Below, in pieces: positions 1 to 58,899 of a stretch of DNA of 58,899 nucleotides (position 1 is its first letter; each line of letters starts with the position of its first letter). The stretch spans positions 1 through 58,899 of the forward strand of contig NZ_SLVM01000020.1 of NCBI RefSeq assembly GCF_004339675.1, in the 5' to 3' direction. The stretch is from Rhodovulum steppense. Lineage in GTDB: Bacteria > Pseudomonadota > Alphaproteobacteria > Rhodobacterales > Rhodobacteraceae. Below the pieces are notes generated by a model. It searched no databases. It was not told the origin of the DNA and worked only from the letters and a program-made list of their open reading frames with translations. The translations under genes and the position numbers were made by a program.

Positions 1-95
1 TCCGCGCATAAGGGACGTCGTTACCGACGTCGCTATGCACGTGTCTTAGGCCATCAAGCCCCACGCAGGCAGGCGGTGGCAATCGGGCGGTTACC

Positions 96-476
96 ATGTT
101 TGATGAGGCCGAGTTGAACAAGGCCGCCGTCAATATGGACAAAGCCCTCGAATCGCCGAGGGCCGTGCACACGGAAGATGAGCGTGACGGCGCGATCCAC
201 GCGGAGGTCATGCTATTCCTGGAGCAGGCCAACAGAGGGCCGGGGAAGGAGAGGGGGCGTACGGGCGACCGTGGCATAGTGCCGGACATTTCGGAGAATG
301 TGTTGCCCGTCTACTTTCGAAAAAGTATTCAAGGACTTAAGGAGCGGATGCTTCAAGGCGAAGAAAACCCCTTCTCGCTGGTCTTCGTGGTCGATGTTCA
401 TGCGAGCAGGGTCGGCAGTGAGGTCAAGGGTTACACCGTCACGGAAATTCACGACAGCTTTCCGAGGGAAGAGTGA
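96..476 (+). CDS. hypothetical protein (orphan, 126 aa)
   Basis: I do not recognise this protein. It is a soluble-looking, charged 126-aa ORF with no signal peptide or membrane segment. Its C-terminal third (PFSLVFVVDVHASRVG, then GYTVTEIHDSFP) has the alternating hydrophobic pattern of a folded beta domain, which argues that it is coding. Codon usage and GC are less extreme than in the MATE and peroxiredoxin genes to the right, which suggests accessory DNA. No convincing ribosome binding site precedes the ATG. It ends convergently toward the MATE gene, with a GC-rich dispersed repeat between them. Function unknown. Confidence 0.45.
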   Translation: MFDEAELNKAAVNMDKALESPRAVHTEDERDGAIHAEVMLFLEQANRGPGKERGRTGDRGIVPDISENVLPVYFRKSIQGLKERMLQGEENPFSLVFVVDVHASRVGSEVKGYTVTEIHDSFPREE

Positions 477-504
477 ACCCAGCCCTTGGTGCGCTTGATA
501 CATA

Positions 505-590
505 AGGCCGGAAATACCCCGGGGGGAGTCCGAAGGACGGGGGGCAGCGCCCCCCGCGGGTCGCCCGGGCGCAAGCCCGGGCGAAACCCG
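505..590 (+). repeat. dispersed GC-rich intergenic element, copy A
   Basis: This starts with GGCCGGAAATACCCC followed by G-runs and complementary C-runs that can fold into strong hairpins, including CCCGGGC-GCAA-GCCCGGG. The same core GGCCSGAAATAYCC recurs at 31460-31533 (minus strand) and 40601-40660 (plus strand). This copy lies between convergent 3' ends, so it may act as a terminator-like element. Confidence 0.55.
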
Positions 591-591
591 C

Positions 592-1953
592 TCAGCCCGC
601 CGGGCGCGGCGCGCGCATCCAGAACCGCGCCATCATCGCCACCCCCGCCACCGCCAGCCCCGCGGCCAGCCCCAGCCACACGCCGACGCCGCCCCAGCCC
701 AGCCCGAATCCCAGCCCCCAGGCCACGGGCATGCCCACCAGCCAGTAGCCCACCGCGGCAATGACCAGCGGCACGCGGGTATCCTGCACCCCGCGCAACA
801 GCCCCAGCGCCATCACCTGCGCCGCATCGACCAGCTGGAACAGCGCCGCCGCCGCCAGCAGCCCGGTGCCCAGCGCGATCACCGCCGCCCGCCCCGGATC
901 GGCGGGGTCGAGGAACAGCCCGATCAGCGGCCCCGGCAGCGCCAGGAACAGCCCCATCGAGGCCGCCGCCACAGCACCCGCCAGCCCCAGCGCCGCCAGC
1001 GCGCCCCGGCGCAGCGCCAGCGCATCGCCTCGCCCCATCGCGCGCCCCGCCCGGATCGTCGCCGCGTTCGACAGCCCCAGATGCACCATGAACACCGCCG
1101 AGGTGATCTGCAGCGCGATCCCGTGCGCCGCCAGCGGCACCGCGCCCAGCCAGCCCATCATCACGGATGACGCCGCGAACAGCCCGACCTCGGCCAGGTT
1201 GGTCAGCCCGATCGGCCAGCCCAGCCGGAAGACGCGCGCCAGCGCCTCGGCATCGGGCCGCCAGAAGCGGCGGAACAGCGTGTGCTCGGGCGTGGCGCGG
1301 ATGACGTAAAGCACCATCACCCCCATCGCGGCCGTCTGCACGATCAGCGAGGCCAGCCCCGCGCCGCGGATGCCCATCTCGGGAAAGCCCCAATTGCCGA
1401 AGATCAGCAGGTAATTGGCCAGCGCGTTCAGCCCCACCGCCGCCAGCGTGACCCACAGCACGACCCGCGTGCGCTCCAGCGCGGCGAGGTAGCTCTTGAG
1501 CACCATCACCACCAGCGCCGGCACCATCCCCAGCCCGTGCGGCAGCAGGTAGTCCTGCGCCAGCGCCGCGATCCCCGGCGCCTGCCCGGCGGCCAGGAAC
1601 AGCCGCCCCGACGCCAGGAACACCGGCAGCGTCAGCAGCCCGAAGCCGATCGAGATCCACAGCCCCATCCGCGTGACCCGGCGGATCTGCGCCGTCTCGT
1701 CCGCCGCCGCGGCGGTCGCCACCAGCGGCATCACCGCCCAGGCAAAGCCCGAGCCCAGCAGGAACAGCACGAAGAACAGCGCGCCGCCCAGCACCTCGGC
1801 GGCCAGCGCGTCGATGGAATAGCGCCCCAGCATGATCGCGTCGGTCAGCCCGATGGCGAATTGCGCCAGATGGCTGCCGATCAGCGGCAGGCCCAGCACC
1901 AGGACGGCGCGCAGATGGGCGGCATGGCCCAGGGGGGCGGCAGGGGCGGTCAT
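592..1953 (-). CDS. MATE family multidrug/Na+ efflux transporter
   Basis: This is a 453-aa polytopic inner-membrane protein of the MATE (NorM/DinF) family, which exports cationic drugs or metabolites using a Na+ or H+ gradient. The whole length is a succession of hydrophobic helices (about 12), and the N-terminal helix pair reads LGLPLIGSHLAQFAIGLTDAIM, typical of the first MatE domain, followed by the second repeat. The open frame extends upstream to 2145, but that extension is Gly/Pro/Arg-rich and overlaps the divergent peroxiredoxin gene, so I place the start at the ATG of MTAPAAPLG. It is a single-gene unit, divergent from the peroxiredoxin. Family assignment is firm; substrate is not known. 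Confidence 0.9.
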   Translation of the reverse strand: MTAPAAPLGHAAHLRAVLVLGLPLIGSHLAQFAIGLTDAIMLGRYSIDALAAEVLGGALFFVLFLLGSGFAWAVMPLVATAAAADETAQIRRVTRMGLWISIGFGLLTLPVFLASGRLFLAAGQAPGIAALAQDYLLPHGLGMVPALVVMVLKSYLAALERTRVVLWVTLAAVGLNALANYLLIFGNWGFPEMGIRGAGLASLIVQTAAMGVMVLYVIRATPEHTLFRRFWRPDAEALARVFRLGWPIGLTNLAEVGLFAASSVMMGWLGAVPLAAHGIALQITSAVFMVHLGLSNAATIRAGRAMGRGDALALRRGALAALGLAGAVAAASMGLFLALPGPLIGLFLDPADPGRAAVIALGTGLLAAAALFQLVDAAQVMALGLLRGVQDTRVPLVIAAVGYWLVGMPVAWGLGFGLGWGGVGVWLGLAAGLAVAGVAMMARFWMRAPRPAG

Positions 1954-2143
1954 CGCCCGCTGGTAGACCCGGCCCGCCCCCCCGGCAAGGGTCAAGCCAT
2001 GCGGCAGGCGCATGGCGGGACTGCCCGATTGCGGGCCTTCCGGGCCGCGAATGCCGCAGTTCTGCCCGATTTGCTGTGGATAACGTCGCTGTCCGCCGGG
2101 CTTCCCGGGGCCGCCCCCCGCCGTTCCCATGCAAGGATCCGCC

Positions 2144-2917
2144 ATGGCATCGTTTCGTTTCCCGTCGCCCGTCTCCGCCCGCCAGGCGGCCGCCCCCGTG
2201 AGACTGCCGCCCGGCTATTGCAATGGCGCGGGCTGGGTGCCGCGGATCGGCGACATCTTCCCCGATCTCGACGCCAGGACCACGCAGGGTCCGATCCGGT
2301 TCCACGACTGGGCCGAGGGGCGCTGGACGGTGCTGTTCAGCCAGCCCGGCGCCTTCACCCCGGTCTGCTCCACCGAACTGGCCGGTCTGGCCGAGATCGC
2401 CGCCGATCTCGACCGGCGCGGTGTGCAGGTGATCGGGCTTGCGCCCGACACGGTGGCCGATCTCACCGCCTGGTGCGTGGATGTCTCCGTCATGTTCGGC
2501 AATCCCGTCCGGTTTCCGATGATCTCCGATCCCGACGGCGCCATCGCGCGGGCCTGTGGCATGACCCACCCCAAGGAAAGCCCCGACCTGCCGATCCGCA
2601 AGACGCTGATCCTGGATCCGGCGCTGCGCGTGCGGATGGTCTTCGAATACCCGCTGCGGGTCGGACGCGGCACCGACGAGATCCTGCGCGTTCTGGATGC
2701 GCTGCAGGAGCGTGACAGGCTGGATGTGGCGATCCCCGGCGACTGGCAGCCGGGCGACCCGGTGCTGGTTCCCGTCGGCCTGTCCGACGACGAGGCCGAT
2801 ATCCGGTTCGGCGCGGGCGGCTGGCGCGCGCTGCGCCGCTATCTGCGGGTGCTGGCGCCAGCCATCGGGGACCGGGTCGGCGGGACGGTCGCCCTGCGCC
2901 AGCCCTGCACGCATTGA
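2144..2917 (+). CDS. peroxiredoxin, 1-Cys Prx6-like (AhpC/TSA family)
   Basis: A cytoplasmic thiol peroxidase of 257 aa that reduces H2O2 or organic peroxides. The active-site motif is FTPVCSTE with the peroxidatic Cys near residue 75. The long C-terminal domain (DWQPGDPVLVPVGLSDDEA, then GGWRALRRYLRV) matches the Prx6/1-Cys arrangement and not short AhpC. An upstream ATG at 2129 is in frame, but AAGGA sits 6 nt before the ATG at 2144, so the latter is preferred. The first ~25 residues are an unusual Arg/Pro-rich extension. The gene is divergent from the MATE exporter and stands alone. The family call is strong; the reductant is unknown. Confidence 0.9.
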   Translation: MASFRFPSPVSARQAAAPVRLPPGYCNGAGWVPRIGDIFPDLDARTTQGPIRFHDWAEGRWTVLFSQPGAFTPVCSTELAGLAEIAADLDRRGVQVIGLAPDTVADLTAWCVDVSVMFGNPVRFPMISDPDGAIARACGMTHPKESPDLPIRKTLILDPALRVRMVFEYPLRVGRGTDEILRVLDALQERDRLDVAIPGDWQPGDPVLVPVGLSDDEADIRFGAGGWRALRRYLRVLAPAIGDRVGGTVALRQPCTH

Positions 2918-3085
2918 GCCGGGCCGCCCCGCCCCGCGCGCCGGACCGACCGGCGCGGCACAGCCGGTCCGGCACCGCAGGGACGAGCTTCACCGGGAAA
3001 GCGCCGCGCCCGCATCGCTGATCCTCCCGCGCCCCGCCCGGGCCGGGCCGGGCGCGAGAGGCCGACAAGCCGCGCGGCAGGAGGC

Positions 3086-4018
3086 TCAATCCTCGCGCGG
3101 CTTGCGCAGGTCGGGATGCAGCGAACTGCCGAGGATATGATCGGCCTTGTGCACGACATGCTCGGCCCGCCCGACGATCAGCGGATCGGGCGCGCGCACG
3201 ATCCGCGTATCCTTGCCCGGATAGTCCAGCGAACTCAGGAAATGGCGCATGCAGTTCAGCCGCGCCCGCTTCTTGTCGTTGGACTTGACGATGGTCCAGG
3301 GCGCGTCGGCGGTGTCGGTATAGAAGAACATCGCCTCCTTGGCCTCGGTATAGTCGTCCCACTTGTCCAGGCTCGCCTTGTCGATCGGCGACAGCTTCCA
3401 GCGTTTCAGCGGATCGGTCTCGCGCGCCTTGAAGCGGCGGCGCTGTTCCTCGCGGCTGACCGAGAACCAGTATTTGTAAAGCCGGATGCCGGACCGCACC
3501 AGCATCCGTTCCAGTTCCGGGGTCTGGCGCATGAATTCCAGGTAATCGACGGGCGAGCAGAACCCCATCACCCGTTCCACGCCCGCGCGGTTGTACCAGG
3601 AGCGGTCATAGAACACCATCTCGCCCACGGTCGGCAACTCGCGGATATAACGCTGAAAGAACCATTGCCCGGTCTCTTCCCAGGTCGGCTTGTTCAGCGC
3701 GACGACCCGGGCCGAGCGCGGGTTCAGATGTTCCATGAACCGCTTGATCGTGCCGCCCTTTCCGGCGGCGTCGCGCCCCTCGAACAGGATCACGAATTTC
3801 TGCCCCGTCTCCTGCGCCCAGATCTGCACCTTCAGCAACTCGGCCTGAAGCCTGGCCTTCTGCGCCTCGTAGCTGCGGCGCGACATCCGCTCGCGATAGG
3901 GGTACTCGCCCGAGTCGAAGGCCTGCGCGATGGTCTCGGGCGCGGGCATGACGCGGGCGGGCGTTTCGGCAACGGGGCCGACGGGCGGGTCGGCGGCGGG
4001 GGGCAGGGTTGCGTCCAT
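3086..4018 (-). CDS. ppk2: polyphosphate kinase 2
   Basis: A 310-aa PPK2 family enzyme that transfers phosphate between polyphosphate and nucleotides. The Walker A-like loop GRDAAGKGGT lies at residues 81-90. The lid/Walker B block VFYDRSWYNRAGVE is followed by the RRRFKARETDPLKRWKLSP segment that is diagnostic for the family. The first 40 residues are Pro-rich and probably flexible. It is transcribed divergently from parE, with about 190 bp between them for both promoters. Whether it prefers ADP/GDP (class I) or NMP cannot be judged by eye; single-domain length and motifs fit class I. Confidence 0.93.
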   Translation of the reverse strand: MDATLPPAADPPVGPVAETPARVMPAPETIAQAFDSGEYPYRERMSRRSYEAQKARLQAELLKVQIWAQETGQKFVILFEGRDAAGKGGTIKRFMEHLNPRSARVVALNKPTWEETGQWFFQRYIRELPTVGEMVFYDRSWYNRAGVERVMGFCSPVDYLEFMRQTPELERMLVRSGIRLYKYWFSVSREEQRRRFKARETDPLKRWKLSPIDKASLDKWDDYTEAKEAMFFYTDTADAPWTIVKSNDKKRARLNCMRHFLSSLDYPGKDTRIVRAPDPLIVGRAEHVVHKADHILGSSLHPDLRKPRED

Positions 4019-4206
4019 TCCATCCTCCTGCCGACGGCAGGCCGGCGCTTTCGAACGATTCTAACCCGCTTTCCCGACCCCGCCTTGAGCGATGTCAAAA
4101 ACACGTTACAAAATCGTTACAATCCTCGCTCGGCCCGAGGCCCATTGCCCATCCGGGGCCAAAGCTGTTCTAATGCACCTCCAAACCACCAGAGGACGAG
4201 CAGCCC

Positions 4207-6168
4207 ATGTCCGCCGACGACCTGCTTTCCGGCGCCAGCCGGGATACTTATGACGCCTCCTCGATCGAGGTGCTGGAGGGGCTGGAGCCCGTCCGCAAAC
4301 GCCCCGGCATGTATATCGGCGGCACCGACGACCGGGCGCTGCACCATCTGGTGGCCGAGGTGCTGGACAACTCGATGGACGAGGCGGTGGCGGGTCACGC
4401 CACGCGGATCGAGGTCGAGCTGCATGCCGATCATTCGGTCACGATCCGCGACAATGGCCGCGGCATCCCGGTCGACCCGCACCCGAAATTCCCCGACAAA
4501 TCCGCGCTCGAGGTGATCCTGTGCACGCTGCATGCGGGCGGCAAGTTCTCGGGCAAGGCCTATGAAACCTCGGGCGGGCTGCATGGCGTGGGGGTGTCGG
4601 TGGTCAACGCGCTGTCCGACCGGCTGCGGGTCGAGGTGGCGCGGGGCCGCGAACTGTTCGCGCAGGAATTTTCCCGCGGCATCCCGCAGGGCGGCCTGCA
4701 AAAGCTGGGCGCGGCGCCGAACCGGCGGGGAACCTCCGTCACCTTCCATGCCGACGAGGAGATCTTTGGCCATCACCGGTTCAGGCCCGCGCGCATGTTC
4801 CGGATGGCGCGCTCCAAGGCCTATCTGTTCTCGGGCGTGGAAATCCGCTGGAAATCCGCGATCGAGGATGGCGAGACGCCCCTCGAGGCCGTCTTCCACT
4901 TCCCCGGCGGGCTGGCCGACTACCTGACCGAGACGCTTGGCAAGGCCGCCACCTATGCCGACCGCCCCTTTGCCGGAAAGGTCGATTTCCAGTCGAAATT
5001 CGGCGTGCCCGGCTCGGTCGAATGGGCGATCAACTGGACGCCCTCGCGCGACGGCTTCATCCATTCCTATTGCAACACGATCCCCACCCCCGAGGGCGGC
5101 ACGCATGAGGCCGGATTCTGGGCCGCCATCCTCAAGGGCATCCGCGCCTATGGCGAGCTGGCCAACAACCGCAAGGCCGCCCAGATCACGCGCGAGGATC
5201 TGCTGACCGGCGGCTGCGCCATGGTCTCGACCTTCATCCGCGAGCCCGAATTCGTCGGCCAGACCAAGGACCGCCTGGCCACGACCGAGGCCGCCCGGCT
5301 GGTCGAGGGCGCGGTGCGCGACCATTTCGACAACTGGCTGGCGGCGGACACGAAATCGGCGGGCGCGATCCTCGATTTCCTCGTGCTGCGGGCCGAGGAA
5401 CGGCAACGGCGCAAGGCGGAAAAGGAAACGGCGCGGAAATCGGCCACCAAACGCCTGCGCCTGCCGGGGAAACTGGTCGATTGCTCGGCCACCTCGCGCG
5501 AGGGCACGGAACTTTTCATCGTCGAGGGCGACTCGGCGGGCGGGTCGGCGAAGATGGCGCGCGACCGGCGGATTCAGGCGCTTTTGCCGCTCAGGGGGAA
5601 AATCCTGAACGTGCTGGGCGCGGCATCCGCGAAACTGGGCAGCAATGCCGAGATCAGCGACCTGACCCAGGCGCTGGGCACCGGGATCGGTACGAAATTC
5701 AACATCGACGATCTGCGCTATGAAAAGATCATCATCATGACCGACGCCGATGTGGACGGCGCGCATATCGCCAGCCTGCTGATGACCTTTTTCTTCACCC
5801 AGATGCGCCCGCTGATCGACCACGGGCACCTGTACCTGGCCTGCCCGCCGCTGTTCCGGCTGACGCAAGGCGCGAAACGGATCTATGCGCTGGACGAGGC
5901 GGAAAAGGAGATGTGGCTGGAAAAGGGTCTGGGCGGCAAGGGCAGGATCGACGTTTCCCGCTTCAAGGGCCTGGGCGAGATGGACGCCAAGGACCTGAAG
6001 GAAACCACGATGGACCCCGCATCCCGCAAGCTGATCCGCGTGTCGATCGACGAGGACGAACCCGGCGAAACCGCCGACCTGGTGGAGCGCCTGATGGGCA
6101 AGAAACCGGAATTGCGGTTCCAGTATATCCAGGAGAATGCGAGGTTCGTGGAGGAGGTGGATGTTTGA
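4207..6168 (+). CDS. parE: DNA topoisomerase IV subunit B
   Basis: This is the ATPase subunit of topoisomerase IV, which decatenates daughter chromosomes together with ParC (not in this window). It has 653 aa. The GHKL ATPase N-domain shows VLDNSMDEAVAG and the glycine loop GGLHGVGVSVVNALS. The TOPRIM domain shows FIVEGDSAGGSA near residue 440 and DADVDGAHI near 515. The C-terminal block RFKGLGEMDAKDLKETTMDP is characteristic. The length and the lack of a GyrB insertion favour ParE over GyrB. The gene stands alone on the plus strand, 12 bp before a low-GC accessory gene. Confidence 0.95.
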   Translation: MSADDLLSGASRDTYDASSIEVLEGLEPVRKRPGMYIGGTDDRALHHLVAEVLDNSMDEAVAGHATRIEVELHADHSVTIRDNGRGIPVDPHPKFPDKSALEVILCTLHAGGKFSGKAYETSGGLHGVGVSVVNALSDRLRVEVARGRELFAQEFSRGIPQGGLQKLGAAPNRRGTSVTFHADEEIFGHHRFRPARMFRMARSKAYLFSGVEIRWKSAIEDGETPLEAVFHFPGGLADYLTETLGKAATYADRPFAGKVDFQSKFGVPGSVEWAINWTPSRDGFIHSYCNTIPTPEGGTHEAGFWAAILKGIRAYGELANNRKAAQITREDLLTGGCAMVSTFIREPEFVGQTKDRLATTEAARLVEGAVRDHFDNWLAADTKSAGAILDFLVLRAEERQRRKAEKETARKSATKRLRLPGKLVDCSATSREGTELFIVEGDSAGGSAKMARDRRIQALLPLRGKILNVLGAASAKLGSNAEISDLTQALGTGIGTKFNIDDLRYEKIIIMTDADVDGAHIASLLMTFFFTQMRPLIDHGHLYLACPPLFRLTQGAKRIYALDEAEKEMWLEKGLGGKGRIDVSRFKGLGEMDAKDLKETTMDPASRKLIRVSIDEDEPGETADLVERLMGKKPELRFQYIQENARFVEEVDV

Positions 6169-6180
6169 GGGAAATCGAAA

Positions 6181-7005
6181 TTGCTTTACGCATTATTGGT
6201 TAAGGTTTTCGGAGAAACAAAGGTGCGCAGATGGCACCAGTTGGTAGCACGTGCCGCACGGATCAATACGGGCGAAGTCAACGTAAGGCGATTTGAAAAA
6301 CTTCAGAGCCGCGTTCGACCGACCACGCGGATTGCGCTAGACACAACTGTCTTCCAGATCGCCAATTACGAACGTGGCGCGTGGTACTCAACGGGAAAAG
6401 CAATGTGGGGAGATTTCGAGATAGACACCGGCTTTGCCGGCCCGATGAACCCAGTTTTTCCCACCTCTCAACAAGAGCAGATTCCTTTCCTTTACTCCCT
6501 TTGTGAACTTGCCCGGAATGGCACAGTAACATTTGTTTTGCTACCAACCGTGGAAGGTGAGAAAGCTGAGGCGAAGGATAAACATTCGCGATCACTCGGC
6601 TGCACTCCCTTAGACCATGGCATTCGATACCAGCAGCTCGAATTTTCCTGCACCCGAATGAAGTTCTCGCATTCGGTTTCTTGGGGACCTTTAACCAAAC
6701 GCAAGGAGGATGAGTGTAAGTTTGATATTGGTCGCCACTCGTTGATATTTCATCACCTTCGTGGTAAATCTCAACAAAAGGATGCATGGCACTTGATGAT
6801 ATGCGATGCCTTTGGCGTTGACGTATTTCTTACCGTGGATGAAAAATTCATCCGATCATTTCGTCAGATTGAGGAACGACTTGTGAACTTGGGGTTTGGA
6901 ACCAAAGTAATGACACCAAAAGAATTTTGCGAAGCCTGCAACCTACGACCAACACACCCGCCGGACGCTGATCCTCAAGCAATAATGCGCGGATCAATTC
7001 GATAG
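6181..7005 (+). CDS. PIN-like domain protein, low-GC accessory gene
   Basis: No specific family is recognised with certainty. The segment RIALDTTVF near residue 54, and the C-terminal KDAWHLMICDAFGVD followed by VFLTVDEKFI, reproduce the spacing of acidic residues in PIN-type ribonucleases (beta1-Asp, then D-x-x-H-L and a D in TxDxxF). GC is roughly 50%, far below its neighbours, which points to horizontal acquisition. The TTG at 6181 has only a weak upstream GGAAA. An in-frame GTG at 6223, 8 nt after GGAG, is an equally good start and would give 260 aa. No antitoxin-like partner gene is adjacent, and palindromic repeats begin 6 bp after its stop. A toxin or RNase role is inference. Confidence 0.6.
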   Translation: MLYALLVKVFGETKVRRWHQLVARAARINTGEVNVRRFEKLQSRVRPTTRIALDTTVFQIANYERGAWYSTGKAMWGDFEIDTGFAGPMNPVFPTSQQEQIPFLYSLCELARNGTVTFVLLPTVEGEKAEAKDKHSRSLGCTPLDHGIRYQQLEFSCTRMKFSHSVSWGPLTKRKEDECKFDIGRHSLIFHHLRGKSQQKDAWHLMICDAFGVDVFLTVDEKFIRSFRQIEERLVNLGFGTKVMTPKEFCEACNLRPTHPPDADPQAIMRGSIR

Positions 7006-7010
7006 CAAGC

Positions 7011-7032
7011 GTAGCGTGGGTGCCAACCCACC
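7011..7032 (+). repeat. 22-bp palindromic repeat, copy 1 (one mismatch)
   Basis: GTAGCGTGGGTG continuing into CCAACCCACC; one base differs from copies 2-4. It starts 6 bp after the stop of the PIN-like gene. Each unit can fold by itself (GGTGGGT/ACCCACC around GCCA). Confidence 0.7.
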
Positions 7033-7104
7033 ACCGGGCCACACCCCTACCCTCCCCCCATCCCCGCCCTACCTCCTGAGGGGCAACGACCCGACTGAGC
7101 CCCC

Positions 7105-7167
7105 ATGCTGCGCCCGCTTGCCCTTGCCCTGACCCTCGCCGCCCCGGCGCTCGCCGTGCACCCGTAG
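7105..7167 (+). pseudogene. signal-peptide remnant of an exported protein, truncated by repeats
   Basis: ATG followed by MLRPLALALTLAAPALA, a textbook Sec signal peptide with an AxA cleavage site, and then VHP and a stop codon. The stop is formed by the first bases of repeat copy 2. Nothing recognisable of the mature protein follows; a short open stretch after the inverted repeat ends in GSGGAPV and a stop at 7264-7266. I read it as a secreted-protein gene destroyed by insertion of the repeat pair. Chance occurrence of so good a leader is possible but unlikely. Confidence 0.4.
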
Positions 7168-7218
7168 GGTGGGTGCCAACCCACCACCCGGCCAACGGTG
7201 GGTTGGCACCCACCCTAC
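7164..7218. repeat. perfect inverted pair of the 22-bp repeat (copies 2 and 3)
   Basis: The 22-bp unit at 7164-7185 (GTAGGGTGGGTG then CCAACCCACC) is repeated as its exact reverse complement at 7197-7218, with an 11-nt spacer. Together they can form a 22-bp perfect stem. The arrangement resembles a BIME/REP pair or a minimal MITE. Confidence 0.85.
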
Positions 7219-7263
7219 CCCCCCCCGCGCTCCTGCGGGGCAGGGATCCGGCGGCGCCCCGGT

Positions 7264-7367
7264 CTAGCGGTAAAGCGAGGCCAGCAGGCGGTCGGGGGCT
7301 GCGATCGGGCCTTCGCCGGTCAGGATCGCGGCAAGGCCCGGATCGGCCAGCAGGGCGGCCAGCACCC
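7264..7367 (-). pseudogene. C-terminal remnant of an unidentified gene
   Basis: On the minus strand this frame reads VLAALLADPGLAAILTG, then EGPIAAPDRLLASLYR and a stop at 7264-7266. This is protein-like, unlike the Gly/Pro/Trp low-complexity translation upstream of repeat copy 4. The coding-like segment begins exactly where copy 4 (7368-7389) ends in this orientation, so the repeat appears to have replaced or interrupted the rest of the gene. Identity unknown. Confidence 0.3.
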
Positions 7368-7389
7368 GTAGGGTGGGTGCCAACCCACC
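7368..7389 (+). repeat. 22-bp palindromic repeat, copy 4
   Basis: Identical to copy 2 over 22 bp, and the preceding CACCC is shared as well. A further degenerate relative (CAGGGTGGGGGCCAGCCC) lies near 7516. Confidence 0.8.
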
Positions 7390-7583
7390 ACTCCCCACCC
7401 CCCACCCACCCCCCGGCCCGGGCATTCCCGGACCGGCGGCTTTCCCGGGGCGGGGGTCATTTCCGGTCGAAGAAGCCTTCGCCCGCCTGGGCCAGCAGGT
7501 CCTTGCCCAGCCCCCGCAGGGTGGGGGCCAGCCCGCCGACCCCGGCCCCCCTCCGCACGCCGCGTTAACCGCCCGCCCGTCCG

Positions 7584-7629
7584 AAAAGGTCATATGGAAT
7601 TCATATGGAAGTCAGATGCGTTTCCGATC
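7584..7629. repeat. 11-bp triple repeat element, copy 1
   Basis: AAAAGG followed by TCATATGGAAT, TCATATGGAAG and a degenerate third unit TCAGATGCGTT, then TCCGATC. The same architecture recurs at 18126-18173. It lies about 55 bp past the uvrB stop codon. The 11-bp period is about one helical turn, as in tandem response-regulator sites, but a dispersed repeat of other nature is equally possible. Confidence 0.65.
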
Positions 7630-7683
7630 GCCGTTTCCCGGCCGGGCAACGCCGTTAACCCGAGTCGCGGATGCCCCGTCCCG

Positions 7684-9864
<2,181 letters not shown>

Positions 9865-10033
9865 GGCGGCGATTCCTCGGACGGCTGTCCCAGACTTGCC
9901 CTCCGGGGCGCGGCATTCAAGGGGCAGGCTTCTCGGGGCGCGGCGGGTTGTATCCTGCGGTATGCCGCCCCTTGCAGGCCCCGGCCCGAAGCCCCATAAC
10001 AGGCGCAGCAGGATTTGGGGAGGACGTCACGCC

Positions 10034-10345
10034 ATGCGCGCCCGCATCTACCAGCCCGCCAGGACCGCGATGCAGTCCGGCCAGGCCAAGACCCATCACT
10101 GGATTCTGGACTTCGCCCCCGCCTCCGCCCGCGAGATCGACCCGCTGATGGGCTGGACCAGTTCCGACGACACCCAGTCGCAGGTCCGGCTGACCTTCGA
10201 CAGCCGCGAGGCCGCCGAGGATTACGCCCGTCGCCACGGCATCGACGCGGTGGTGATCCGCCCCAGGACGCGCAAGCCGAATATCCGGCCGATGGGCTAT
10301 GCCGAGAATTTCGCGGTCGACCGCCGGGCTACCTGGACCCACTGA
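10034..10345 (+). CDS. NADH dehydrogenase accessory subunit, NDUFS4-like (ETC complex I subunit)
   Basis: A 103-aa homologue of the mitochondrial 18-kDa complex I subunit NDUFS4, a supernumerary subunit of NADH:ubiquinone oxidoreductase in alphaproteobacteria. It begins [16 protein letters not shown] and contains [34 protein letters not shown] and a basic C-terminus [16 protein letters not shown], all typical of the family. The open frame extends to 9863, but GGGGAGGA upstream and the family's start support the ATG at 10034. It is monocistronic and lies away from any nuo operon in this window. Confidence 0.9.
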
Positions 10346-10505
10346 GCGCCTGTTGTAAATCGGGGCAAAGATGTCTCGGAATCCTGCCAAGGAACCCGCG
10401 AGGACCATCCCTGTTCAACATATGGGGTGCCTTGTGGGGGCCTCCTTCGGATGTTGCGTCCTTGGCTTGGCGGTTTGCAGGATTGCGATCAGTGGCTCCG
10501 ACTGA

Positions 10506-10780
10506 CACGAAGAAAGGCAAGGCGGGGACACGCTGGCCGATCTTCTGCTGGAGACGGAGAAGGCTGAGCCTGTTTGGCTGAACTCGCTGGACGAAGTGGC
10601 CGACTTCCTTCGTGCGGTGCCGAACCGATGCGTGCGAATGGGCCGTGACATCGAGGCATATTCTCATTGACGGAGAGCCGATCTGGGATCCCGGCCCAAA
10701 GCGGTTGCCGAATGGTGCGGCGCGCCTCACCATTCCCGTCATACTCTGTCTTCCTGGGCGCGCAGGTGGTGTAGCGTGAT
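10506..10780 (+). pseudogene. decayed coding remnant of unknown identity
   Basis: After the stop at 10503-10505 the frame reads TLADLLLETEKAEPVW, then LNSLDEVADFLRAVPNR and RCVRMGRDIEA, and stops at 10668. In the next frame the sense continues as HILIDGEPIWDPGPKRL. The protein-like sequence crosses frames near 10655 and has no start codon or upstream portion. I read it as a relic with a frameshift next to an IS fragment. I do not recognise the family, and it could be chance. Confidence 0.25.
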
Positions 10781-10784
10781 CGCT

Positions 10785-11366
10785 TCAGTGGCTGCTCAAG
10801 GAAGATCGGTTGTCGATCAGGTGGGTGTCGGAATAGGCAAAGAATACCGACCCTTTACGGGCCGCGGCCCACGGGCTGGCCGGGTCGGAATGCGGCGTGA
10901 ACCTGGGCTGGACCGCGCTGGCGGCACCGAACGCGGCCTCGTCCAGTGTGTCGAGATACTCGCGAACCGCGCGGGGCGCATCGGCCGGGTCGATCCGTGC
11001 CGCGTCCCAGTCCTCCTTCGGCGTCGAGTTCTGCTTGTTGGCATCCGCCTCGATCGGCTGGCGTCGACCGCCATACGCTGGCCGCCGACACGACCTTCGG
11101 CGATGCACCGTGCGACGATCGTCTCGAACAGGTGCCGCAGCAACTCGCTGTCACGAAACCGGCCGTGGCGGTTCTTCGAGAAGGTCGAGTGATCCGGCAC
11201 CCTGTCGGAAAGATCGAGGCGGCAGAACCAACGATACGCCAGATTCAGATGCACCTCCTCGCACAGCCGCCGCCCCGACCGGATGCCGAAGCAATAGCCG
11301 CCCAGAAGCATCCGGATCAGCAGTTCGGGATCGACAGATGGCCGCCCCGCTGGTCGGATTTACAGC
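10785..11366 (-). pseudogene. IS1182-type (IS5 superfamily) transposase fragment, frameshifted and truncated
   Basis: Read on the minus strand from about 11366, this gives GRPSVDPELLIRMLLGGYC, then GRRLCEEVHLNLAYRWFCRL and VPDHSTFSKNRHGRFRD, the N-terminal half of IS1182-family transposases. The frame breaks near 11060-11090, after QRMAVDAS, and resumes as EADANKQNSTPKEDWD through PASPWAAARKG and FFAYSDTHLID. The catalytic C-terminal half is absent after about 10800, and no terminal inverted repeats are evident. It is a dead fragment, 40 bp upstream of tRNA-Arg. Confidence 0.8.
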
Positions 11367-11406
11367 TTGCACAACCGGTACCGCCCGGGCAAAACGACGC
11401 GCAAGC

Positions 11407-11483
11407 GGCCCCGTAGCTCAACTGGATAGAGCAGGCGACTTCTAATCGCCAGGTTGAGGGTTCGAGTCCTTCCGGGGTCGCCA
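11407..11483 (+). tRNA. tRNA-Arg (anticodon TCT)
   Basis: 77 nt, folding as a complete cloverleaf. The acceptor GGCCCCG pairs with CGGGGTC (one G-U), the D stem is GCTC/GAGC, the anticodon stem is GGCGA/TCGCC with loop CTTCTAA (anticodon TCT, reading AGA), and the T arm is GAGGG-TTCGAGT-CCTTC. CCA is encoded at 11481-11483. It sits between an IS fragment and a restriction-modification pair, a usual integration target for mobile islands. Confidence 0.97.
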
Positions 11484-11494
11484 TCCGGGGTCGC
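11471..11494 (+). repeat. 11-bp direct repeat spanning the tRNA-Arg 3' end (att-like)
   Basis: TCCGGGGTCGC occurs at 11471-11481, inside the tRNA T/acceptor region, and again at 11484-11494, just after CCA. A duplicated tRNA 3' end is what repeated integration or excision at a tRNA attachment site can leave. No integrase gene is in the window, so this is suggestive only. Confidence 0.4.
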
Positions 11495-11626
11495 ATCCGT
11501 CTATTTTCCGACTTGCCACACGGAAATGGCATGGATAGAACAATATATGAACACGGGAGCGCTGCTGACAAGGCAGCAGTGTTGCCCTGCCCAAGCGGTG
11601 GTTGCGTCGGACAGGAGCGAGCCAGC

Positions 11627-12586
11627 ATGTTGTCATCGGTGGAGCTGTGCGCTGGCGCTGGCGGTCAGGCCCTCGGGCTGGAACAGGCGGGTTACGCCCA
11701 TGAGGCGCTGGTGGAGATCGACCCGCACTGCTGTGCGACGCTCCGCGCGAACCGACCCCGATGGACCGTGGTCGAGGATGATCTTCGTCTGTTCAAGGAG
11801 CGTGCCGCCGACTTCCGGGGCGTTGACCTGGTGGCCGGGGGGTTGCCCTGTCCGCCGTTCTCGGTGGCAGGCAAGCAACTCGGAGCGCGTGACGAACGCA
11901 ACCTTTTCCCCGATGCCATCGAGATTGTCGACGCGATCCGCCCCCGGGCCGTGATGATAGAAAACGTCCGGGGCTTCCTCGACGCCGTGTTCCACGACTA
12001 CCGTGAGGGGCTCAAGCGGCAACTCGGGAAGCTCGGATACACGACCGACTGGCGGCTGCTGAACGCATCTCACTTCGGGGTGCCGCAACTCCGGCCCCGT
12101 GTCGTGATTGTCGCTGTTCGCGCGGATCTTGCGGATGGCTTTGAGTGGCCCGAGGAACAGCATCACAACCCGCCGACCGTGGGCGATGTCCTTCACGACA
12201 TGATGGCCGCGCGCGGCTGGCCCGGGGCGGTGGCGTGGCGGCGGCGTGCGGACGAGATCGCCCCCACGATCGTCGGCGGGTCGAAAAAGCACGGCGGCCC
12301 CGATCTGGGGCCGACACGCGCGCGCCGGGCATGGGAGACGCTGGGCGTGAACGGCAAGTCGATTGCCGAGGAACCCCCGGCACCCGACTTCGTGGGGATG
12401 CCGCGCCTGACCGTGGAGATGGTGGCCCGCATTCAGGGCTTCCCGGATGACTGGCACTTCGTCGGACGCAAGACGGCTGCCTACCGTCAGGTGGGCAATG
12501 CCTTCCCGCCGCCGGTGGCCCGGGCCGTCTCAAGGCAGGTGGCTTCCTGCCTCTCCCGTCCGCGCCTGCATTCGGTCGGCGCCTGA
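11627..12586 (+). CDS. DNA (cytosine-5-)-methyltransferase, type II R-M
   Basis: A 319-aa C5 methyltransferase. Motif I is ELCAGAGGQALGLEQAG at the N-terminus. The catalytic motif IV is GGLPCPPFSVAG, with Cys near residue 75. Motif VI is IENVRGF, motif VIII is QLRPRVVIVAVR, and motif X is YRQVGNAFPPPVA. The target-recognition region lies between residues ~180 and 260. The ORF opens at 11513, but GGAG 9 nt before the ATG at 11627 and the family's usual start just before motif I fix the start there. It is followed at once by a NaeI-like endonuclease, so it presumably protects that enzyme's site; the recognition sequence cannot be read by eye. Confidence 0.93.
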   Translation: MLSSVELCAGAGGQALGLEQAGYAHEALVEIDPHCCATLRANRPRWTVVEDDLRLFKERAADFRGVDLVAGGLPCPPFSVAGKQLGARDERNLFPDAIEIVDAIRPRAVMIENVRGFLDAVFHDYREGLKRQLGKLGYTTDWRLLNASHFGVPQLRPRVVIVAVRADLADGFEWPEEQHHNPPTVGDVLHDMMAARGWPGAVAWRRRADEIAPTIVGGSKKHGGPDLGPTRARRAWETLGVNGKSIAEEPPAPDFVGMPRLTVEMVARIQGFPDDWHFVGRKTAAYRQVGNAFPPPVARAVSRQVASCLSRPRLHSVGA

Positions 12587-12650
12587 CCTCGACCCCGGCG
12601 CGCGCCCGTGCAACATTCCATGTCAGACAACGACACGGGAATCATCGGAT

Positions 12651-13529
12651 TTGCGAAGGAAGTTGCCCACCAGCGTTGTCGCTGCTGGACATCCCGACCA
12701 CGAAATACTCAGTGCGATCGCAGGCGAGCTTGAACGGCGCGCGGGTGCAGCCGGGAGCCTTGCGCGCAAGGTTCCGCCCCTCCTGCGCGAGGTCATCGAC
12801 GATGTGATCCAGACGCCCAGGACCGGGCGGCGCTCCTATGATGAGCTGGAGAAGACCGAGAAGACATATATCGGGACACGCGTCGAGATCATGCTTCGCG
12901 CGCTCCTCGATCTGCCCCGGGGCCGCTTGGACGCCGTTGTGCTTGGCCATGACACGGACATCAAGCACACGATGGGCAAGAACTGGATGATCCCGTCCGA
13001 GGCACTCGGGCATCCCTGCATCCTTGTTGCCGCCGATGAGGGTCGGGCGCGCTGCTACCTGGGGCTCATCGTTGCGCGCCCCGAATACCTGACCGCCGGA
13101 ACCAACCGTGACGCAAAGCGGAGTGTATCCGCCGACGGCTTCCGGCACATCCTCTGGATCTTTGCTGACCATCCCTATCCCCCCAATTTCTGGCGCACCG
13201 TTCCACCCGGGGCGGTGGATCGCATCTTCTCCGGGGAAAGCGGCAACGCTCGGGTGATGGCGTTGTTCCGCGAGGTGTCGGGCGTGCCTGTCTCCCGGGA
13301 GATTGTGCAGGGGGTTGCCCGCCAGAAGGACTTCATGCGGCGCATCCGTGCAGACGATGGCCGTGGCACGCGGGACCGGCTGGCTGCGGAGGGTATCCTC
13401 CTTCTGTCCAGCACCTATGACGGGCCGCTCATCCGTCAGCTTGGTCTCCCCAAAGGTGACTTCATCTCCTGTCGTCCGACAACACCCGGGGAACTCGCGG
13501 CGGCGCGTGCGGCAGGCTGGCGGGTCTAG
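12651..13529 (+). CDS. NaeI-like type II restriction endonuclease
   Basis: The protein resembles the NaeI family: DELEKTEKTYIGTRVEIML, then LDAVVLGHDTDIKHTMGKNW with the Asp...D-I-K catalytic pattern, and WMIPSEALGHPCILVAADE. NaeI is a type IIE enzyme cutting GCCGGC; shared specificity is not proven here. The start is doubtful: the frame has no ATG, only TTG codons at 12651 and 12663. The nearest ATG (12620, MSDNDTGIIGFAKEVAHQ) is in another frame. Either a TTG is used or the 5' end carries small indels. The start lies 64 bp after the methyltransferase stop, forming an R-M pair. Confidence 0.75.
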   Translation: MRRKLPTSVVAAGHPDHEILSAIAGELERRAGAAGSLARKVPPLLREVIDDVIQTPRTGRRSYDELEKTEKTYIGTRVEIMLRALLDLPRGRLDAVVLGHDTDIKHTMGKNWMIPSEALGHPCILVAADEGRARCYLGLIVARPEYLTAGTNRDAKRSVSADGFRHILWIFADHPYPPNFWRTVPPGAVDRIFSGESGNARVMALFREVSGVPVSREIVQGVARQKDFMRRIRADDGRGTRDRLAAEGILLLSSTYDGPLIRQLGLPKGDFISCRPTTPGELAAARAAGWRV

Positions 13530-13556
13530 GGGCCGACAGGATCGGCCCCGATCACC

Positions 13557-14183
13557 TCACCGGAAGCTGCGGCTGTCCTTGATCTGGTCCCAGGCCCAGA
13601 CCACCTCCTGCAACCGGTCCTCGTCGGCGCGGTTGCCGCCATTCATGTCCGGGTGCAGATCCTTGACCAGCGACTTGTACTGCTTGCGGATCTCCAGCTT
13701 GGTCCAGTTGTCCTCCGCGCCCAGGATCTCCAGCGCCTTGCGCTCGGTCGGCGGCAGCCGCCGCGTCGCGCCCTGCTTGCGCCCCGGATTGCGCGTGGCA
13801 TTCTCGCCCAGCACCTGCATCGGATCGTCCACCCCCAGCCGCGACCAGGCCCGCTGTTCGTCGCGATTGCCAAAGGGCTTGGTCTCGCGCTCCCACACCC
13901 GGTCCTTGTCGATCTGGGCCTCGAACTCCTCCTCGCTCACGCCATGGAAGAAGTTCCAGCGCAGGTTGTATTCCCGCACATGCTCCTTGCAGAACCACAG
14001 GTACTCGTCGAGATGGTCGGGCGATTTCGGCGCACGGTACTGCCCCGGCAGGTCGCAGCCGGGATGCTCGCAGACCCGCTGCGAGGTCTCGAACGCCCCG
14101 GACATCCCGCGCCGCCCGCGCGTGCGCTTCTTCTTGTCCGCCGAGACGGAGATGTCGAACCCGAAGGGATCGGTTTTCGTCAT
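13557..14183 (-). CDS. J-domain (DnaJ-like) protein
   Basis: A 208-aa cytoplasmic protein. The C-terminal J domain contains LEIRKQYKSLVKDLHPDMNGG with the HPD tripeptide that stimulates DnaK ATPase. The N-terminal part carries CEHPGCDLPGQYRAPKSP and WFCKEH, a Cys/His arrangement that could bind zinc. A basic KKKRTRGRRG stretch lies at residues 18-27. The layout (N-terminal Cys region, C-terminal J domain) is that of a conserved alphaproteobacterial J protein, not DnaJ itself. It is divergent from bolA, with 76 bp shared. Confidence 0.9.
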   Translation of the reverse strand: MTKTDPFGFDISVSADKKKRTRGRRGMSGAFETSQRVCEHPGCDLPGQYRAPKSPDHLDEYLWFCKEHVREYNLRWNFFHGVSEEEFEAQIDKDRVWERETKPFGNRDEQRAWSRLGVDDPMQVLGENATRNPGRKQGATRRLPPTERKALEILGAEDNWTKLEIRKQYKSLVKDLHPDMNGGNRADEDRLQEVVWAWDQIKDSRSFR

Positions 14184-14259
14184 GGCCTGTGCCCTTTGCG
14201 ACTCGGACCAGAGAGTTTAGTCAGTTGAGTGTGAGAATGAAGGGGGCGCAGGACGAAAA

Positions 14260-14517
14260 ATGAGCATTGCCGAGGAAATCCGTGACCGTCTGATGGCGGA
14301 ACTCGCCCCCGGGCATCTCGACGTGGTCGATGACAGCGAACGCCATCGCGGCCATTCCGGCTGGCGCGAGGGCGGCGAGACGCATTTCCGCGTGACCATC
14401 ACCGCGCCCGCCCTTGCGCCGCTGTCGCGGATCGAGCGGCATCGCGCCATCCACCGCGCCCTGGGCCCCGATCTGGTCGCCCGCATCCACGCGCTGGCGC
14501 TCGACATCCGGGTCTAG
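14260..14517 (+). CDS. bolA: BolA family protein
   Basis: An 85-aa BolA protein, small KH-like partners of monothiol glutaredoxins in Fe-S/iron homeostasis. It shows the typical start IAEEIRDRLMAELAP, then the HSGW and THFRVTI blocks and a C-terminal IERHRAIHRALG with conserved His residues. It is divergent from the J-domain gene, and that pair is commonly seen together in this family of bacteria (from memory). No glutaredoxin gene is in the window. Confidence 0.93.
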   Translation: MSIAEEIRDRLMAELAPGHLDVVDDSERHRGHSGWREGGETHFRVTITAPALAPLSRIERHRAIHRALGPDLVARIHALALDIRV

Positions 14518-14525
14518 ATCCGGGT

Positions 14526-14936
14526 CTAGTCGTCCCGTGCCGGGCCCAGCGGACGGCCCGGCCGCGGCCCCGGCGCCCGGCTCGGGGCGCCCAGGCTCGG
14601 CACCCCCGGCGGCACGCCCCGCCCGGCAAATGGCGACAGCGAGGCCGCCGCCGCCGCCGCGATCGCCTCGGGGCTGTCGGGCAGCGCGCGCCCTTCGCCC
14701 GGCATCCGCGCCCGGCGGAACACCAGCAGGTTCTGCGTGACCTCGATCCGCCCGGTCAGCCCCTTGCGCTCGCTGCAGGGCAGGCTCTCGGCGCGCTGGT
14801 ATTCCCAGCCCTCGGCCGCCATCGCGTTCAGGATCTCGGTCAGCGCCAGCGCAAACCGATCCGCCGCCCCGTTCGTCCCCTTCACCCGCTTGCCCCGCTC
14901 GGGGGCAGGCAGCACCCTGTATTCGTAAACGCTCAT
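14526..14936 (-). CDS. DUF4177-like protein with disordered C-terminus
   Basis: The N-terminal 75 residues (MSVYEYRVLPAPERG, ILNAMAAEGWEYQRAESLP, NLLVFRR) match the DUF4177 beta-strand pattern: a tyrosine-rich first strand, then AxEGWE and a final strand. The remaining ~55 residues are Pro/Gly/Arg-rich and probably unstructured. The open frame begins at 14957, but MSVYEYRV at 14936 is the family's start. It converges on bolA with 8 bp between their ends. Function unknown. Confidence 0.75.
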   Translation of the reverse strand: MSVYEYRVLPAPERGKRVKGTNGAADRFALALTEILNAMAAEGWEYQRAESLPCSERKGLTGRIEVTQNLLVFRRARMPGEGRALPDSPEAIAAAAAASLSPFAGRGVPPGVPSLGAPSRAPGPRPGRPLGPARDD

Positions 14937-15005
14937 CGCTTGCACGCCCCCGCGCACCCCGTTGTGTTTTGCCCGATCCTGGCCCGACTGATTCTGACAC
15001 CCTTT

Positions 15006-15209
15006 CGGTTGCAGTCCTCCGCGGCGTCAAAACCCATGGACGAGTTGTCCCCTGTCCGGCGAAGTTGCGTTCATTCCGGGAAATCTCATGCCATCAAGCG
15101 GTTGCAGAAACTTTCCCGGCGCGGTGCAGACGACGCGGCACCTGACCCGAAATACAGGCGCCAGGCGCTTCGTGAAAGCCGAATATCATGTTACCGTGAA
15201 GCGGTTGCA
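15006..15209 (+). promoter_or_regulatory. three CGGTTGCA direct repeats upstream of the VPLPA-CTERM gene
   Basis: CGGTTGCA occurs at 15006-15013, 15099-15106 and 15202-15209, spaced 93 and 103 bp apart. The last copy is also half of an inverted pair GTTGCA-N7-TGCAAC that ends ~20 bp before the ATG. The 305-bp gap between the DUF4177 gene and the VPLPA-CTERM gene holds nothing else that I recognise. An 8-mer three times in 200 bp suggests an operator array, though no regulator is known for it. Confidence 0.4.
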
Positions 15210-15241
15210 AGGTACCTGCAACTGAATGAGGGGGGTATCTC

Positions 15242-15916
15242 ATGTCGAAATTCCTGAAGACAACCGCCTTGGCCGCAGTGGCGGCTCTGGGCATGACGGG
15301 CGCGGTCTCCGCGGCCACGTTCCAGGGGACGATCCCGGGCGGCACGGCGGTCAATGACGGTCTGGTTCCGGTCTACGGTGCCGGAACGACCGAGCGCGAC
15401 GGCTGGTATGGCGGGCAACTCTGGCTGTTCGGCACCGACGTGACGCTGACCTTCGATTTCCTGGGCAGCGAAGCGGGCTTCAACAACTCGTTCTGGTTCA
15501 ACGGCAACCCGTTGTTCGCAACCGGCGGGAACACGAACAACTGGTGCACGGTCGACTGCACCGTCCCGCTTGCCAGCGTCTCCGTGTCCGGCCTGTCCAC
15601 CGGTCTGCTGGACTTCAAGTTCGTCACACCGGTCGGTGAGGCCGTGAACGGGTCCAATCCGGACAACACCACGCCCACCGTCCCGAACTTCTTCCTCAGC
15701 TTCGACGGGGCCAACCCGAAAGCGGCTTCGGGCACGTCGGTCGTGCTCTGGCTCGATGATGGTGGCGCGAGTGGCGACGACAACCATGACGACATGGTCG
15801 TGCGGATCCGGATCGACAATGGCTCGATCTCGGTCATCCCGCTGCCGGCGGCCGGCTGGCTGCTGCTCGCGGGCCTCGGCGGGCTCGGCGTGGTCGCGCG
15901 GCGCAAGAAGTCGTAA
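15242..15916 (+). CDS. VPLPA-CTERM sorting-signal exported protein
   Basis: A 224-aa secreted protein with an N-terminal Sec signal peptide (KTTALAAVAALGMTGAVSA) and a C-terminal tripartite exosortase signal: the motif VIPLPAAGW, a hydrophobic helix LLLAGLGGLGVV and the basic tail ARRKKS. This VPLPA-CTERM form is processed by an XrtD-type exosortase in alphaproteobacteria (family knowledge); no exosortase is in the window. The mature middle is Asn/Gly/Thr-rich beta sequence with two cysteines in CTVDC, consistent with an extracellular or biofilm-matrix protein. GAGGGGGG sits just upstream of the ATG. It is monocistronic, followed by a strong hairpin at 15946. Confidence 0.88.
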   Translation: MSKFLKTTALAAVAALGMTGAVSAATFQGTIPGGTAVNDGLVPVYGAGTTERDGWYGGQLWLFGTDVTLTFDFLGSEAGFNNSFWFNGNPLFATGGNTNNWCTVDCTVPLASVSVSGLSTGLLDFKFVTPVGEAVNGSNPDNTTPTVPNFFLSFDGANPKAASGTSVVLWLDDGGASGDDNHDDMVVRIRIDNGSISVIPLPAAGWLLLAGLGGLGVVARRKKS

Positions 15917-15945
15917 CGCATCGTCCCGTCTCATGGACGGACCCG

Positions 15946-15970
15946 AACGGCGGCCCCGGCGGCCGCCGTT
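15946..15970 (+). terminator. hairpin terminator after the VPLPA-CTERM gene
   Basis: AACGGCGGCC and GGCCGCCGTT pair perfectly around CCGGC and are followed by TTCC. It is 30 bp after the stop and just before the convergent TPR gene end at 16003, so it could serve both directions. Confidence 0.6.
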
Positions 15971-16002
15971 TCCTGTTCTGCCCCGGACGAGGCGACCCCC
16001 GG

Positions 16003-18045
16003 TCAGGATTCCGAAAGCGCCATCAGCGCCCCCGCGATCCGCGCGCGCAACCGTGCTGCCTTCTCGTGGTTATAGGCCATATGCGCGGGATCGAAGACCC
16101 GCAACGCCGCCTCGACATGGCGCAACGCCGACTTGAGGTGGAGAGTCGGACTGATCGTGCACCCATTCTCCGCAATAGCGACCTCCGCCAGTGCCATGTT
16201 CTCCTGCATCATGGCCCAGTCCACCGGGTGCGCGGCCTCGGTGAAGACGCGCAGCGCTTCGCGAAAGGCGGCGACGGCCTCGCCCAGCAGCGCCGCGCCC
16301 CGCGGCCCGGCGGTGCGCGCGCCCCGGGTCTGGAGCGCATTTCCGAGGTTCTGCATCGTCATGGCCCAGTCCACCGGGTGGTCGACCTCTGTGCGGACAC
16401 GCAGCGCGGCGCGACAGGCGGCGGCGGCCTCGCCCAGCAGCGCCACGCCTTCCGGCCCGGCGGCGCGGTTGCCCTGGGTCTCGATCACATTTCCGAGGTT
16501 CTGCATTGTCAAAGCCCAGTGCGCCGGGTGCGCGTCCTCGGTGAAGATGCGCAACGCTTCGCGATAGGCGGCGACGGCCTCGGCCAGGAGGGACGAACCC
16601 TCCGGGCCAACGATGCGGCTGCCCTGGGTCTGGAGCGCATTTCCGAGGTTCTGCATCGTACTGGCCCAGTCCAACGGGTACTCGACCTCGGTGCGGATGC
16701 GCAGCGCGGCACGAATTGCGTCGATGGCTTCGCCCAGTAGTGCCAAGCCCGCCGAACCGGCGGTGCGGGTGCCCTGGGTCCGGAGTGCAAGGCCAAGGTT
16801 CTGCATTGTCGTGGCCCAGTCCGCCGGGTGTTCGGCCTCGGTGAACACGCCCAGTCCGCGGCGATAGGCGGCGGCAGCCTCGTCCAGAAGCGCCGTGCCC
16901 TCTGGCCCTGCGGTGCGGCTGCCCAAGGTCTGGAGCGCATTGCCGAGATTGTTCTGCGCGCCTGCCCAGTCCCGCGGGGTTTCGTCCCTGTCCAGCCCGT
17001 CCAGCGCGGCGCGCCCCATGCGCGCCGCCAGCGCCAGCCCCGGCCCGCCATAGCGCCGCCCGTGATCGGAGAGCCGCTTCGCATAGCCTATCCGCCGCCG
17101 CGCCGGTTCGTGTTTTTCGACCGAGGCGAAGCTGTCGGCGGCGGCGCAGAGCAGGCGCCAGGCGTCCTCCACCCGCCCGCGCATCAGCGCGTTGCGCGCC
17201 CGCGCCTCCTTGGTCTCTGCGGCGATCTCGGTTTCCACCTCGTCGACGCGGGACAGGAGCGTTTCCACCTCGTCGAAATCCAGCCGCTCGGCGGCGTCCT
17301 GCGCCGCCCCCTTGAGGTTCGCGATCGCCGCCACCCGGTCGTCCAGCGCGTCGATCGCGTGGCGATACTCTCGGTATTCCTCGGCCTTCTTGGTCAGGAA
17401 ATCGAGCAGCGCGCCGGGGGCGGTCATGCCCTTCGCGCCGAACTTGCCCGCCAGCGCGGTCAGGTCCGCAACCGGCACGCCGTCCGGTTGGTCCTGCGGA
17501 ATCAGGCCCTGCCGGATCAGCAGGTCCACCACCTGTTGCGGGACCTTGTCGATCTTCCCCTCGATCCGGTCCAGATCGCCCAGCACCTCGGCCATGAAGG
17601 CGGGTGTCAGATCGTCGGCGAAGCTCCGGCTTTCCAGCAGCCGCGCGAAGGCGGGGGTGACGATGGCCCGAAACAGGTCGGGCATCGGCGGTCTTGTATG
17701 TTCGATCTCGGTATGGCGGGCCAGCATGGTCGCGACGATCCGCCCGGCATCCATCCCGTCCGCCACGATCTGCCGCGGGTCGGGCAGGGCGGTCTCCACC
17801 ATCTGTTCGAACAGGATCTCGGCTTCGAGCCGCAACTCGTGCTTCATGCCGTCGAATGTGGCCCGCGCCTCGGCGGTCAGATCGTCGGCCATCGTCCCGA
17901 TGCCCGGCGGCGCCCTGGCCAGCAGGTTGCGTGCAAGGTCGCGGATCTCGACGCCGGTTCTCAGCCCGTCCAGCAGGCTTGGCTTTGCCACGAAACCGCC
18001 GATGGCAACGATCAGCTTGATCCCGTTTTTCAGGGGGTCGGCCAT
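16003..18045 (-). CDS. tetratricopeptide-repeat protein with 50-residue repeat units
   Basis: A 680-aa protein of unknown function. Residues ~358-620 hold five to six tandem 50-aa units beginning DWAxTMQNLGNALQTQGSR and ending EALRxxTExxHP. They are TPR-like helical hairpins and near-identical at the DNA level (150-bp period). The N-terminal ~350 residues are a helical, charged region with a coiled-coil-like stretch (FLTKKAEEYREYRHAIDAL, then DEVETLLSRVDEVETEI). I see no signal peptide, membrane segment or catalytic domain. The frame extends to a GTG at 18069, but MADPLKNG at 18045 looks more natural. Similar TPR arrays are scaffolds in bacterial conflict or signalling proteins; that role here is speculation. 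Confidence 0.8.
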   Translation of the reverse strand: MADPLKNGIKLIVAIGGFVAKPSLLDGLRTGVEIRDLARNLLARAPPGIGTMADDLTAEARATFDGMKHELRLEAEILFEQMVETALPDPRQIVADGMDAGRIVATMLARHTEIEHTRPPMPDLFRAIVTPAFARLLESRSFADDLTPAFMAEVLGDLDRIEGKIDKVPQQVVDLLIRQGLIPQDQPDGVPVADLTALAGKFGAKGMTAPGALLDFLTKKAEEYREYRHAIDALDDRVAAIANLKGAAQDAAERLDFDEVETLLSRVDEVETEIAAETKEARARNALMRGRVEDAWRLLCAAADSFASVEKHEPARRRIGYAKRLSDHGRRYGGPGLALAARMGRAALDGLDRDETPRDWAGAQNNLGNALQTLGSRTAGPEGTALLDEAAAAYRRGLGVFTEAEHPADWATTMQNLGLALRTQGTRTAGSAGLALLGEAIDAIRAALRIRTEVEYPLDWASTMQNLGNALQTQGSRIVGPEGSSLLAEAVAAYREALRIFTEDAHPAHWALTMQNLGNVIETQGNRAAGPEGVALLGEAAAACRAALRVRTEVDHPVDWAMTMQNLGNALQTRGARTAGPRGAALLGEAVAAFREALRVFTEAAHPVDWAMMQENMALAEVAIAENGCTISPTLHLKSALRHVEAALRVFDPAHMAYNHEKAARLRARIAGALMALSES

Positions 18046-18125
18046 GGGCGGCGGTCCAATCGACAACACAATGCCGCCCAGCCTAGGCCGGGGCGGGGGG
18101 GCCGATCAAGCGGCGGCCCGCCCGC

Positions 18126-18173
18126 GAAAAAGGTCATATGGAATTCATATGGAAATCATATGGAATTCCGATC
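18126..18173. repeat. 11-bp triple repeat element, copy 2
   Basis: AAAAAGG followed by TCATATGGAAT, TCATATGGAAA and TCATATGGAAT, then TCCGATC. It shares the whole plan with 7584-7629. It lies 22 bp past the gatB stop codon and 80 bp upstream of the TPR gene start (both minus strand), so it could regulate the TPR gene. Confidence 0.7.
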
Positions 18174-18194
18174 CTCACGGCGCCGTGAGGCGGA

Positions 18195-19703
18195 TCAGAG
18201 CCCCAGCTTCCGCGCGACGATCTCGCCCGTTGCCTGCGGGTTGGCCTTGCCCCCCGTGGCCTTCATCACCTGGCCCACGAACCAGCCTGCAAGCTTCGGA
18301 TTCTGCTTGGCTTTTTCCACCTGCGCCGGGTTCGCCGCGATGCATTCGTCGACCGCCGCCTCGATCGCCGACAGGTCGGTGACCTGCCGCATCCCCCGCG
18401 TCTCGACGATTTCGCCCGGATCCCCGCCTTCGGTATAGACGATCTCGAACAGGTCCTTGGCAATCTTGCCGGAAATGTCGCCCGAGGTGATAAGGTCGAT
18501 GATCTTTCCCAGTTGTTCCGGGCTGACGGGGCTGTCGGTAATCTCCCGGTCATCTTTCCTGAGCCGTCCGAACAGCTCGTTGATGACCCAGTTCGCCGCC
18601 GTCTTCCCGTCCCGCCCTTTCGCCACCTCCTCGAAATACCCCGCCGAATCCACCTCCGCCGTCAATACGCCGGCATCGTATTCGGTCAGGCCGAAGTCGT
18701 TGACAAAGCGGGACTTTTTCTCGTCGGGCAGTTCGGGCAGCGCGGCCTTGATCTCGTCCACCCAGGCCTGGTCGATCTCCAGCGGCAACAGGTCGGGGCA
18801 GGGGAAGTAGCGGTAGTCATGCGCTTCTTCCTTCGAGCGCATCGACCGCGTCTCGCCCTTGTCGGGATCGTAGAGCCGGGTTTCCTGCACGACCTGGCCG
18901 CCATCCTCGACGATGGCGATCTGGCGCCGGGCCTCGTACTCGATCGCGGCCTGGATGAAGCGCATCGAGTTCATGTTCTTGATTTCACAGCGCGTTCCCA
19001 GCGCGTCCTTGTCGCCCGCAAGCCATGCCTCATAGGCGCCGGGGCGGCAGATCGAGACGTTCACATCGGCGCGCAGGTTGCCGTTCTGCATGTTGCCGTC
19101 GCAGGTGCCCAGATAGCGCATGATCTGGCGCAGCTTGCCGACATAGGCCGCCGCCTCCTCGGGGCCGCGGATGTCGGGGCGGCTGACGATCTCCATCAGC
19201 GCGACGCCGGTGCGGTTGAGATCGACAAAGGACATGGCGGGATCCATGTCGTGGATCGACTTGCCCGCATCCTGTTCAAGATGGATGCGCTCGATCCGCA
19301 CAAGCCGCGCGATGCCCGGCCCCATGTCGACCAGCACTTCGCCCTCGCCGACGATGGGGTGGTAAAGCTGGCTGATCTGATAGCCCTGCGGCAGGTCGGG
19401 GTAGAAATAGTTCTTGCGGTCAAAGGCCGAGACAAGGTTGATCGCCGCCTTCAGCCCCAGCCCGGTGCGCACGGCTTGCGCCACGCAGAACTCGTTGATC
19501 ACGGGCAGCATGCCGGGCATCGCGGCATCGACAAAGGCGACATTGGCATTGGGCTCGGCGCCAAAGGCGGTCGAGGCGCCCGAGAACAGCTTGGCGTTCG
19601 AGGCCACCTGGGCATGGACCTCGAGCCCGATCACCAGTTCCCAATCGGCCTTGGCGCCGGAGATCACCTTGGGTTTGGGGGCTTGATAGGCAAGGTCGAG
19701 CAT
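18195..19703 (-). CDS. gatB: Asp-tRNA(Asn)/Glu-tRNA(Gln) amidotransferase subunit B
   Basis: A 502-aa GatB, which with GatA and GatC converts mischarged Glu-tRNA(Gln) or Asp-tRNA(Asn) to the correct amide. The start reads [12 protein letters not shown], then the kinase-like core has [33 protein letters not shown] and [11 protein letters not shown]. The C-terminal YqeY-like tail domain ends [17 protein letters not shown]. The length is normal. gatA and gatC are not adjacent, so the subunits are encoded at separate loci. Confidence 0.97.
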
Positions 19704-19909
19704 CGGGGCGGTCCTTTCTCAGCGGAGCCTGTCTAAGGCAGGGGGCGCGCGCGGGCAAGGGGGACGGGGCGGCGGAGGATTGCCGATCGGCCCCCCCGCG
19801 ATCGGCGGCGCATCGCGCATGTCCGAAGGGCAGGGTTGCCCGATGACCCCTTGCCGGGCATTACCCCCCGGCCGGTCAAACTGCGTCCGGTGCAACACCA
19901 GGACGACCG

Positions 19910-20506
19910 ATGCGCCTTTTGCCGCTTGCCCTCTGCCTTGTCATGGCCGCCAGCGGATGCGTGAAATCCCCCGACAGCGCCAGCCGCGCTGCCTACTTCC
20001 CCGGGGATCTGCCGCGGATGGGATGGGATCACCGGCCCGAGGCGCCCGCCTGGACCGAGGCAAGCCTGCAAGCATTGTCGAGCCATGGCGCAACGCTGGC
20101 CCAGACCGTCCCGGCCGATATCGCGCATTGGTGCCCGGCCTATCAGAAAGCGGGAACGGCGCAGCGGCAGGCCTTCTGGGCGGGGATGTTCTCGGCGCTG
20201 GCCAAGCATGAAAGCACCTGGAACCCGCAGGCGGTCGGCGGTGGCGGGCGCTGGTTCGGGCTGTTGCAGATCTCTCCGGCTACCGCGCGTCATTACGGGT
20301 GCATGGCGACCAGTGGCGAGGCGCTGAAGGACGGTTCGGCCAATATCAGCTGCGCGATCCGCATTGCCTCGCGCACCGTGCCGCGCGATGGCGTGGTGGC
20401 GGCGGGCCGTGGGGGCGTTGCCGCCGATTGGGGGCCGATGTCGGTTTCGGCCAAGCGCGAGGAAATCGCCGCCTGGACCCGGTCACAGCCCTATTGCAGG
20501 GGCTGA
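19910..20506 (+). CDS. lytic transglycosylase SLT-domain lipoprotein
   Basis: A 198-aa exported protein with a lipoprotein signal (LCLVMAASGC; lipid-attached Cys ~17). The SLT-like fold contains MFSALAKHESTWNP with a candidate catalytic Glu in HES, then GLLQISPATARHYGC, the GLxQI block of family-1 transglycosylases. It cleaves or binds the peptidoglycan glycan strand in the periplasm. Two later Cys residues may form a disulfide. It starts about 200 bp downstream of the divergent gatB start and is followed by an ABC ATPase gene. Confidence 0.85.
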   Translation: MRLLPLALCLVMAASGCVKSPDSASRAAYFPGDLPRMGWDHRPEAPAWTEASLQALSSHGATLAQTVPADIAHWCPAYQKAGTAQRQAFWAGMFSALAKHESTWNPQAVGGGGRWFGLLQISPATARHYGCMATSGEALKDGSANISCAIRIASRTVPRDGVVAAGRGGVAADWGPMSVSAKREEIAAWTRSQPYCRG

Positions 20507-20649
20507 GCGGCGCGGATTTCATCCCTTGCGGCAGCGCCCGCCCATTCGACGGGCAGGGGACACTGCCCAGCCTTGCGGCATTGGCGCCGCGTTGATATCT
20601 GCCCCTCAAGCCCGATAGTTTCCATCGGAAAACGCGTGCGAGGCAGGTC

Positions 20650-21750
20650 TTGAGTTCCCTTACCCCCCGGCTGGAAATCCAGAACATCACCCGCGTCTTT
20701 GGCGGGCGGACGGTGGTCGATGACGTGTCGCTCAAGGTCATGCCGGGGCAGGTGACCTGTCTGCTGGGGCCTTCGGGCTGCGGCAAGTCCACGACGCTGC
20801 GGGTGATCGCGGGTGTGGACATGCAGGACAGCGGCAATATCTTCATCGACGGCAACCTGGTCTGCGACACGGTGTTCCGCGTGCCGCCCGAGCGCCGCTC
20901 TGTCGGGCTGATGTTCCAGGATTTCGCGCTGTTCCCGCATCTGAGCGTGGCCGAGAACGTCGCCTTCGGGCTCAGCGGCAGCCGCGCCGAGAAACGCCGC
21001 CGGGTCGAGCAGTTGCTGGAGCGGGTGGACCTGCTGGGCCATATCGACGATTACCCGCACCAGCTTTCGGGTGGCGAACAGCAGCGCGTGGCGCTGGTGC
21101 GCGCGCTTGCGCCGCGGCCCAAGATCATGCTGATGGACGAACCCTTTTCGGGGCTGGACAACCGGCTCAGGGACGAGATCCGCGACGACACGCTGAGCGT
21201 TCTGAAGGAAGAGGGCGCCGCCGTTCTGCTGGTCACGCACGAGCCCGACGAGGCGATGCGCATGGCCGACGAGATCGCGTTGATGCGGCACGGCAAGATC
21301 GTGCAGCAGGGCGCACCCTACAACATCTACAACGCGCCGGTAGACCGGGCTGCGGCGGCTTTCTTCAGCGATATCAACGTGATCCGGGGCAAGGTCAAGA
21401 ACCTTCTGACGGAAACCGCCTTTGGTCAGTTCCTGACGCCCGCCATGCCCGATGGCTCCGAGGTGGACATCATCATCCGCCCCCAGCATATCCGCATCGA
21501 CTTCGACCGCAACGGCCGCGGCCCGAACCCGACGCCCGAAACCGGCGTGGCGGCGCGCGCGGTGGTGGAGCGCGCCCGCTTCATGGGCTCGGAAAGCCTG
21601 GTCGAGTTCCGGATGGATTATGACGGCACGATGCTGAAGGTGACCGTGCCCGCGGTGTTCCTGCCCCGGCCGGGCACGGCGATGTGGCTGATGATCCGGC
21701 GCGACCGCTGCTTCGTCTTCCCCGCGCCGGGACATGAACGCGCGGCCTGA
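20650..21750 (+). CDS. ABC transporter ATP-binding protein (MalK/PotA/UgpC-like)
   Basis: A 366-aa ATPase subunit of an importer. Walker A is GPSGCGKST, the Q-loop lies in LMFQDFALFPH, the signature is LSGGEQQRVALVRALAP, and Walker B is IMLMDEPFSGLD. A C-terminal regulatory TOBE/OB extension follows residue ~240. The start is a TTG preceded by GAGG at 6 nt; no in-frame ATG gives a complete N-terminus. No permease or binding-protein gene flanks it, so the cognate transporter must be elsewhere or the ATPase is shared. Substrate unknown. Confidence 0.85.
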   Translation: MSSLTPRLEIQNITRVFGGRTVVDDVSLKVMPGQVTCLLGPSGCGKSTTLRVIAGVDMQDSGNIFIDGNLVCDTVFRVPPERRSVGLMFQDFALFPHLSVAENVAFGLSGSRAEKRRRVEQLLERVDLLGHIDDYPHQLSGGEQQRVALVRALAPRPKIMLMDEPFSGLDNRLRDEIRDDTLSVLKEEGAAVLLVTHEPDEAMRMADEIALMRHGKIVQQGAPYNIYNAPVDRAAAAFFSDINVIRGKVKNLLTETAFGQFLTPAMPDGSEVDIIIRPQHIRIDFDRNGRGPNPTPETGVAARAVVERARFMGSESLVEFRMDYDGTMLKVTVPAVFLPRPGTAMWLMIRRDRCFVFPAPGHERAA

Positions 21751-21894
21751 CGGGGTGCAGTCGGCGGAATTCGGCAAATAATCGCGAGATCGCGATGGAA
21801 TGGGTCTTTGATCTGGCCGTTGGACCCAATAGATGTGACAGACAGAATTCCATGCGGGGCGCGGGGTGCGCCCGCCAGACAATCGGAGATTGAC

Positions 21895-22110
21895 ATGGGA
21901 GTTGGAAACATCGGGGTTGGTGGCCTGCTGCTGATCGCTGTCGTCGTGCTGGTGCTGTTCGGACGGGGGAAAGTCTCGTCTCTGATGGGCGAGGTCGGCA
22001 AGGGCATCAGTGCCTTCAAGAAGGGCGTCAAGGAAGAGACGGAAGAGGCCAAGCAAAGCCTCGAGGCCGCGCGCGACGTCACCCCCGAACAGGAGAAGGA
22101 CAAGGCCTGA
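21895..22110 (+). CDS. tatA: twin-arginine translocase subunit TatA
   Basis: A 71-aa TatA: one N-terminal membrane helix (IGVGGLLLIAVVVLVLFG), the FGRGK hinge, an amphipathic helix (LMGEVGKGISAFKKGVKEE) and a charged acidic tail. TatA oligomers form the translocation path for folded proteins. CGGAGA precedes the ATG at 21895; the longer frame from 21808 is not needed. It is the first gene of the tatA-tatB-tatC-DUF815 operon, 24 bp before tatB. Confidence 0.95.
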   Translation: MGVGNIGVGGLLLIAVVVLVLFGRGKVSSLMGEVGKGISAFKKGVKEETEEAKQSLEAARDVTPEQEKDKA

Positions 22111-22134
22111 TCCGCCTGTCCCGCGCATAGCCCC

Positions 22135-22524
22135 ATGTTCGACCTCGGCTGGACCGAACTTCTGCTGATCGGCATCGTGGCGCTGATCGTGGTGGGCCCC
22201 AAGGACCTGCCGGGCATGTTCCGCACGCTTGGCCGCTTCACCGCCAAGGCGCGCAACATGGCGCGCGAGTTCCAGCGCGCCATGGACGATGCCGCCGACA
22301 CGGCCGGCATGAAGGACACGGTCAAGGACCTGAAGGACATCGCCAATCCGCGCAAGATGGGCCTCGACACGCTGAACGAGGCGGCCGAGGCCTTCGAGAA
22401 ATGGGAACCGAAGCGGTCCCCCGGCGCACCGACCGCCGACACCGCGACGCCCCCGGGGACCGCGGCGCCTTCGGCAACGGCCCCCGCAGCCGCGCCCGCC
22501 CCCGAGACCAAGAGCGACGCATGA
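22135..22524 (+). CDS. tatB: twin-arginine translocase subunit TatB
   Basis: A 129-aa TatB, the receptor partner of TatC. It starts [26 protein letters not shown], the conserved TatB start with a Glu in the membrane helix and the GPKDLP hinge. An amphipathic helix ([16 protein letters not shown]) and an Ala/Pro/Thr-rich disordered tail follow. Its stop overlaps the tatC start (ATGA), indicating translational coupling. Confidence 0.95.
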
Positions 22525-23405
22525 AGACCGAAGAGATCGACGACAGCTCTGCCCCGCTGATCGAGCATCTGGCGGAACTGCGCACGCGGCTGATCTATTC
22601 GGTCTCGGGCTTCATCACGGCCATGGTGGCCTGTTTCCTCGTGTGGCAGCCGATCTTCAACTTCCTGACCCGGCCGATCTGTTCGGCGCTGGCCTCGCGC
22701 GGGCAGGATTGCGGGCTCTACCTCATCAAGTTGCAGGAAGGCTTCTTCGTCGCGATCCAGATTTCGCTGGTGGGCGGGCTTGCGCTGGCCTTCCCGCTGA
22801 TCGCCTACCAGATGTGGCGCTTCGTGGCGCCGGGACTTTACCGCTCGGAAAAACGCGCCTTCCTGCCCTTCCTGATCGCCTCGCCTTTCATGTTCTTCCT
22901 CGGCGCGTCCTTCGCCTATTACGTTGTCACGCCGCTGGCCTTCGATTTCTTCCTCGGCTTCCAGCAGGTCGGTGCGATCCCGGTCGAGGGCGGCGAGGTC
23001 ATGTCGCAGACTGCGGGCGTGACCTTTCACGGCTCGGTGCAGGAATACCTGTCGCTGACGATCAAGTTCGTGCTGGCCTTCGGGCTGTGCTTCCAGTTGC
23101 CGGTGCTGCTGACGCTGATGGGCAAGGCGGGGCTTGTCTCGGCGGCGGGTCTGGGGTCGATGCGCAAATATGCGGTGGTCGCCATCCTTGTGCTGGCAGC
23201 CCTTGTCACGCCGCCCGATGTCATCACGCAGATCATCCTGTTCGTGGTGGTCTACGGGCTTTACGAGATCTCGATCCTTCTGGTCCGCCGCGTCGAGAAG
23301 AAGCGCGAGAAGGAGCTTCGCGAACAGGGGCTTTGGTTCGAGGATGACCCGGACGATGACCCGCTGATGAAGGAGTTCGACCAGGGCGGGGACGCGCGCC
23401 CGTGA
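22521..23405 (+). CDS. tatC: twin-arginine translocase subunit TatC
   Basis: A 294-aa multispanning TatC that recognises the RR signal peptide. It begins with [17 protein letters not shown], the cytoplasmic N-terminal signature, and has six hydrophobic segments plus the conserved [23 protein letters not shown] and [12 protein letters not shown] charged C-terminal tail follows. The start ATG at 22521 overlaps the tatB stop; the longer frame upstream is a shadow of tatB. Confidence 0.97.
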
Positions 23406-24247
23406 CCGGGGCGGATGCGCTCAGACGGATTGCCGAGGCGCTGGAACGGATGAGCCCCGCCCCCGCCGAGGCCCCCGATTTCGCAGGTGCCGATGCCTTT
23501 GTCTGGCATGTCGCGCCCGACCGTCTGGCCCCGGTGGCCGAGGTGAACCGGGTGGACCTGGGCCTGTTGCAGGGGATCGACCGCGCCCGCGACACGCTGC
23601 TGGAGAATACCCGCCATTTCGCGCAGGGACTGCCCGCGAACAACGCGCTTTTGTGGGGCGCGCGCGGCATGGGCAAGTCGAGTCTCGTCAAGGCGATCCA
23701 TGCGGCCATCGTGGCCGAGGGACACGCGCTGAAGATCGTCGAGGTCCAGCGCGAGGATCTGCCCAGCATCGGGCGGCTGCTGACGCTGCTGCGCGCGGCC
23801 CCCGACCAGCGGTTCATCCTGTTCTGCGACGACCTGTCCTTTTCCCATGACGACCAGCATTACAAGTCGCTCAAGGCGGTGCTGGATGGCGGGATCGAGG
23901 GGCGGCCGGGCAACGTGGTGTTCTATGCCACCTCGAACCGGCGCCACCTTATGCCGCGCGACATGATCGAAAACGAACGCTCTACCGCGATCAGCCCGTC
24001 CGAGGCGGTCGAGGAAAAGGTTTCCCTTTCGGACCGCTTCGGGCTGTGGCTGGGCTTTCACCCGTGCAGCCAGGACGAATATCTCGCGATGATCCGCGGC
24101 TATTGCGACGCCCATGGCATAGCCATCGACGATGCGACGCTGCGGGCCGAGGCGATCGAGTGGCAGGCCACGCGCGGGGCGCGTTCGGGGCGGGTGGCCT
24201 GGCAGTTCTTCACCGATCTCGCCGCGCGCCGCGGCGTCCGGATCTGA
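23402..24247 (+). CDS. DUF815-type AAA ATP-binding protein
   Basis: A 281-aa ATPase of the DUF815 family. Walker A is [19 protein letters not shown], Walker B is [14 protein letters not shown], and there is a sensor-like [13 protein letters not shown]. Residues ~1-80 form a linker with [12 protein letters not shown]. The GTG start overlaps the tatC stop (GTGA), so it is translated with the Tat genes. The family function is not established; conserved linkage to tatC hints at membrane-protein or export quality control, which is inference. Confidence 0.85.
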
Positions 24248-24293
24248 GCGCGCGCGCCTTCCTCCTGGTCCGGATATCCGAATTCCTCCAGGA

Positions 24294-25463
24294 TCACGGC
24301 GTCAGATAAGGCATCGGATCGACGCTTTCGAAGCCTTTGCGGATCTCGAAATGCAGGAAGGCGGGGTTGCCTGCGCGCACTTGGGCCAGCGTCTGGCCGC
24401 GCTTGACCGTGGCGCCCTTCTCGACCGCGATCCCGTCGATATTGGCATAGACCGACAGCATGTTGTCGGGGTGGCGCACCACGAGGATCGGTACCTGTTC
24501 GGTGTCTCGGGTGATCGCGGCGACGGTGCCGTCTGCGGCCGCCTTCACCGGGCTGCCCGCGCGGGCCGAGATGTCGATCCCGTCATTCTTGCCCTTTTGA
24601 TAGCCGCGGATGATGCTGCCCTGCACCGGCATCGCGAACCGGGCCTGGGTGGTGCTTTCGGACTTCATCTGCGGCGAGGCGGGCGCGGCGGCGGTCGGCG
24701 GCGGGGCGGCCGCTGGCGTTGTCGTCTGCTCGCGCGGCAGGGGCGTCGCGGCGCTGGGCGGGGTGGGGGCGGCCGATCCGGCGCCGGGGCGGGTTGCCAC
24801 GACGGCGGGCGCGGCGGCGACCTCGCGCGCAGGGGTCGGGATCAGCAGAAACTGCCCCTCGCGCACCGCCATGTCGGGGCCAAGCCCGTTCCAGTCGGCC
24901 AGCGCGCGCGGCGTCACGTTGTAGAGCCGGGCTATGGAATAGGCGGTCTCTCCGCGTTCGACGCGGTGGCGCACCGGTTCCTGCCCGCGCGGCGCAGCGG
25001 GGGCCACGGCCGACGCCGATTGCTGGCCCGAGCGCTGGATCGCGTCGCCCGCGATGTTGGTGATGTCGATCCGGTCATCGCTGCGCAGCCCGCCAATGGC
25101 GGTGCCGCCATCCGGCACACGGCGGGGCAGGGCAATGATCTCGCCTTCCCGCAGACGGGCATCGCGCGAGATGCCGTTGTGGCGCGCCAGTTCCTCGGCC
25201 GGCAGGCCCACGCGGTTCGCCACATCGCCCAGGTTGTCGCCGCGCCGGGCCACCGCCACCTGGTAATTCGCATAGGAAATCACACCGCGGGAATCCGGAT
25301 CCGGGCGCGGGCCGCTCTCGACCCTGACAGCCTGAGCTCCGCTGCCGCCCATGTCGCGGAAATCGTAATCCCAGCCGCTTTCGCAGCCAGCCAGCAACCC
25401 GGCCCCAAGCCCCAGGGCAAGGACGCGGGCGGGCAAGCGGGCGGCATGGTCGGAGATGGACAT
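24294..25463 (-). CDS. nlpD: NlpD-like lipoprotein: two LysM domains plus degenerate LytM (M23) domain
   Basis: A 389-aa lipoprotein (lipobox LGAGLLAGC, Cys ~27) with two LysM peptidoglycan-binding modules (VARRGDNLGDVANRVGLPAEE and VERGETAYSIARLYNVTPRAL), an Ala/Pro linker and a C-terminal LytM domain. The zinc and catalytic residues are altered: NDGID where active enzymes have HxxxD, YANID for YAHxx and FLHFE for HLHFE. It is therefore probably a non-hydrolytic activator of amidases, like NlpD/EnvC. It lies downstream of surE-pcm, the classic arrangement. Confidence 0.9.
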   Translation of the reverse strand: MSISDHAARLPARVLALGLGAGLLAGCESGWDYDFRDMGGSGAQAVRVESGPRPDPDSRGVISYANYQVAVARRGDNLGDVANRVGLPAEELARHNGISRDARLREGEIIALPRRVPDGGTAIGGLRSDDRIDITNIAGDAIQRSGQQSASAVAPAAPRGQEPVRHRVERGETAYSIARLYNVTPRALADWNGLGPDMAVREGQFLLIPTPAREVAAAPAVVATRPGAGSAAPTPPSAATPLPREQTTTPAAAPPPTAAAPASPQMKSESTTQARFAMPVQGSIIRGYQKGKNDGIDISARAGSPVKAAADGTVAAITRDTEQVPILVVRHPDNMLSVYANIDGIAVEKGATVKRGQTLAQVRAGNPAFLHFEIRKGFESVDPMPYLTP

Positions 25464-25515
25464 CGCTCGATCCTCGCTGATGCGGGGCCCGTTTGTCCGG
25501 ACCCTCTGGCTGTTC

Positions 25516-26163
25516 CTAGTCGTTGCCGAGCCCCTCGACCAGCGGCACGAAACGCACCTCGCGAAGCTCGTCGTAATCGAAGCCGGTCTCGCCGCGGGTC
25601 ACCTTGATCAGCCGCTGCACCGTGTCCGACTGCCCGACGGGCACGATCATGATACCGCCAACGCGCAATTGCGCCAAGAGCGGTCCGGGCGGATCCTCGG
25701 CCGCCGCGGTCACAAGGATGCGGTCGAAGGGCGCCTGTTCGGGCAGCCCGAACGACCCGTCGGCGGCCAGCGCGGTGACATTGGTCAGCCCCAGCGCCTC
25801 GAACCGCTTCTGCGCTTCGCCGACAAGGCGGCGATGGCGTTCGACCGTATAGACCCGGCGCGCGAGGCGCGAGAGGATCGCGGCCTGATAGCCCGACCCC
25901 GTGCCCACCTCGAGCACCTTGTCGCGCGGCTGCACGTTCAGCGCCTGGGTCATCAGGGCGACCACCGAGGGCTGGCTGATGGTCTGGCCGCAGGGGATGG
26001 GCAGCGGCATGTCCTCATAGGCGCGGGGGGCGAAATGGCCCTTGATGAACACGCCGCGGTCGATGCGTTCCATCGCGTCCAGCACGCGGGCATCCGTGAC
26101 CCCCTTGGAGCGCAGCGTGTAAAGGAACTGCATCTTGCGTTCGGAACTGTCCTCGCCGGTCAT
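25516..26163 (-). CDS. pcm: protein-L-isoaspartate O-methyltransferase
   Basis: A 215-aa SAM-dependent repair methylase acting on isoaspartyl residues in aged proteins. Diagnostic blocks are [21 protein letters not shown], the SAM motif [14 protein letters not shown] and [12 protein letters not shown]. Its ATG overlaps the surE stop by 4 bp, showing coupling within surE-pcm-nlpD. Length and motifs are complete. Confidence 0.96.
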
Positions 26164-26945
26164 TCCAGCCTCGACTTCAGCGCGTCCAGCGCGTCATGGG
26201 CGGTCAGGTCGGCGCGCATCGGTGTCACAGCAATATAGCCGTCGAGGTTCAGTGCCGCGTCCGAGCCGGGCGCGGTCGGCAGGTTCTGCGCACCGCCCTT
26301 GATCCACAGGAACTTGCGCCCCGAGGGCGAGCGGTGCGGCTCCACCCCGAAGGAGGCATCGCGCCGATAGCCCTGCGGTCCCACGCGCAGCCCCTTCACC
26401 CGGTCGGCCGGCACCGGCGGGAAGTTCACGTTGTAGAACAGACGGTAATCGGCGCTGTCCCAATGGCCCTGGTCGATCAGGGCGCGCACGGTCGCCACGC
26501 CATGGACGCGGGCGGCATCGAATTGCAGCGCCTCGTCGAAATTGAGCGGACCCAGATATTGCGACAGCGCGATCGCGGGCAGGCCCTGAAGCGCGGCCTC
26601 CATCGCACCGCCCAGCGTGCCGGAGTAAAGCGCGTTCTCGGCGGCGTTGTTGCCCCGGTTCACGCCTGAAAGCACCAGGTCGGGCCGGGCATCGGTCATC
26701 ACGTCGTAAAGCCCCGCCAGAACGCAATCGGCAGGCGAGCCTTCCGCGGCGAAGCGGCGGGGGCCAAGCTCGGCGATCATCATCGGGTGGGTATAGGAGA
26801 TCTTGTGCGCCACGCCCGACTGCTCGAAGGCGGGGGCGACCACCCAGACCTCGCCCCCGGGACCGGCAACCTCCTCGGCGATGGCCTCGAGCACCTTCAG
26901 CCCCGGGGCGTTGATGCCGTCGTCATTGGTGATGAGAATGCGCAT
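26160..26945 (-). CDS. surE: 5'/3'-nucleotidase SurE
   Basis: A 261-aa metal-dependent survival phosphatase acting on nucleoside monophosphates. The N-terminus [14 protein letters not shown] holds the metal-binding DD pair. Also present are [29 protein letters not shown] with the second metal Asn, and VNFPPV. The frame opens at 26975, but the ATG before RILITNDDG at 26945 is the family's start. It is first in the minus-strand surE-pcm-nlpD operon. Confidence 0.96.
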
Positions 26946-27031
26946 GTGTCCTGCCCGAACCGTTTTCCACTGCATAGTGGAGCGTCGGGCAGGCGTAAAG
27001 CGGCTGCGGAGGTACCGCCTCTGCTCAGGGC

Positions 27032-27694
27032 TCAGACCAGACCCAGTTCCGTTACCATCCGCGCCGCCTCGTCAGTCGGGCGGGCCAAGCCGGTAGTATC
27101 CTCGCCCGGGTAAAGGCGGTTGCGGTGGTTGGTGGGCATCGGTGCGGGCACGAAGCGATGCACATGCACATCCTGAAGCCGCGCCTGTTCGGCGGCCCAG
27201 GCCGCGAAGATCGCGCGTTGCGCGGCCTTGCAGGCGGCATAGGCGCCCAGAAACGGGCCTTCGGCAAGATCGTCCACCAGAACGGCATGGCCGCCCCCGG
27301 GGGCTGCGCGCAGCAGCGGCGAGATGAAATTCGCCAACACGCCCAGCGCCTCGACATTCGCGGCGACGGCCTTGGTCCAGAATTTCAGGTCGATCTGTTC
27401 GGCCGGGCTGAAGGGCGGGGTCTGGATCGCGCAATGCACCCAAAGATCGACATGGCCCCAGCGATCATAGATGCCGCGGCAAAGGGTGCGCATGGCATCG
27501 TCAACGGTGATGTCCATGGGGGCAAGCGTCGCATGCCCGCCCGCGGCCTGGATGCGATCGTCCAGCTCCTCGAGCGCGCCGCTGGTGCGCGCCACGGCAA
27601 CGACGTGATAGCCCCGCCGGGCCAGTTCCTCGGCCACCGCCGCGCCGAAGCCGCGGGAGGCGCCTGTTACAAGGGCGATTTTCTGGTCTGTCAT
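27032..27694 (-). CDS. SDR family oxidoreductase (catalytic Ser not evident)
   Basis: A 220-aa short-chain dehydrogenase/reductase. The Rossmann nucleotide motif is [17 protein letters not shown] near residue 10, and the catalytic YxxxK is YAACK. In the strand before it, where an active-site Ser is expected, the sequence reads [12 protein letters not shown]. The Ser is missing, which may alter or abolish redox chemistry. The start at 27694 ([11 protein letters not shown]) is chosen over a longer frame. It follows purF by 71 bp and is the last gene of the radA-cvpA-purF run. Substrate unknown. Confidence 0.85.
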
Positions 27695-27765
27695 GCTGGG
27701 TCTTTCGGTCATCTGCGCGGAGAGGTCAAGATGGGGTCGGCAAAGGGCGACATCCGCGCGCAGCC

Positions 27766-29262
27766 CTATTCTGCCGCCTTGGTCTGAAAGCCCTTCTCGA
27801 TCATGTCGGAGGGCGCAACCGGGTAATCGCCCGAGAAGCAGGCATCGCAATATTGCGGGCAGGCCGCGTTCCGGCCCTGCGCTTCGCCCACCGCGCGGTA
27901 GAGCCCGTCCAGCGAGATGAAGCGCAGAGAGTCGACGCCCAGATAGTCGCGCATCTCGTCCTCGGTCATGCGGCTGGCCAGCAGCTTCTCACGCTCGGGC
28001 GTGTCGACGCCGTAGAAGCAGGGCCAGGCGGTGGGCGGCGAGGCGATGCGGAAATGCACCTCCCTGGCGCCGGCATCCAGGATCATTTCCTTGATCTTGC
28101 GGCTGGTCGTGCCGCGTACCACGCTGTCATCGACAAGGACGATCCGCTTGCCCTCGATCAGGGCGCGGTTGACGTTCAGTTTCAGCCGCACGCCCATGTT
28201 GCGGATCTGTTCGGTCGGTTCGATGAAGGTGCGGCCGACATACTGGTTGCGGATGATCCCCATGCCGAAGGGGATGCCGCTTTCATGGGCAAAGCCGATC
28301 GCCGCGGGCGTGCCGGAATCGGGCACGGGGCAGACCAGATCGGCCTCGGCCGGGGCCTCGCGCGCCAGTTCCACGCCGATCTGGTGGCGCGTCTCGTAGA
28401 CCGAGCGGCCGCCCAGGATGGAATCGGGGCGCGAGAAATAGACCTGCTCGAAAATGCAGAAGCGCGAGGGCCGCTGCTCGAAGGGCCGGAAGCTTTCCAC
28501 CCCCTTCTCGGGCGAGATCTGCACCATTTCGCCCGGATCGATCTCGCGCACCAGTTCCGCGCCGATGATGTCGAGCGCGCAGGTTTCCGACGACAGCACC
28601 CAGCCATCGCCGAACCGGCCCAGCACCAGCGGGCGCACGCCCAGCGGATCGCGCACACCGATCAGTTTCGTGCGCGTCATGGCCACCACCGAGAACGCGC
28701 CCTCGACCCGGCGCAGCGCGTCCTTCATCCGTTCGGGAATGGTCTTTTGCAGCGAGCGCGCCATCAGGTGGATGATACATTCGCTGTCCGACGAACTCTG
28801 GAAGATCGAGCCGCGGTCGATCAGCTCGCGCCGCAGCGCCTCGGCATTGGTGATGTTGCCGTTATGGGCGATGGCCGCACCGCCCATCGCGAACTCGCCA
28901 AAGAAGGGCTGCACGTCGCGGATCGCGGTCTGGCCCTTGGAGCCGGCGGTGGAATAGCGCACATGCCCGATGGCCAGCATGCCCGGCAGCGTCTCCATCA
29001 GGCTGGCCTTGGTGAAATTGTCCCGCACATAGCCGAAGCGGTGGGCCGAGTGGAACCCGGTCCGGCTGTCATGGCTGACGATGCCGCCCGCCTCCTGGCC
29101 GCGATGTTGCAGCGCGTGCAGGCCGAGCGCGACAAAATTCGCCGCGTTCGTCAGGCCGATCACGCCATAGACGCCGCATTCCTCGCGCAGCTTGTCGTCA
29201 TCGAAGGGATGGGCGGGGGGCATGTCGCGCTCGGGCGAAACATGCGGGGTCATCGGGCGCAT
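27766..29262 (-). CDS. purF: amidophosphoribosyltransferase
   Basis: PurF catalyses the first step of purine synthesis, PRPP plus glutamine to phosphoribosylamine. The 498-aa precursor carries a propeptide of ~28 residues. The mature N-terminal nucleophile is the Cys of ECGVYGVIG. The Ntn glutaminase domain has HRGQEAGGIVSHD and GHVRYSTAGSKG, and the PRPP-binding loop is RIVLVDDSVVRGTTSRK. In-frame ATGs at 29262 and 29223 are both possible starts. It lies downstream of cvpA, the same pairing as in many proteobacteria. Confidence 0.95.
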   Translation of the reverse strand: MRPMTPHVSPERDMPPAHPFDDDKLREECGVYGVIGLTNAANFVALGLHALQHRGQEAGGIVSHDSRTGFHSAHRFGYVRDNFTKASLMETLPGMLAIGHVRYSTAGSKGQTAIRDVQPFFGEFAMGGAAIAHNGNITNAEALRRELIDRGSIFQSSSDSECIIHLMARSLQKTIPERMKDALRRVEGAFSVVAMTRTKLIGVRDPLGVRPLVLGRFGDGWVLSSETCALDIIGAELVREIDPGEMVQISPEKGVESFRPFEQRPSRFCIFEQVYFSRPDSILGGRSVYETRHQIGVELAREAPAEADLVCPVPDSGTPAAIGFAHESGIPFGMGIIRNQYVGRTFIEPTEQIRNMGVRLKLNVNRALIEGKRIVLVDDSVVRGTTSRKIKEMILDAGAREVHFRIASPPTAWPCFYGVDTPEREKLLASRMTEDEMRDYLGVDSLRFISLDGLYRAVGEAQGRNAACPQYCDACFSGDYPVAPSDMIEKGFQTKAAE

Positions 29263-29360
29263 GGGCGTCGAGGCTCCGAATCCAACTGGCGGGGACTGGC
29301 CCCTCTCTACGCGCTTGGGCGCGCGCTGTCACGAAAGGATCACACGGGCGCGCGCGGGCT

Positions 29361-29966
29361 TCACTGGGCGTCGGCCGGGGGCAGGGGCGTGCCCGCGGGC
29401 GCCGGTGCCGCCGGGCGGTCGCAGGCGCCCATCAAGGTCTCGTACTGGCGGGTCAGCCAGCCCAGCGCCTGGTCGGGATCGGCCTCGGCGATCTGTCGGG
29501 TCAGCGCGCCGAAGATGTCGGCCGAGCGCGAATTGTCCACCATCGGGTAATCGGCGGTCGTGACCACCATGCCGTAGACGAAAAGCGCCACCGCCACCAG
29601 CAGCACGCCGCGCGCCACCCCGAACAGGAAGCCCAACCCTTGGTCAAGCCCGCCCAGAACCGAGCCCTGGATCATCGAGGACAGAAGCGGCGTGAACAGC
29701 GAGACCGCCACCAGTGCCACCATGAAGACCCCGGCAAAGGCCGCGAGCATCCCCAGTTCGCAGGAATTCCCGACAAGCGTGCCGAGGAAGGGCACCTCGG
29801 AGACCAGCGGCTCGACCGTGGGCGCGAAGATGAAGGCCACGACCGCGGCCAGGATCCAGCCGGCGATCGCCATCGCCTCGCGCACGAAACCGCGCGAATA
29901 GGCGAGGATCGCCGAAAGCAGGATGACGACGGCAACGACCCCGTCGACTGCGGTAAACCCTTCCAT
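29361..29966 (-). CDS. cvpA: CvpA family membrane protein
   Basis: A 201-aa inner-membrane protein related to colicin V production protein CvpA. Four hydrophobic segments are visible, starting with VDGVVAVVILLSAILAYSRG and the family's RGFVREAMAI turn. A Pro/Ala-rich cytoplasmic tail closes it. It sits between radA and purF on the same strand. The molecular role of CvpA is not settled; it is linked to envelope homeostasis and purF expression in other bacteria. Confidence 0.9.
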   Translation of the reverse strand: MEGFTAVDGVVAVVILLSAILAYSRGFVREAMAIAGWILAAVVAFIFAPTVEPLVSEVPFLGTLVGNSCELGMLAAFAGVFMVALVAVSLFTPLLSSMIQGSVLGGLDQGLGFLFGVARGVLLVAVALFVYGMVVTTADYPMVDNSRSADIFGALTRQIAEADPDQALGWLTRQYETLMGACDRPAAPAPAGTPLPPADAQ

Positions 29967-29984
29967 GGCAATCCCTCCTCGGCC

Positions 29985-31352
29985 TCAGCCGGCGCCGAAC
30001 ATTTCCCCGACGAAGGCTGCAAGATCCGGCATGCGCCGCAGGCTCAGTCCCGTCGGGGCGCCCGGCTTGCTGTCTGCGGGCGCGATCGCTGTGGAAAAAC
30101 CAAGTTTCCGCGCCTCTTTCAACCTGTTTTCCGTCTGCCCGACGGGACGCAGGGCGCCCGACAGCGAAATTTCCCCGAAGACGACGCAATCCGCGGGCAG
30201 CGCGACATCTTCGCGCGCGCTGATCAGCGCCGCGGCCACCGCCAGATCGGCCGCGGGTTCGGTGACCCGAAGCCCGCCCGCGACGTTCAGGAACACGTCG
30301 AGCCCGGTAAAGGGGATGCCGCAGCGCGCCTCGAGCACGGCAAGCGTGGTCGCCAGCCGCCCGGCATCCAGCCCGACCACCGTGCGCCGCGGCGTGCCCA
30401 GCGGCGAGGGTGCGACAAGGGCCTGGATCTCGGTCAGCACCGGCCGCGTGCCCTCGATCCCGGCAAAGACGGCTGCCCCCGGCGCGGGCGTGCCGCGGCC
30501 CGAAAGGAACAGGGCGGACGGGTTCTGCACCTCGGCCAGCCCCGATCCGGTCATCTCGAACACGCCGATCTCGTCGGCCGGTCCGAAGCGGTTCTTGACC
30601 GCGCGCAGGATGCGGAACTGATGCCCCCGCTCGCCCTCGAAATAAAGCACGGTATCGACCATGTGCTCGACCACGCGCGGGCCCGCGATCTGGCCCTCCT
30701 TGGTGACATGGCCGACAAGGATCACGGCCGAGCCGCGGCGTTTCGCGAAGGCGGTCAGTTCATGGGCGGCGGCGCGCACCTGGGCCACGGATCCCGGCGC
30801 GCTGTCGACCATGTCGGCCCAGAGCGTCTGGATCGAGTCGATGATGGCAAGACCCGGCCGTTCGGCATCCAGCGTGGTCAGTATGTCGCGCAGGTTTGTG
30901 TCGGTGGCGAGTTTGACCGGTGCATCGGCAAGACCCAGGCGGCGCGCGCGCATGCGGATCTGGGCGCCGGCCTCCTCGCCGGAAATGTAAAGGCATTTCA
31001 GTCCGCTGCGGGCGAAGCTTGCGGTGGCCTGCAAAAGCAGGGTGGACTTGCCGATGCCGGGATCGCCGCCGACGAGGATGGCGGAGCCGGGCACCAGCCC
31101 GCCGCCCAGCACCCGGTCGAACTCGGCCATGCCGGAGGCGGCGCGGGGCGGTTCGGGCTCGGTCGCGGCGAGGTCGGAGAGCGGCAGGGCCCGGCCACGA
31201 GCGGCACCGAGGGACTTCGCGGCGGGACCGGCCGAAAGCGGCGCCTCTTCGGCGATGGTGTTCCAGGCGCCGCAGGCATCGCAGCGGCCCGCCCATTTCT
31301 GGTGGGACACGCCGCAGGCGGTGCAGGTGTAGCTGGGGGCGGCTTTGGCCAT
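29985..31352 (-). CDS. radA: DNA repair protein RadA
   Basis: A 455-aa RecA-like branch-migration ATPase in recombination repair. The N-terminal zinc finger is YTCTACGVSHQKWAGRCDACG, with four Cys. Walker A is LVGGDPGIGKSTLLLQ. The RadA-specific KNRFGPADEIGVFEM block and the Lon-like C-terminal domain (VAAALISAREDVALP, FGEISLSGALRPV) are present. The frame runs up to 31580, but that part is the GC-rich dispersed repeat read through; MAKAAPSYTC with AAAGG upstream marks the real start. Confidence 0.96.
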   Translation of the reverse strand: MAKAAPSYTCTACGVSHQKWAGRCDACGAWNTIAEEAPLSAGPAAKSLGAARGRALPLSDLAATEPEPPRAASGMAEFDRVLGGGLVPGSAILVGGDPGIGKSTLLLQATASFARSGLKCLYISGEEAGAQIRMRARRLGLADAPVKLATDTNLRDILTTLDAERPGLAIIDSIQTLWADMVDSAPGSVAQVRAAAHELTAFAKRRGSAVILVGHVTKEGQIAGPRVVEHMVDTVLYFEGERGHQFRILRAVKNRFGPADEIGVFEMTGSGLAEVQNPSALFLSGRGTPAPGAAVFAGIEGTRPVLTEIQALVAPSPLGTPRRTVVGLDAGRLATTLAVLEARCGIPFTGLDVFLNVAGGLRVTEPAADLAVAAALISAREDVALPADCVVFGEISLSGALRPVGQTENRLKEARKLGFSTAIAPADSKPGAPTGLSLRRMPDLAAFVGEMFGAG

Positions 31353-31459
31353 GGCCTTTCTTGGCGGAAGGACGCGCGCCGGGCAAGGGGGGGCTCCCGC
31401 CCCCGGCCCGCGCGGGGCTTTCGCCCCGCTTGTCCGGGGTTGGGCATGGCGCGGCCGCG

Positions 31460-31533
31460 GCCGCGGGGGGGCGCTGCCCCCGTCGCCCGTTCCGGGCGAC
31501 TCCCCCGGGGTATTTCGGGCCAGAAGAAGGAGG
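31460..31533 (-). repeat. dispersed GC-rich intergenic element, copy B
   Basis: On the minus strand it reads TTCTTCTGGCCCGAAATACCCC, interrupted only by its following G-run, then the hairpin GTCGCCCG-GAA-CGGGCGAC and complementary G/C runs. It is related to the copies at 505-590 and 40601-40660. It directly follows the mlaF stop codon and precedes radA, a terminator-like position. Confidence 0.55.
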
Positions 31534-31542
31534 AGGCGGCGG

Positions 31543-32289
31543 CTAGCGCACCGATGCGATCGGGCCTTCGGCACGGCCATGGATGAACTGTTGCAGATAG
31601 GGGTCCGGGGCCGCGTCCATGTCCTTGACCGGACCTGTCCACTGGATCACCCCGTCATGCAGCATGGCGACATCATCGGCGATGGCGCGCACGCTGGTCA
31701 TGTCATGGGTGATGGTCATGGCGGTGGCGCCCATCTCGACCACGATCTCGCGGATCAGTTCGTTGATGACACCGGCCATGATCGGGTCGAGGCCGGTGGT
31801 GGGTTCGTCGAAAAAGATGATTTCCGGCTCGGCGGCGATGGCGCGGGCAAGGCCGACGCGCTTCTGCATGCCGCCCGACAACTCGGCGGGGAAGAGGTCG
31901 GCCACCTCGGGTTTCAGGCCGACGCGGCGCAGTTTCTCGATGGCGATCTCGCGCGCCTCGGCCTTGGGGCGTTTCCCGGGGCCGCGCAAGAGCCGGAAGG
32001 CCACGTTCTGCCAGACGGACAGTGAATCGAACAGCGCGCCGCCCTGGAACAGCATCCCGAACCGCGCGAGAAAGGCGTCGCGGTCAAGGCTGGCGGCGTC
32101 CTGCCCGTCGATCCGGATGGTGCCTGCATCGGGTTTCACCAGACCCAGGATGCATTTCAGCAGCACCGACTTGCCGGTGCCCGAGCCGCCGATGACGACC
32201 ATGCTTTCGCCCTTCGGCACGGTCAGGTCGACGCCGCGCAGCACGCGGTTGGCGCCGAAGCTCTTGTGAAGGCCGGACAGCGCGATCAT
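31543..32289 (-). CDS. mlaF: phospholipid ABC transporter ATP-binding protein MlaF
   Basis: A 248-aa ATPase of the Mla/Ttg2 lipid-transport system, which moves phospholipids between the outer and inner membranes. Walker A is VIGGSGTGKSVLLKCI, the signature is AELSGGMQKRVGLARAIA (the GGMQKR form is typical of MlaF), and Walker B is IIFFDEPTTGLDPIMAG. Its start overlaps the mlaE stop. mlaD and mlaBC are not in the window, so the rest of the complex is encoded elsewhere. Confidence 0.92.
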   Translation of the reverse strand: MIALSGLHKSFGANRVLRGVDLTVPKGESMVVIGGSGTGKSVLLKCILGLVKPDAGTIRIDGQDAASLDRDAFLARFGMLFQGGALFDSLSVWQNVAFRLLRGPGKRPKAEAREIAIEKLRRVGLKPEVADLFPAELSGGMQKRVGLARAIAAEPEIIFFDEPTTGLDPIMAGVINELIREIVVEMGATAMTITHDMTSVRAIADDVAMLHDGVIQWTGPVKDMDAAPDPYLQQFIHGRAEGPIASVR

Positions 32290-33065
32290 GCCGAGAAGAA
32301 CAGTTCGGTCAGCAGGTAGTTGGTGGCCAGGATCATGACCGAGGCCGTCACCACCGCCGATTTCGTGGCCCGCCCCACGCCCTGTGCGCCGCGCTCGGAA
32401 TTCATCCCGAAATAGCAGCCCACCAGCGCCACGATGAAGCCGAAGACCGCGCCCTTGATCAGCCCCGAGGTCACGTCCCAGAGCGTGAGATAATCTACCG
32501 TGGTCTTGAGATAGGCGGCCGCGTTCAGTTCAAGCCGCCCCGTGCCGACCAGATAGCCGCCCAGGATGCCGATGGAATCGCCCACCGCGACCAGCACCGG
32601 CAGGGCGATGGTCGCCGCCAGCACGCGCGGAACGGTCAGATAGCGCATCGGGTCGGTGGACAGCGTCACCAGCGCGTCGATCTGTTCGGTCACCTTCATC
32701 GTGCCGATCTCGGCCGCGATGGACGAGGCCACGCGCGCCGCCACCATCAGCCCGCCCAGCACCGGGCCAAGCTCGCGCACCATGCCGATGGCGACGATCG
32801 AGGGCACCACCTGCGAGGCGTTGAACCGCGCGCCGCCTTCGTAGATCTGCAAGGCCAGCGCGCCGCCGGTGAACAGTGCCGTCAGCGCCACCACGGGCAG
32901 CGAATTGTAGCCGATCGCCCAGAGCGCCTGAAGGAATTCGCGGAAGTAGAAGGGGGGGCGGAGCATGGCCGCAATCGTCGCCACAAGAAAGATCGCGATT
33001 CTGCCGAGGGCTGCCAGCCCGCCAAGCGTCGAGCGGCCGATGGCGGCGACCGGGGCGAGGATCAT
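32286..33065 (-). CDS. mlaE: phospholipid ABC transporter permease MlaE
   Basis: A 259-aa MlaE-family permease with about five membrane segments. Conserved blocks are [59 protein letters not shown] and [20 protein letters not shown]. It overlaps both alr (upstream, ATGA) and mlaF (downstream), so alr-mlaE-mlaF are probably one transcript. A defect in alr translation could therefore affect expression here. Confidence 0.94.
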
Positions 33066-34159
33066 GGCGCGGCCGCGCCGACATGGCGGCGGGTGTAGCG
33101 CGGGCCGAGGCTGGTAAGCACCTCGTAGCCGATGGTCCGGGCGGCGGCGGCGACCTCGTCCACGCTCTGGTCCGGGCCGATCAGGTCGAGCGCATCGGGG
33201 ATGTCGGGCAGGTCGGTGATATCGGCGGTGATGAGATCCATCGAGACGCGGCCGAGGATCGGGCAGGGGCAGCCATCAGCCCAGAGCGTGCCGCGGTTCG
33301 TCAGATAGCGCAGGATGCCATCGGCATAGCCGCCCGCGACGGTGGCGACGATGCGGCGGGTGTCGGCGGTCCAGGTGCAGCCATAGCCGACGCTTTCGCC
33401 GGGCTCGACCGCGCGGATCTGGATCACCGGCAGCGACAGGCGCAGTACGGGCGCTGCTTCGGTGAAGGGAAGCGCGCCGTAAAGGCCGATGCCGGGGCGG
33501 GTGATCTCGAAGTGATAGGCCGGGCCCAACAGGATGCCGCCCGTGGCCGAAAGCGAGCGCGGCACGCCGCAGCCCTCGGTCATGTCGCGGAAACAGGCGA
33601 GTTGTTTCCGGTTGAAGCCGGTCGTGTCCTCGTCGGAGCAGGCGAGGTGGCTCATGATGAGCCGTGGCTCGGCGGCCAGCGCGTCGGCGCGGATCGCGGC
33701 CCAGTCGGCGGGTTCCATCCCCAGACGGTTCATGCCGGAATCGAGCTGGATGCCGAAAGGGTGGCCCGGCAGCGCGGCAAGGTGACGGGCAAACTGCTCG
33801 GGCGAATTCAGCATGGGCACGAGACCCAGATCGGCAATCAGGCCGGTATCGCCCGCCATGTGGCCGCCGAAGACGCTGATCTCGGGGCCGGGGCCAAGGG
33901 CGGCGCGGATCGCGGCGCCCTCTTCGGCGACGGCGACGAAAAAGCGGCGGGCGCCTGCGCGGGCCAGCGTGCGCGCGACCTCGGCCGCGCCAAGGCCGTA
34001 GCCATCGGCCTTGACCACCGCACCGGTTTCCACCCCAGCGCCGCTGGCGCGGTCAAGGGCGGTCAAGGGCGGTCCAGTTGCGCGCGATCGCGCCGTGGTC
34101 GATGCTGAGCAAACCCGTGGCCATGGCGCTGTTTCCGACAGGGGCAGGGCAGACGTCAA
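33062..34159 (-). CDS. alr: alanine racemase with frameshifted N-terminus (10-bp tandem duplication)
   Basis: The PLP enzyme interconverting L- and D-alanine for peptidoglycan. The PLP Lys lies in [13 protein letters not shown], the second active-site Tyr in [10 protein letters not shown], and the core is complete. The first ~36 residues of this frame are abnormal. The normal start (ATG at 34124, reading [20 protein letters not shown]) is in another frame and stops after DRP, because GGTCAAGGGC is duplicated in tandem at 34051-34070. Removing one copy restores [20 protein letters not shown] followed directly by DRASGAG. The present frame can start only at a TTG (34159), with AGGA 7 nt upstream. 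Whether the product is active is open. Confidence 0.85.
34051..34070. repeat. exact 10-bp tandem duplication inside alr
   Basis: GGTCAAGGGC occurs twice in a row (34051-34060 and 34061-34070), followed by GGTCCAGTTG. The length is not a multiple of three, so it separates the canonical alr start from the rest of the gene. It is a possible slipped-strand site. Confidence 0.95.
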
Positions 34160-34310
34160 GGCGGATTCCTATTGTCGGCGCGGGAACCTGCCCTCGCCGA
34201 GTCCGGTTCGGGCACCAACGGGCCGCGGGGGGATCGCCGCCGATATCCGCGTGCTGTCATCCTCGCGGCGACAACGCCGTGCAATCCGGACGGCAAGGCG
34301 CTGAATCGCC

Positions 34311-35813
34311 TCAGAACCCGTCCGTCTCGCCATGCCCCTGCTGCCAGGGCTTCACCAGATTGCCGAACCGGGTAAAGCGGCCCTCGAAGCTGAGTTCCAC
34401 CGTGCCGATCGGGCCGTGACGCTGCTTGCCGATGATGACCTCGGCCTTGCCGTGGCATCGTTCCATGACCTCCTGCCACTTGGCCATGGCCTCGAGATTG
34501 TCCTCGCCGGGTTTCTCGCGTTCCTTGTAGTATTCGTCGCGGTAGACGAACATCACCACATCGGCGTCCTGTTCGATCGAACCGGATTCCCGCAGGTCCG
34601 ACAGTTGCGGGCGCTTGTCCTCTCGGCTTTCGACCTGTCGCGACAGTTGCGACAGGGCGATCACCGGGATGTCCAGTTCCTTGGCGATGGCCTTGAGCCC
34701 TTGCGTGATCTCGCTGACCTCGTTCACCCGGCTGTCCTTGGCCGTGGCGGGACGGACGAGTTGCAGATAGTCGACGAACAGCACATCCAGCCCATGCGTG
34801 CGCTTGAGCCGCCGGGCGCGGGCGGCGAGTTGGCTGATCGGCAGGGCGGGCGTGTCGTCGATGAATAGCGGGCAGGCTTCCAGCGCCTTGGCGGCCTCGA
34901 CGAAGCGGCGGAATTCGACCTCGGTCATGTCGCCGCGGCGGATCTGTTCGCTGGGCACCTCGGACGCCTCGGACAGGATCCGCGCGGCCAGCTGCTCGGC
35001 GCTCATCTCGAGGCTGAAGAAGCCGACGACGCCGCCATCGACCGCGCCCTCGGACCCGTCGGGTTGAAGGCCCCGGCGATAGGATTTCGCGACGTTGAAC
35101 GCGATGTTGGTGGCCAGCGACGTCTTGCCCATCGACGGCCGCCCGGCAAGGATCAGCAGGTCGGACCGGTGCAGCCCGCCCAGCTTGCGGTCGAGGTCGA
35201 TCAGCCCGGTCGAGACACCCGAAAGCTGCCCGTCGCGCTGGTAGGCGGCGTTGGCGACGTTCACCGCGTCGGTCACGGCCTTGAGGAAGGACTGGAAGCC
35301 GCTTTCCGACTGGCCCTGTTCGCCCAGCTTGTAAAGCGCCTGTTCGGCCTCGACGATCTGGGCGCGTGGCTCGGACGAGATATCGACCTTGGCCGCCTTG
35401 TCCGAGATATCCCGGCCAAGCCGGATCAACTCGCGCCGGATCGCGAAATCATAGATCATCTGCGCATAGTCGCGCGCCGCGAAGGTCGAGATCGCCGCGC
35501 CCGCAAGGCGCGCCAGATAGGCCGGGCCGCCCAGTTCCTTCAGCCCCTCGTCATCCGCGAGAAACGCCTTGAGCGTGACCGGCGAGGCCAGCGCGTTCTT
35601 CTGGATGCGCGCCGCAGCGATCTCGTAGATGCGCTGGTGGACGGGTTCGTAGAAATGATGCGACTGGATGATCGACGCGATCCGGTCGAAGACATCGTTG
35701 TTGGTCAGGATCGCGCCCAGCAATTGCTGCTCGGCCTCGATGTTGTGGGGCAGGGTGCCGACCTCGTCCTCGGCCGTCGTACCGCCCGGTTGGATCGTTC
35801 TGATCTCGTTCAT
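34311..35813 (-). CDS. dnaB: replicative DNA helicase DnaB
   Basis: A 500-aa hexameric fork helicase. The N-terminal collar domain has PHNIEAEQQLLGAILTNNDVFD. The RecA core has Walker A LAGRPSMGKTSLATNIA, Walker B LDVLFVDYLQL, and the motif region DLRESGSIEQDADVVMFVYR. The C-terminus EVIIGKQRHGPIGTVEL is normal. It precedes alr on the same strand with a 150-bp gap that holds no gene. Confidence 0.97.
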   Translation of the reverse strand: MNEIRTIQPGGTTAEDEVGTLPHNIEAEQQLLGAILTNNDVFDRIASIIQSHHFYEPVHQRIYEIAAARIQKNALASPVTLKAFLADDEGLKELGGPAYLARLAGAAISTFAARDYAQMIYDFAIRRELIRLGRDISDKAAKVDISSEPRAQIVEAEQALYKLGEQGQSESGFQSFLKAVTDAVNVANAAYQRDGQLSGVSTGLIDLDRKLGGLHRSDLLILAGRPSMGKTSLATNIAFNVAKSYRRGLQPDGSEGAVDGGVVGFFSLEMSAEQLAARILSEASEVPSEQIRRGDMTEVEFRRFVEAAKALEACPLFIDDTPALPISQLAARARRLKRTHGLDVLFVDYLQLVRPATAKDSRVNEVSEITQGLKAIAKELDIPVIALSQLSRQVESREDKRPQLSDLRESGSIEQDADVVMFVYRDEYYKEREKPGEDNLEAMAKWQEVMERCHGKAEVIIGKQRHGPIGTVELSFEGRFTRFGNLVKPWQQGHGETDGF

Positions 35814-35918
35814 CGCCCGCCCCTGGATTTCGGTCCGGCCTGCCTAGCGCAAGCGGCCGCCGCGCGACATGGCAAGAACATGGTGGAGAACGCGGCGCGA
35901 CACCTGTGCATGGCCTGT

Positions 35919-36009
35919 GGACAACTCGCGTCAATCCCGCCTGTTGTGCCTCAAGGCATTGTAGCCGCAAAATCTGGACCGTGCGAGCGATTCTCTCGGC
36001 GAGTTGTCC
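35919..36009. repeat. long-range inverted repeat between dnaB and pyrE
   Basis: GGACAACTCG (35919-35928) and its exact complement CGAGTTGTCC (36000-36009) flank a 71-nt spacer. TGTGGACA and TGTCCACA lie at the outer edges. The 223-bp gap between the pyrE stop and the dnaB start holds this and nothing else that I recognise. The TGTGGACA words resemble relaxed DnaA boxes. Confidence 0.35.
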
Positions 36010-36036
36010 CCAACATGTCCACAGCGCCGTCCCCGG

Positions 36037-36714
36037 CTATTTTTGCCGCGCCGCCTGCCACTCCCGCGGCGCAGTCAGGAACGCCTCGACCTCGGCCAGC
36101 GTGGCATCATCGAAGGCACCCTGCGCGCGCGCCTCGGCCAGCACATCCCACCAGGTACAAAGGTAATGAAGCTGCACCCCATGCGCGGCCAGCGTCGCCT
36201 CGGTTTCGGGGAAGATGCCGTAATAGAAGATCACGGCCGTGTGCCCGCAAGAGGCGCCGGTCTCGCGGATCGCATCGACGAAGCTGAGCTTGGACCCGCC
36301 ATCGGTGGTCAGGTCCTCGACCAGCAGCACCCGGTCGCCTTCGCCCATCACGCCCTCGATGCGGGCGTTGCGGCCATAGCCCTTGGGTTTCTTGCGGACA
36401 TAGGTCATCGGCAGCGCCAGCCGTTCGGCCACCAGGGCTGCAAAGGGGATGCCCGCGGTCTCGCCGCCCGCGACATTGTCGAACGCCTCGAACCCCGCAT
36501 CCCGCAGGACCGTGACGGTCATGAAATCCATCAGCGTCGACCGGATGCGCGGGAAGGAAATCAGCTTGCGGCAATCGATATAGGTGGGCGAGGGCAGGCC
36601 CGAGGCCAGGGTAAAGGGGGTCTCGGCGTTGAAATGGACCGCGCCCACCTCCAGCAGCATGCGGGCCGACAACCGGGCAATCTCGGCCTGGTCGGGGAAG
36701 GCGGTGGGGATCAT
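36037..36714 (-). CDS. pyrE: orotate phosphoribosyltransferase
   Basis: A 225-aa enzyme joining orotate to PRPP to make OMP in pyrimidine synthesis. The PRPP loop is [17 protein letters not shown], preceded by [11 protein letters not shown], the flexible loop with catalytic Lys. The length fits the family's longer alphaproteobacterial form. It lies 73 bp downstream of pyrC on the same strand. Confidence 0.95.
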
Positions 36715-36787
36715 GGCGCGGACCTCTCGATCTGGCGGCGGGAGGGTTCGAGCCGTCCCGGCGAAGTGGTTGAAGGAAACAAGCGGC

Positions 36788-37828
36788 TTACCGCTCTACC
36801 CGCCAGTGCAGGGGGAAGCCGGGGTCGAACAGCGTCACCGGCCCGACACCCGTCGCGATCTTGTCGGGGAAGGCCACGGGGGCGCCCTTGACCAGCGTGA
36901 TCGTTTCGGCGTTCGGTGCAAGGCGGTAGAAGGCCGGGCCGTTCAGGGAGGCGAACGCCTCCAGCCGGTCCAGCGCGCCTTCGCGCTCGAACACTTCCGC
37001 CAGGCAGGACAGCGTGTTGGTCGCCGAGAAGATGCCGGCGCAACCGCAGGCCGATTCCTTGGTCGGATCGCTGTGCGGGGCGCTGTCCGTGCCGAGGAAG
37101 AACCGGGCGTCGCCCGATGTGGCGGCGGCCACCAGGGCGTCGCGGTGGCGCGCGCGCTTGGCCACCGGCAGGCAGTAGTAATGCGGCTTGATCCCGCCGA
37201 CCAGGATATGGTTGCGGGTGATGATCAGGTGATGCGTGGTGATCGTCGCGCCCAGATCGGCCGCGTTTGCCTTGACATAGTCCACCCCGTCGGCGGTGGT
37301 CAGATGCTCCATCACCACGCGCAGCCCCGGCACCGCCCGGCGGATCGGGTCCAGCACGCGGTCGATGAACACCGCCTCGCGGTCGAAGATGTCCACCTCG
37401 GGGTCGGTCACCTCGCCATGCACGCAAAGCGGGCAGCCGATCTCGGCCATCTTCTCCAGCACGCCGCGGACCTTGTCGAAATCCGTCACCCCCGAGGCCG
37501 AGTTCGTCGTCGCCCCCGCGGGGTAGAGTTTGACCGCCGTCACCAGGCCGCTGGCATGGGCGGCGGCCACGTCCTGCGGGTCGGTCTCTTCGGTCAGATA
37601 CAGCGTCATCAGCGGCGTGAAGGCCATATCCTCGGGCAGTGCGGCGAGGATTCGCGCCCGGTAATCGGCCGCGTCCTGCGCCGTGACCACCGGCGGCACC
37701 AGGTTCGGCATGATGATCGCGCGGGCGAAGTCGCGCGCCGTCTCTGGCAGGACGCCCGCCAGCATGGCGCCGTCGCGCAGATGCAGGTGCCAGTCGTCGG
37801 GGCGGCGGATCGTGAGGCGCTGTGTCAT
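36788..37828 (-). CDS. pyrC: dihydroorotase (class II)
   Basis: A 346-aa zinc enzyme cyclising carbamoyl-aspartate to dihydroorotate. The metal motif HLHLRD appears near residue 16. The carboxylated Lys is in [13 protein letters not shown], with metal His residues in CVHGEVTD and MEHLTT and the catalytic Asp in LGTDSAPH. The start at 37828 ([14 protein letters not shown]) is preferred to the open frame from 37855. It forms a pyrC-pyrE unit. Confidence 0.95.
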
Positions 37829-37994
37829 GGGCTGCGCGATACACAATCGCCGCACGGCTTTCCAGTGGCGATCACGACGCCTGCGTGCGAATCGCAGCGC
37901 CGGGGCAGGGGCGAACCGCGAAAGGCTGAAGATCCGGTTGAGATTTCACGCCCCCGCTGCCCGCTGGGTGCAAGGCAGGCTTTGCCAGCGGGCA

Positions 37995-38024
37995 TTGGTC
38001 ATGTCAGCGCGTCTGCCCTAAATT
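37995..38024 (+). promoter_or_regulatory. possible promoter of the DUF1127 gene
   Basis: TTGGTC (37995-38000) and TAAATT (38019-38024) are separated by 18 bp and lie ~50 bp upstream of the DUF1127 start. This is a reasonable but imperfect -35/-10 pair, offered as a low-confidence candidate. Confidence 0.3.
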
Positions 38025-38072
38025 GACGATCATGGGAGGAAACATCTGTGAATCGACAGGAGTTTCCAGAAG

Positions 38073-38279
38073 ATGGCACTTGCAGTTACCGCGATCACCG
38101 GTCGCACCGGCTCGATCCTCTCCACCCTCCTCGATGTGCTTGTCCGGGTGATGGAACACCACCCCCGCACCCGCCAGATCGAGCGGTTGAACGCGCTCAG
38201 CGACGAGGATCTCGCCGCGCGCGGATTGACCCGTCAGGACGTCGTGCGCCACATCTTCCGCGACCGCTATTATCTCTGA
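38073..38279 (+). CDS. DUF1127 domain mini-protein
   Basis: A 68-aa basic protein ending in the DUF1127 module: RQIERLNALSDEDLAARGLTRQDVVRHIF. AGGAG precedes the ATG by 10 nt. In Rhodobacter sphaeroides, DUF1127 proteins such as CcaF1 are stress-induced RNA-binding proteins encoded just upstream of anti-SD sRNAs (from memory). No such hairpins follow this copy; a comparable pair lies 3.8 kb away at 42075. RNA binding here is inference. Confidence 0.88.
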   Translation: MALAVTAITGRTGSILSTLLDVLVRVMEHHPRTRQIERLNALSDEDLAARGLTRQDVVRHIFRDRYYL

Positions 38280-38310
38280 GCGCGGTCGTGCCGCCTGCGG
38301 CTTCAGGCCG

Positions 38311-39531
38311 TCAGAAGAACGCCTGAAGCCCGGTCTGCGCCCGCCCCAGGATCAGCGCGTGGATGTCATGCGTACCCTCGTAGGTGTTCACCGTCTCGAG
38401 GTTCAGCATGTGGCGCATCACCGGAAAACTGTCGGAGATCCCGTTGCCGCCATGCATGTCGCGCGCCGCCCGCGCGATCTCCAGCGCCTTGCCGCAATTG
38501 TTGCGCTTGACGAGGCTGATCATCTCGGGCGCCGCGCGCCCCTCGTCCATCAACCGGCCGACCTGAAGGCAGGCGTGCAAGCCCAGTGAAATCTCGGTCT
38601 GCATGTCGGCAAGCTTCTTCTGGTAGAGTTGCGTGCCTGCCAACGGCTTGTCGAACTGGCGCCGATCCAGCCCATAGGCGCGCGCCGCATGCCAGCAGGC
38701 CTCGGCCGCGCCCAGCACCCCCCAGGCGATGCCATAGCGCGCCCGGTTGAGGCAGCCGAACGGCCCCTTCAGACCCTCGACGCCCGGCAACAGCGCATTC
38801 TCGCCGACCTCGACGCCCTCCATCACGATCTCGCCCGTGGGCGAGGCGCGCAGGCTCAGCTTGCCCTCGATCTTCGGGGCCGACAGACCCGCCATGCCCT
38901 TTTCCAGCACGAAGCCGCGGATCTTGCCGCCATGGGCCTCGGACTTCGCCCAGACCACGAAGACATCGGCGAAGGGGGCGTTCGATATCCAGGTCTTGGT
39001 GCCGGTCAGCCGATAGCCGCCCGCGACCTTCTCGGCCCGTGTCTTCATCCCGGCGGGGTCGCTGCCCGCATCGGGTTCGGTCAGCCCGAAACAGCCGATC
39101 AGTTCGCCCCGCGCAAGACCGGGCAGATAGCGCTGGCGCTGCGCCTCGGTGCCGTAGGCGAAGATCGGATAGATCACCAGCGAGGATTGCACGCTCATCA
39201 TCGAGCGATAGCCCGAATCCACCCGCTCGATCTCGCGCGCGATCAGCCCGTAGGTCACATAGGAGGCACCAAGCCCGCCAAGGGCCTCGGGCAGGGTCAC
39301 GCCCAACAGGCCCGCTTGCCCCATCTCGGCGAAAAGCTCGGGCTCGGCCCGTTCCTCGCGAAAGGCCATCGTCACGCGGGGCTGCAGCCGGTCACGGGCG
39401 AAGGCCCGTGCCGCGTCGCGCAACATCCGCTCGTCCTCGTCCAGCCGATCCTCCAGCCGCAACGCGTCCTGCCAGTCGAACCGGGCCAGATCCGGGGCAT
39501 CCTTCGGGGTCAGGGGCAGGGCGCCTTCCAT
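38311..39531 (-). CDS. gcdH: acyl-CoA dehydrogenase, glutaryl-CoA dehydrogenase type
   Basis: A 406-aa FAD enzyme. Segments characteristic of glutaryl-CoA dehydrogenase are [17 protein letters not shown] at the start, [54 protein letters not shown] and the catalytic Glu in [17 protein letters not shown]. It oxidatively decarboxylates glutaryl-CoA to crotonyl-CoA in lysine/tryptophan or aromatic degradation. It is divergent from the MoxR gene and otherwise alone. Confidence 0.92.
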
Positions 39532-39655
39532 CGTGATTTCTCCTTCCGGGCTGTGCCCGAGGCTTAGCGCGTCCCGCCGCGCCGGGCAATCTTCGCCATC
39601 CCGGCGCTTGACCGTCGCCCGCGCCCATGCAGTTCTAGGCGTAGGGAGGATGCGG

Positions 39656-40582
39656 ATGGACAGGACAGGACCAGGCTCGATCGACGAGGTTCAACAGCTG
39701 CTTGCCGGACAGGATTATGTCTGCGGGCGGGCGCTTGCGACCGTCGCCTTTCTGTCGCTCCGCCTGGGCAAGCCGCTCTTTCTCGAAGGCGAGCCCGGCA
39801 CCGGCAAGACCGAGATCGCCAAGGCGCTGGCCGCAGCACTTGGCCGCCGGCTGATCCGGCTGCAATGCTATGAAGGGCTCGATGCCGCCTCGGCCGTCTG
39901 CGACTGGAACTTCGCCGCGCAGATGATCGCGATCCGCACCGCCGAGGCGATGGGTTTCGAGGGCGCGGGCGCCGACCGGACCGCACTGAAGGACGAGCTT
40001 TTCTCGGACGAATACCTGATCGAACGCCCGCTGCTCCAGGCCATGCGTCCCCAGGTCGAGGGGCCGCCGGTGCTGCTGATCGACGAGCTCGACCGCACCG
40101 ACGAACCCTTCGAGGCCTTCCTGCTCGAAGCGCTCAGCGATTTCCAGGTCACCATCCCCGAACTTGGCACGATCAAGGCCCCGCACCCCCCGATAGTGGT
40201 CATCACCTCGAACCGCACCCGCGAGGTGCATGACGCGCTGAAGCGGCGCTGCCTCTATCACTGGGTCGACTACCCCGATTTCCAGCGCGAACTCGACATC
40301 CTGCATGCCCGCGCCCCCGAAGCGGCCGAAACGCTGAGCCGCGAGATCGTTGCCTTCGTCCAGAAACTGCGCAGCGAAGACCTGTTCAAGAAACCCGGCG
40401 TCGCCGAAACCATCGACTGGGCGAAATGCCTGCTTGCGCTCGACGTGATCGACCTGTCGCCCCAGGTCATCGCCGACACGATCGGGGCGCTTCTGAAATA
40501 CCAGGACGACATCCAGAAGATCGAGGGCTCCGAGGCGAAACGCCTGCTCGACCAGGTCCGCGCGGAACTGGCGCCTGCCTGA
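39656..40582 (+). CDS. MoxR/CoxD-like AAA+ ATPase
   Basis: A 308-aa MoxR-family ATPase. Walker A is [18 protein letters not shown], Walker B is [19 protein letters not shown], and there is a sensor [19 protein letters not shown]. In CODH operons the CoxD homologue works with the VWA protein CoxE in maturing the [CuSMoO2] centre (known for Afipia/Oligotropha). AGGAGG-like sequence ends 6 nt before the ATG at 39656 and overlaps the ATG at 39650, so the later start is preferred. The VWA gene follows after 97 bp. Confidence 0.9.
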
Positions 40583-40600
40583 CGCGAACCGGCCTGTTCT

Positions 40601-40660
40601 TCTTCTGGCCGGAAATATCCTCGGGGGGGCCGGGGGGCAGACGGCCCCCCCGGCCTCTCC
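40601..40660 (+). repeat. dispersed GC-rich intergenic element, copy C
   Basis: TTCTTCTTCTGGCCGGAAA is followed by TATCC and a G/C-run hairpin (GGCCGGGGGGC-AGAC-GGCCCCCC). It shares its core with copies at 505-590 and 31460-31533. It sits between the MoxR and VWA genes and could attenuate transcription there. Confidence 0.55.
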
Positions 40661-40679
40661 ACCAGAGCCGAGGCCGCGA

Positions 40680-41936
40680 ATGGCAGATCTGCACACGCTC
40701 GATATCCCCGATGACGGCAAGCTGTCGCACAACATCGTCCATTTCGCGCGCGCCCTGCGAAAGGCGGGCCTGCCCGTCGGCCCCGGCCGGGTGATCGACG
40801 CGGTCCGCGCGGTCGAGGCGGCGGGGTTCTCGCAGCGCGCGGATTTCTACCACACGCTTGCCGCCTGCTTTCTCTCGCGCCCCGAGCACCGGCAGGTCTA
40901 TGACCAGGTGTTCCGGCTTTACTGGCGCGATCCGCGGTTTCTCGAACACATGATGAGCCTGATGCTGCCCTCGGTGCGGGGCGTGGCCGAGGAACGGACC
41001 GCGAAGGCTGCCGAGAAACGCGCCGCCGAGGCCCTGCTCGACGGGGTCGAGCGTGACCTTCCCGAACCGCGGGACTCGCCAGCCGACGAGGTCGAGATCG
41101 ACGCCAGCCAGACCCATTCGGGTCGCGAACGGCTGAAGACGCTGGATTTCGAGCAGATGAGCACCGCCGAGATCGCCGAGGCACGGCGCATGCTGGCCCG
41201 TCTCAGCCTGCCGGTGAAGCCGCTGGTCTCGCGCCGCACCCGCGCCGACCGGCATGGCCGGATGCCCGACTGGCGCGCGACGATGCGCAACGCCCTGCGC
41301 CGCGGTGGCGAGTTCAGCGAGCTGTCGATGAAGAACCGGCGCAGCCGCTGGCCGAATCTGGTGATGCTTTGCGACATCTCGGGCTCGATGTCGCAATATT
41401 CGCGCATGGTGCTGCATTTCCTGCACGCGGTCGCCAATGAAAAGGGGGCGGGCTGGGCGAAGGTGCACGCCTTCACCTTCGGCACGCGGCTGACCAACAT
41501 CACCCGCCACCTGGCCACCCGCGATGTCGATGCCGCGCTGGCCGCCGCGGGGGCCGAGGCGCAGGATTGGGCGGGCGGCACGCGAATCGCGTCGGCGCTG
41601 CATGTGTTCAACCGCGACTGGTCGCGGCGGGTGCTGGGGCAGGGGGCGGTGGTGCTGCTGATCACCGACGGGCTGGACCGGGACGAGGTGGACACCCTGT
41701 CGCAGGAGATGCAGCGGCTGCACCTGTCGGCCCGCCGCCTGATCTGGATAAACCCGCTGCTGCGCTGGGACGGTTTCGCGCCGAAAGCCCGCGGAATAAG
41801 GGCGATGCTGCCGCATGTCGACTGTTTCCGGGCGGGCCATTCGATCCGCTCGCTCGAAGATCTGGCCCGGGCGATCACGGATGCGGGCGATGCCGGAGAG
41901 CGGGGCCGGATGTTGCTGCAGGTGCGACATTCCTGA
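40680..41936 (+). CDS. CoxE-like VWA domain protein
   Basis: A 418-aa protein with a C-terminal von Willebrand A domain. The MIDAS motif is VMLCDISGSMSQYSRM (DxSxS), with downstream TDGLDRDE. The N-terminal ~180 residues (KLSHNIVHFARALRKAGLP, VGPGRVIDAV) are typical of CoxE. It would act with the adjacent MoxR ATPase as a metal-insertion or sulfuration chaperone for the molybdenum hydroxylase encoded downstream. The stop at 41936 is 4 bp before a perfect FNR box. Confidence 0.9.
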   Translation: MADLHTLDIPDDGKLSHNIVHFARALRKAGLPVGPGRVIDAVRAVEAAGFSQRADFYHTLAACFLSRPEHRQVYDQVFRLYWRDPRFLEHMMSLMLPSVRGVAEERTAKAAEKRAAEALLDGVERDLPEPRDSPADEVEIDASQTHSGRERLKTLDFEQMSTAEIAEARRMLARLSLPVKPLVSRRTRADRHGRMPDWRATMRNALRRGGEFSELSMKNRRSRWPNLVMLCDISGSMSQYSRMVLHFLHAVANEKGAGWAKVHAFTFGTRLTNITRHLATRDVDAALAAAGAEAQDWAGGTRIASALHVFNRDWSRRVLGQGAVVLLITDGLDRDEVDTLSQEMQRLHLSARRLIWINPLLRWDGFAPKARGIRAMLPHVDCFRAGHSIRSLEDLARAITDAGDAGERGRMLLQVRHS

Positions 41937-41940
41937 CCGA

Positions 41941-41954
41941 TTGATCCAGATCAA
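41941..41954 (+). promoter_or_regulatory. perfect FNR/FnrL-type box
   Basis: TTGATCCAGATCAA is a perfect TTGAT-N4-ATCAA palindrome, the consensus for FNR/FnrL/Anr. It lies just after the VWA gene and ~285 bp before the first YeeE/YedE gene, with the candidate sRNA hairpins in between. A transcript starting ~40 bp downstream would include those hairpins. Oxygen control is inferred. Confidence 0.6.
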
Positions 41955-42073
41955 GGCCGCAGCGCAGCATAACCTGCATCCAGCATGCGTCGTTTGCGGC
42001 GATGGGCGCAAGTTCCCGGCGCGTATCGCAAAAAACCGCAGACGGTCCCTGTGTTTTCCCGACGCAGGTTCCC

Positions 42074-42150
42074 GGGCGCCAGAGGGCCCTCCCTCCCTCG
42101 GTGCCGACTTACAGAAACGCCGTGGGTCCTCCCTCCCACGGCGTTTTTCT
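42074..42150 (+). ncRNA. candidate anti-Shine-Dalgarno sRNA: two hairpins with C-rich loops and terminator
   Basis: Hairpin 1 (42075-42105) pairs GGCGCC-GAGGG with CCCTCGGTGCC (one bulge, one G-U) around the 8-nt loop CCCTCCCT. Hairpin 2 (42117-42144) has a perfect 10-bp stem ACGCCGTGGG/CCCACGGCGT around the 8-nt loop TCCTCCCT, followed by TTTTTC. Both loops present CCUCCC, which can pair with Shine-Dalgarno sequences. This is the architecture described for cuckoo/CcsR-type RNAs of Rhodobacter (from memory). The 5' end is unknown; it may reach back to the FNR-box promoter at 41941. Confidence 0.5.
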
Positions 42151-42201
42151 TTGGCGCGGCATCATAGATCTGGATCGGTCCGGTTCACCGTGCCAGAGTT
42201 G

Positions 42202-42219
42202 CATTCGAAATAACGAATG
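42202..42219 (+). promoter_or_regulatory. CATTCG-N6-CGAATG palindrome before the YeeE/YedE genes
   Basis: A perfect 6-bp inverted repeat around AAATAA, 20 bp upstream of the first YeeE/YedE ATG. It contains ATTC-N8-GAAT, the type of site I recall for the sulfide-responsive ArsR-family repressors SqrR/BigR, which control genes of this family. No such repressor gene is in the window. Confidence 0.45.
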
Positions 42220-42238
42220 TCATGAGGGGGACAACTCC

Positions 42239-42781
42239 ATGGTTCTGAACTGGAAGATCGGCGGCCCGCTGTTGGGCGTCGTCTTTTTCCTCGCGGTGCT
42301 GCTGGTGCAGCCGATCGGCGTGTCGACGCAATTCGTCGTGGCCGACGGCATCCTCTGGCAGCAATACGAGCCCGGCATCATCACCCAGACGGACGACGGC
42401 GCCTGGACCTCGTCCAATGCGTATCTCGCGAAATATGCCGACAATGTCGCCAACCCGCTGAACTACGGCTTCATCTTCGTGGCCGCGATGATGGGCGGGG
42501 CGTTGCTGTCCTCGATTGCCTTCGGGCGCATCCCGCTGCGCGAGCGCTTCAGCCCGGCGCTTTGGAGCGCCAATTTTCGCACCGGCTGGATCGGCCGCTG
42601 GGTGATCGCCTTCTTCGGCGGGGTGCTGGTGCTTTATGGCGCCCGGATGGCGGGGGGCTGCACCTCGGGGCACATGATGTCGGGGATGATGCAGACCGCG
42701 GTCTCGGGCTATCTCTTTGCCTTCGGGGCCTTCCTGACGGCATTTCCCACCGCCCGCATGTTGCTGAAGAAGGAGGCCTGA
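42239..42781 (+). CDS. YeeE/YedE family sulfur-transport protein (first of pair)
   Basis: A 180-aa inner-membrane protein with four to five helices and the conserved block VLYGARMAGGCTSGHMMSGM, whose Cys is the substrate-handling residue in YeeE/YedE (thiosulfate or sulfane-sulfur import). GAGGGGG precedes the ATG by 8 nt. The upstream open frame is spurious. The next gene starts after 1 bp, so the two half-size proteins are co-translated, like the PmpA/PmpB split form. It lies inside the CODH cluster, suggesting sulfur supply; that is inference. Confidence 0.88.
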   Translation: MVLNWKIGGPLLGVVFFLAVLLVQPIGVSTQFVVADGILWQQYEPGIITQTDDGAWTSSNAYLAKYADNVANPLNYGFIFVAAMMGGALLSSIAFGRIPLRERFSPALWSANFRTGWIGRWVIAFFGGVLVLYGARMAGGCTSGHMMSGMMQTAVSGYLFAFGAFLTAFPTARMLLKKEA

Positions 42782-42782
42782 G

Positions 42783-43385
42783 ATGGAGATCGCACTCGCA
42801 ATCGGGCTCGGCGCGCTGTTCGGACTGATGCTGGAACGCATCGGCGCCACCGATCCGAACTGGATCGGCCGGATGCTGAACCTGACCAATACCCACCTGA
42901 TGAAAACCATCTTCATGGCAATCGGCACCGCTTCGATCCTGATGTTCGGCGGCCAGATGCTGGGTTTGGTCGAGGTCGGCCACATGTCGGTCAAGGAAAT
43001 CCATGTTGGCGTGCTGCTGGGCGGCGCGATCCTGGGCATCGGCTGGGCCATTGCCGGGTATTGCCCGGGCACCGGGGTCTGTGCGGCGGCGACCGGGCGG
43101 CTTGACGCGCTGTTCTTCATCGCGGGCGGCCTGATCGGCGCAGGGGCCTATGCGCTCAGCTATCCGTTCTGGGAGCAGGTAGGTTTCCTCAACGGCGAGA
43201 AATGGACCATCGGCGAGATCCCGGGGGCCGACTATCCGGCGGTTCTGCCCGGTCTGCCGTTCACGGGTGACATGCTCGGCATCGCCATCGGGATCGCCTT
43301 CATCCTGATCGCGATCCTGTTGCCGCGGCGGCTGGTCGGCAAGGCCGCGCCTGTGACTGACGCGAAGGCCGAACCGGCCGAGTGA
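42783..43385 (+). CDS. YeeE/YedE family sulfur-transport protein (second of pair, DUF6691-like)
   Basis: A 200-aa membrane protein with the signature WAIAGYCPGTGVCAAATGR, containing the conserved Cys of this half, and five hydrophobic segments. A 50-residue loop (LNGEKWTIGEIPGADYPAVLP) sits between the last two. It is paired with the preceding gene (1-bp gap) and followed by a strong terminator at 43407, so the two form their own transcription unit. Confidence 0.88.
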   Translation: MEIALAIGLGALFGLMLERIGATDPNWIGRMLNLTNTHLMKTIFMAIGTASILMFGGQMLGLVEVGHMSVKEIHVGVLLGGAILGIGWAIAGYCPGTGVCAAATGRLDALFFIAGGLIGAGAYALSYPFWEQVGFLNGEKWTIGEIPGADYPAVLPGLPFTGDMLGIAIGIAFILIAILLPRRLVGKAAPVTDAKAEPAE

Positions 43386-43406
43386 GCCCCTCCGATCAGG
43401 GAGGGT

Positions 43407-43438
43407 GGGCGCTGCGGGGAGATCCCGCAGCGCCCTTT
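43407..43438 (+). terminator. terminator after the YeeE/YedE pair
   Basis: GGGCGCTGCGGG and CCCGCAGCGCCC form a perfect 12-bp stem around GAGAT and are followed by TTTCATTTC. It separates the sulfur-transport pair from the xdhC-like gene. Confidence 0.85.
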
Positions 43439-43511
43439 CATTTCTGCGCCGATTCCCTCTGGCGAAGCTTCCCCGCCGCGCCCATTATCCCCCGAGGGAG
43501 GAAGGGCGCGC

Positions 43512-44498
43512 ATGCAGACAGGCGATTTCGACGCGATTCCGGAGACCGCGCTCGACTGGCACCGGGCGGGAAAGGGCGCGGTGCTGGCGACCGTGATCGA
43601 AACCTGGGGCAGCGCACCGCGCCCGGTGGGCAGCCTTTTGGCGATCTCGGGCGAGGGCGGCATGGCGGGGTCCGTTTCGGGCGGCTGCGTCGAGGGCGCG
43701 GTGATCGCCGAGGCGCTGGAGGCGCTGGGCGATGGCCGTCCGCGCCTGCTGGAATTCGGGGTCAGCGATGACGATGCCTTTGCCGTGGGGCTGGCCTGCG
43801 GCGGGCGCATCCGGGTGCTGGTCGAACCCGTGGGCGCGGCCCTGCCCGAGGCGCTGCTGGCCGATCTGGTCGCCGCCCGCGCGGCACGGCGCGCCCTGGC
43901 ATATCTCGTCGATACCGAAAGCTGGGAAAGGCGGCTGGCGGGGCCGGAGGATGCCGACCTAGGGCCGCAGATCGCCGAGCGCATGCGCGCCGACCGCTCG
44001 GGCTTCGAGGGGGCGTGCTTCGTCGCGATCCATAACCCGCCCTTGCGGCTGGCCGTCATCGGCGCCGTTCATATCGCTCAGCCGCTGGTGGCGATGGCGC
44101 GGCTTGCCGGGTTCGCGCCCGTGCTGATCGACCCGCGTCCCGCTTTCGGTTCGGCCGAGCGGTTCCCGGGCGAGACCATCCTTGACGACTGGCCCGATGC
44201 CGCACTTGTCGCCCATGGGCTTGATGCGCGCACGGCGGTCGTGACGCTGACCCATGATCCCAAGCTGGACGATCCCGCGATCCTGGCCGCGCTGGGCTCG
44301 GACGTCTTCTATCTGGGCTGCCTCGGGTCGCCCCGGACCCATGCGAAACGGGTCGAGCGGCTACAGGCGGCGGGCGTCCCGGCAGAGCGGATCGCCCGCA
44401 TTCATGCACCCGTGGGCCTGGATATCGGCGCGCGCAGCCCGGCCGAGATCGCGGTTTCGATCATGGCCCAGATCGTCGCGACGCTGAGGACGGGCTGA
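43512..44498 (+). CDS. XdhC/CoxF-like molybdenum cofactor maturation protein
   Basis: A 328-aa XdhC family protein. The N-terminal XdhC/CoxI domain has TWGSAPRPVGSLLAISG and GSVSGGCVEGAVIAEAL. The C-terminal Rossmann domain has FYLGCLGSPRTHAKR and HAPVGLDIGARSPAEIAVSI. XdhC proteins bind Mo cofactor and help sulfurate and insert it into xanthine-oxidase-family enzymes. GGGAGGAAGG precedes the ATG. Its stop overlaps the next gene's ATG (TGATG). Confidence 0.92.
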   Translation: MQTGDFDAIPETALDWHRAGKGAVLATVIETWGSAPRPVGSLLAISGEGGMAGSVSGGCVEGAVIAEALEALGDGRPRLLEFGVSDDDAFAVGLACGGRIRVLVEPVGAALPEALLADLVAARAARRALAYLVDTESWERRLAGPEDADLGPQIAERMRADRSGFEGACFVAIHNPPLRLAVIGAVHIAQPLVAMARLAGFAPVLIDPRPAFGSAERFPGETILDDWPDAALVAHGLDARTAVVTLTHDPKLDDPAILAALGSDVFYLGCLGSPRTHAKRVERLQAAGVPAERIARIHAPVGLDIGARSPAEIAVSIMAQIVATLRTG

Positions 44499-45496
44499 TG
44501 CGCTTCGGCCCTGTGGCGCCTGACGAGGCCGAGGGGGCCATTCTGGCCCATTCGCTGCGCGTCGGCGGGCGGATGCTGAAGAAGGGCCTCGTGCTCGGGA
44601 GGGCCGAGATCGCCGCGCTGACCGCGGCGGGCATCACGCGGATCACCGTCGCCCGGCCGGATCCCGCCGATGTGGCCGAAGACGCGGCCGCCGCGCGCCT
44701 TGCGCGCGCGCTGGTGCCCGACCCGGCGGCGGCGGGGCTGCGGATCGGTGCGGCGGCGCGGGGGCGGGTCAACCTGCATGCGGATTGCGCGGGACTCGTG
44801 GGGCTGGATGCCGAGGCGATCCACGCCCTGAACCGAATCGACCCCAGCGTGACGCTTGCCACGCTTGCGCCGCTAACCCGGGTCACGCCGGGGCTTCTGG
44901 TCGGCACGGTCAAGATCATTCCCTATGCGGTGCCCGGCGCGGCCCTTGAGGCCGCCTGTGCCGCCGCGCCGGGCGCGATCCGCGTGCATGGGGTGACGCG
45001 CCGGACCGCGGGGCTGATCCTGTCCGAGGTGGCGGGCCAGAAACCGGGAATGAGCGAAAAGGGGCGCGCGGCGTTAGAGACCCGCCTGAGGGCGCTGGGC
45101 ATGACGCTTGCCGCGGTCGCCATCGTCCCGCACGAGACCGCCGCCATGGCCGCGGCGCTGAGCGCATTGCCGGGTGAGATCGCGCTGATCCTGACCGGCT
45201 CGGCCACTTCAGACCCCGAGGATACCGGCCCGGCTTCGGTGCGTGCGGCGGGCGGCACGGTCACGCGCTTCGGCATGCCGGTCGATCCGGGCAACCTGCT
45301 GTTCCTGGGCGAACAGGGCGGGCGGCCGGTGATCGGCCTGCCGGGATGTGCCCGCAGCCCTGCCCTGAACGGGGCGGACTGGGTGCTGGAACGGATCGCC
45401 TGCGGGCTGGGCATCGGCCCGGACGAGATTGCTGCGATGGGGGTGGGGGGGCTTTTGAAGGAGATCCCGTCGCGGCCGCAACCGCGCGAGGGCTGA
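44498..45496 (+). CDS. MoeA/CinA-like molybdopterin-binding protein
   Basis: A 332-aa protein resembling the molybdopterin-binding (MoCF) fold: PDEAEGAILAHSLRVGGRML at the start, a middle domain, and a C-terminal IALILTGSATSDPEDTGP followed by PGNLLFLGEQGGRPVIGLPG. It lacks the full four-domain MoeA length (~400 aa). It is translationally coupled to the xdhC-like gene and lies upstream of coxSLM, so a role in Mo cofactor (possibly MCD) handling for the dehydrogenase is likely but inferred. A 126-bp gap follows. Confidence 0.82.
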   Translation: MRFGPVAPDEAEGAILAHSLRVGGRMLKKGLVLGRAEIAALTAAGITRITVARPDPADVAEDAAAARLARALVPDPAAAGLRIGAAARGRVNLHADCAGLVGLDAEAIHALNRIDPSVTLATLAPLTRVTPGLLVGTVKIIPYAVPGAALEAACAAAPGAIRVHGVTRRTAGLILSEVAGQKPGMSEKGRAALETRLRALGMTLAAVAIVPHETAAMAAALSALPGEIALILTGSATSDPEDTGPASVRAAGGTVTRFGMPVDPGNLLFLGEQGGRPVIGLPGCARSPALNGADWVLERIACGLGIGPDEIAAMGVGGLLKEIPSRPQPREG

Positions 45497-45622
45497 GGCC
45501 CGGATTCGCCTGGCTCCGCCTGCCCTATTCGACGCGAAGGCTAGACCAGAGCATGCGCAAATCAACGGTTCTCAAACCCTGTTCCCCATGCTTTACTCGG
45601 CCCGGATAAAGGGAGGATATCG

Positions 45623-46126
45623 ATGACCAGGGTCACGATGACCGTGAACGGCAAGGCCGTTTCCGGAGAGGTGGAGGGACGCACCCTGCTGTCCCAGTTC
45701 CTGCGCGAGGGGCTTGGCCTGACCGGCACCCATATCGGTTGCGACACCAGCCAGTGCGGGGCCTGCGTGGTGCATGTGAACGGGCAGGACGTGAAATCCT
45801 GCACCACCTTCGCACTGGAATGCGAGGGCGCCGAGATCCGCACCATCGAGGGGATGGCCAATCCCGATGGCTCGCTCTCGACGATCCAGCAGGCGTTCCA
45901 GGATCATCACGGGCTGCAATGCGGCTTCTGCACGCCGGGCATGGTGATGACGGCCTCGGCGCTGCTGGCGAAGAGCCCGACGCCCAGCGAGGCCGAGATC
46001 CGGCATTACCTTGAGGGCAATATCTGCCGCTGCACGGGATATCACAACATCGTCAAGGCGATACTGGCAGCCTCGGGACAGGATGTCAGCCATCTGGGCC
46101 ACGGGGACGCGGTGGCCGCCGAATAG
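45623..46126 (+). CDS. coxS: carbon-monoxide dehydrogenase-type small subunit, 2[2Fe-2S]
   Basis: A 167-aa iron-sulfur subunit of a xanthine oxidase-family hydroxylase. The plant-type [2Fe-2S] cluster is [16 protein letters not shown] with the fourth Cys in KSCT. The second cluster uses [10 protein letters not shown] and [10 protein letters not shown]. It passes electrons from the Mo site to FAD in CoxM. GGGAGG lies 6 nt before the ATG. It is first of coxS-coxL-coxM; the large subunit follows after 47 bp. Confidence 0.95.
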
Positions 46127-46173
46127 CCGTCCGGCAAGGGCGCACAGCAGACGGATTATCCAGGGAGGATATC

Positions 46174-48540
46174 ATGCCGAAAGATCACGGCATCGGCGCC
46201 AGCAGCAAGCGGCGCGAGGATGTGCGGTTCCTGACGGGACGGGGCCGCTATACCGACGACATCAACCTGCAAGGGCAGGCCCATGCCTGTTTCGTGCGCA
46301 GCCAGGTGGCGCATGGTCGGCTGAACGGGGTGAACACCGACGCCGCCGCCGGGATGCCCGGTGTCATCCGCGTCTTCACCGCGGCCGATTTCGAGGGGGT
46401 GGGCGGGCTGCCCTGCGGCTGGCAGGTGACCGACCGGCACGGCGCCCCGATGCAGGAACCGGGCCACCCGGTTCTGGCCACGGGCAAGGTGCGCCATGTG
46501 GGCGATCCGATCGCGCTGGTCGTGGCCGAGACCTATGACCAGGCCCGCGACGCGGCCGAGGCGGTCGTGGTCGATATCGAGGAACTCGAACCGGTGCTCG
46601 ACATGAAGGCGGCGCTGGCGGATGGCGCGCCCAAGGTGCATGACGACCTGACCTCGAACCTCTGCTATGACTGGGGCTTCGTCGAGGAGAACCGCGAGGC
46701 GGTGAACAAGGCGTTCGAGACCGCCCATCACGTCACCACGCTCGATCTGGTCAACCAGCGGCTGGTGCCGAACGCGATGGAGCCGCGGGTGGCCATCGGC
46801 GACTACAATTTCGCCACCGACGACTCGACGCTCTACACCACCAGCCAGAACCCACATGTGATCCGGCTGTTGATGGGGGCCTTCGTGCTGGGCATCCCCG
46901 AGCACAAGCTGCGCGTCGTTGCGCCCGATGTGGGCGGCGGGTTCGGGTCCAAGATCTTCCACTATGCCGAGGAGGCCGCCGTCACCTTCGCCGCGAAGCA
47001 GTTGCGCCGTCCGGTGAAATGGACCTGCACCCGGTCGGAAAGCTTCGTCACCGATGCGCAGGGCCGCGACCACGTTACGAAGATCGAACTGGCGCTGGAT
47101 GCCGAGGGCCATTTCCAGGCCATCCGCACCGAGACCTACGCCAATATGGGGGCGTATCTGTCGACCTTTGCGCCGTCGATTCCGACCTGGCTGCATGGCA
47201 CGCTGATGGCGGGCAACTACAAGACGCCGCTGATCTATGTCAACGTCAAGGCGGTGTTCACCAACACTGTGCCGGTGGATGCCTATCGCGGCGCCGGGCG
47301 GCCCGAGGCGACCTTCCAGCTTGAGCGGGTGATCGACAAGGCCGCGCGCGAGATCGGGATGGACCCGGTCGAGTTGCGGCGCAAGAACTTCATCACCGAG
47401 TTCCCCTATGCCACCCCGGTCGCGGTGGAATACGACACCGGCGATTACAACGCGACGCTCGACAAGCTTCTGGAGATCGCGGATGTCGCGGGCTTCGAGG
47501 CGCGGCTGGCGGAGTCGAAGGCCCGCGGCAAGCTGCGCGGCCTTGGCATCAACTGCTATATCGAGGCTTGCGGGATCGCGCCCAGCCATCTGGTCGGCCA
47601 GCTTGGCGCCCGCGCGGGTCTTTACGAAAGCGCCACGGTGCGGGTGAACGCAACCGGCGGCCTGGTGGTGATGACCGGCAGCCATTCCCACGGGCAGGGG
47701 CACGAAACGTCCTTCGCCCAGGTGGTGGCCGACATGATCGGCATCCCCGAGAACATGATCGAGATCGTGCATGGCGACACGGCCAACACGCCGATGGGCA
47801 TGGGCACCTATGGTTCGCGCTCTCTGGCCGTGGGCGGGTCCGCGATGGTCAAGGCGACGAACAAGATCATCGCCAAGGCCCGCAAGATCGCGGCCCACCT
47901 GATGGAAGCCAGTCCCGAGGATATCGAACTCAAGGACGGCAGGTTCACCGTTGCGGGCACCGACAAGTCGGTGGCCTGGGGGGATGTGACGCTGGCGGCC
48001 TATGTGCCGCACAACTATCCCCTGGACGAGATCGAGCCGGGGCTGGAGGAAACCGCGTTCTACGATCCGAACAACTTCACCTACCCGGCAGGCGCCTATG
48101 CCTGCGAGGTTGAGGTCGACCCCGAAACCGGCAAGGTGACGGTCGAACGCTTTGCCGCGGCGGACGATTTCGGCAATATCGTCAACCCGATGATCGTCGA
48201 TGGCCAGGTCCATGGCGGCATCGCGCAGGGGATCGGGCAGGCGCTGCTGGAAACCACGACCTATGACGAATACGGCCAGCTTCTGTCGGGATCCTACATG
48301 GATTACGCCATGCCGCGGGCCTCGGACGTGCCGTTCTATGCGGTCGACCATTCCTGCCAGACGCCCTGCACCCACAACCCGCTGGGGGTCAAGGGCTGCG
48401 GCGAGGCCGGTGCCATCGGCAGCCCGCCCGCGGTGGTCAACGCGGTCGTGGATGCGCTGCAACGGGCAGGCATGACCCATATCACCCATATCGACATGCC
48501 GCTGACGCCCTCGCGCGTCTGGGCGGCCATGCAGGGCTGA
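46174..48540 (+). CDS. coxL: carbon-monoxide dehydrogenase-type large subunit, form II
   Basis: A 788-aa molybdenum subunit. The active-site loop reads [14 protein letters not shown] near residue 370. AYRGAGR is the form II motif; true form I CODH has AYXCSFR with a Cu-binding Cys, so the Cu-binding Cys is absent here. Also visible are [31 protein letters not shown] and the catalytic Glu in [17 protein letters not shown]. Form II enzymes are related hydroxylases whose physiological CO oxidation is disputed. GGGAGG precedes the ATG. Confidence 0.95.
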
Positions 48541-48552
48541 GGAGGACCACGC

Positions 48553-49344
48553 ATGTATGCTTTCGAACTCGTGCGCCCGGCAACGCTGGACGAGGCGGTA
48601 ACGGCCCTGGGCACCGAAGAGGCGCAGGCGCTGGGCGGGGGGCAGACGCTGATCCCCACGCTCAAGCAGCGACTGGCGGCGCCTGCGAAACTGGTCTGCC
48701 TGGGCGGACTTGCGGAACTCAAGGGGGTCTGCATTGACGATGATGGCGCGGTCTGCGTGGGGGGGGCGACCCCGCATGCGGTGGTCGCGGCCGAGGCGGC
48801 GGCGCATTACCCGGCGCTGGCGGCCCTTGCGGGCAATATCGGCGATCCGGCGGTGCGCAACCGCGGCACCATCGGCGGGTCGCTGGCCAATAACGACCCC
48901 TCGGCCTGCTATCCGGCGGCGGCGCTGGGCTCTGGCGCGACGATCCGCACGGTCAACCGCGACATCGCGGCGGACGACTTCTTCCAGGGCATGTTCACCA
49001 CCGCGCTGGAGGATGGCGAGATCATCACCGAGGTCCGTTTCCCGGTGCCCGAACGCGCGGCCTATCAGAAGTTCGAGCAACCGGCCTCGCGCTTTGCGCT
49101 GGTGGGGGTGTTCGTGGCGAAATACGCCGACGGCGTACGCGTCGCGGTGACCGGCGCCTCGGAAGGGGGTGTGTTCCGCTGGGCCGAGGCCGAGGCGGCG
49201 CTGTCCGCCGATTTCAGCGCAGCGGCCATCGCGGGGCTGTCGCTGGAGGCCGACATGATGATCGGCGACCTGCACGGTTCGCCCGAATACCGTGCGCATC
49301 TGGTCAAGGTGCTGACCGGCCGGGCCGTAACCGCCGCGGGCTGA
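48553..49344 (+). CDS. coxM: carbon-monoxide dehydrogenase-type medium (FAD) subunit
   Basis: A 263-aa flavoprotein subunit. FAD-binding motifs are [16 protein letters not shown] and [20 protein letters not shown]. It reads [16 protein letters not shown] at the start, like other CoxM/CutM. It lies 12 bp after coxL with GAGGAGG upstream. The gene order S-L-M, not M-S-L, supports form II. A strong terminator follows at 49358. Confidence 0.95.
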
Positions 49345-49357
49345 GTGGCGAGATCAG

Positions 49358-49388
49358 GCGCCCCCGCGGTGTTATCCCGCGGGGGCGC
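49358..49388 (+). terminator. terminator of the coxSLM operon
   Basis: GCGCCCCCGCGG and CCGCGGGGGCGC form a perfect 12-bp stem around TGTTATC, followed by TCTTGTGT. It lies 13 bp after the coxM stop. Confidence 0.85.
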
Positions 49389-49554
49389 TCTTGTGTCGGG
49401 AGCCGGGGGCATTTCCGCCCGTGAGGGGCCGAATGGGGGGCGACGCGGCAGCTTGCCAAGGTGCCATTGCCCGGCCTCGAACGGCCGAGACGTCTCCGAA
49501 ACCGCGCGCGGTGCCGGGCCGATCCGGCCCCGACGCCACACCGCAGGACGGTTC

Positions 49555-50895
49555 TCAGGCCGCGCGCAGCGATCCGAGGAAATTGCGTACCCGTTCCGAC
49601 AACGTCACCGTCTCGCCCGAGACCGTGGACACAGCATCCTTCAGTGTGCCCGAGGTGGTGCTGGTTCGCTCGACCCGGGTCGAGACGTCTTGGATCATGT
49701 CGGCCATCTCGGTGCTGCTGGACGCGGTCGATTCGGCATGCGAAGTGATGTGTTGCGCCGCCTGCTTCTGTTCGTCCACCGCCGTCCGGATGCTCTCGGT
49801 GAACTCCCTCATCCGCCGGACGCTTTCGCCGATCTCCGACATCCGGGTCGCCATTGAGCCGCTTTCGGCCTGGATGCGCTGGATGCGGTCGGTAATGGAC
49901 TGAGTTGCTTCGCTGATCCGCTGGGCAAGCGCCTTCACCTCGAAGGCGACGACGGCAAATCCTTTGCCCGCATCGCCGGCACGGGCGGCCTCGACGGTGG
50001 CGTTCACGGCAAGCAGGTTGGTCTGGCGTGCGATCGAGGAAATCAGGCTGACCACCTCGCCGATCTCCTCGACCGCGGTCTGAAGCGCGGCCACCTGGTT
50101 CGTCGATGCCTCGGCTTCGGCGGCAGCGGTGACGGAGGCCGAGGCGGCCGAGATGACATCCTGGGTGATCGACGAGATCGAGGCCGACAATTGCTCGATC
50201 GCTGCGGCGACGGACTGGGTGCTGGTGGCGATCTGGGCGGCATTGGCCGAGACCGACCCCGCCCCCTGTCGCGCGCCCGTGATTTCGACTTCAAGACCGT
50301 TGGCAGCGCCGTGCAACCGGTCCATCGAGGCGTGCAGCACGTCGACCACGCGGCCGACCTCGGCCTCGAAGCTTTCGCCGAGCGCGTGGATCCGGCCCTC
50401 GAACGCCTCGGTCTGGGCGTCGTGGAAGCCGGTGATCGCAAGCTCGATGTCGAGCAGGAGCGCGCGGCTCAGCGCATCGACCAGATGGTCGTTGCGTCCC
50501 TGGCCAAGGAAGTTGAAGCCGCGGCGGCTGTCTGCGGCGAGCATTTTCTGCAGCCGCGCCGACACGCGCGCATAAGAGGCTACATAGTGACGGAACGGCA
50601 GGCCGATGCGGAAATGGACCCGGCCGATCGTGTCGGCGGCCTTGAAATAGTCCGGCGTGAAATCGGTGGTGAACAGCCTGATCCAGTGTTCCTTCTGCTT
50701 GTTCTTGGCATGAAGGCGGATCCCCGGCTTCTTGAAGAACTCGGACCACTCGGGCGCATTGTCGACATCGGTGTAGAAATCGTCGAGCATCTCGTCGAGA
50801 TGCGGGATGATGATCTTTCCGGCCGCCTTGAGCGAGTCCCGGGCCGTGCGGTCAAGACCATAGGCCCAAAGGCGAGCGGTTTCACGTTTCTGCAT
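49555..50895 (-). CDS. globin-coupled methyl-accepting chemotaxis protein (HemAT-like)
   Basis: A 446-aa soluble aerotaxis-type transducer. The N-terminal protoglobin domain (residues ~1-165) contains [19 protein letters not shown], with the probable proximal heme His. No membrane helix is present. The C-terminal signalling domain has the hairpin tip [20 protein letters not shown], then [19 protein letters not shown]. It would sense O2 through heme and signal to CheA. The start at 50895 ([14 protein letters not shown]) is the family's; the longer frame is spurious. No che genes are nearby. Confidence 0.9.
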
Positions 50896-51030
50896 GGTGG
50901 GGCTGACCCTTTGTCGGAAGGTTTGCGGCTGTCTTCCTCCAACAAAGCAGCAAGATGTTGACCCTGCGTTACCGTTACCGAGGCGAATTGAAGGCATGAT
51001 CAGATATTTGGCGGAAGCATTACCCAAAGC

Positions 51031-51058
51031 AAAAGGGCCGTCTCTGCGGACGGCCCTT
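51031..51058 (-). terminator. terminator after infC
   Basis: On the minus strand AAGGGCCGTC and GACGGCCCTT form a 10-bp stem around CGCAGA, followed by TTTGCTTT. It ends infC transcription before the chemoreceptor gene. Confidence 0.85.
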
Positions 51059-51084
51059 AGCAGATCCGGACATGGCCCGGGCGG

Positions 51085-51627
51085 CTACTTCAGCGGCCCG
51101 ATCATCATCACCATCTGACGCCCTTCCATCTTGGGCATGTTCTCGACCTTGCCGAGTTCCTTCACGTCCTCGGCCACCCGTTCCAGCAGCTCACGCCCGA
51201 GATTCTGGTGCGCCATCTCGCGACCGCGGAAGCGCAGCGTCACCTTCACCTTGTCGCCACTCTCGAGGAAGCGCACGACGTTGCGCATCTTGACCTCGTA
51301 GTCATGGGTGTCAGTGTTCGGGCGGAACTTGACCTCCTTGATCTCGATGATCTTCTGCTTCTTCCGCGCCTCGGACTCGCGCTTCTGGGTTTCATACTTG
51401 AACTTTCCGAAATCCATGATCTTGCAGACCGGCGGTGTGGCGTTCGGCGATATCTCGACGAGGTCGAGCCCGGCCTCCTCGGCCAGTGCCATTCCCCGTT
51501 CGGGGGACACGACGCCGATATTTTCGCCGTCCGCGCCGATGAGGCGGATCTCGGGGGCACGAATGCGCTCATTCACGCGGGGACCGGTGTCTCGCGTGGG
51601 CGGCGCGTTGTGGGGTCTGCGGGCTAT
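51085..51627 (-). CDS. infC: translation initiation factor IF-3 (apparent ATA start)
   Basis: A 180-aa IF-3 that keeps 30S subunits free and proofreads start codons. The N-domain has [19 protein letters not shown] and the linker [14 protein letters not shown]. The C-domain has [19 protein letters not shown] and [17 protein letters not shown]. The frame opens at 51690, but AAGGA lies ~8 nt before an ATA at 51627 that begins [16 protein letters not shown], where related IF-3 proteins start. A non-ATG start is known for infC (ATT in E. coli) and underlies autoregulation, so ATA is preferred. It is not followed by rpmI-rplT. Confidence 0.92.
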
Positions 51628-51821
51628 GGTGTGGTTCCTTTTCTGCCGTGATTGACGCCTTAAACTACTCGGCGAACCGTTGTGCTTCAAGGCGGTTTTC
51701 CCATGGACCTTTCGGCATTAACGCGCCGCTGCGGCGTTCGTTCCGGTTTGCCAGCGCGGCGATTTGTGGCAAAAGCGGGCGGCGTAAGAAATGCGCGATT
51801 ACGGCAGATGAGGAAACAACC

Positions 51822-52343
51822 ATGAAGAAAGCCCTGATCACGATCGTCATCCTCGCCGCCATCGGGGTCGGCGGCTATGTCTGGTATATCGGCAACATGG
51901 CCGAGGACGAAGCGGTGCCCGAGGCCGCGGTCGAGACGCCCGATGACGCCGTCGAAGCGGTTGAAGAAGTGATCGACGAGGCCGAAGAGGCCGCCGACGA
52001 AGCCGTCGAAGCGGTCGAAGAGGCCGTCGAGGACGCGGGAGAGGCGGTGGAAGGCGCAATTGGCGAGGCCACCGAGGGCGCTGCCGATGTCGCCGAAGAC
52101 GCTGCGGAAGCGGCCGAGGAAGCGGCTGCGGACGCGGCCGTCGAAGAGACCGCAACGACCCCGCCGACCGATGTCCTGAGCCCCGAGGGCTTCGATGCGG
52201 ATGCCGTCATCGGGATGATCGACGACTCCTCGCTGGACGATGCACAGAAAGAAAGCCTGAAGGCTGCGGTCGAAACCGCCCGGAACGTGCCCGACATGCT
52301 GGGCGCGGTGCTGGACCAAGTGCGGACCGCGCTGGGCATGTAA
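51822..52343 (+). CDS. membrane-anchored Ala/Glu-rich acidic protein
   Basis: A 173-aa protein of unknown function. One N-terminal membrane helix (KKALITIVILAAIGVGGYVWYI) is followed by ~90 residues made almost only of Ala, Glu, Asp and Val (repeats such as EAVEAVEEAVEDAGEAVEGA). These are predicted to be long acidic helix or coiled coil. A more normal C-terminal helix follows (AVIGMIDDSSLDDAQKESLK, then VPDMLGAVLDQVRTALGM). GAGGAAAC precedes the ATG at 51822. Orientation suggests the acidic part is periplasmic. A bidirectional terminator follows. Confidence 0.75.
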   Translation: MKKALITIVILAAIGVGGYVWYIGNMAEDEAVPEAAVETPDDAVEAVEEVIDEAEEAADEAVEAVEEAVEDAGEAVEGAIGEATEGAADVAEDAAEAAEEAAADAAVEETATTPPTDVLSPEGFDADAVIGMIDDSSLDDAQKESLKAAVETARNVPDMLGAVLDQVRTALGM

Positions 52344-52401
52344 GCCCGACGGAAGACCGAGGTGCGGCCGATCCCGGCGTCGCGCGCCCCGGAAGAACGA
52401 G

Positions 52402-52437
52402 AAAGCCCCGCAAGAGCGATCTCTTGCGGGGCTTTTT
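52402..52437. terminator. bidirectional terminator between the acidic protein gene and fpr
   Basis: AAAGCCCCGCAAGAG and CTCTTGCGGGGCTTT form a perfect 15-bp stem around CGAT with T-runs on both sides. It serves two convergent genes. Confidence 0.92.
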
Positions 52438-52456
52438 CATGTCCCGTCGGAGCGTT

Positions 52457-53278
52457 TCAGCCGACGAACGCCTTTTCGACCACATATTCCGCGGGCTCGG
52501 AATTCGCGCCTTCGCGCAGGCCCCAGCCTTCGAGGATCGCCATCACGTCCTTGTTGAAGTCGAGCGAGCCGCAGACCATCGCCCGGTCGATGCCCGGTTC
52601 CATCGTCTCGCAGGGCAGGCCGAGATCACGGAACACCTTGCCCGAGGCCAGATTGTCGGTGACCCGGCCCATGGTGCGGAAGTCCTCGCGCGTGGTGGTG
52701 GGGTAGTATTTCAGCTTGTCGCCGACGAACTCCCCGATCAGCGGGTCTTCGGGCAGGCTTTCGATCAGCTCGCGCCCGAATTCCAGTTCCGCCACCTCGC
52801 GGCAGGTGTGCATCATGATGACTTCGTCATACTGTTCGTATGTCTCGGGGTCGCGCATCAGGCTGGCGAAGGGGGCGATGCCGGTGCCGGTGGCCAGGAA
52901 CCACAGCCGCTTGCCGGGCAGAAGCGCGTCCAGAACCAGCGTGCCCACGGGTTTGGGACGCAGGATGATCTCGTCGCCGGGCTTGATGTGCTGAAGCCGC
53001 GAGGTCAGCGGGCCGTCCTGCACCTTGATCGAGTAGAAGTCGAGGCCGTCATCCCAGGCGGGCGAGGCGATCGAATAGGCGCGCATGATCGGCTTGCCGT
53101 CATCGCCGGGCAGCCCGATCATCACGAATTCGCCCGACCGGAAGCGCAGCGATTGCGGCCGGGTCGTGCGGAAATAGAACAGATCGTCGGTGTAGTGACG
53201 CACCTCGGTCACGGTCTGCGCGTCGGGCAGAGTCTTCTTGGCGGCGGTTGCTTGGGTCACGGCGCTCTGCTGGTTCAT
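52457..53278 (-). CDS. fpr: ferredoxin--NADP+ reductase
   Basis: A 273-aa FAD enzyme exchanging electrons between NADP(H) and ferredoxin/flavodoxin. The FAD motif is PIMRAYSIASPAWDDGL (RxYS). The NADP side has FLATGTGIAPFASLMRDP, then AMVCGSLDFNKDVMAIL. The C-terminus YVVEKAFVG is the extended tail of bacterial class I FPR of Rhodobacter type. It is involved in oxidative stress and Fe-S metabolism in relatives. It is divergent from the Crp-like gene with a 377-bp gap. Confidence 0.95.
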   Translation of the reverse strand: MNQQSAVTQATAAKKTLPDAQTVTEVRHYTDDLFYFRTTRPQSLRFRSGEFVMIGLPGDDGKPIMRAYSIASPAWDDGLDFYSIKVQDGPLTSRLQHIKPGDEIILRPKPVGTLVLDALLPGKRLWFLATGTGIAPFASLMRDPETYEQYDEVIMMHTCREVAELEFGRELIESLPEDPLIGEFVGDKLKYYPTTTREDFRTMGRVTDNLASGKVFRDLGLPCETMEPGIDRAMVCGSLDFNKDVMAILEGWGLREGANSEPAEYVVEKAFVG

Positions 53279-53423
53279 GTGTCAGATGCAACGGGGCAGG
53301 ACGCCCCGCTCCTTTCCTTCTAGGTGTCCTCGCCCTTCGGGGAAACCCCCAACTGTCCGCACCGGCCGGAATGCCCGGTGCGAACCCTCACGCGGGGTAT
53401 TCCCGAGAGCGGCGCCCGCGGCC

Positions 53424-53437
53424 ATGACCCAGATCAA
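53424..53437. promoter_or_regulatory. imperfect FNR-like half palindrome in the fpr/Crp intergenic region
   Basis: ATGACCCAGATCAA has one perfect ATCAA half and shares CCAG with the box at 41941; the left half mismatches at two positions. Apart from this the 377-bp gap (53279-53655) shows no gene or terminator that I can support. Confidence 0.25.
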
Positions 53438-53655
53438 GCCATGTTGTCGCACCTTGCGGCAGATCCGCCCGTTTACGAGCCGTTCCGATGGCCGGATGAA
53501 CGCGGTTGACCGCCGATACGGCCTTTGCAACATGGAGCTTCGCAAGGGATTTCGGGCAGCGGCCATCGGGGGTTTCTTCGTGGATCGCGTTGACGTTACG
53601 TTAATGCACCCCGACGGGCAGTTCGGTGTGATTTTTAGAGGTATTCCAACGTATC

Positions 53656-54369
53656 ATGGATGTGACACACGCTCGACGCCGAATTCGCGAGACCGGTTGG
53701 CTGAGAAACCTGCCCGGCCCCTTCTGCACCGCATTGCTTGCCGGTTCCCATCTGCGGCGTGTCGGCAATGGAGAGGTGCTGTTTCATCGCGACGATCCCG
53801 CCCCGGACTTCCTCGGTCTGGTGGATGGCCTGCTCTACGTCTATGCCGATTCCGGGGACGAGGGGCCGCGGCTTGTCTTCGTGGCCCATCCGGGCTGGTG
53901 GGCGGGCAGCGTTGCCATGGTCGGCGGGTCAGGGCGGCGCTGCACGGTCGTGGCCCGCGCGCCATCGGTGCTGCTGTCGGTGCCGCGGATGCATATCGAG
54001 GCGCTGGCCCGGCGCGATCCGGCGACCTGGCGCCATGTGGCGGTCAATGTCGCCGCGCAATATGACAGCCTCGCGCTGCTGTTGCTGGCGCAGGCCAATC
54101 CCGATCCGCGCGTGCGGCTGCTGATCTCTTTGCAGAGGCTGCACCGGTTCAACGATGGCGCCACCATCTTTCCGGTGACTCAGTCCGAACTGGCCGAGTT
54201 GTCGGGGCTGTCGCGGAACTCGGCGAACCGGGCGATGCGCCAGTTCGTGGCCGAGGGGTTGATCGAGACGGGCTATGGCTGGCTGCGCATTGTCGATCCC
54301 AAGGCGCTCGACGCGGCGCTGTGCCAGCGAAACGGCAGTGGGGAATGCTGCGAGCGGCGGGCGGGCTAG
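53656..54369 (+). CDS. Crp/Fnr family transcriptional regulator
   Basis: A 237-aa regulator with an N-terminal cyclic-nucleotide-binding-like beta-barrel (VGNGEVLFHRDDPAPDF), a long dimerisation helix, and a C-terminal winged helix: VTQSELAELSGLSRNSANRA, then QFVAEGLIETGYGWLRI. It lacks the N-terminal cysteine cluster of FNR, so it is not an Fe-S oxygen sensor. The DNA-recognition helix SRNSANRAMR differs from the FNR E--SR pattern, so its site probably is not TTGAT-N4-ATCAA. No close Shine-Dalgarno precedes the ATG. Effector unknown. Confidence 0.85.
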   Translation: MDVTHARRRIRETGWLRNLPGPFCTALLAGSHLRRVGNGEVLFHRDDPAPDFLGLVDGLLYVYADSGDEGPRLVFVAHPGWWAGSVAMVGGSGRRCTVVARAPSVLLSVPRMHIEALARRDPATWRHVAVNVAAQYDSLALLLLAQANPDPRVRLLISLQRLHRFNDGATIFPVTQSELAELSGLSRNSANRAMRQFVAEGLIETGYGWLRIVDPKALDAALCQRNGSGECCERRAG

Positions 54370-54411
54370 GGCCACGCATGCGCGCGCGCGGCCCCGTCCG
54401 GTTGCCGTGGG

Positions 54412-55161
54412 TCAGGCCGCGGCTTCGAGCGCGGCGATGATGGCCGAGAAATCCGCCGCCTTCAGCGACGCGCCACCCACCAGCGCGCCATCGACATTCG
54501 AGGTCGCGAAGATCTCGGCGGCATTGTCGGGCTTGACCGAGCCGCCGTAAAGCAGCCGGATCCCGTGCCCCGCCTCGCCGAAGCGCGCGACCAGTTCGGC
54601 GCGCAGGAAATCGTGCACCTCGGCAATCTGGGCCAGCGTCGGCACGCGGCCGGTGCCGATGGCCCAGACCGGTTCATAGGCGACCACGACAGTCGCGCCG
54701 GTCACGCCCTCGGGCAGCGAGTCGGTCAGCTGGCTGCCGACCACGCCCAGGGTCTGGCCCGCATCGCGTTGCGCCTCGGTCTCGCCGACGCAGACCACCG
54801 CGATCAGCCCCCCGGCCAGCGCCGCCTCGGTCTTGGCGCGCACGATGGCGTCGGTCTCGGCATGATCGGTGCGCCGTTCGGAATGGCCGAGGATCACATG
54901 GCTTGCCCCCGCATCGCGCAGCATGGCGGCCGAAATGTCGCCGGTATGGGCGCCCGCGGCGGCGGCGTGGCAATCCTGGCCGCCCACGGCAATCGCAGAC
55001 CCGGCGGCCGCGTTTGCCATGCGCTCGACCAGCGTGGCGGGCGGGCAGAGCAGCAGATCGACCGCAGGCGCGGGATGGGCTGCGGCCAGCGCCGTCACTT
55101 CGGCCAGCGCCGCACCCGTTCCGTTCATCTTCCAGTTGCCGGCTGCCAGTTTCCGCCGCAT
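54412..55161 (-). CDS. tpiA: triosephosphate isomerase
   Basis: A 249-aa glycolytic enzyme. The catalytic Lys is in AAGNWKMNG, the His in ILGHSERR and the Glu in [12 protein letters not shown]. The phosphate loop is [18 protein letters not shown] lies 7 nt before the ATG at 55161; a TTG two codons upstream is in frame but overlaps the spacing. It is monocistronic. Confidence 0.97.
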
Positions 55162-55251
55162 GCGCAATCCTCCCTTGCTGCAAATACCGGGCGCCTTCTA
55201 GGGCATTTGCCCCGGAAGCGGAACGCCTCTTTTGCGCGCAGCAGGGGGGGG

Positions 55252-55620
55252 TCAGTCGCCGCGGGCCTCGTCCATCTCGCGGAACTTGATCGATTCGCCG
55301 CAGCCGCAGGCATCGACCACATTGGGGTTGCGGAACTTGAAGCCGGATTCCAGCAGGCTGGTCTCGTAGTCGATTTCGGTGCCGAACAGGAACATCTGCG
55401 CCATCGGCGCGATCGCGACGCGGGCATCGCCCTGGTCGACCACCTCGTCATGCGGGTCGATCTCGGAGACATATTCCATCGTGTATTCCATCCCCGCGCA
55501 GCCGCCCTTCTTGACGCCGATCCGCAACGCGGCGGCGTCGTCCCGCGCCATCAGCCTTGCGACCTGGGCCGCCGCGGCGGGTGTCAGCGTGACGGGCGGT
55601 TTTCCGGGGATGCCGAACAT
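55252..55620 (-). CDS. A-type iron-sulfur carrier (SufA/ErpA/IscA-like)
   Basis: A 122-aa Fe-S cluster carrier. The three conserved Cys are in GGCAGMEYTMEY and DACGCGESI. It begins TLTPAAAAQVARLMA, the usual first helix. It delivers clusters to apoproteins. The nearest Suf-related gene is the SufT-like gene 1.4 kb away; no cysteine desulfurase or sufBCD is here. The exact paralogue (ErpA or SufA) is not decidable by eye. Confidence 0.9.
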   Translation of the reverse strand: MFGIPGKPPVTLTPAAAAQVARLMARDDAAALRIGVKKGGCAGMEYTMEYVSEIDPHDEVVDQGDARVAIAPMAQMFLFGTEIDYETSLLESGFKFRNPNVVDACGCGESIKFREMDEARGD

Positions 55621-55706
55621 GGATGCGCCTCCTTTTCCCTAGTCAAAGACTAGGGTTTCCCGGGCGCAGTCTCAAGGGGAAGTCGGTGGCGCGTGGCGGA
55701 AAGAAG

Positions 55707-55730
55707 ACGGGGCGGCGCGTGCCGCCCCGT
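55707..55730 (-). terminator. hairpin terminator after the glycerophosphodiesterase gene
   Basis: ACGGGGCGGC and GCCGCCCCGT form a 10-bp stem around a 4-nt loop. On the minus strand it is followed by CTTCTTTCC. It starts 12 bp after the stop of the gene. Confidence 0.75.
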
Positions 55731-55741
55731 CCTGCGCGGGC

Positions 55742-56968
55742 TCAGAGCCCCATGCAATTGGCGTAATAGGTCACAGTCGCCGGCCAGTCCGAGAAGACGC
55801 CCTCGACGCCGACATCCTGGGCGAGCACGTCGAGAAGCTCGAAATAGACGCCGTCATTGTCGGTCACGTCCTTGATCGACTGGAAATACCAGCCCCCGCC
55901 GGTGGCCAGCGGACCCGAGCGTTCCAGCGTCCAGGTGATGATCTTCAGCCCGGCGGCCTTGGCCTCCTGGGCATAGGGCGAGGGCAGGATGCGGCCATCC
56001 TCGACGGTGACCAGCATCCAGGTCGGCGGCGCGATGTAGCGCACGCCCATGTCGGCCAGTTCCTGCATGGTCGGCTTGAAGGTGGCCGGGTCCATCGGGT
56101 CGATCAGCCCCTCGACCTCGGTCTCGGCCTCGTAGCGGTCGTCGAGATAGACCGCTTGGGCGCCGAATTCCGGCTCGTTCTGGATCCAGTAAAGGATGTC
56201 GGCGAGGTCGAAGGATTGCGCGAAGACGTCCCCGGGCGGGATGCCCGCGGCCTTGTATTCGTCGATCAGTTTCTGCGCGTAGTCGGCCTGGGTGAAGCCG
56301 TCGAAGGGCATCTCGACCGAGGGCGACTTGAGTTCGGGAGTGAACTTGGCGCCGAGCGAGCGGAACAGCTCGATCGACTCGGCATGGGTCAGCGACTGCG
56401 CGCCATGGGTGTAGAGATCGGTGCGGAAGGGCGCGATGCCGCCCTGATAGGTTTCGGGCGTGGTGGCGGTCGCGTCGGCGGCGTCCATCTTGGGTTTGAG
56501 CGTGCGGAACTCGGCCAGCGTGATCTCGGAGGTGCGGCACTCGGCGGTTGCGGGCGTATCACCGCTGGCCGGGGTGAAGGGGGTGATGCAGGTGGCGGCC
56601 AGATCGGTCAGCAGGATGTCGGTGGTGGTGTGCAGATCGTTCTGGGCGTGACGGCAGACCAGTTCCTTGTCCTTGGTGAAGGTCACGTCGCATTCCAGGA
56701 TGCCCGCGCCCATCCGCGCCGCGGCGACATTCGATTCGACGGTATGTTCGGGGAACATCAGCGGCGCGCCGCGATGGCCGATCGAGAAATCGCTGCGGCT
56801 GGGCGTCTGGCCCATGCAGGCGGTCAGCTTTTCCTTCAGCGGACCGTCGGTCATCCTGTCGATCAGGTAATAGGGGCGGGGGCCGTAATCGAGAACGGTC
56901 TCGGCATGGCCGGGCAGGGCTGTCGCGGCCAGCAGGGCGGCGGCGACTGTCAGGCGGGGGAAGGACAT
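55742..56968 (-). CDS. exported glycerophosphodiester phosphodiesterase
   Basis: A 408-aa periplasmic GDPD with a Sec signal peptide ([17 protein letters not shown]). It hydrolyses glycerophosphodiesters to glycerol-3-phosphate and alcohol. Catalytic and metal residues are visible in [37 protein letters not shown] and [18 protein letters not shown] precedes the ATG at 56968, which is preferred over the frame from 57007. It is GlpQ-like in length. No glycerol-3-phosphate transporter is adjacent. Confidence 0.92.
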
Positions 56969-57049
56969 GGGATTCTCCGCTTCTTGGTGGGAAGGAACGG
57001 AAACCATGTGACGGGGCCGCGTGACAGTCGTGCGACAGGCGCGTGACGG

Positions 57050-57412
57050 CTACATGAAGCCCAGTTCCAGCCGCGCCTCGTCGGACATCATGTCCATGCC
57101 CCAGGGCGGATCCCAGGTGATCTCGACATCGACCTGCTTGACGCCCGGCAGCGGTTCGACCGCCTCGGCCAGCCAGCCGGGCATCTCGCCGGCCACCGGA
57201 CAGCCCGGTGCGGTCAGCGTCATGGTGATCGCGACCGCGTTCTCGTCGTCGATCTCGATGGTGTAGATCAGGCCCAGATCGTAGATGTTGACCGGGATTT
57301 CCGGGTCGTAGACCGACCGGCACGCCGCCACCACCTGCTCGTAAAGCGGATGATCGGTCGAGGACGGGCGGATGAGGGGGGCGCCCTCTAGCTTTTCCTG
57401 CTGCATGGACAT
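57050..57412 (-). CDS. sufT: SufT/MIP18-like iron-sulfur metabolism protein
   Basis: A 120-aa DUF59 domain protein. The family pattern SVYDPEIPVNIYDLGLIYTI and LTAPGCPVAGEMPGWL, with the conserved Cys, is followed by VDVEITWDPPWGMDMMSDEAR. SufT assists maturation of Fe-S proteins. GGAAACCCG precedes the first ATG of MSMQQEK; the second ATG two codons later is possible. It is divergent from the LOV gene, with 145 bp shared. Confidence 0.92.
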   Translation of the reverse strand: MSMQQEKLEGAPLIRPSSTDHPLYEQVVAACRSVYDPEIPVNIYDLGLIYTIEIDDENAVAITMTLTAPGCPVAGEMPGWLAEAVEPLPGVKQVDVEITWDPPWGMDMMSDEARLELGFM

Positions 57413-57557
57413 CGGGTTTCCTGCAAATCCTACAAAAGATATAAGGAAAGGCCGGGGCGCCGTCCAGATCCGGTTTTGCCTTCCTGCGGCCCGGGCTTGC
57501 CGGGCGCGGCGGGGCGCGTTAGCAGGGAGGGCAACGCAAGGGTGCCAGGGGGCGGGG

Positions 57558-57932
57558 ATGCGCAAGGATCTGTCGGACGACGAGGCGCGGGCGCTTCTGG
57601 CCCGGGACGAACGCGAGATGAGCGTGGTGATCTCGGACCCGGCCCTGCCGGACAACCCGATGATCTATGTCAGCGAGGAATTCGAGCGCCAGACCGGCTA
57701 TTCCGCGGCCGAGGCGATCGGTCGGAACTGCCGGTTCCTGCAGGGGCCGGGCACCGATCCCCATGCGGTCGAGGCGATCCGCCACGCGCTGCGCGCCCAG
57801 ACGCCTTTCAGCATCGACCTGCTGAACTATCGCAAGGATGGAACGGCCTTCATGAACCGGCTGCGAATCCGGCCGATCTTTGATGACGAGGGGCGGTTGA
57901 TGTATTACGCGGGCGCCCAGAACCCGATATGA
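57558..57932 (+). CDS. short LOV blue-light photoreceptor
   Basis: A 124-aa protein that is essentially one LOV domain. The flavin-adduct motif is EAIGRNCRFLQGPGTD with Cys58, and the FMN-contacting residues N90 (LLNYRKDG), N100 (FMNRLRI) and Q121 (AGAQN) are all in place. There is no kinase, HTH or GGDEF effector, so it is a short LOV whose output is presumably dimer or partner binding through the N-terminal helix (LSDDEARALLARDERE). Blue light would form the Cys-FMN adduct. It is divergent from sufT. Confidence 0.93.
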   Translation: MRKDLSDDEARALLARDEREMSVVISDPALPDNPMIYVSEEFERQTGYSAAEAIGRNCRFLQGPGTDPHAVEAIRHALRAQTPFSIDLLNYRKDGTAFMNRLRIRPIFDDEGRLMYYAGAQNPI

Positions 57933-58459
57933 GGAAGACGAGCACAGCCCTGTGCAGGCGGTGACCGGCCCCTGTTGCGGGGGCACCGAACGGTCTGCGC
58001 GAAATCGTCCCAGACCGAAATCCGAGATACTATCCAGGGTTGTCAAACTCACTAAGAAACTACTAAAAAGCGGTGTCCGAGTCGACGCTCGCCTCTCGGT
58101 ATTCCGAGACTCAGGGGGCCACGCCGTGCCCGCTCCCTTGCCGCGGGCCTGTGGAAAACCTTGTGAACAGCTGCTCGGGCACGCTGCCGCGAGGGTAGGT
58201 CTTGACGTGGCCAGACTTGTTGGCGCGGGGCGATTTACAGGTGTCGGACTCCTGCTGGAAAGGGGTTTGAGCCGCTTTCGATGGGGCGATTTTCGTTTCC
58301 TCATGCGCCCTCTGGGTGCGTATACCCCGGTCGCGTGCCTGTGCACAAAACTCCGAGATATCGTCATGTTTCTCTTGATCATGGTCGTGAACGGCTCAAA
58401 CTGAACGGCACGGTTCAATTCTCGCGTGTCGCGGGATTCGCATGAGAGAGGGGAAGCAA
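57933..58459. other. 527-bp intergenic stretch without a supported gene
   Basis: No ORF here has convincing protein character; a 150-aa frame at 57952-58404 is Arg/Pro/Gly-rich and I reject it. TGTGGAAAA at 58150-58158 fits a relaxed DnaA box in reverse orientation, and TGTGCACAAAA lies near 58341. An A/T-rich patch at 58027-58072 could hold a promoter. Nothing else is supported. Confidence 0.4.
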
Positions 58460-58609
58460 GTGATCACGTTCGGACCGCTGCGAAAAACGCTCCTCGGGCT
58501 GTCGCTCCTGGGGTTTTTGACCGCTTGCGCTGATGCGCCGGTCGAGGAATGCGAACCCGGCGTCTCGGGTATCAGCGAGATGGGCACCGTGACCTATCCG
58601 GGCTGCTGA
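58460..58609 (+). CDS. small lipoprotein (49 aa)
   Basis: A GTG start after GAGAGGGG opens a 49-aa frame: basic start, then LLGLSLLGFLTAC (lipobox with lipid Cys) and a short mature part with two more Cys (EECEPG, YPGC). An in-frame ATG at 58442 would add six residues. It is probably anchored in a membrane facing the periplasm. Strong double hairpins follow. Function unknown. Confidence 0.65.
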   Translation: MITFGPLRKTLLGLSLLGFLTACADAPVEECEPGVSGISEMGTVTYPGC

Positions 58610-58668
58610 GGCACTGAGGACAGCATCATTCGTTCCGGTTCCGGCAGTATTTTCTGTCGGGGCCAAAC

Positions 58669-58720
58669 CCCGGGCGCAAGCCCGGGCAGCGCCCGGTCCC
58701 GTTCCCCCAGGACCGGGCGC
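58669..58720. terminator. double hairpin between the small lipoprotein gene and acs
   Basis: CCCGGGC-GCAA-GCCCGGG (58669-58686) is followed by GCGCCCGGTCC/GGACCGGGCGC around a 10-nt loop (58689-58720). It lies between convergent genes. The first hairpin is also present in repeat copy A near 565. Confidence 0.6.
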
Positions 58721-58795
58721 GCTCTGATCGGCGCTACACAAGGGATTCGGCCGACGCCTTGATGCATCGGCCGGACTGTCCGGTCCCCGCGGAGG

Positions 58796-58899
58796 TCAGT
58801 TGTGGTTCATCCTGTTTTCGATGAGAGTATCGACGACGGATGGGTCGGCGAGGGTTGAGGTGTCGCCGAGTGCGCCGAAGTCGTTTTCGGCGATCTTGC
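58796..58899 (-). CDS. acs: acetyl-CoA synthetase, C-terminal end (partial, runs off the window)
   Basis: Only the last 33 codons are inside the window. They read [20 protein letters not shown], then [13 protein letters not shown] and a stop. [22 protein letters not shown] is the invariant C-terminus of acetyl-CoA synthetase, whose catalytic, acetylation-regulated Lys lies just before this segment. It converts acetate, CoA and ATP to acetyl-CoA. Confidence 0.9.

Follow-up and report, generated by a model that had tools for sequence, protein, structure and literature searches.

A putative FNR-linked small RNA with four anti-Shine-Dalgarno-like hairpin loops in Rhodovulum and other Rhodobacteraceae

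The intergenic region between coxE and yeeE in the analyzed window (58,899 nt, positions 1–58,899 of contig NZ_SLVM01000020.1 of Rhodovulum steppense) probably encodes an FNR-induced anti-Shine-Dalgarno small RNA (sRNA) that would block mRNAs with GGGAGG sites at low oxygen. On this best reading, the RNA belongs to the cuckoo/ar14 kind as a new variant that is linked to oxygen. The predicted transcript is a four-hairpin unit on the + strand at about 41987–42147 (~160 nt, with the 5′ end inferred from promoter spacing), and it is kept in all 16 Rhodovulum genomes. The pair of hairpins described in the original prediction (42074–42150) is its 3′ half. That span is too short, because two further conserved hairpins (loops UUCCC and UUUCCC) precede it and the full RNA has about twice its length.

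Hairpins, covariation and strand

Hairpin H0 (41989–42046) is composed of an outer and an inner helix with a UUCCC loop at 42013–42017, and H1 (42048–42068) has a loop of the UUUCCC type (UUCCC at 42056). H2 (42075–42105; loop CCCTCCCT) and H3 (42114–42147; loop TCCTCCCT) correspond to the two hairpins with 8-nt pyrimidine loops noted earlier, and both are present in the sequence and in the fold. H3 is terminator-like and closes with five T, which agrees with the T-run noted at its end; a strict terminator scan listed none at the locus, H3 included. From 5′ to 3′ the loop series reads UUCCC, UUUCCC, CCUCCCU and CCUCCCU, one per hairpin, and the loop motifs at 42013, 42056, 42088 and 42128 have predicted unpaired probabilities of 0.92–1.00. 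The fold energy of 42060–42160 (101 nt) was −49.4 kcal/mol versus −38.4 (SD 3.4) kcal/mol for shuffled sequences (z −3.2), and 1 of 200 shuffles reached an equal value. CCTCCCTCCC was found at 5 sites in the genome and its reversed control at 9, indicating no enrichment of the motif by itself. Two of the five sites are within the RNA locus, 40 nt apart. Among the other three, two appear to be coding by eye and the third coincides with the ribosome site of a gene of the GFA family.

Comparison of the copies established the structure. Alignment A1 contained 14 full Rhodovulum copies with five helices in four hairpins; the copy at L020 was omitted because of an extra hairpin, and that of genome G004, found after the alignment, is absent. 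The fraction of paired cells was 88.0%, compared with 82.3% in shuffled alignments and at most 51.1% with the partners slid, the latter excess being partly built in since the structure was drawn from A1 itself. Compensatory changes in the stems, on which the original prediction had been made to depend beforehand, were found at 18 pairs as double changes, and 0 of 500 shuffles had as many. Four of the five covariation measures were reached by 0 of 500 shuffles and the fifth, which counts additional pair types, by 14 of 500. In helices 1 and 2 of H0, 82.2% and 90.1% of cells are paired, with double changes at 5/11 and 6/8 pairs, respectively, and the corresponding values for H1 (helix 3) are 96.9% and 3/7. 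In H2, 72.2% of cells are paired, and several A1 rows are out of register. Every cell of H3 is paired and 11 of its 13 pairs are invariant, so that covariation is silent for this hairpin. The weight of the covariation therefore rests on H0 and H1.

The strand was assigned from mismatch types. G–U cells outnumber A–C cells (62 vs 6 outside H2; 68 vs 14 including H2), which argues that the RNA under selection is on the + strand. A functional RNA on the minus strand, with GGA-bearing loops as for CsrA-type proteins, is extremely improbable given this asymmetry and the positions of the T-run and the −10-like element, which suit the + strand, even though the reverse complement folds too and the covariance model of the RNA (R1) weakly matches the last hairpin on the minus strand.

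Loop conservation in relatives, also anticipated, was seen across the Rhodovulum copies. Invariant columns are more frequent in the loop than in the stem for H0 (inner loop 5/11 vs stem 1/16) and H2 (6/8 vs 6/22). The H1 loop (4/9) is not better kept than its stem (7/14), and H3 is unchanging throughout (loop 7/8, stem 24/26). Conserved loops that are predicted to be open and are complementary to ribosome sites, together with the stem compensation, support the anti-Shine-Dalgarno function proposed originally. A search of this assembly for the exact 16S-tail pattern was negative, and the anti-Shine-Dalgarno sequence was accordingly taken from general knowledge.

Putative promoter and gene neighbourhood in Rhodovulum

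A DNA search of the genus gave matches in 15 of the 16 Rhodovulum genomes (own included), and R1 detected a diverged copy in the sixteenth, G004 (E 1.7e-14). R1 found a single copy in the R. steppense genome, at this locus. A pattern scan of a genome collection returned 10 records, which were nine Rhodovulum species and one Rhodobacteraceae MAG.

The RNA had been placed downstream of an FNR box, and a predicted box of this type (TTGATCCAGATCAA) is indeed located at promoter distance, at 41941–41954 on the + strand, 5 nt past the coxE stop codon. The −10-like element TGCATC (41975–41980, + strand; TRCAT in relatives) follows 20 nt past the box. All 15 aligned Rhodovulum copies have the box upstream of the RNA (TTGATNNNNRTCAA; the second half reads GTCAA in one), and the distance to TRCAT is exactly 20 nt in each across a spacer of variable sequence. 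The sixteenth copy also has the box, with the 20-nt spacing by hand count. The box centre is ~40 nt ahead of the likely RNA start, and the box of class II FNR promoters is centred near that distance from the start. The box is thus most likely part of the RNA's own promoter, as judged from the aligned sequences. A consensus sigma-70 scan detected no promoter at the locus. Between the RNA end and yeeE there is also a degenerate FNR-like site (42160–42176), in whose place L012 has a full TTGATCTAGATCAA.

In the window and most Rhodovulum genomes, the RNA directly follows coxE. It may accordingly be no more than the terminal portion of the mRNA of the coxE operon with its terminator, possibly cut into fragments and lacking a promoter of its own, as the failure to find a consensus promoter would suggest; CcsR and SorX likewise derive from 3′ parts of mRNAs, according to the available portions of the literature. 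We consider this unlikely. The FNR-type box at constant spacing speaks against it, and four conserved loops exceed the needs of a terminator. Moreover, the RNA was matched in full at L017 (G008), where coxE, yeeE and DUF6691 were matched only as broken pieces, and it is retained where coxE is not adjacent (L012) or where the neighbours are different (other genera). The start of yeeE is 92 nt past the RNA end on the same strand, an arrangement that would suit a leader or attenuator controlling the downstream yeeE pair. This role is very unlikely because no adjacent yeeE match was found at L013, L014, L015, L035, L041, L043 or L047, and the gene order in G004 is a coxE-like gene, the RNA with its box, and then xdhC. 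A free-standing sRNA gene therefore remains the preferred reading.

The placement of the RNA inside a CODH cluster holds for the position between coxE and yeeE here, and not in every genus is the RNA tied to a CODH-like cluster. Whether this "CODH" cluster oxidizes CO is itself not certain, since the CoxL protein (46174–48540) carries AYRGAGR, which we take to be the mark of form II CoxL. Two further elements were observed nearby. An inverted repeat between the RNA and yeeE (42203–42218; ATTCGAAATAACGAAT), also present in several Rhodovulum relatives, resembles the operators of sulfide-sensing ArsR-type repressors. A strong hairpin, GC-rich and followed by a T-rich tail (43407–43435), after DUF6691 and before xdhC, is weakly matched by R1 on the minus strand and looks like a plain terminator.

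Occurrence in the family and candidate targets

The covariance-model search in relatives, which had been proposed as a check, matched 27 genera other than Rhodovulum in addition to the sixteenth Rhodovulum copy. The family search covered 394 genomes, nearly all from different genera, with E values up to 0.001. Matches were found in 29 genomes, two of them Rhodovulum, leaving 28 loci in 27 genera. An FNR-type box is present between −250 and +40 relative to the match at 15 of the 28 loci (15/27 genera), compared with 0.015 expected per locus. Because the box is absent from the model, its presence at matches outside Rhodovulum is an independent sign. The matches in the other 12 genera have no such box. 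By eye, five of the boxless matches (L055–L058 and L060) look like plain terminators and three (L036, L037 and L044) look like ar14/CcsR RNAs, L044 being the only one of the three above the ar14 cut-off.

The RNA is near coxE, on its downstream side, in 7 of the 27 genera (L035/L061, which belong to the same genome, L041, L043, L047, L052, L053 and L054) and beside ispG-, infC-, ccoG- or transporter-like genes, named by eye, in others. As coxE is present in 281 of the 394 family genomes, the RNA is not a constant member of the coxE cluster. The RNA downstream of coxE seems enlarged at L061/L069 (G365), with seven UUCCC or CUCCCUCCC copies in ~170 nt. A second subfamily may be represented by L038, L040, L042 and L046. 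The RNAs at these loci are similar, with loops of the GATCTCCCTGA type and boxes of the TTGAC type, and three of the four are close to infC-like genes. A class-wide search of 367 genomes matched five, own included. The other four matches are tRNAs with a terminator or plain terminators by eye, and no credible match was found outside the family in this set. Both searches used strict filters by which weak matches are lost.

Within the window, GGGAGG occurs at 4 of 50 crude gene starts, and three of these are xdhC, coxS and coxL. A Fisher value of 0.007 for cluster gene starts is loose because it was computed post hoc on a hand-counted set of "7 cluster genes" that includes yeeE and a moeA-like gene outside the 50 calls. 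The candidate sites on the + strand are GAGGGAGG at 43494–43501 before xdhC (start 43512) and AGGGAGG at 45610–45616 before coxS (start 45623). They were compared across 41 sequences with crude start codons and phylogenetically uneven groups, after dropping rows that aligned from beyond the first 6 residues. GGGAGG precedes xdhC in 12/16 rows with the RNA vs 1/14 without a model match (p 0.0002), and in 2/4 vs 1/14 when Rhodovulum is removed (p 0.11). The coxS ribosome-site motif is present in 10/10 rows with the RNA vs 4/8 without. From these sequence comparisons, xdhC and coxS are weak leads as targets. The ribosome site of coxL (AGGGAGGA, 46162–46169, + strand; start 46174) was rejected as evidence of targeting since GGGAGG is identical with or without the RNA (10/10 and 8/8).

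The GFA-family gene (L005, G000:C29) is a further, weak candidate target. It has GAGGGAGGGAGG at its ribosome site, before the start, which is a perfect complement of the H2 loop and of the bases on its 3′ side; in the folded RNA, the latter bases are part of the stem. Among the own-genome matches, no other perfect CCTCCCTCCC complement falls at a ribosome site. The gene occurs in 9 of the 16 Rhodovulum genomes, with the full 12-mer in 2/9 and GAGGGAG in 7/9. Duplex energies favour xdhC and the GFA-family gene; they include flanking pairs and were for this reason not used as evidence.

Proposed mechanism and relation to known RNAs

We infer transcription, FNR binding, pairing, targets and physiological role as follows. 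The locus would be a free-standing gene for a trans-acting sRNA of ~160 nt. At low oxygen, FNR (FnrL) would bind the box at 41941–41954 and activate a promoter with a weak −10 element. The transcript would form four hairpins, each pyrimidine loop mimicking the anti-Shine-Dalgarno tail of 16S rRNA, and the loops could base-pair with ribosome sites rich in purines, GGGAGG being the best partner. Such pairing would keep 30S subunits off and lower the translation of genes that are unwanted without oxygen. More tentatively, a family of FNR-induced multi-hairpin RNAs in Rhodobacteraceae may serve as an oxygen-gated translation brake on the strongest (GGGAGG) sites, those of neighbouring molybdenum-hydroxylase genes included. 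Its strength might evolve through the number of loop-bearing hairpins, with four here and more in L020 and L061/L069.

At gathering scores, Rfam gave no match to the RNA, and the only hit in the window was a tRNA. A permissive scan (301 bases) ranked ar14 (RF02344) highest among the meaningful matches, with 34.1 bits (E 6e-5; cut-off 58.8), followed by ar7 (27.9 bits; cut-off 60) and CcsR1 (RF02791; 22.4 bits, E 0.002; cut-off 65.3). The ar14 model also matches the RNA below its cut-off in 5 of 7 relatives tested. The likeness to cuckoo/CcsR-type RNAs suggested originally is thus real, with scores that stay below the family cut-offs. These matches would suit a plain ar14 or CcsR1 (cuckoo-type) member that lost its DUF1127 neighbour, but this is quite unlikely, as the scores are far under the cut-offs whereas the DUF1127-linked ar14 at L044 in the same bacterial family, which has no FNR-type box, reaches 70.1. 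In addition, the RNA has a predicted FNR-type promoter and its loops are CCUCCCUCCC and UUCCC instead of CCUCCUCCC, the motif expected in each loop of an ar14 RNA. The lack of a DUF1127 gene next to the RNA, already pointed out for this locus, was borne out: the own-genome matches are on contigs C12, C6 and C47 and not on the present contig, C20. A DUF1127 motif scan was positive at 0 of 15 non-Rhodovulum loci with the box, 2 of 12 without it (L035 left out, as it is from the same genome as L061), and 1 of 16 Rhodovulum loci, the last in an antisense frame and judged spurious. Downstream of one own-genome DUF1127 gene, a single CCUCCC occurs at a distance of 164 nt and CCUCCUCCC is absent.

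Several described RNAs share parts of this design, as far as the accessible sections of the cited papers describe them. ar14/NfeR1 has several hairpins that each expose an anti-Shine-Dalgarno motif on stems of differing sequence (PMC10746234). This row of loops resembles the RNA here, for which ar14 is the best Rfam match, whereas the NfeR1 motif is CCUCCUCCC and its link is to NtrBC. CcsR1–4 and the cuckoo RNAs, from Rhodobacter relatives, also have C-rich hairpin loops; the transcript that gives rise to CcsR carries DUF1127 (ccaF1) and is read from an RpoHI/HII promoter (PMC10253847), in contrast to the FNR-type box and the lack of DUF1127 here. SisA–D/alphaR8 of Caulobacter act in trans on many targets through the anti-Shine-Dalgarno 10-mer UUUCCUCCCU, in one single-stranded stretch after a weak hairpin rather than a row of hairpin loops, and no FNR link was found in the accessible text (PMC12559287). 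Related literature seen in part also includes PMC8307010, PMC4344238, PMC3320616, PMC5502269, PMC5036791, PMC11354728, PMC5107571, PMC6686037 and PMC7717549. Among the best-ranked open-access literature matches, the accessible sections mention no FNR-controlled RNA of such kind.

PcrZ of Rhodobacter sphaeroides is described as a low-oxygen sRNA dependent on PrrA and FnrL (PMC8139620, PMC6238624). It was rejected as the known counterpart: the 136-nt stretch at its published start (2,565,820, a coordinate that may shift slightly between record versions) contains neither CUCC nor UUCCC, and R1 gave nothing below E 0.88 in that genome, which was identified through PufX. A TTGATGCGGATCAA site (L098 in G066, position 2566006) separates PcrZ from the operon for cytochrome b561, and the CrpK and PrrA peaks that were assigned to RSP_0820 in the published data extend over the start of PcrZ as well. 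Two other candidates were set aside on the accessible descriptions. RSs2461, one of two R. sphaeroides sRNAs with an FnrL ChIP peak, is SorX, from the 3′ UTR of RSP_0847, and DenR/sRNA-29 of Paracoccus is an antisense RNA that is highest in air.

To our knowledge, multi-hairpin C-rich loops are not a feature of FnrS of E. coli. According to the accessible text, FnrS is activated by FNR and represses target RNAs without oxygen (PMC4263372), possibly the same role as that of the RNA here; the two are likened by description and not by sequence. If the proposed function is true, these bacteria would have an FnrS-like RNA arm of FNR regulation, and the RNA would offer a clean case for how specificity is achieved with near-generic ribosome-site loops. 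The known alphaproteobacterial anti-Shine-Dalgarno RNAs are linked, as far as the accessible accounts go, to stress in the case of CcsR, to nitrogen status for NfeR1 and to growth condition for SisA–D, and the RNA described here, with a promoter spacing unvarying in 16 genomes, appears to be wired to oxygen via FNR.
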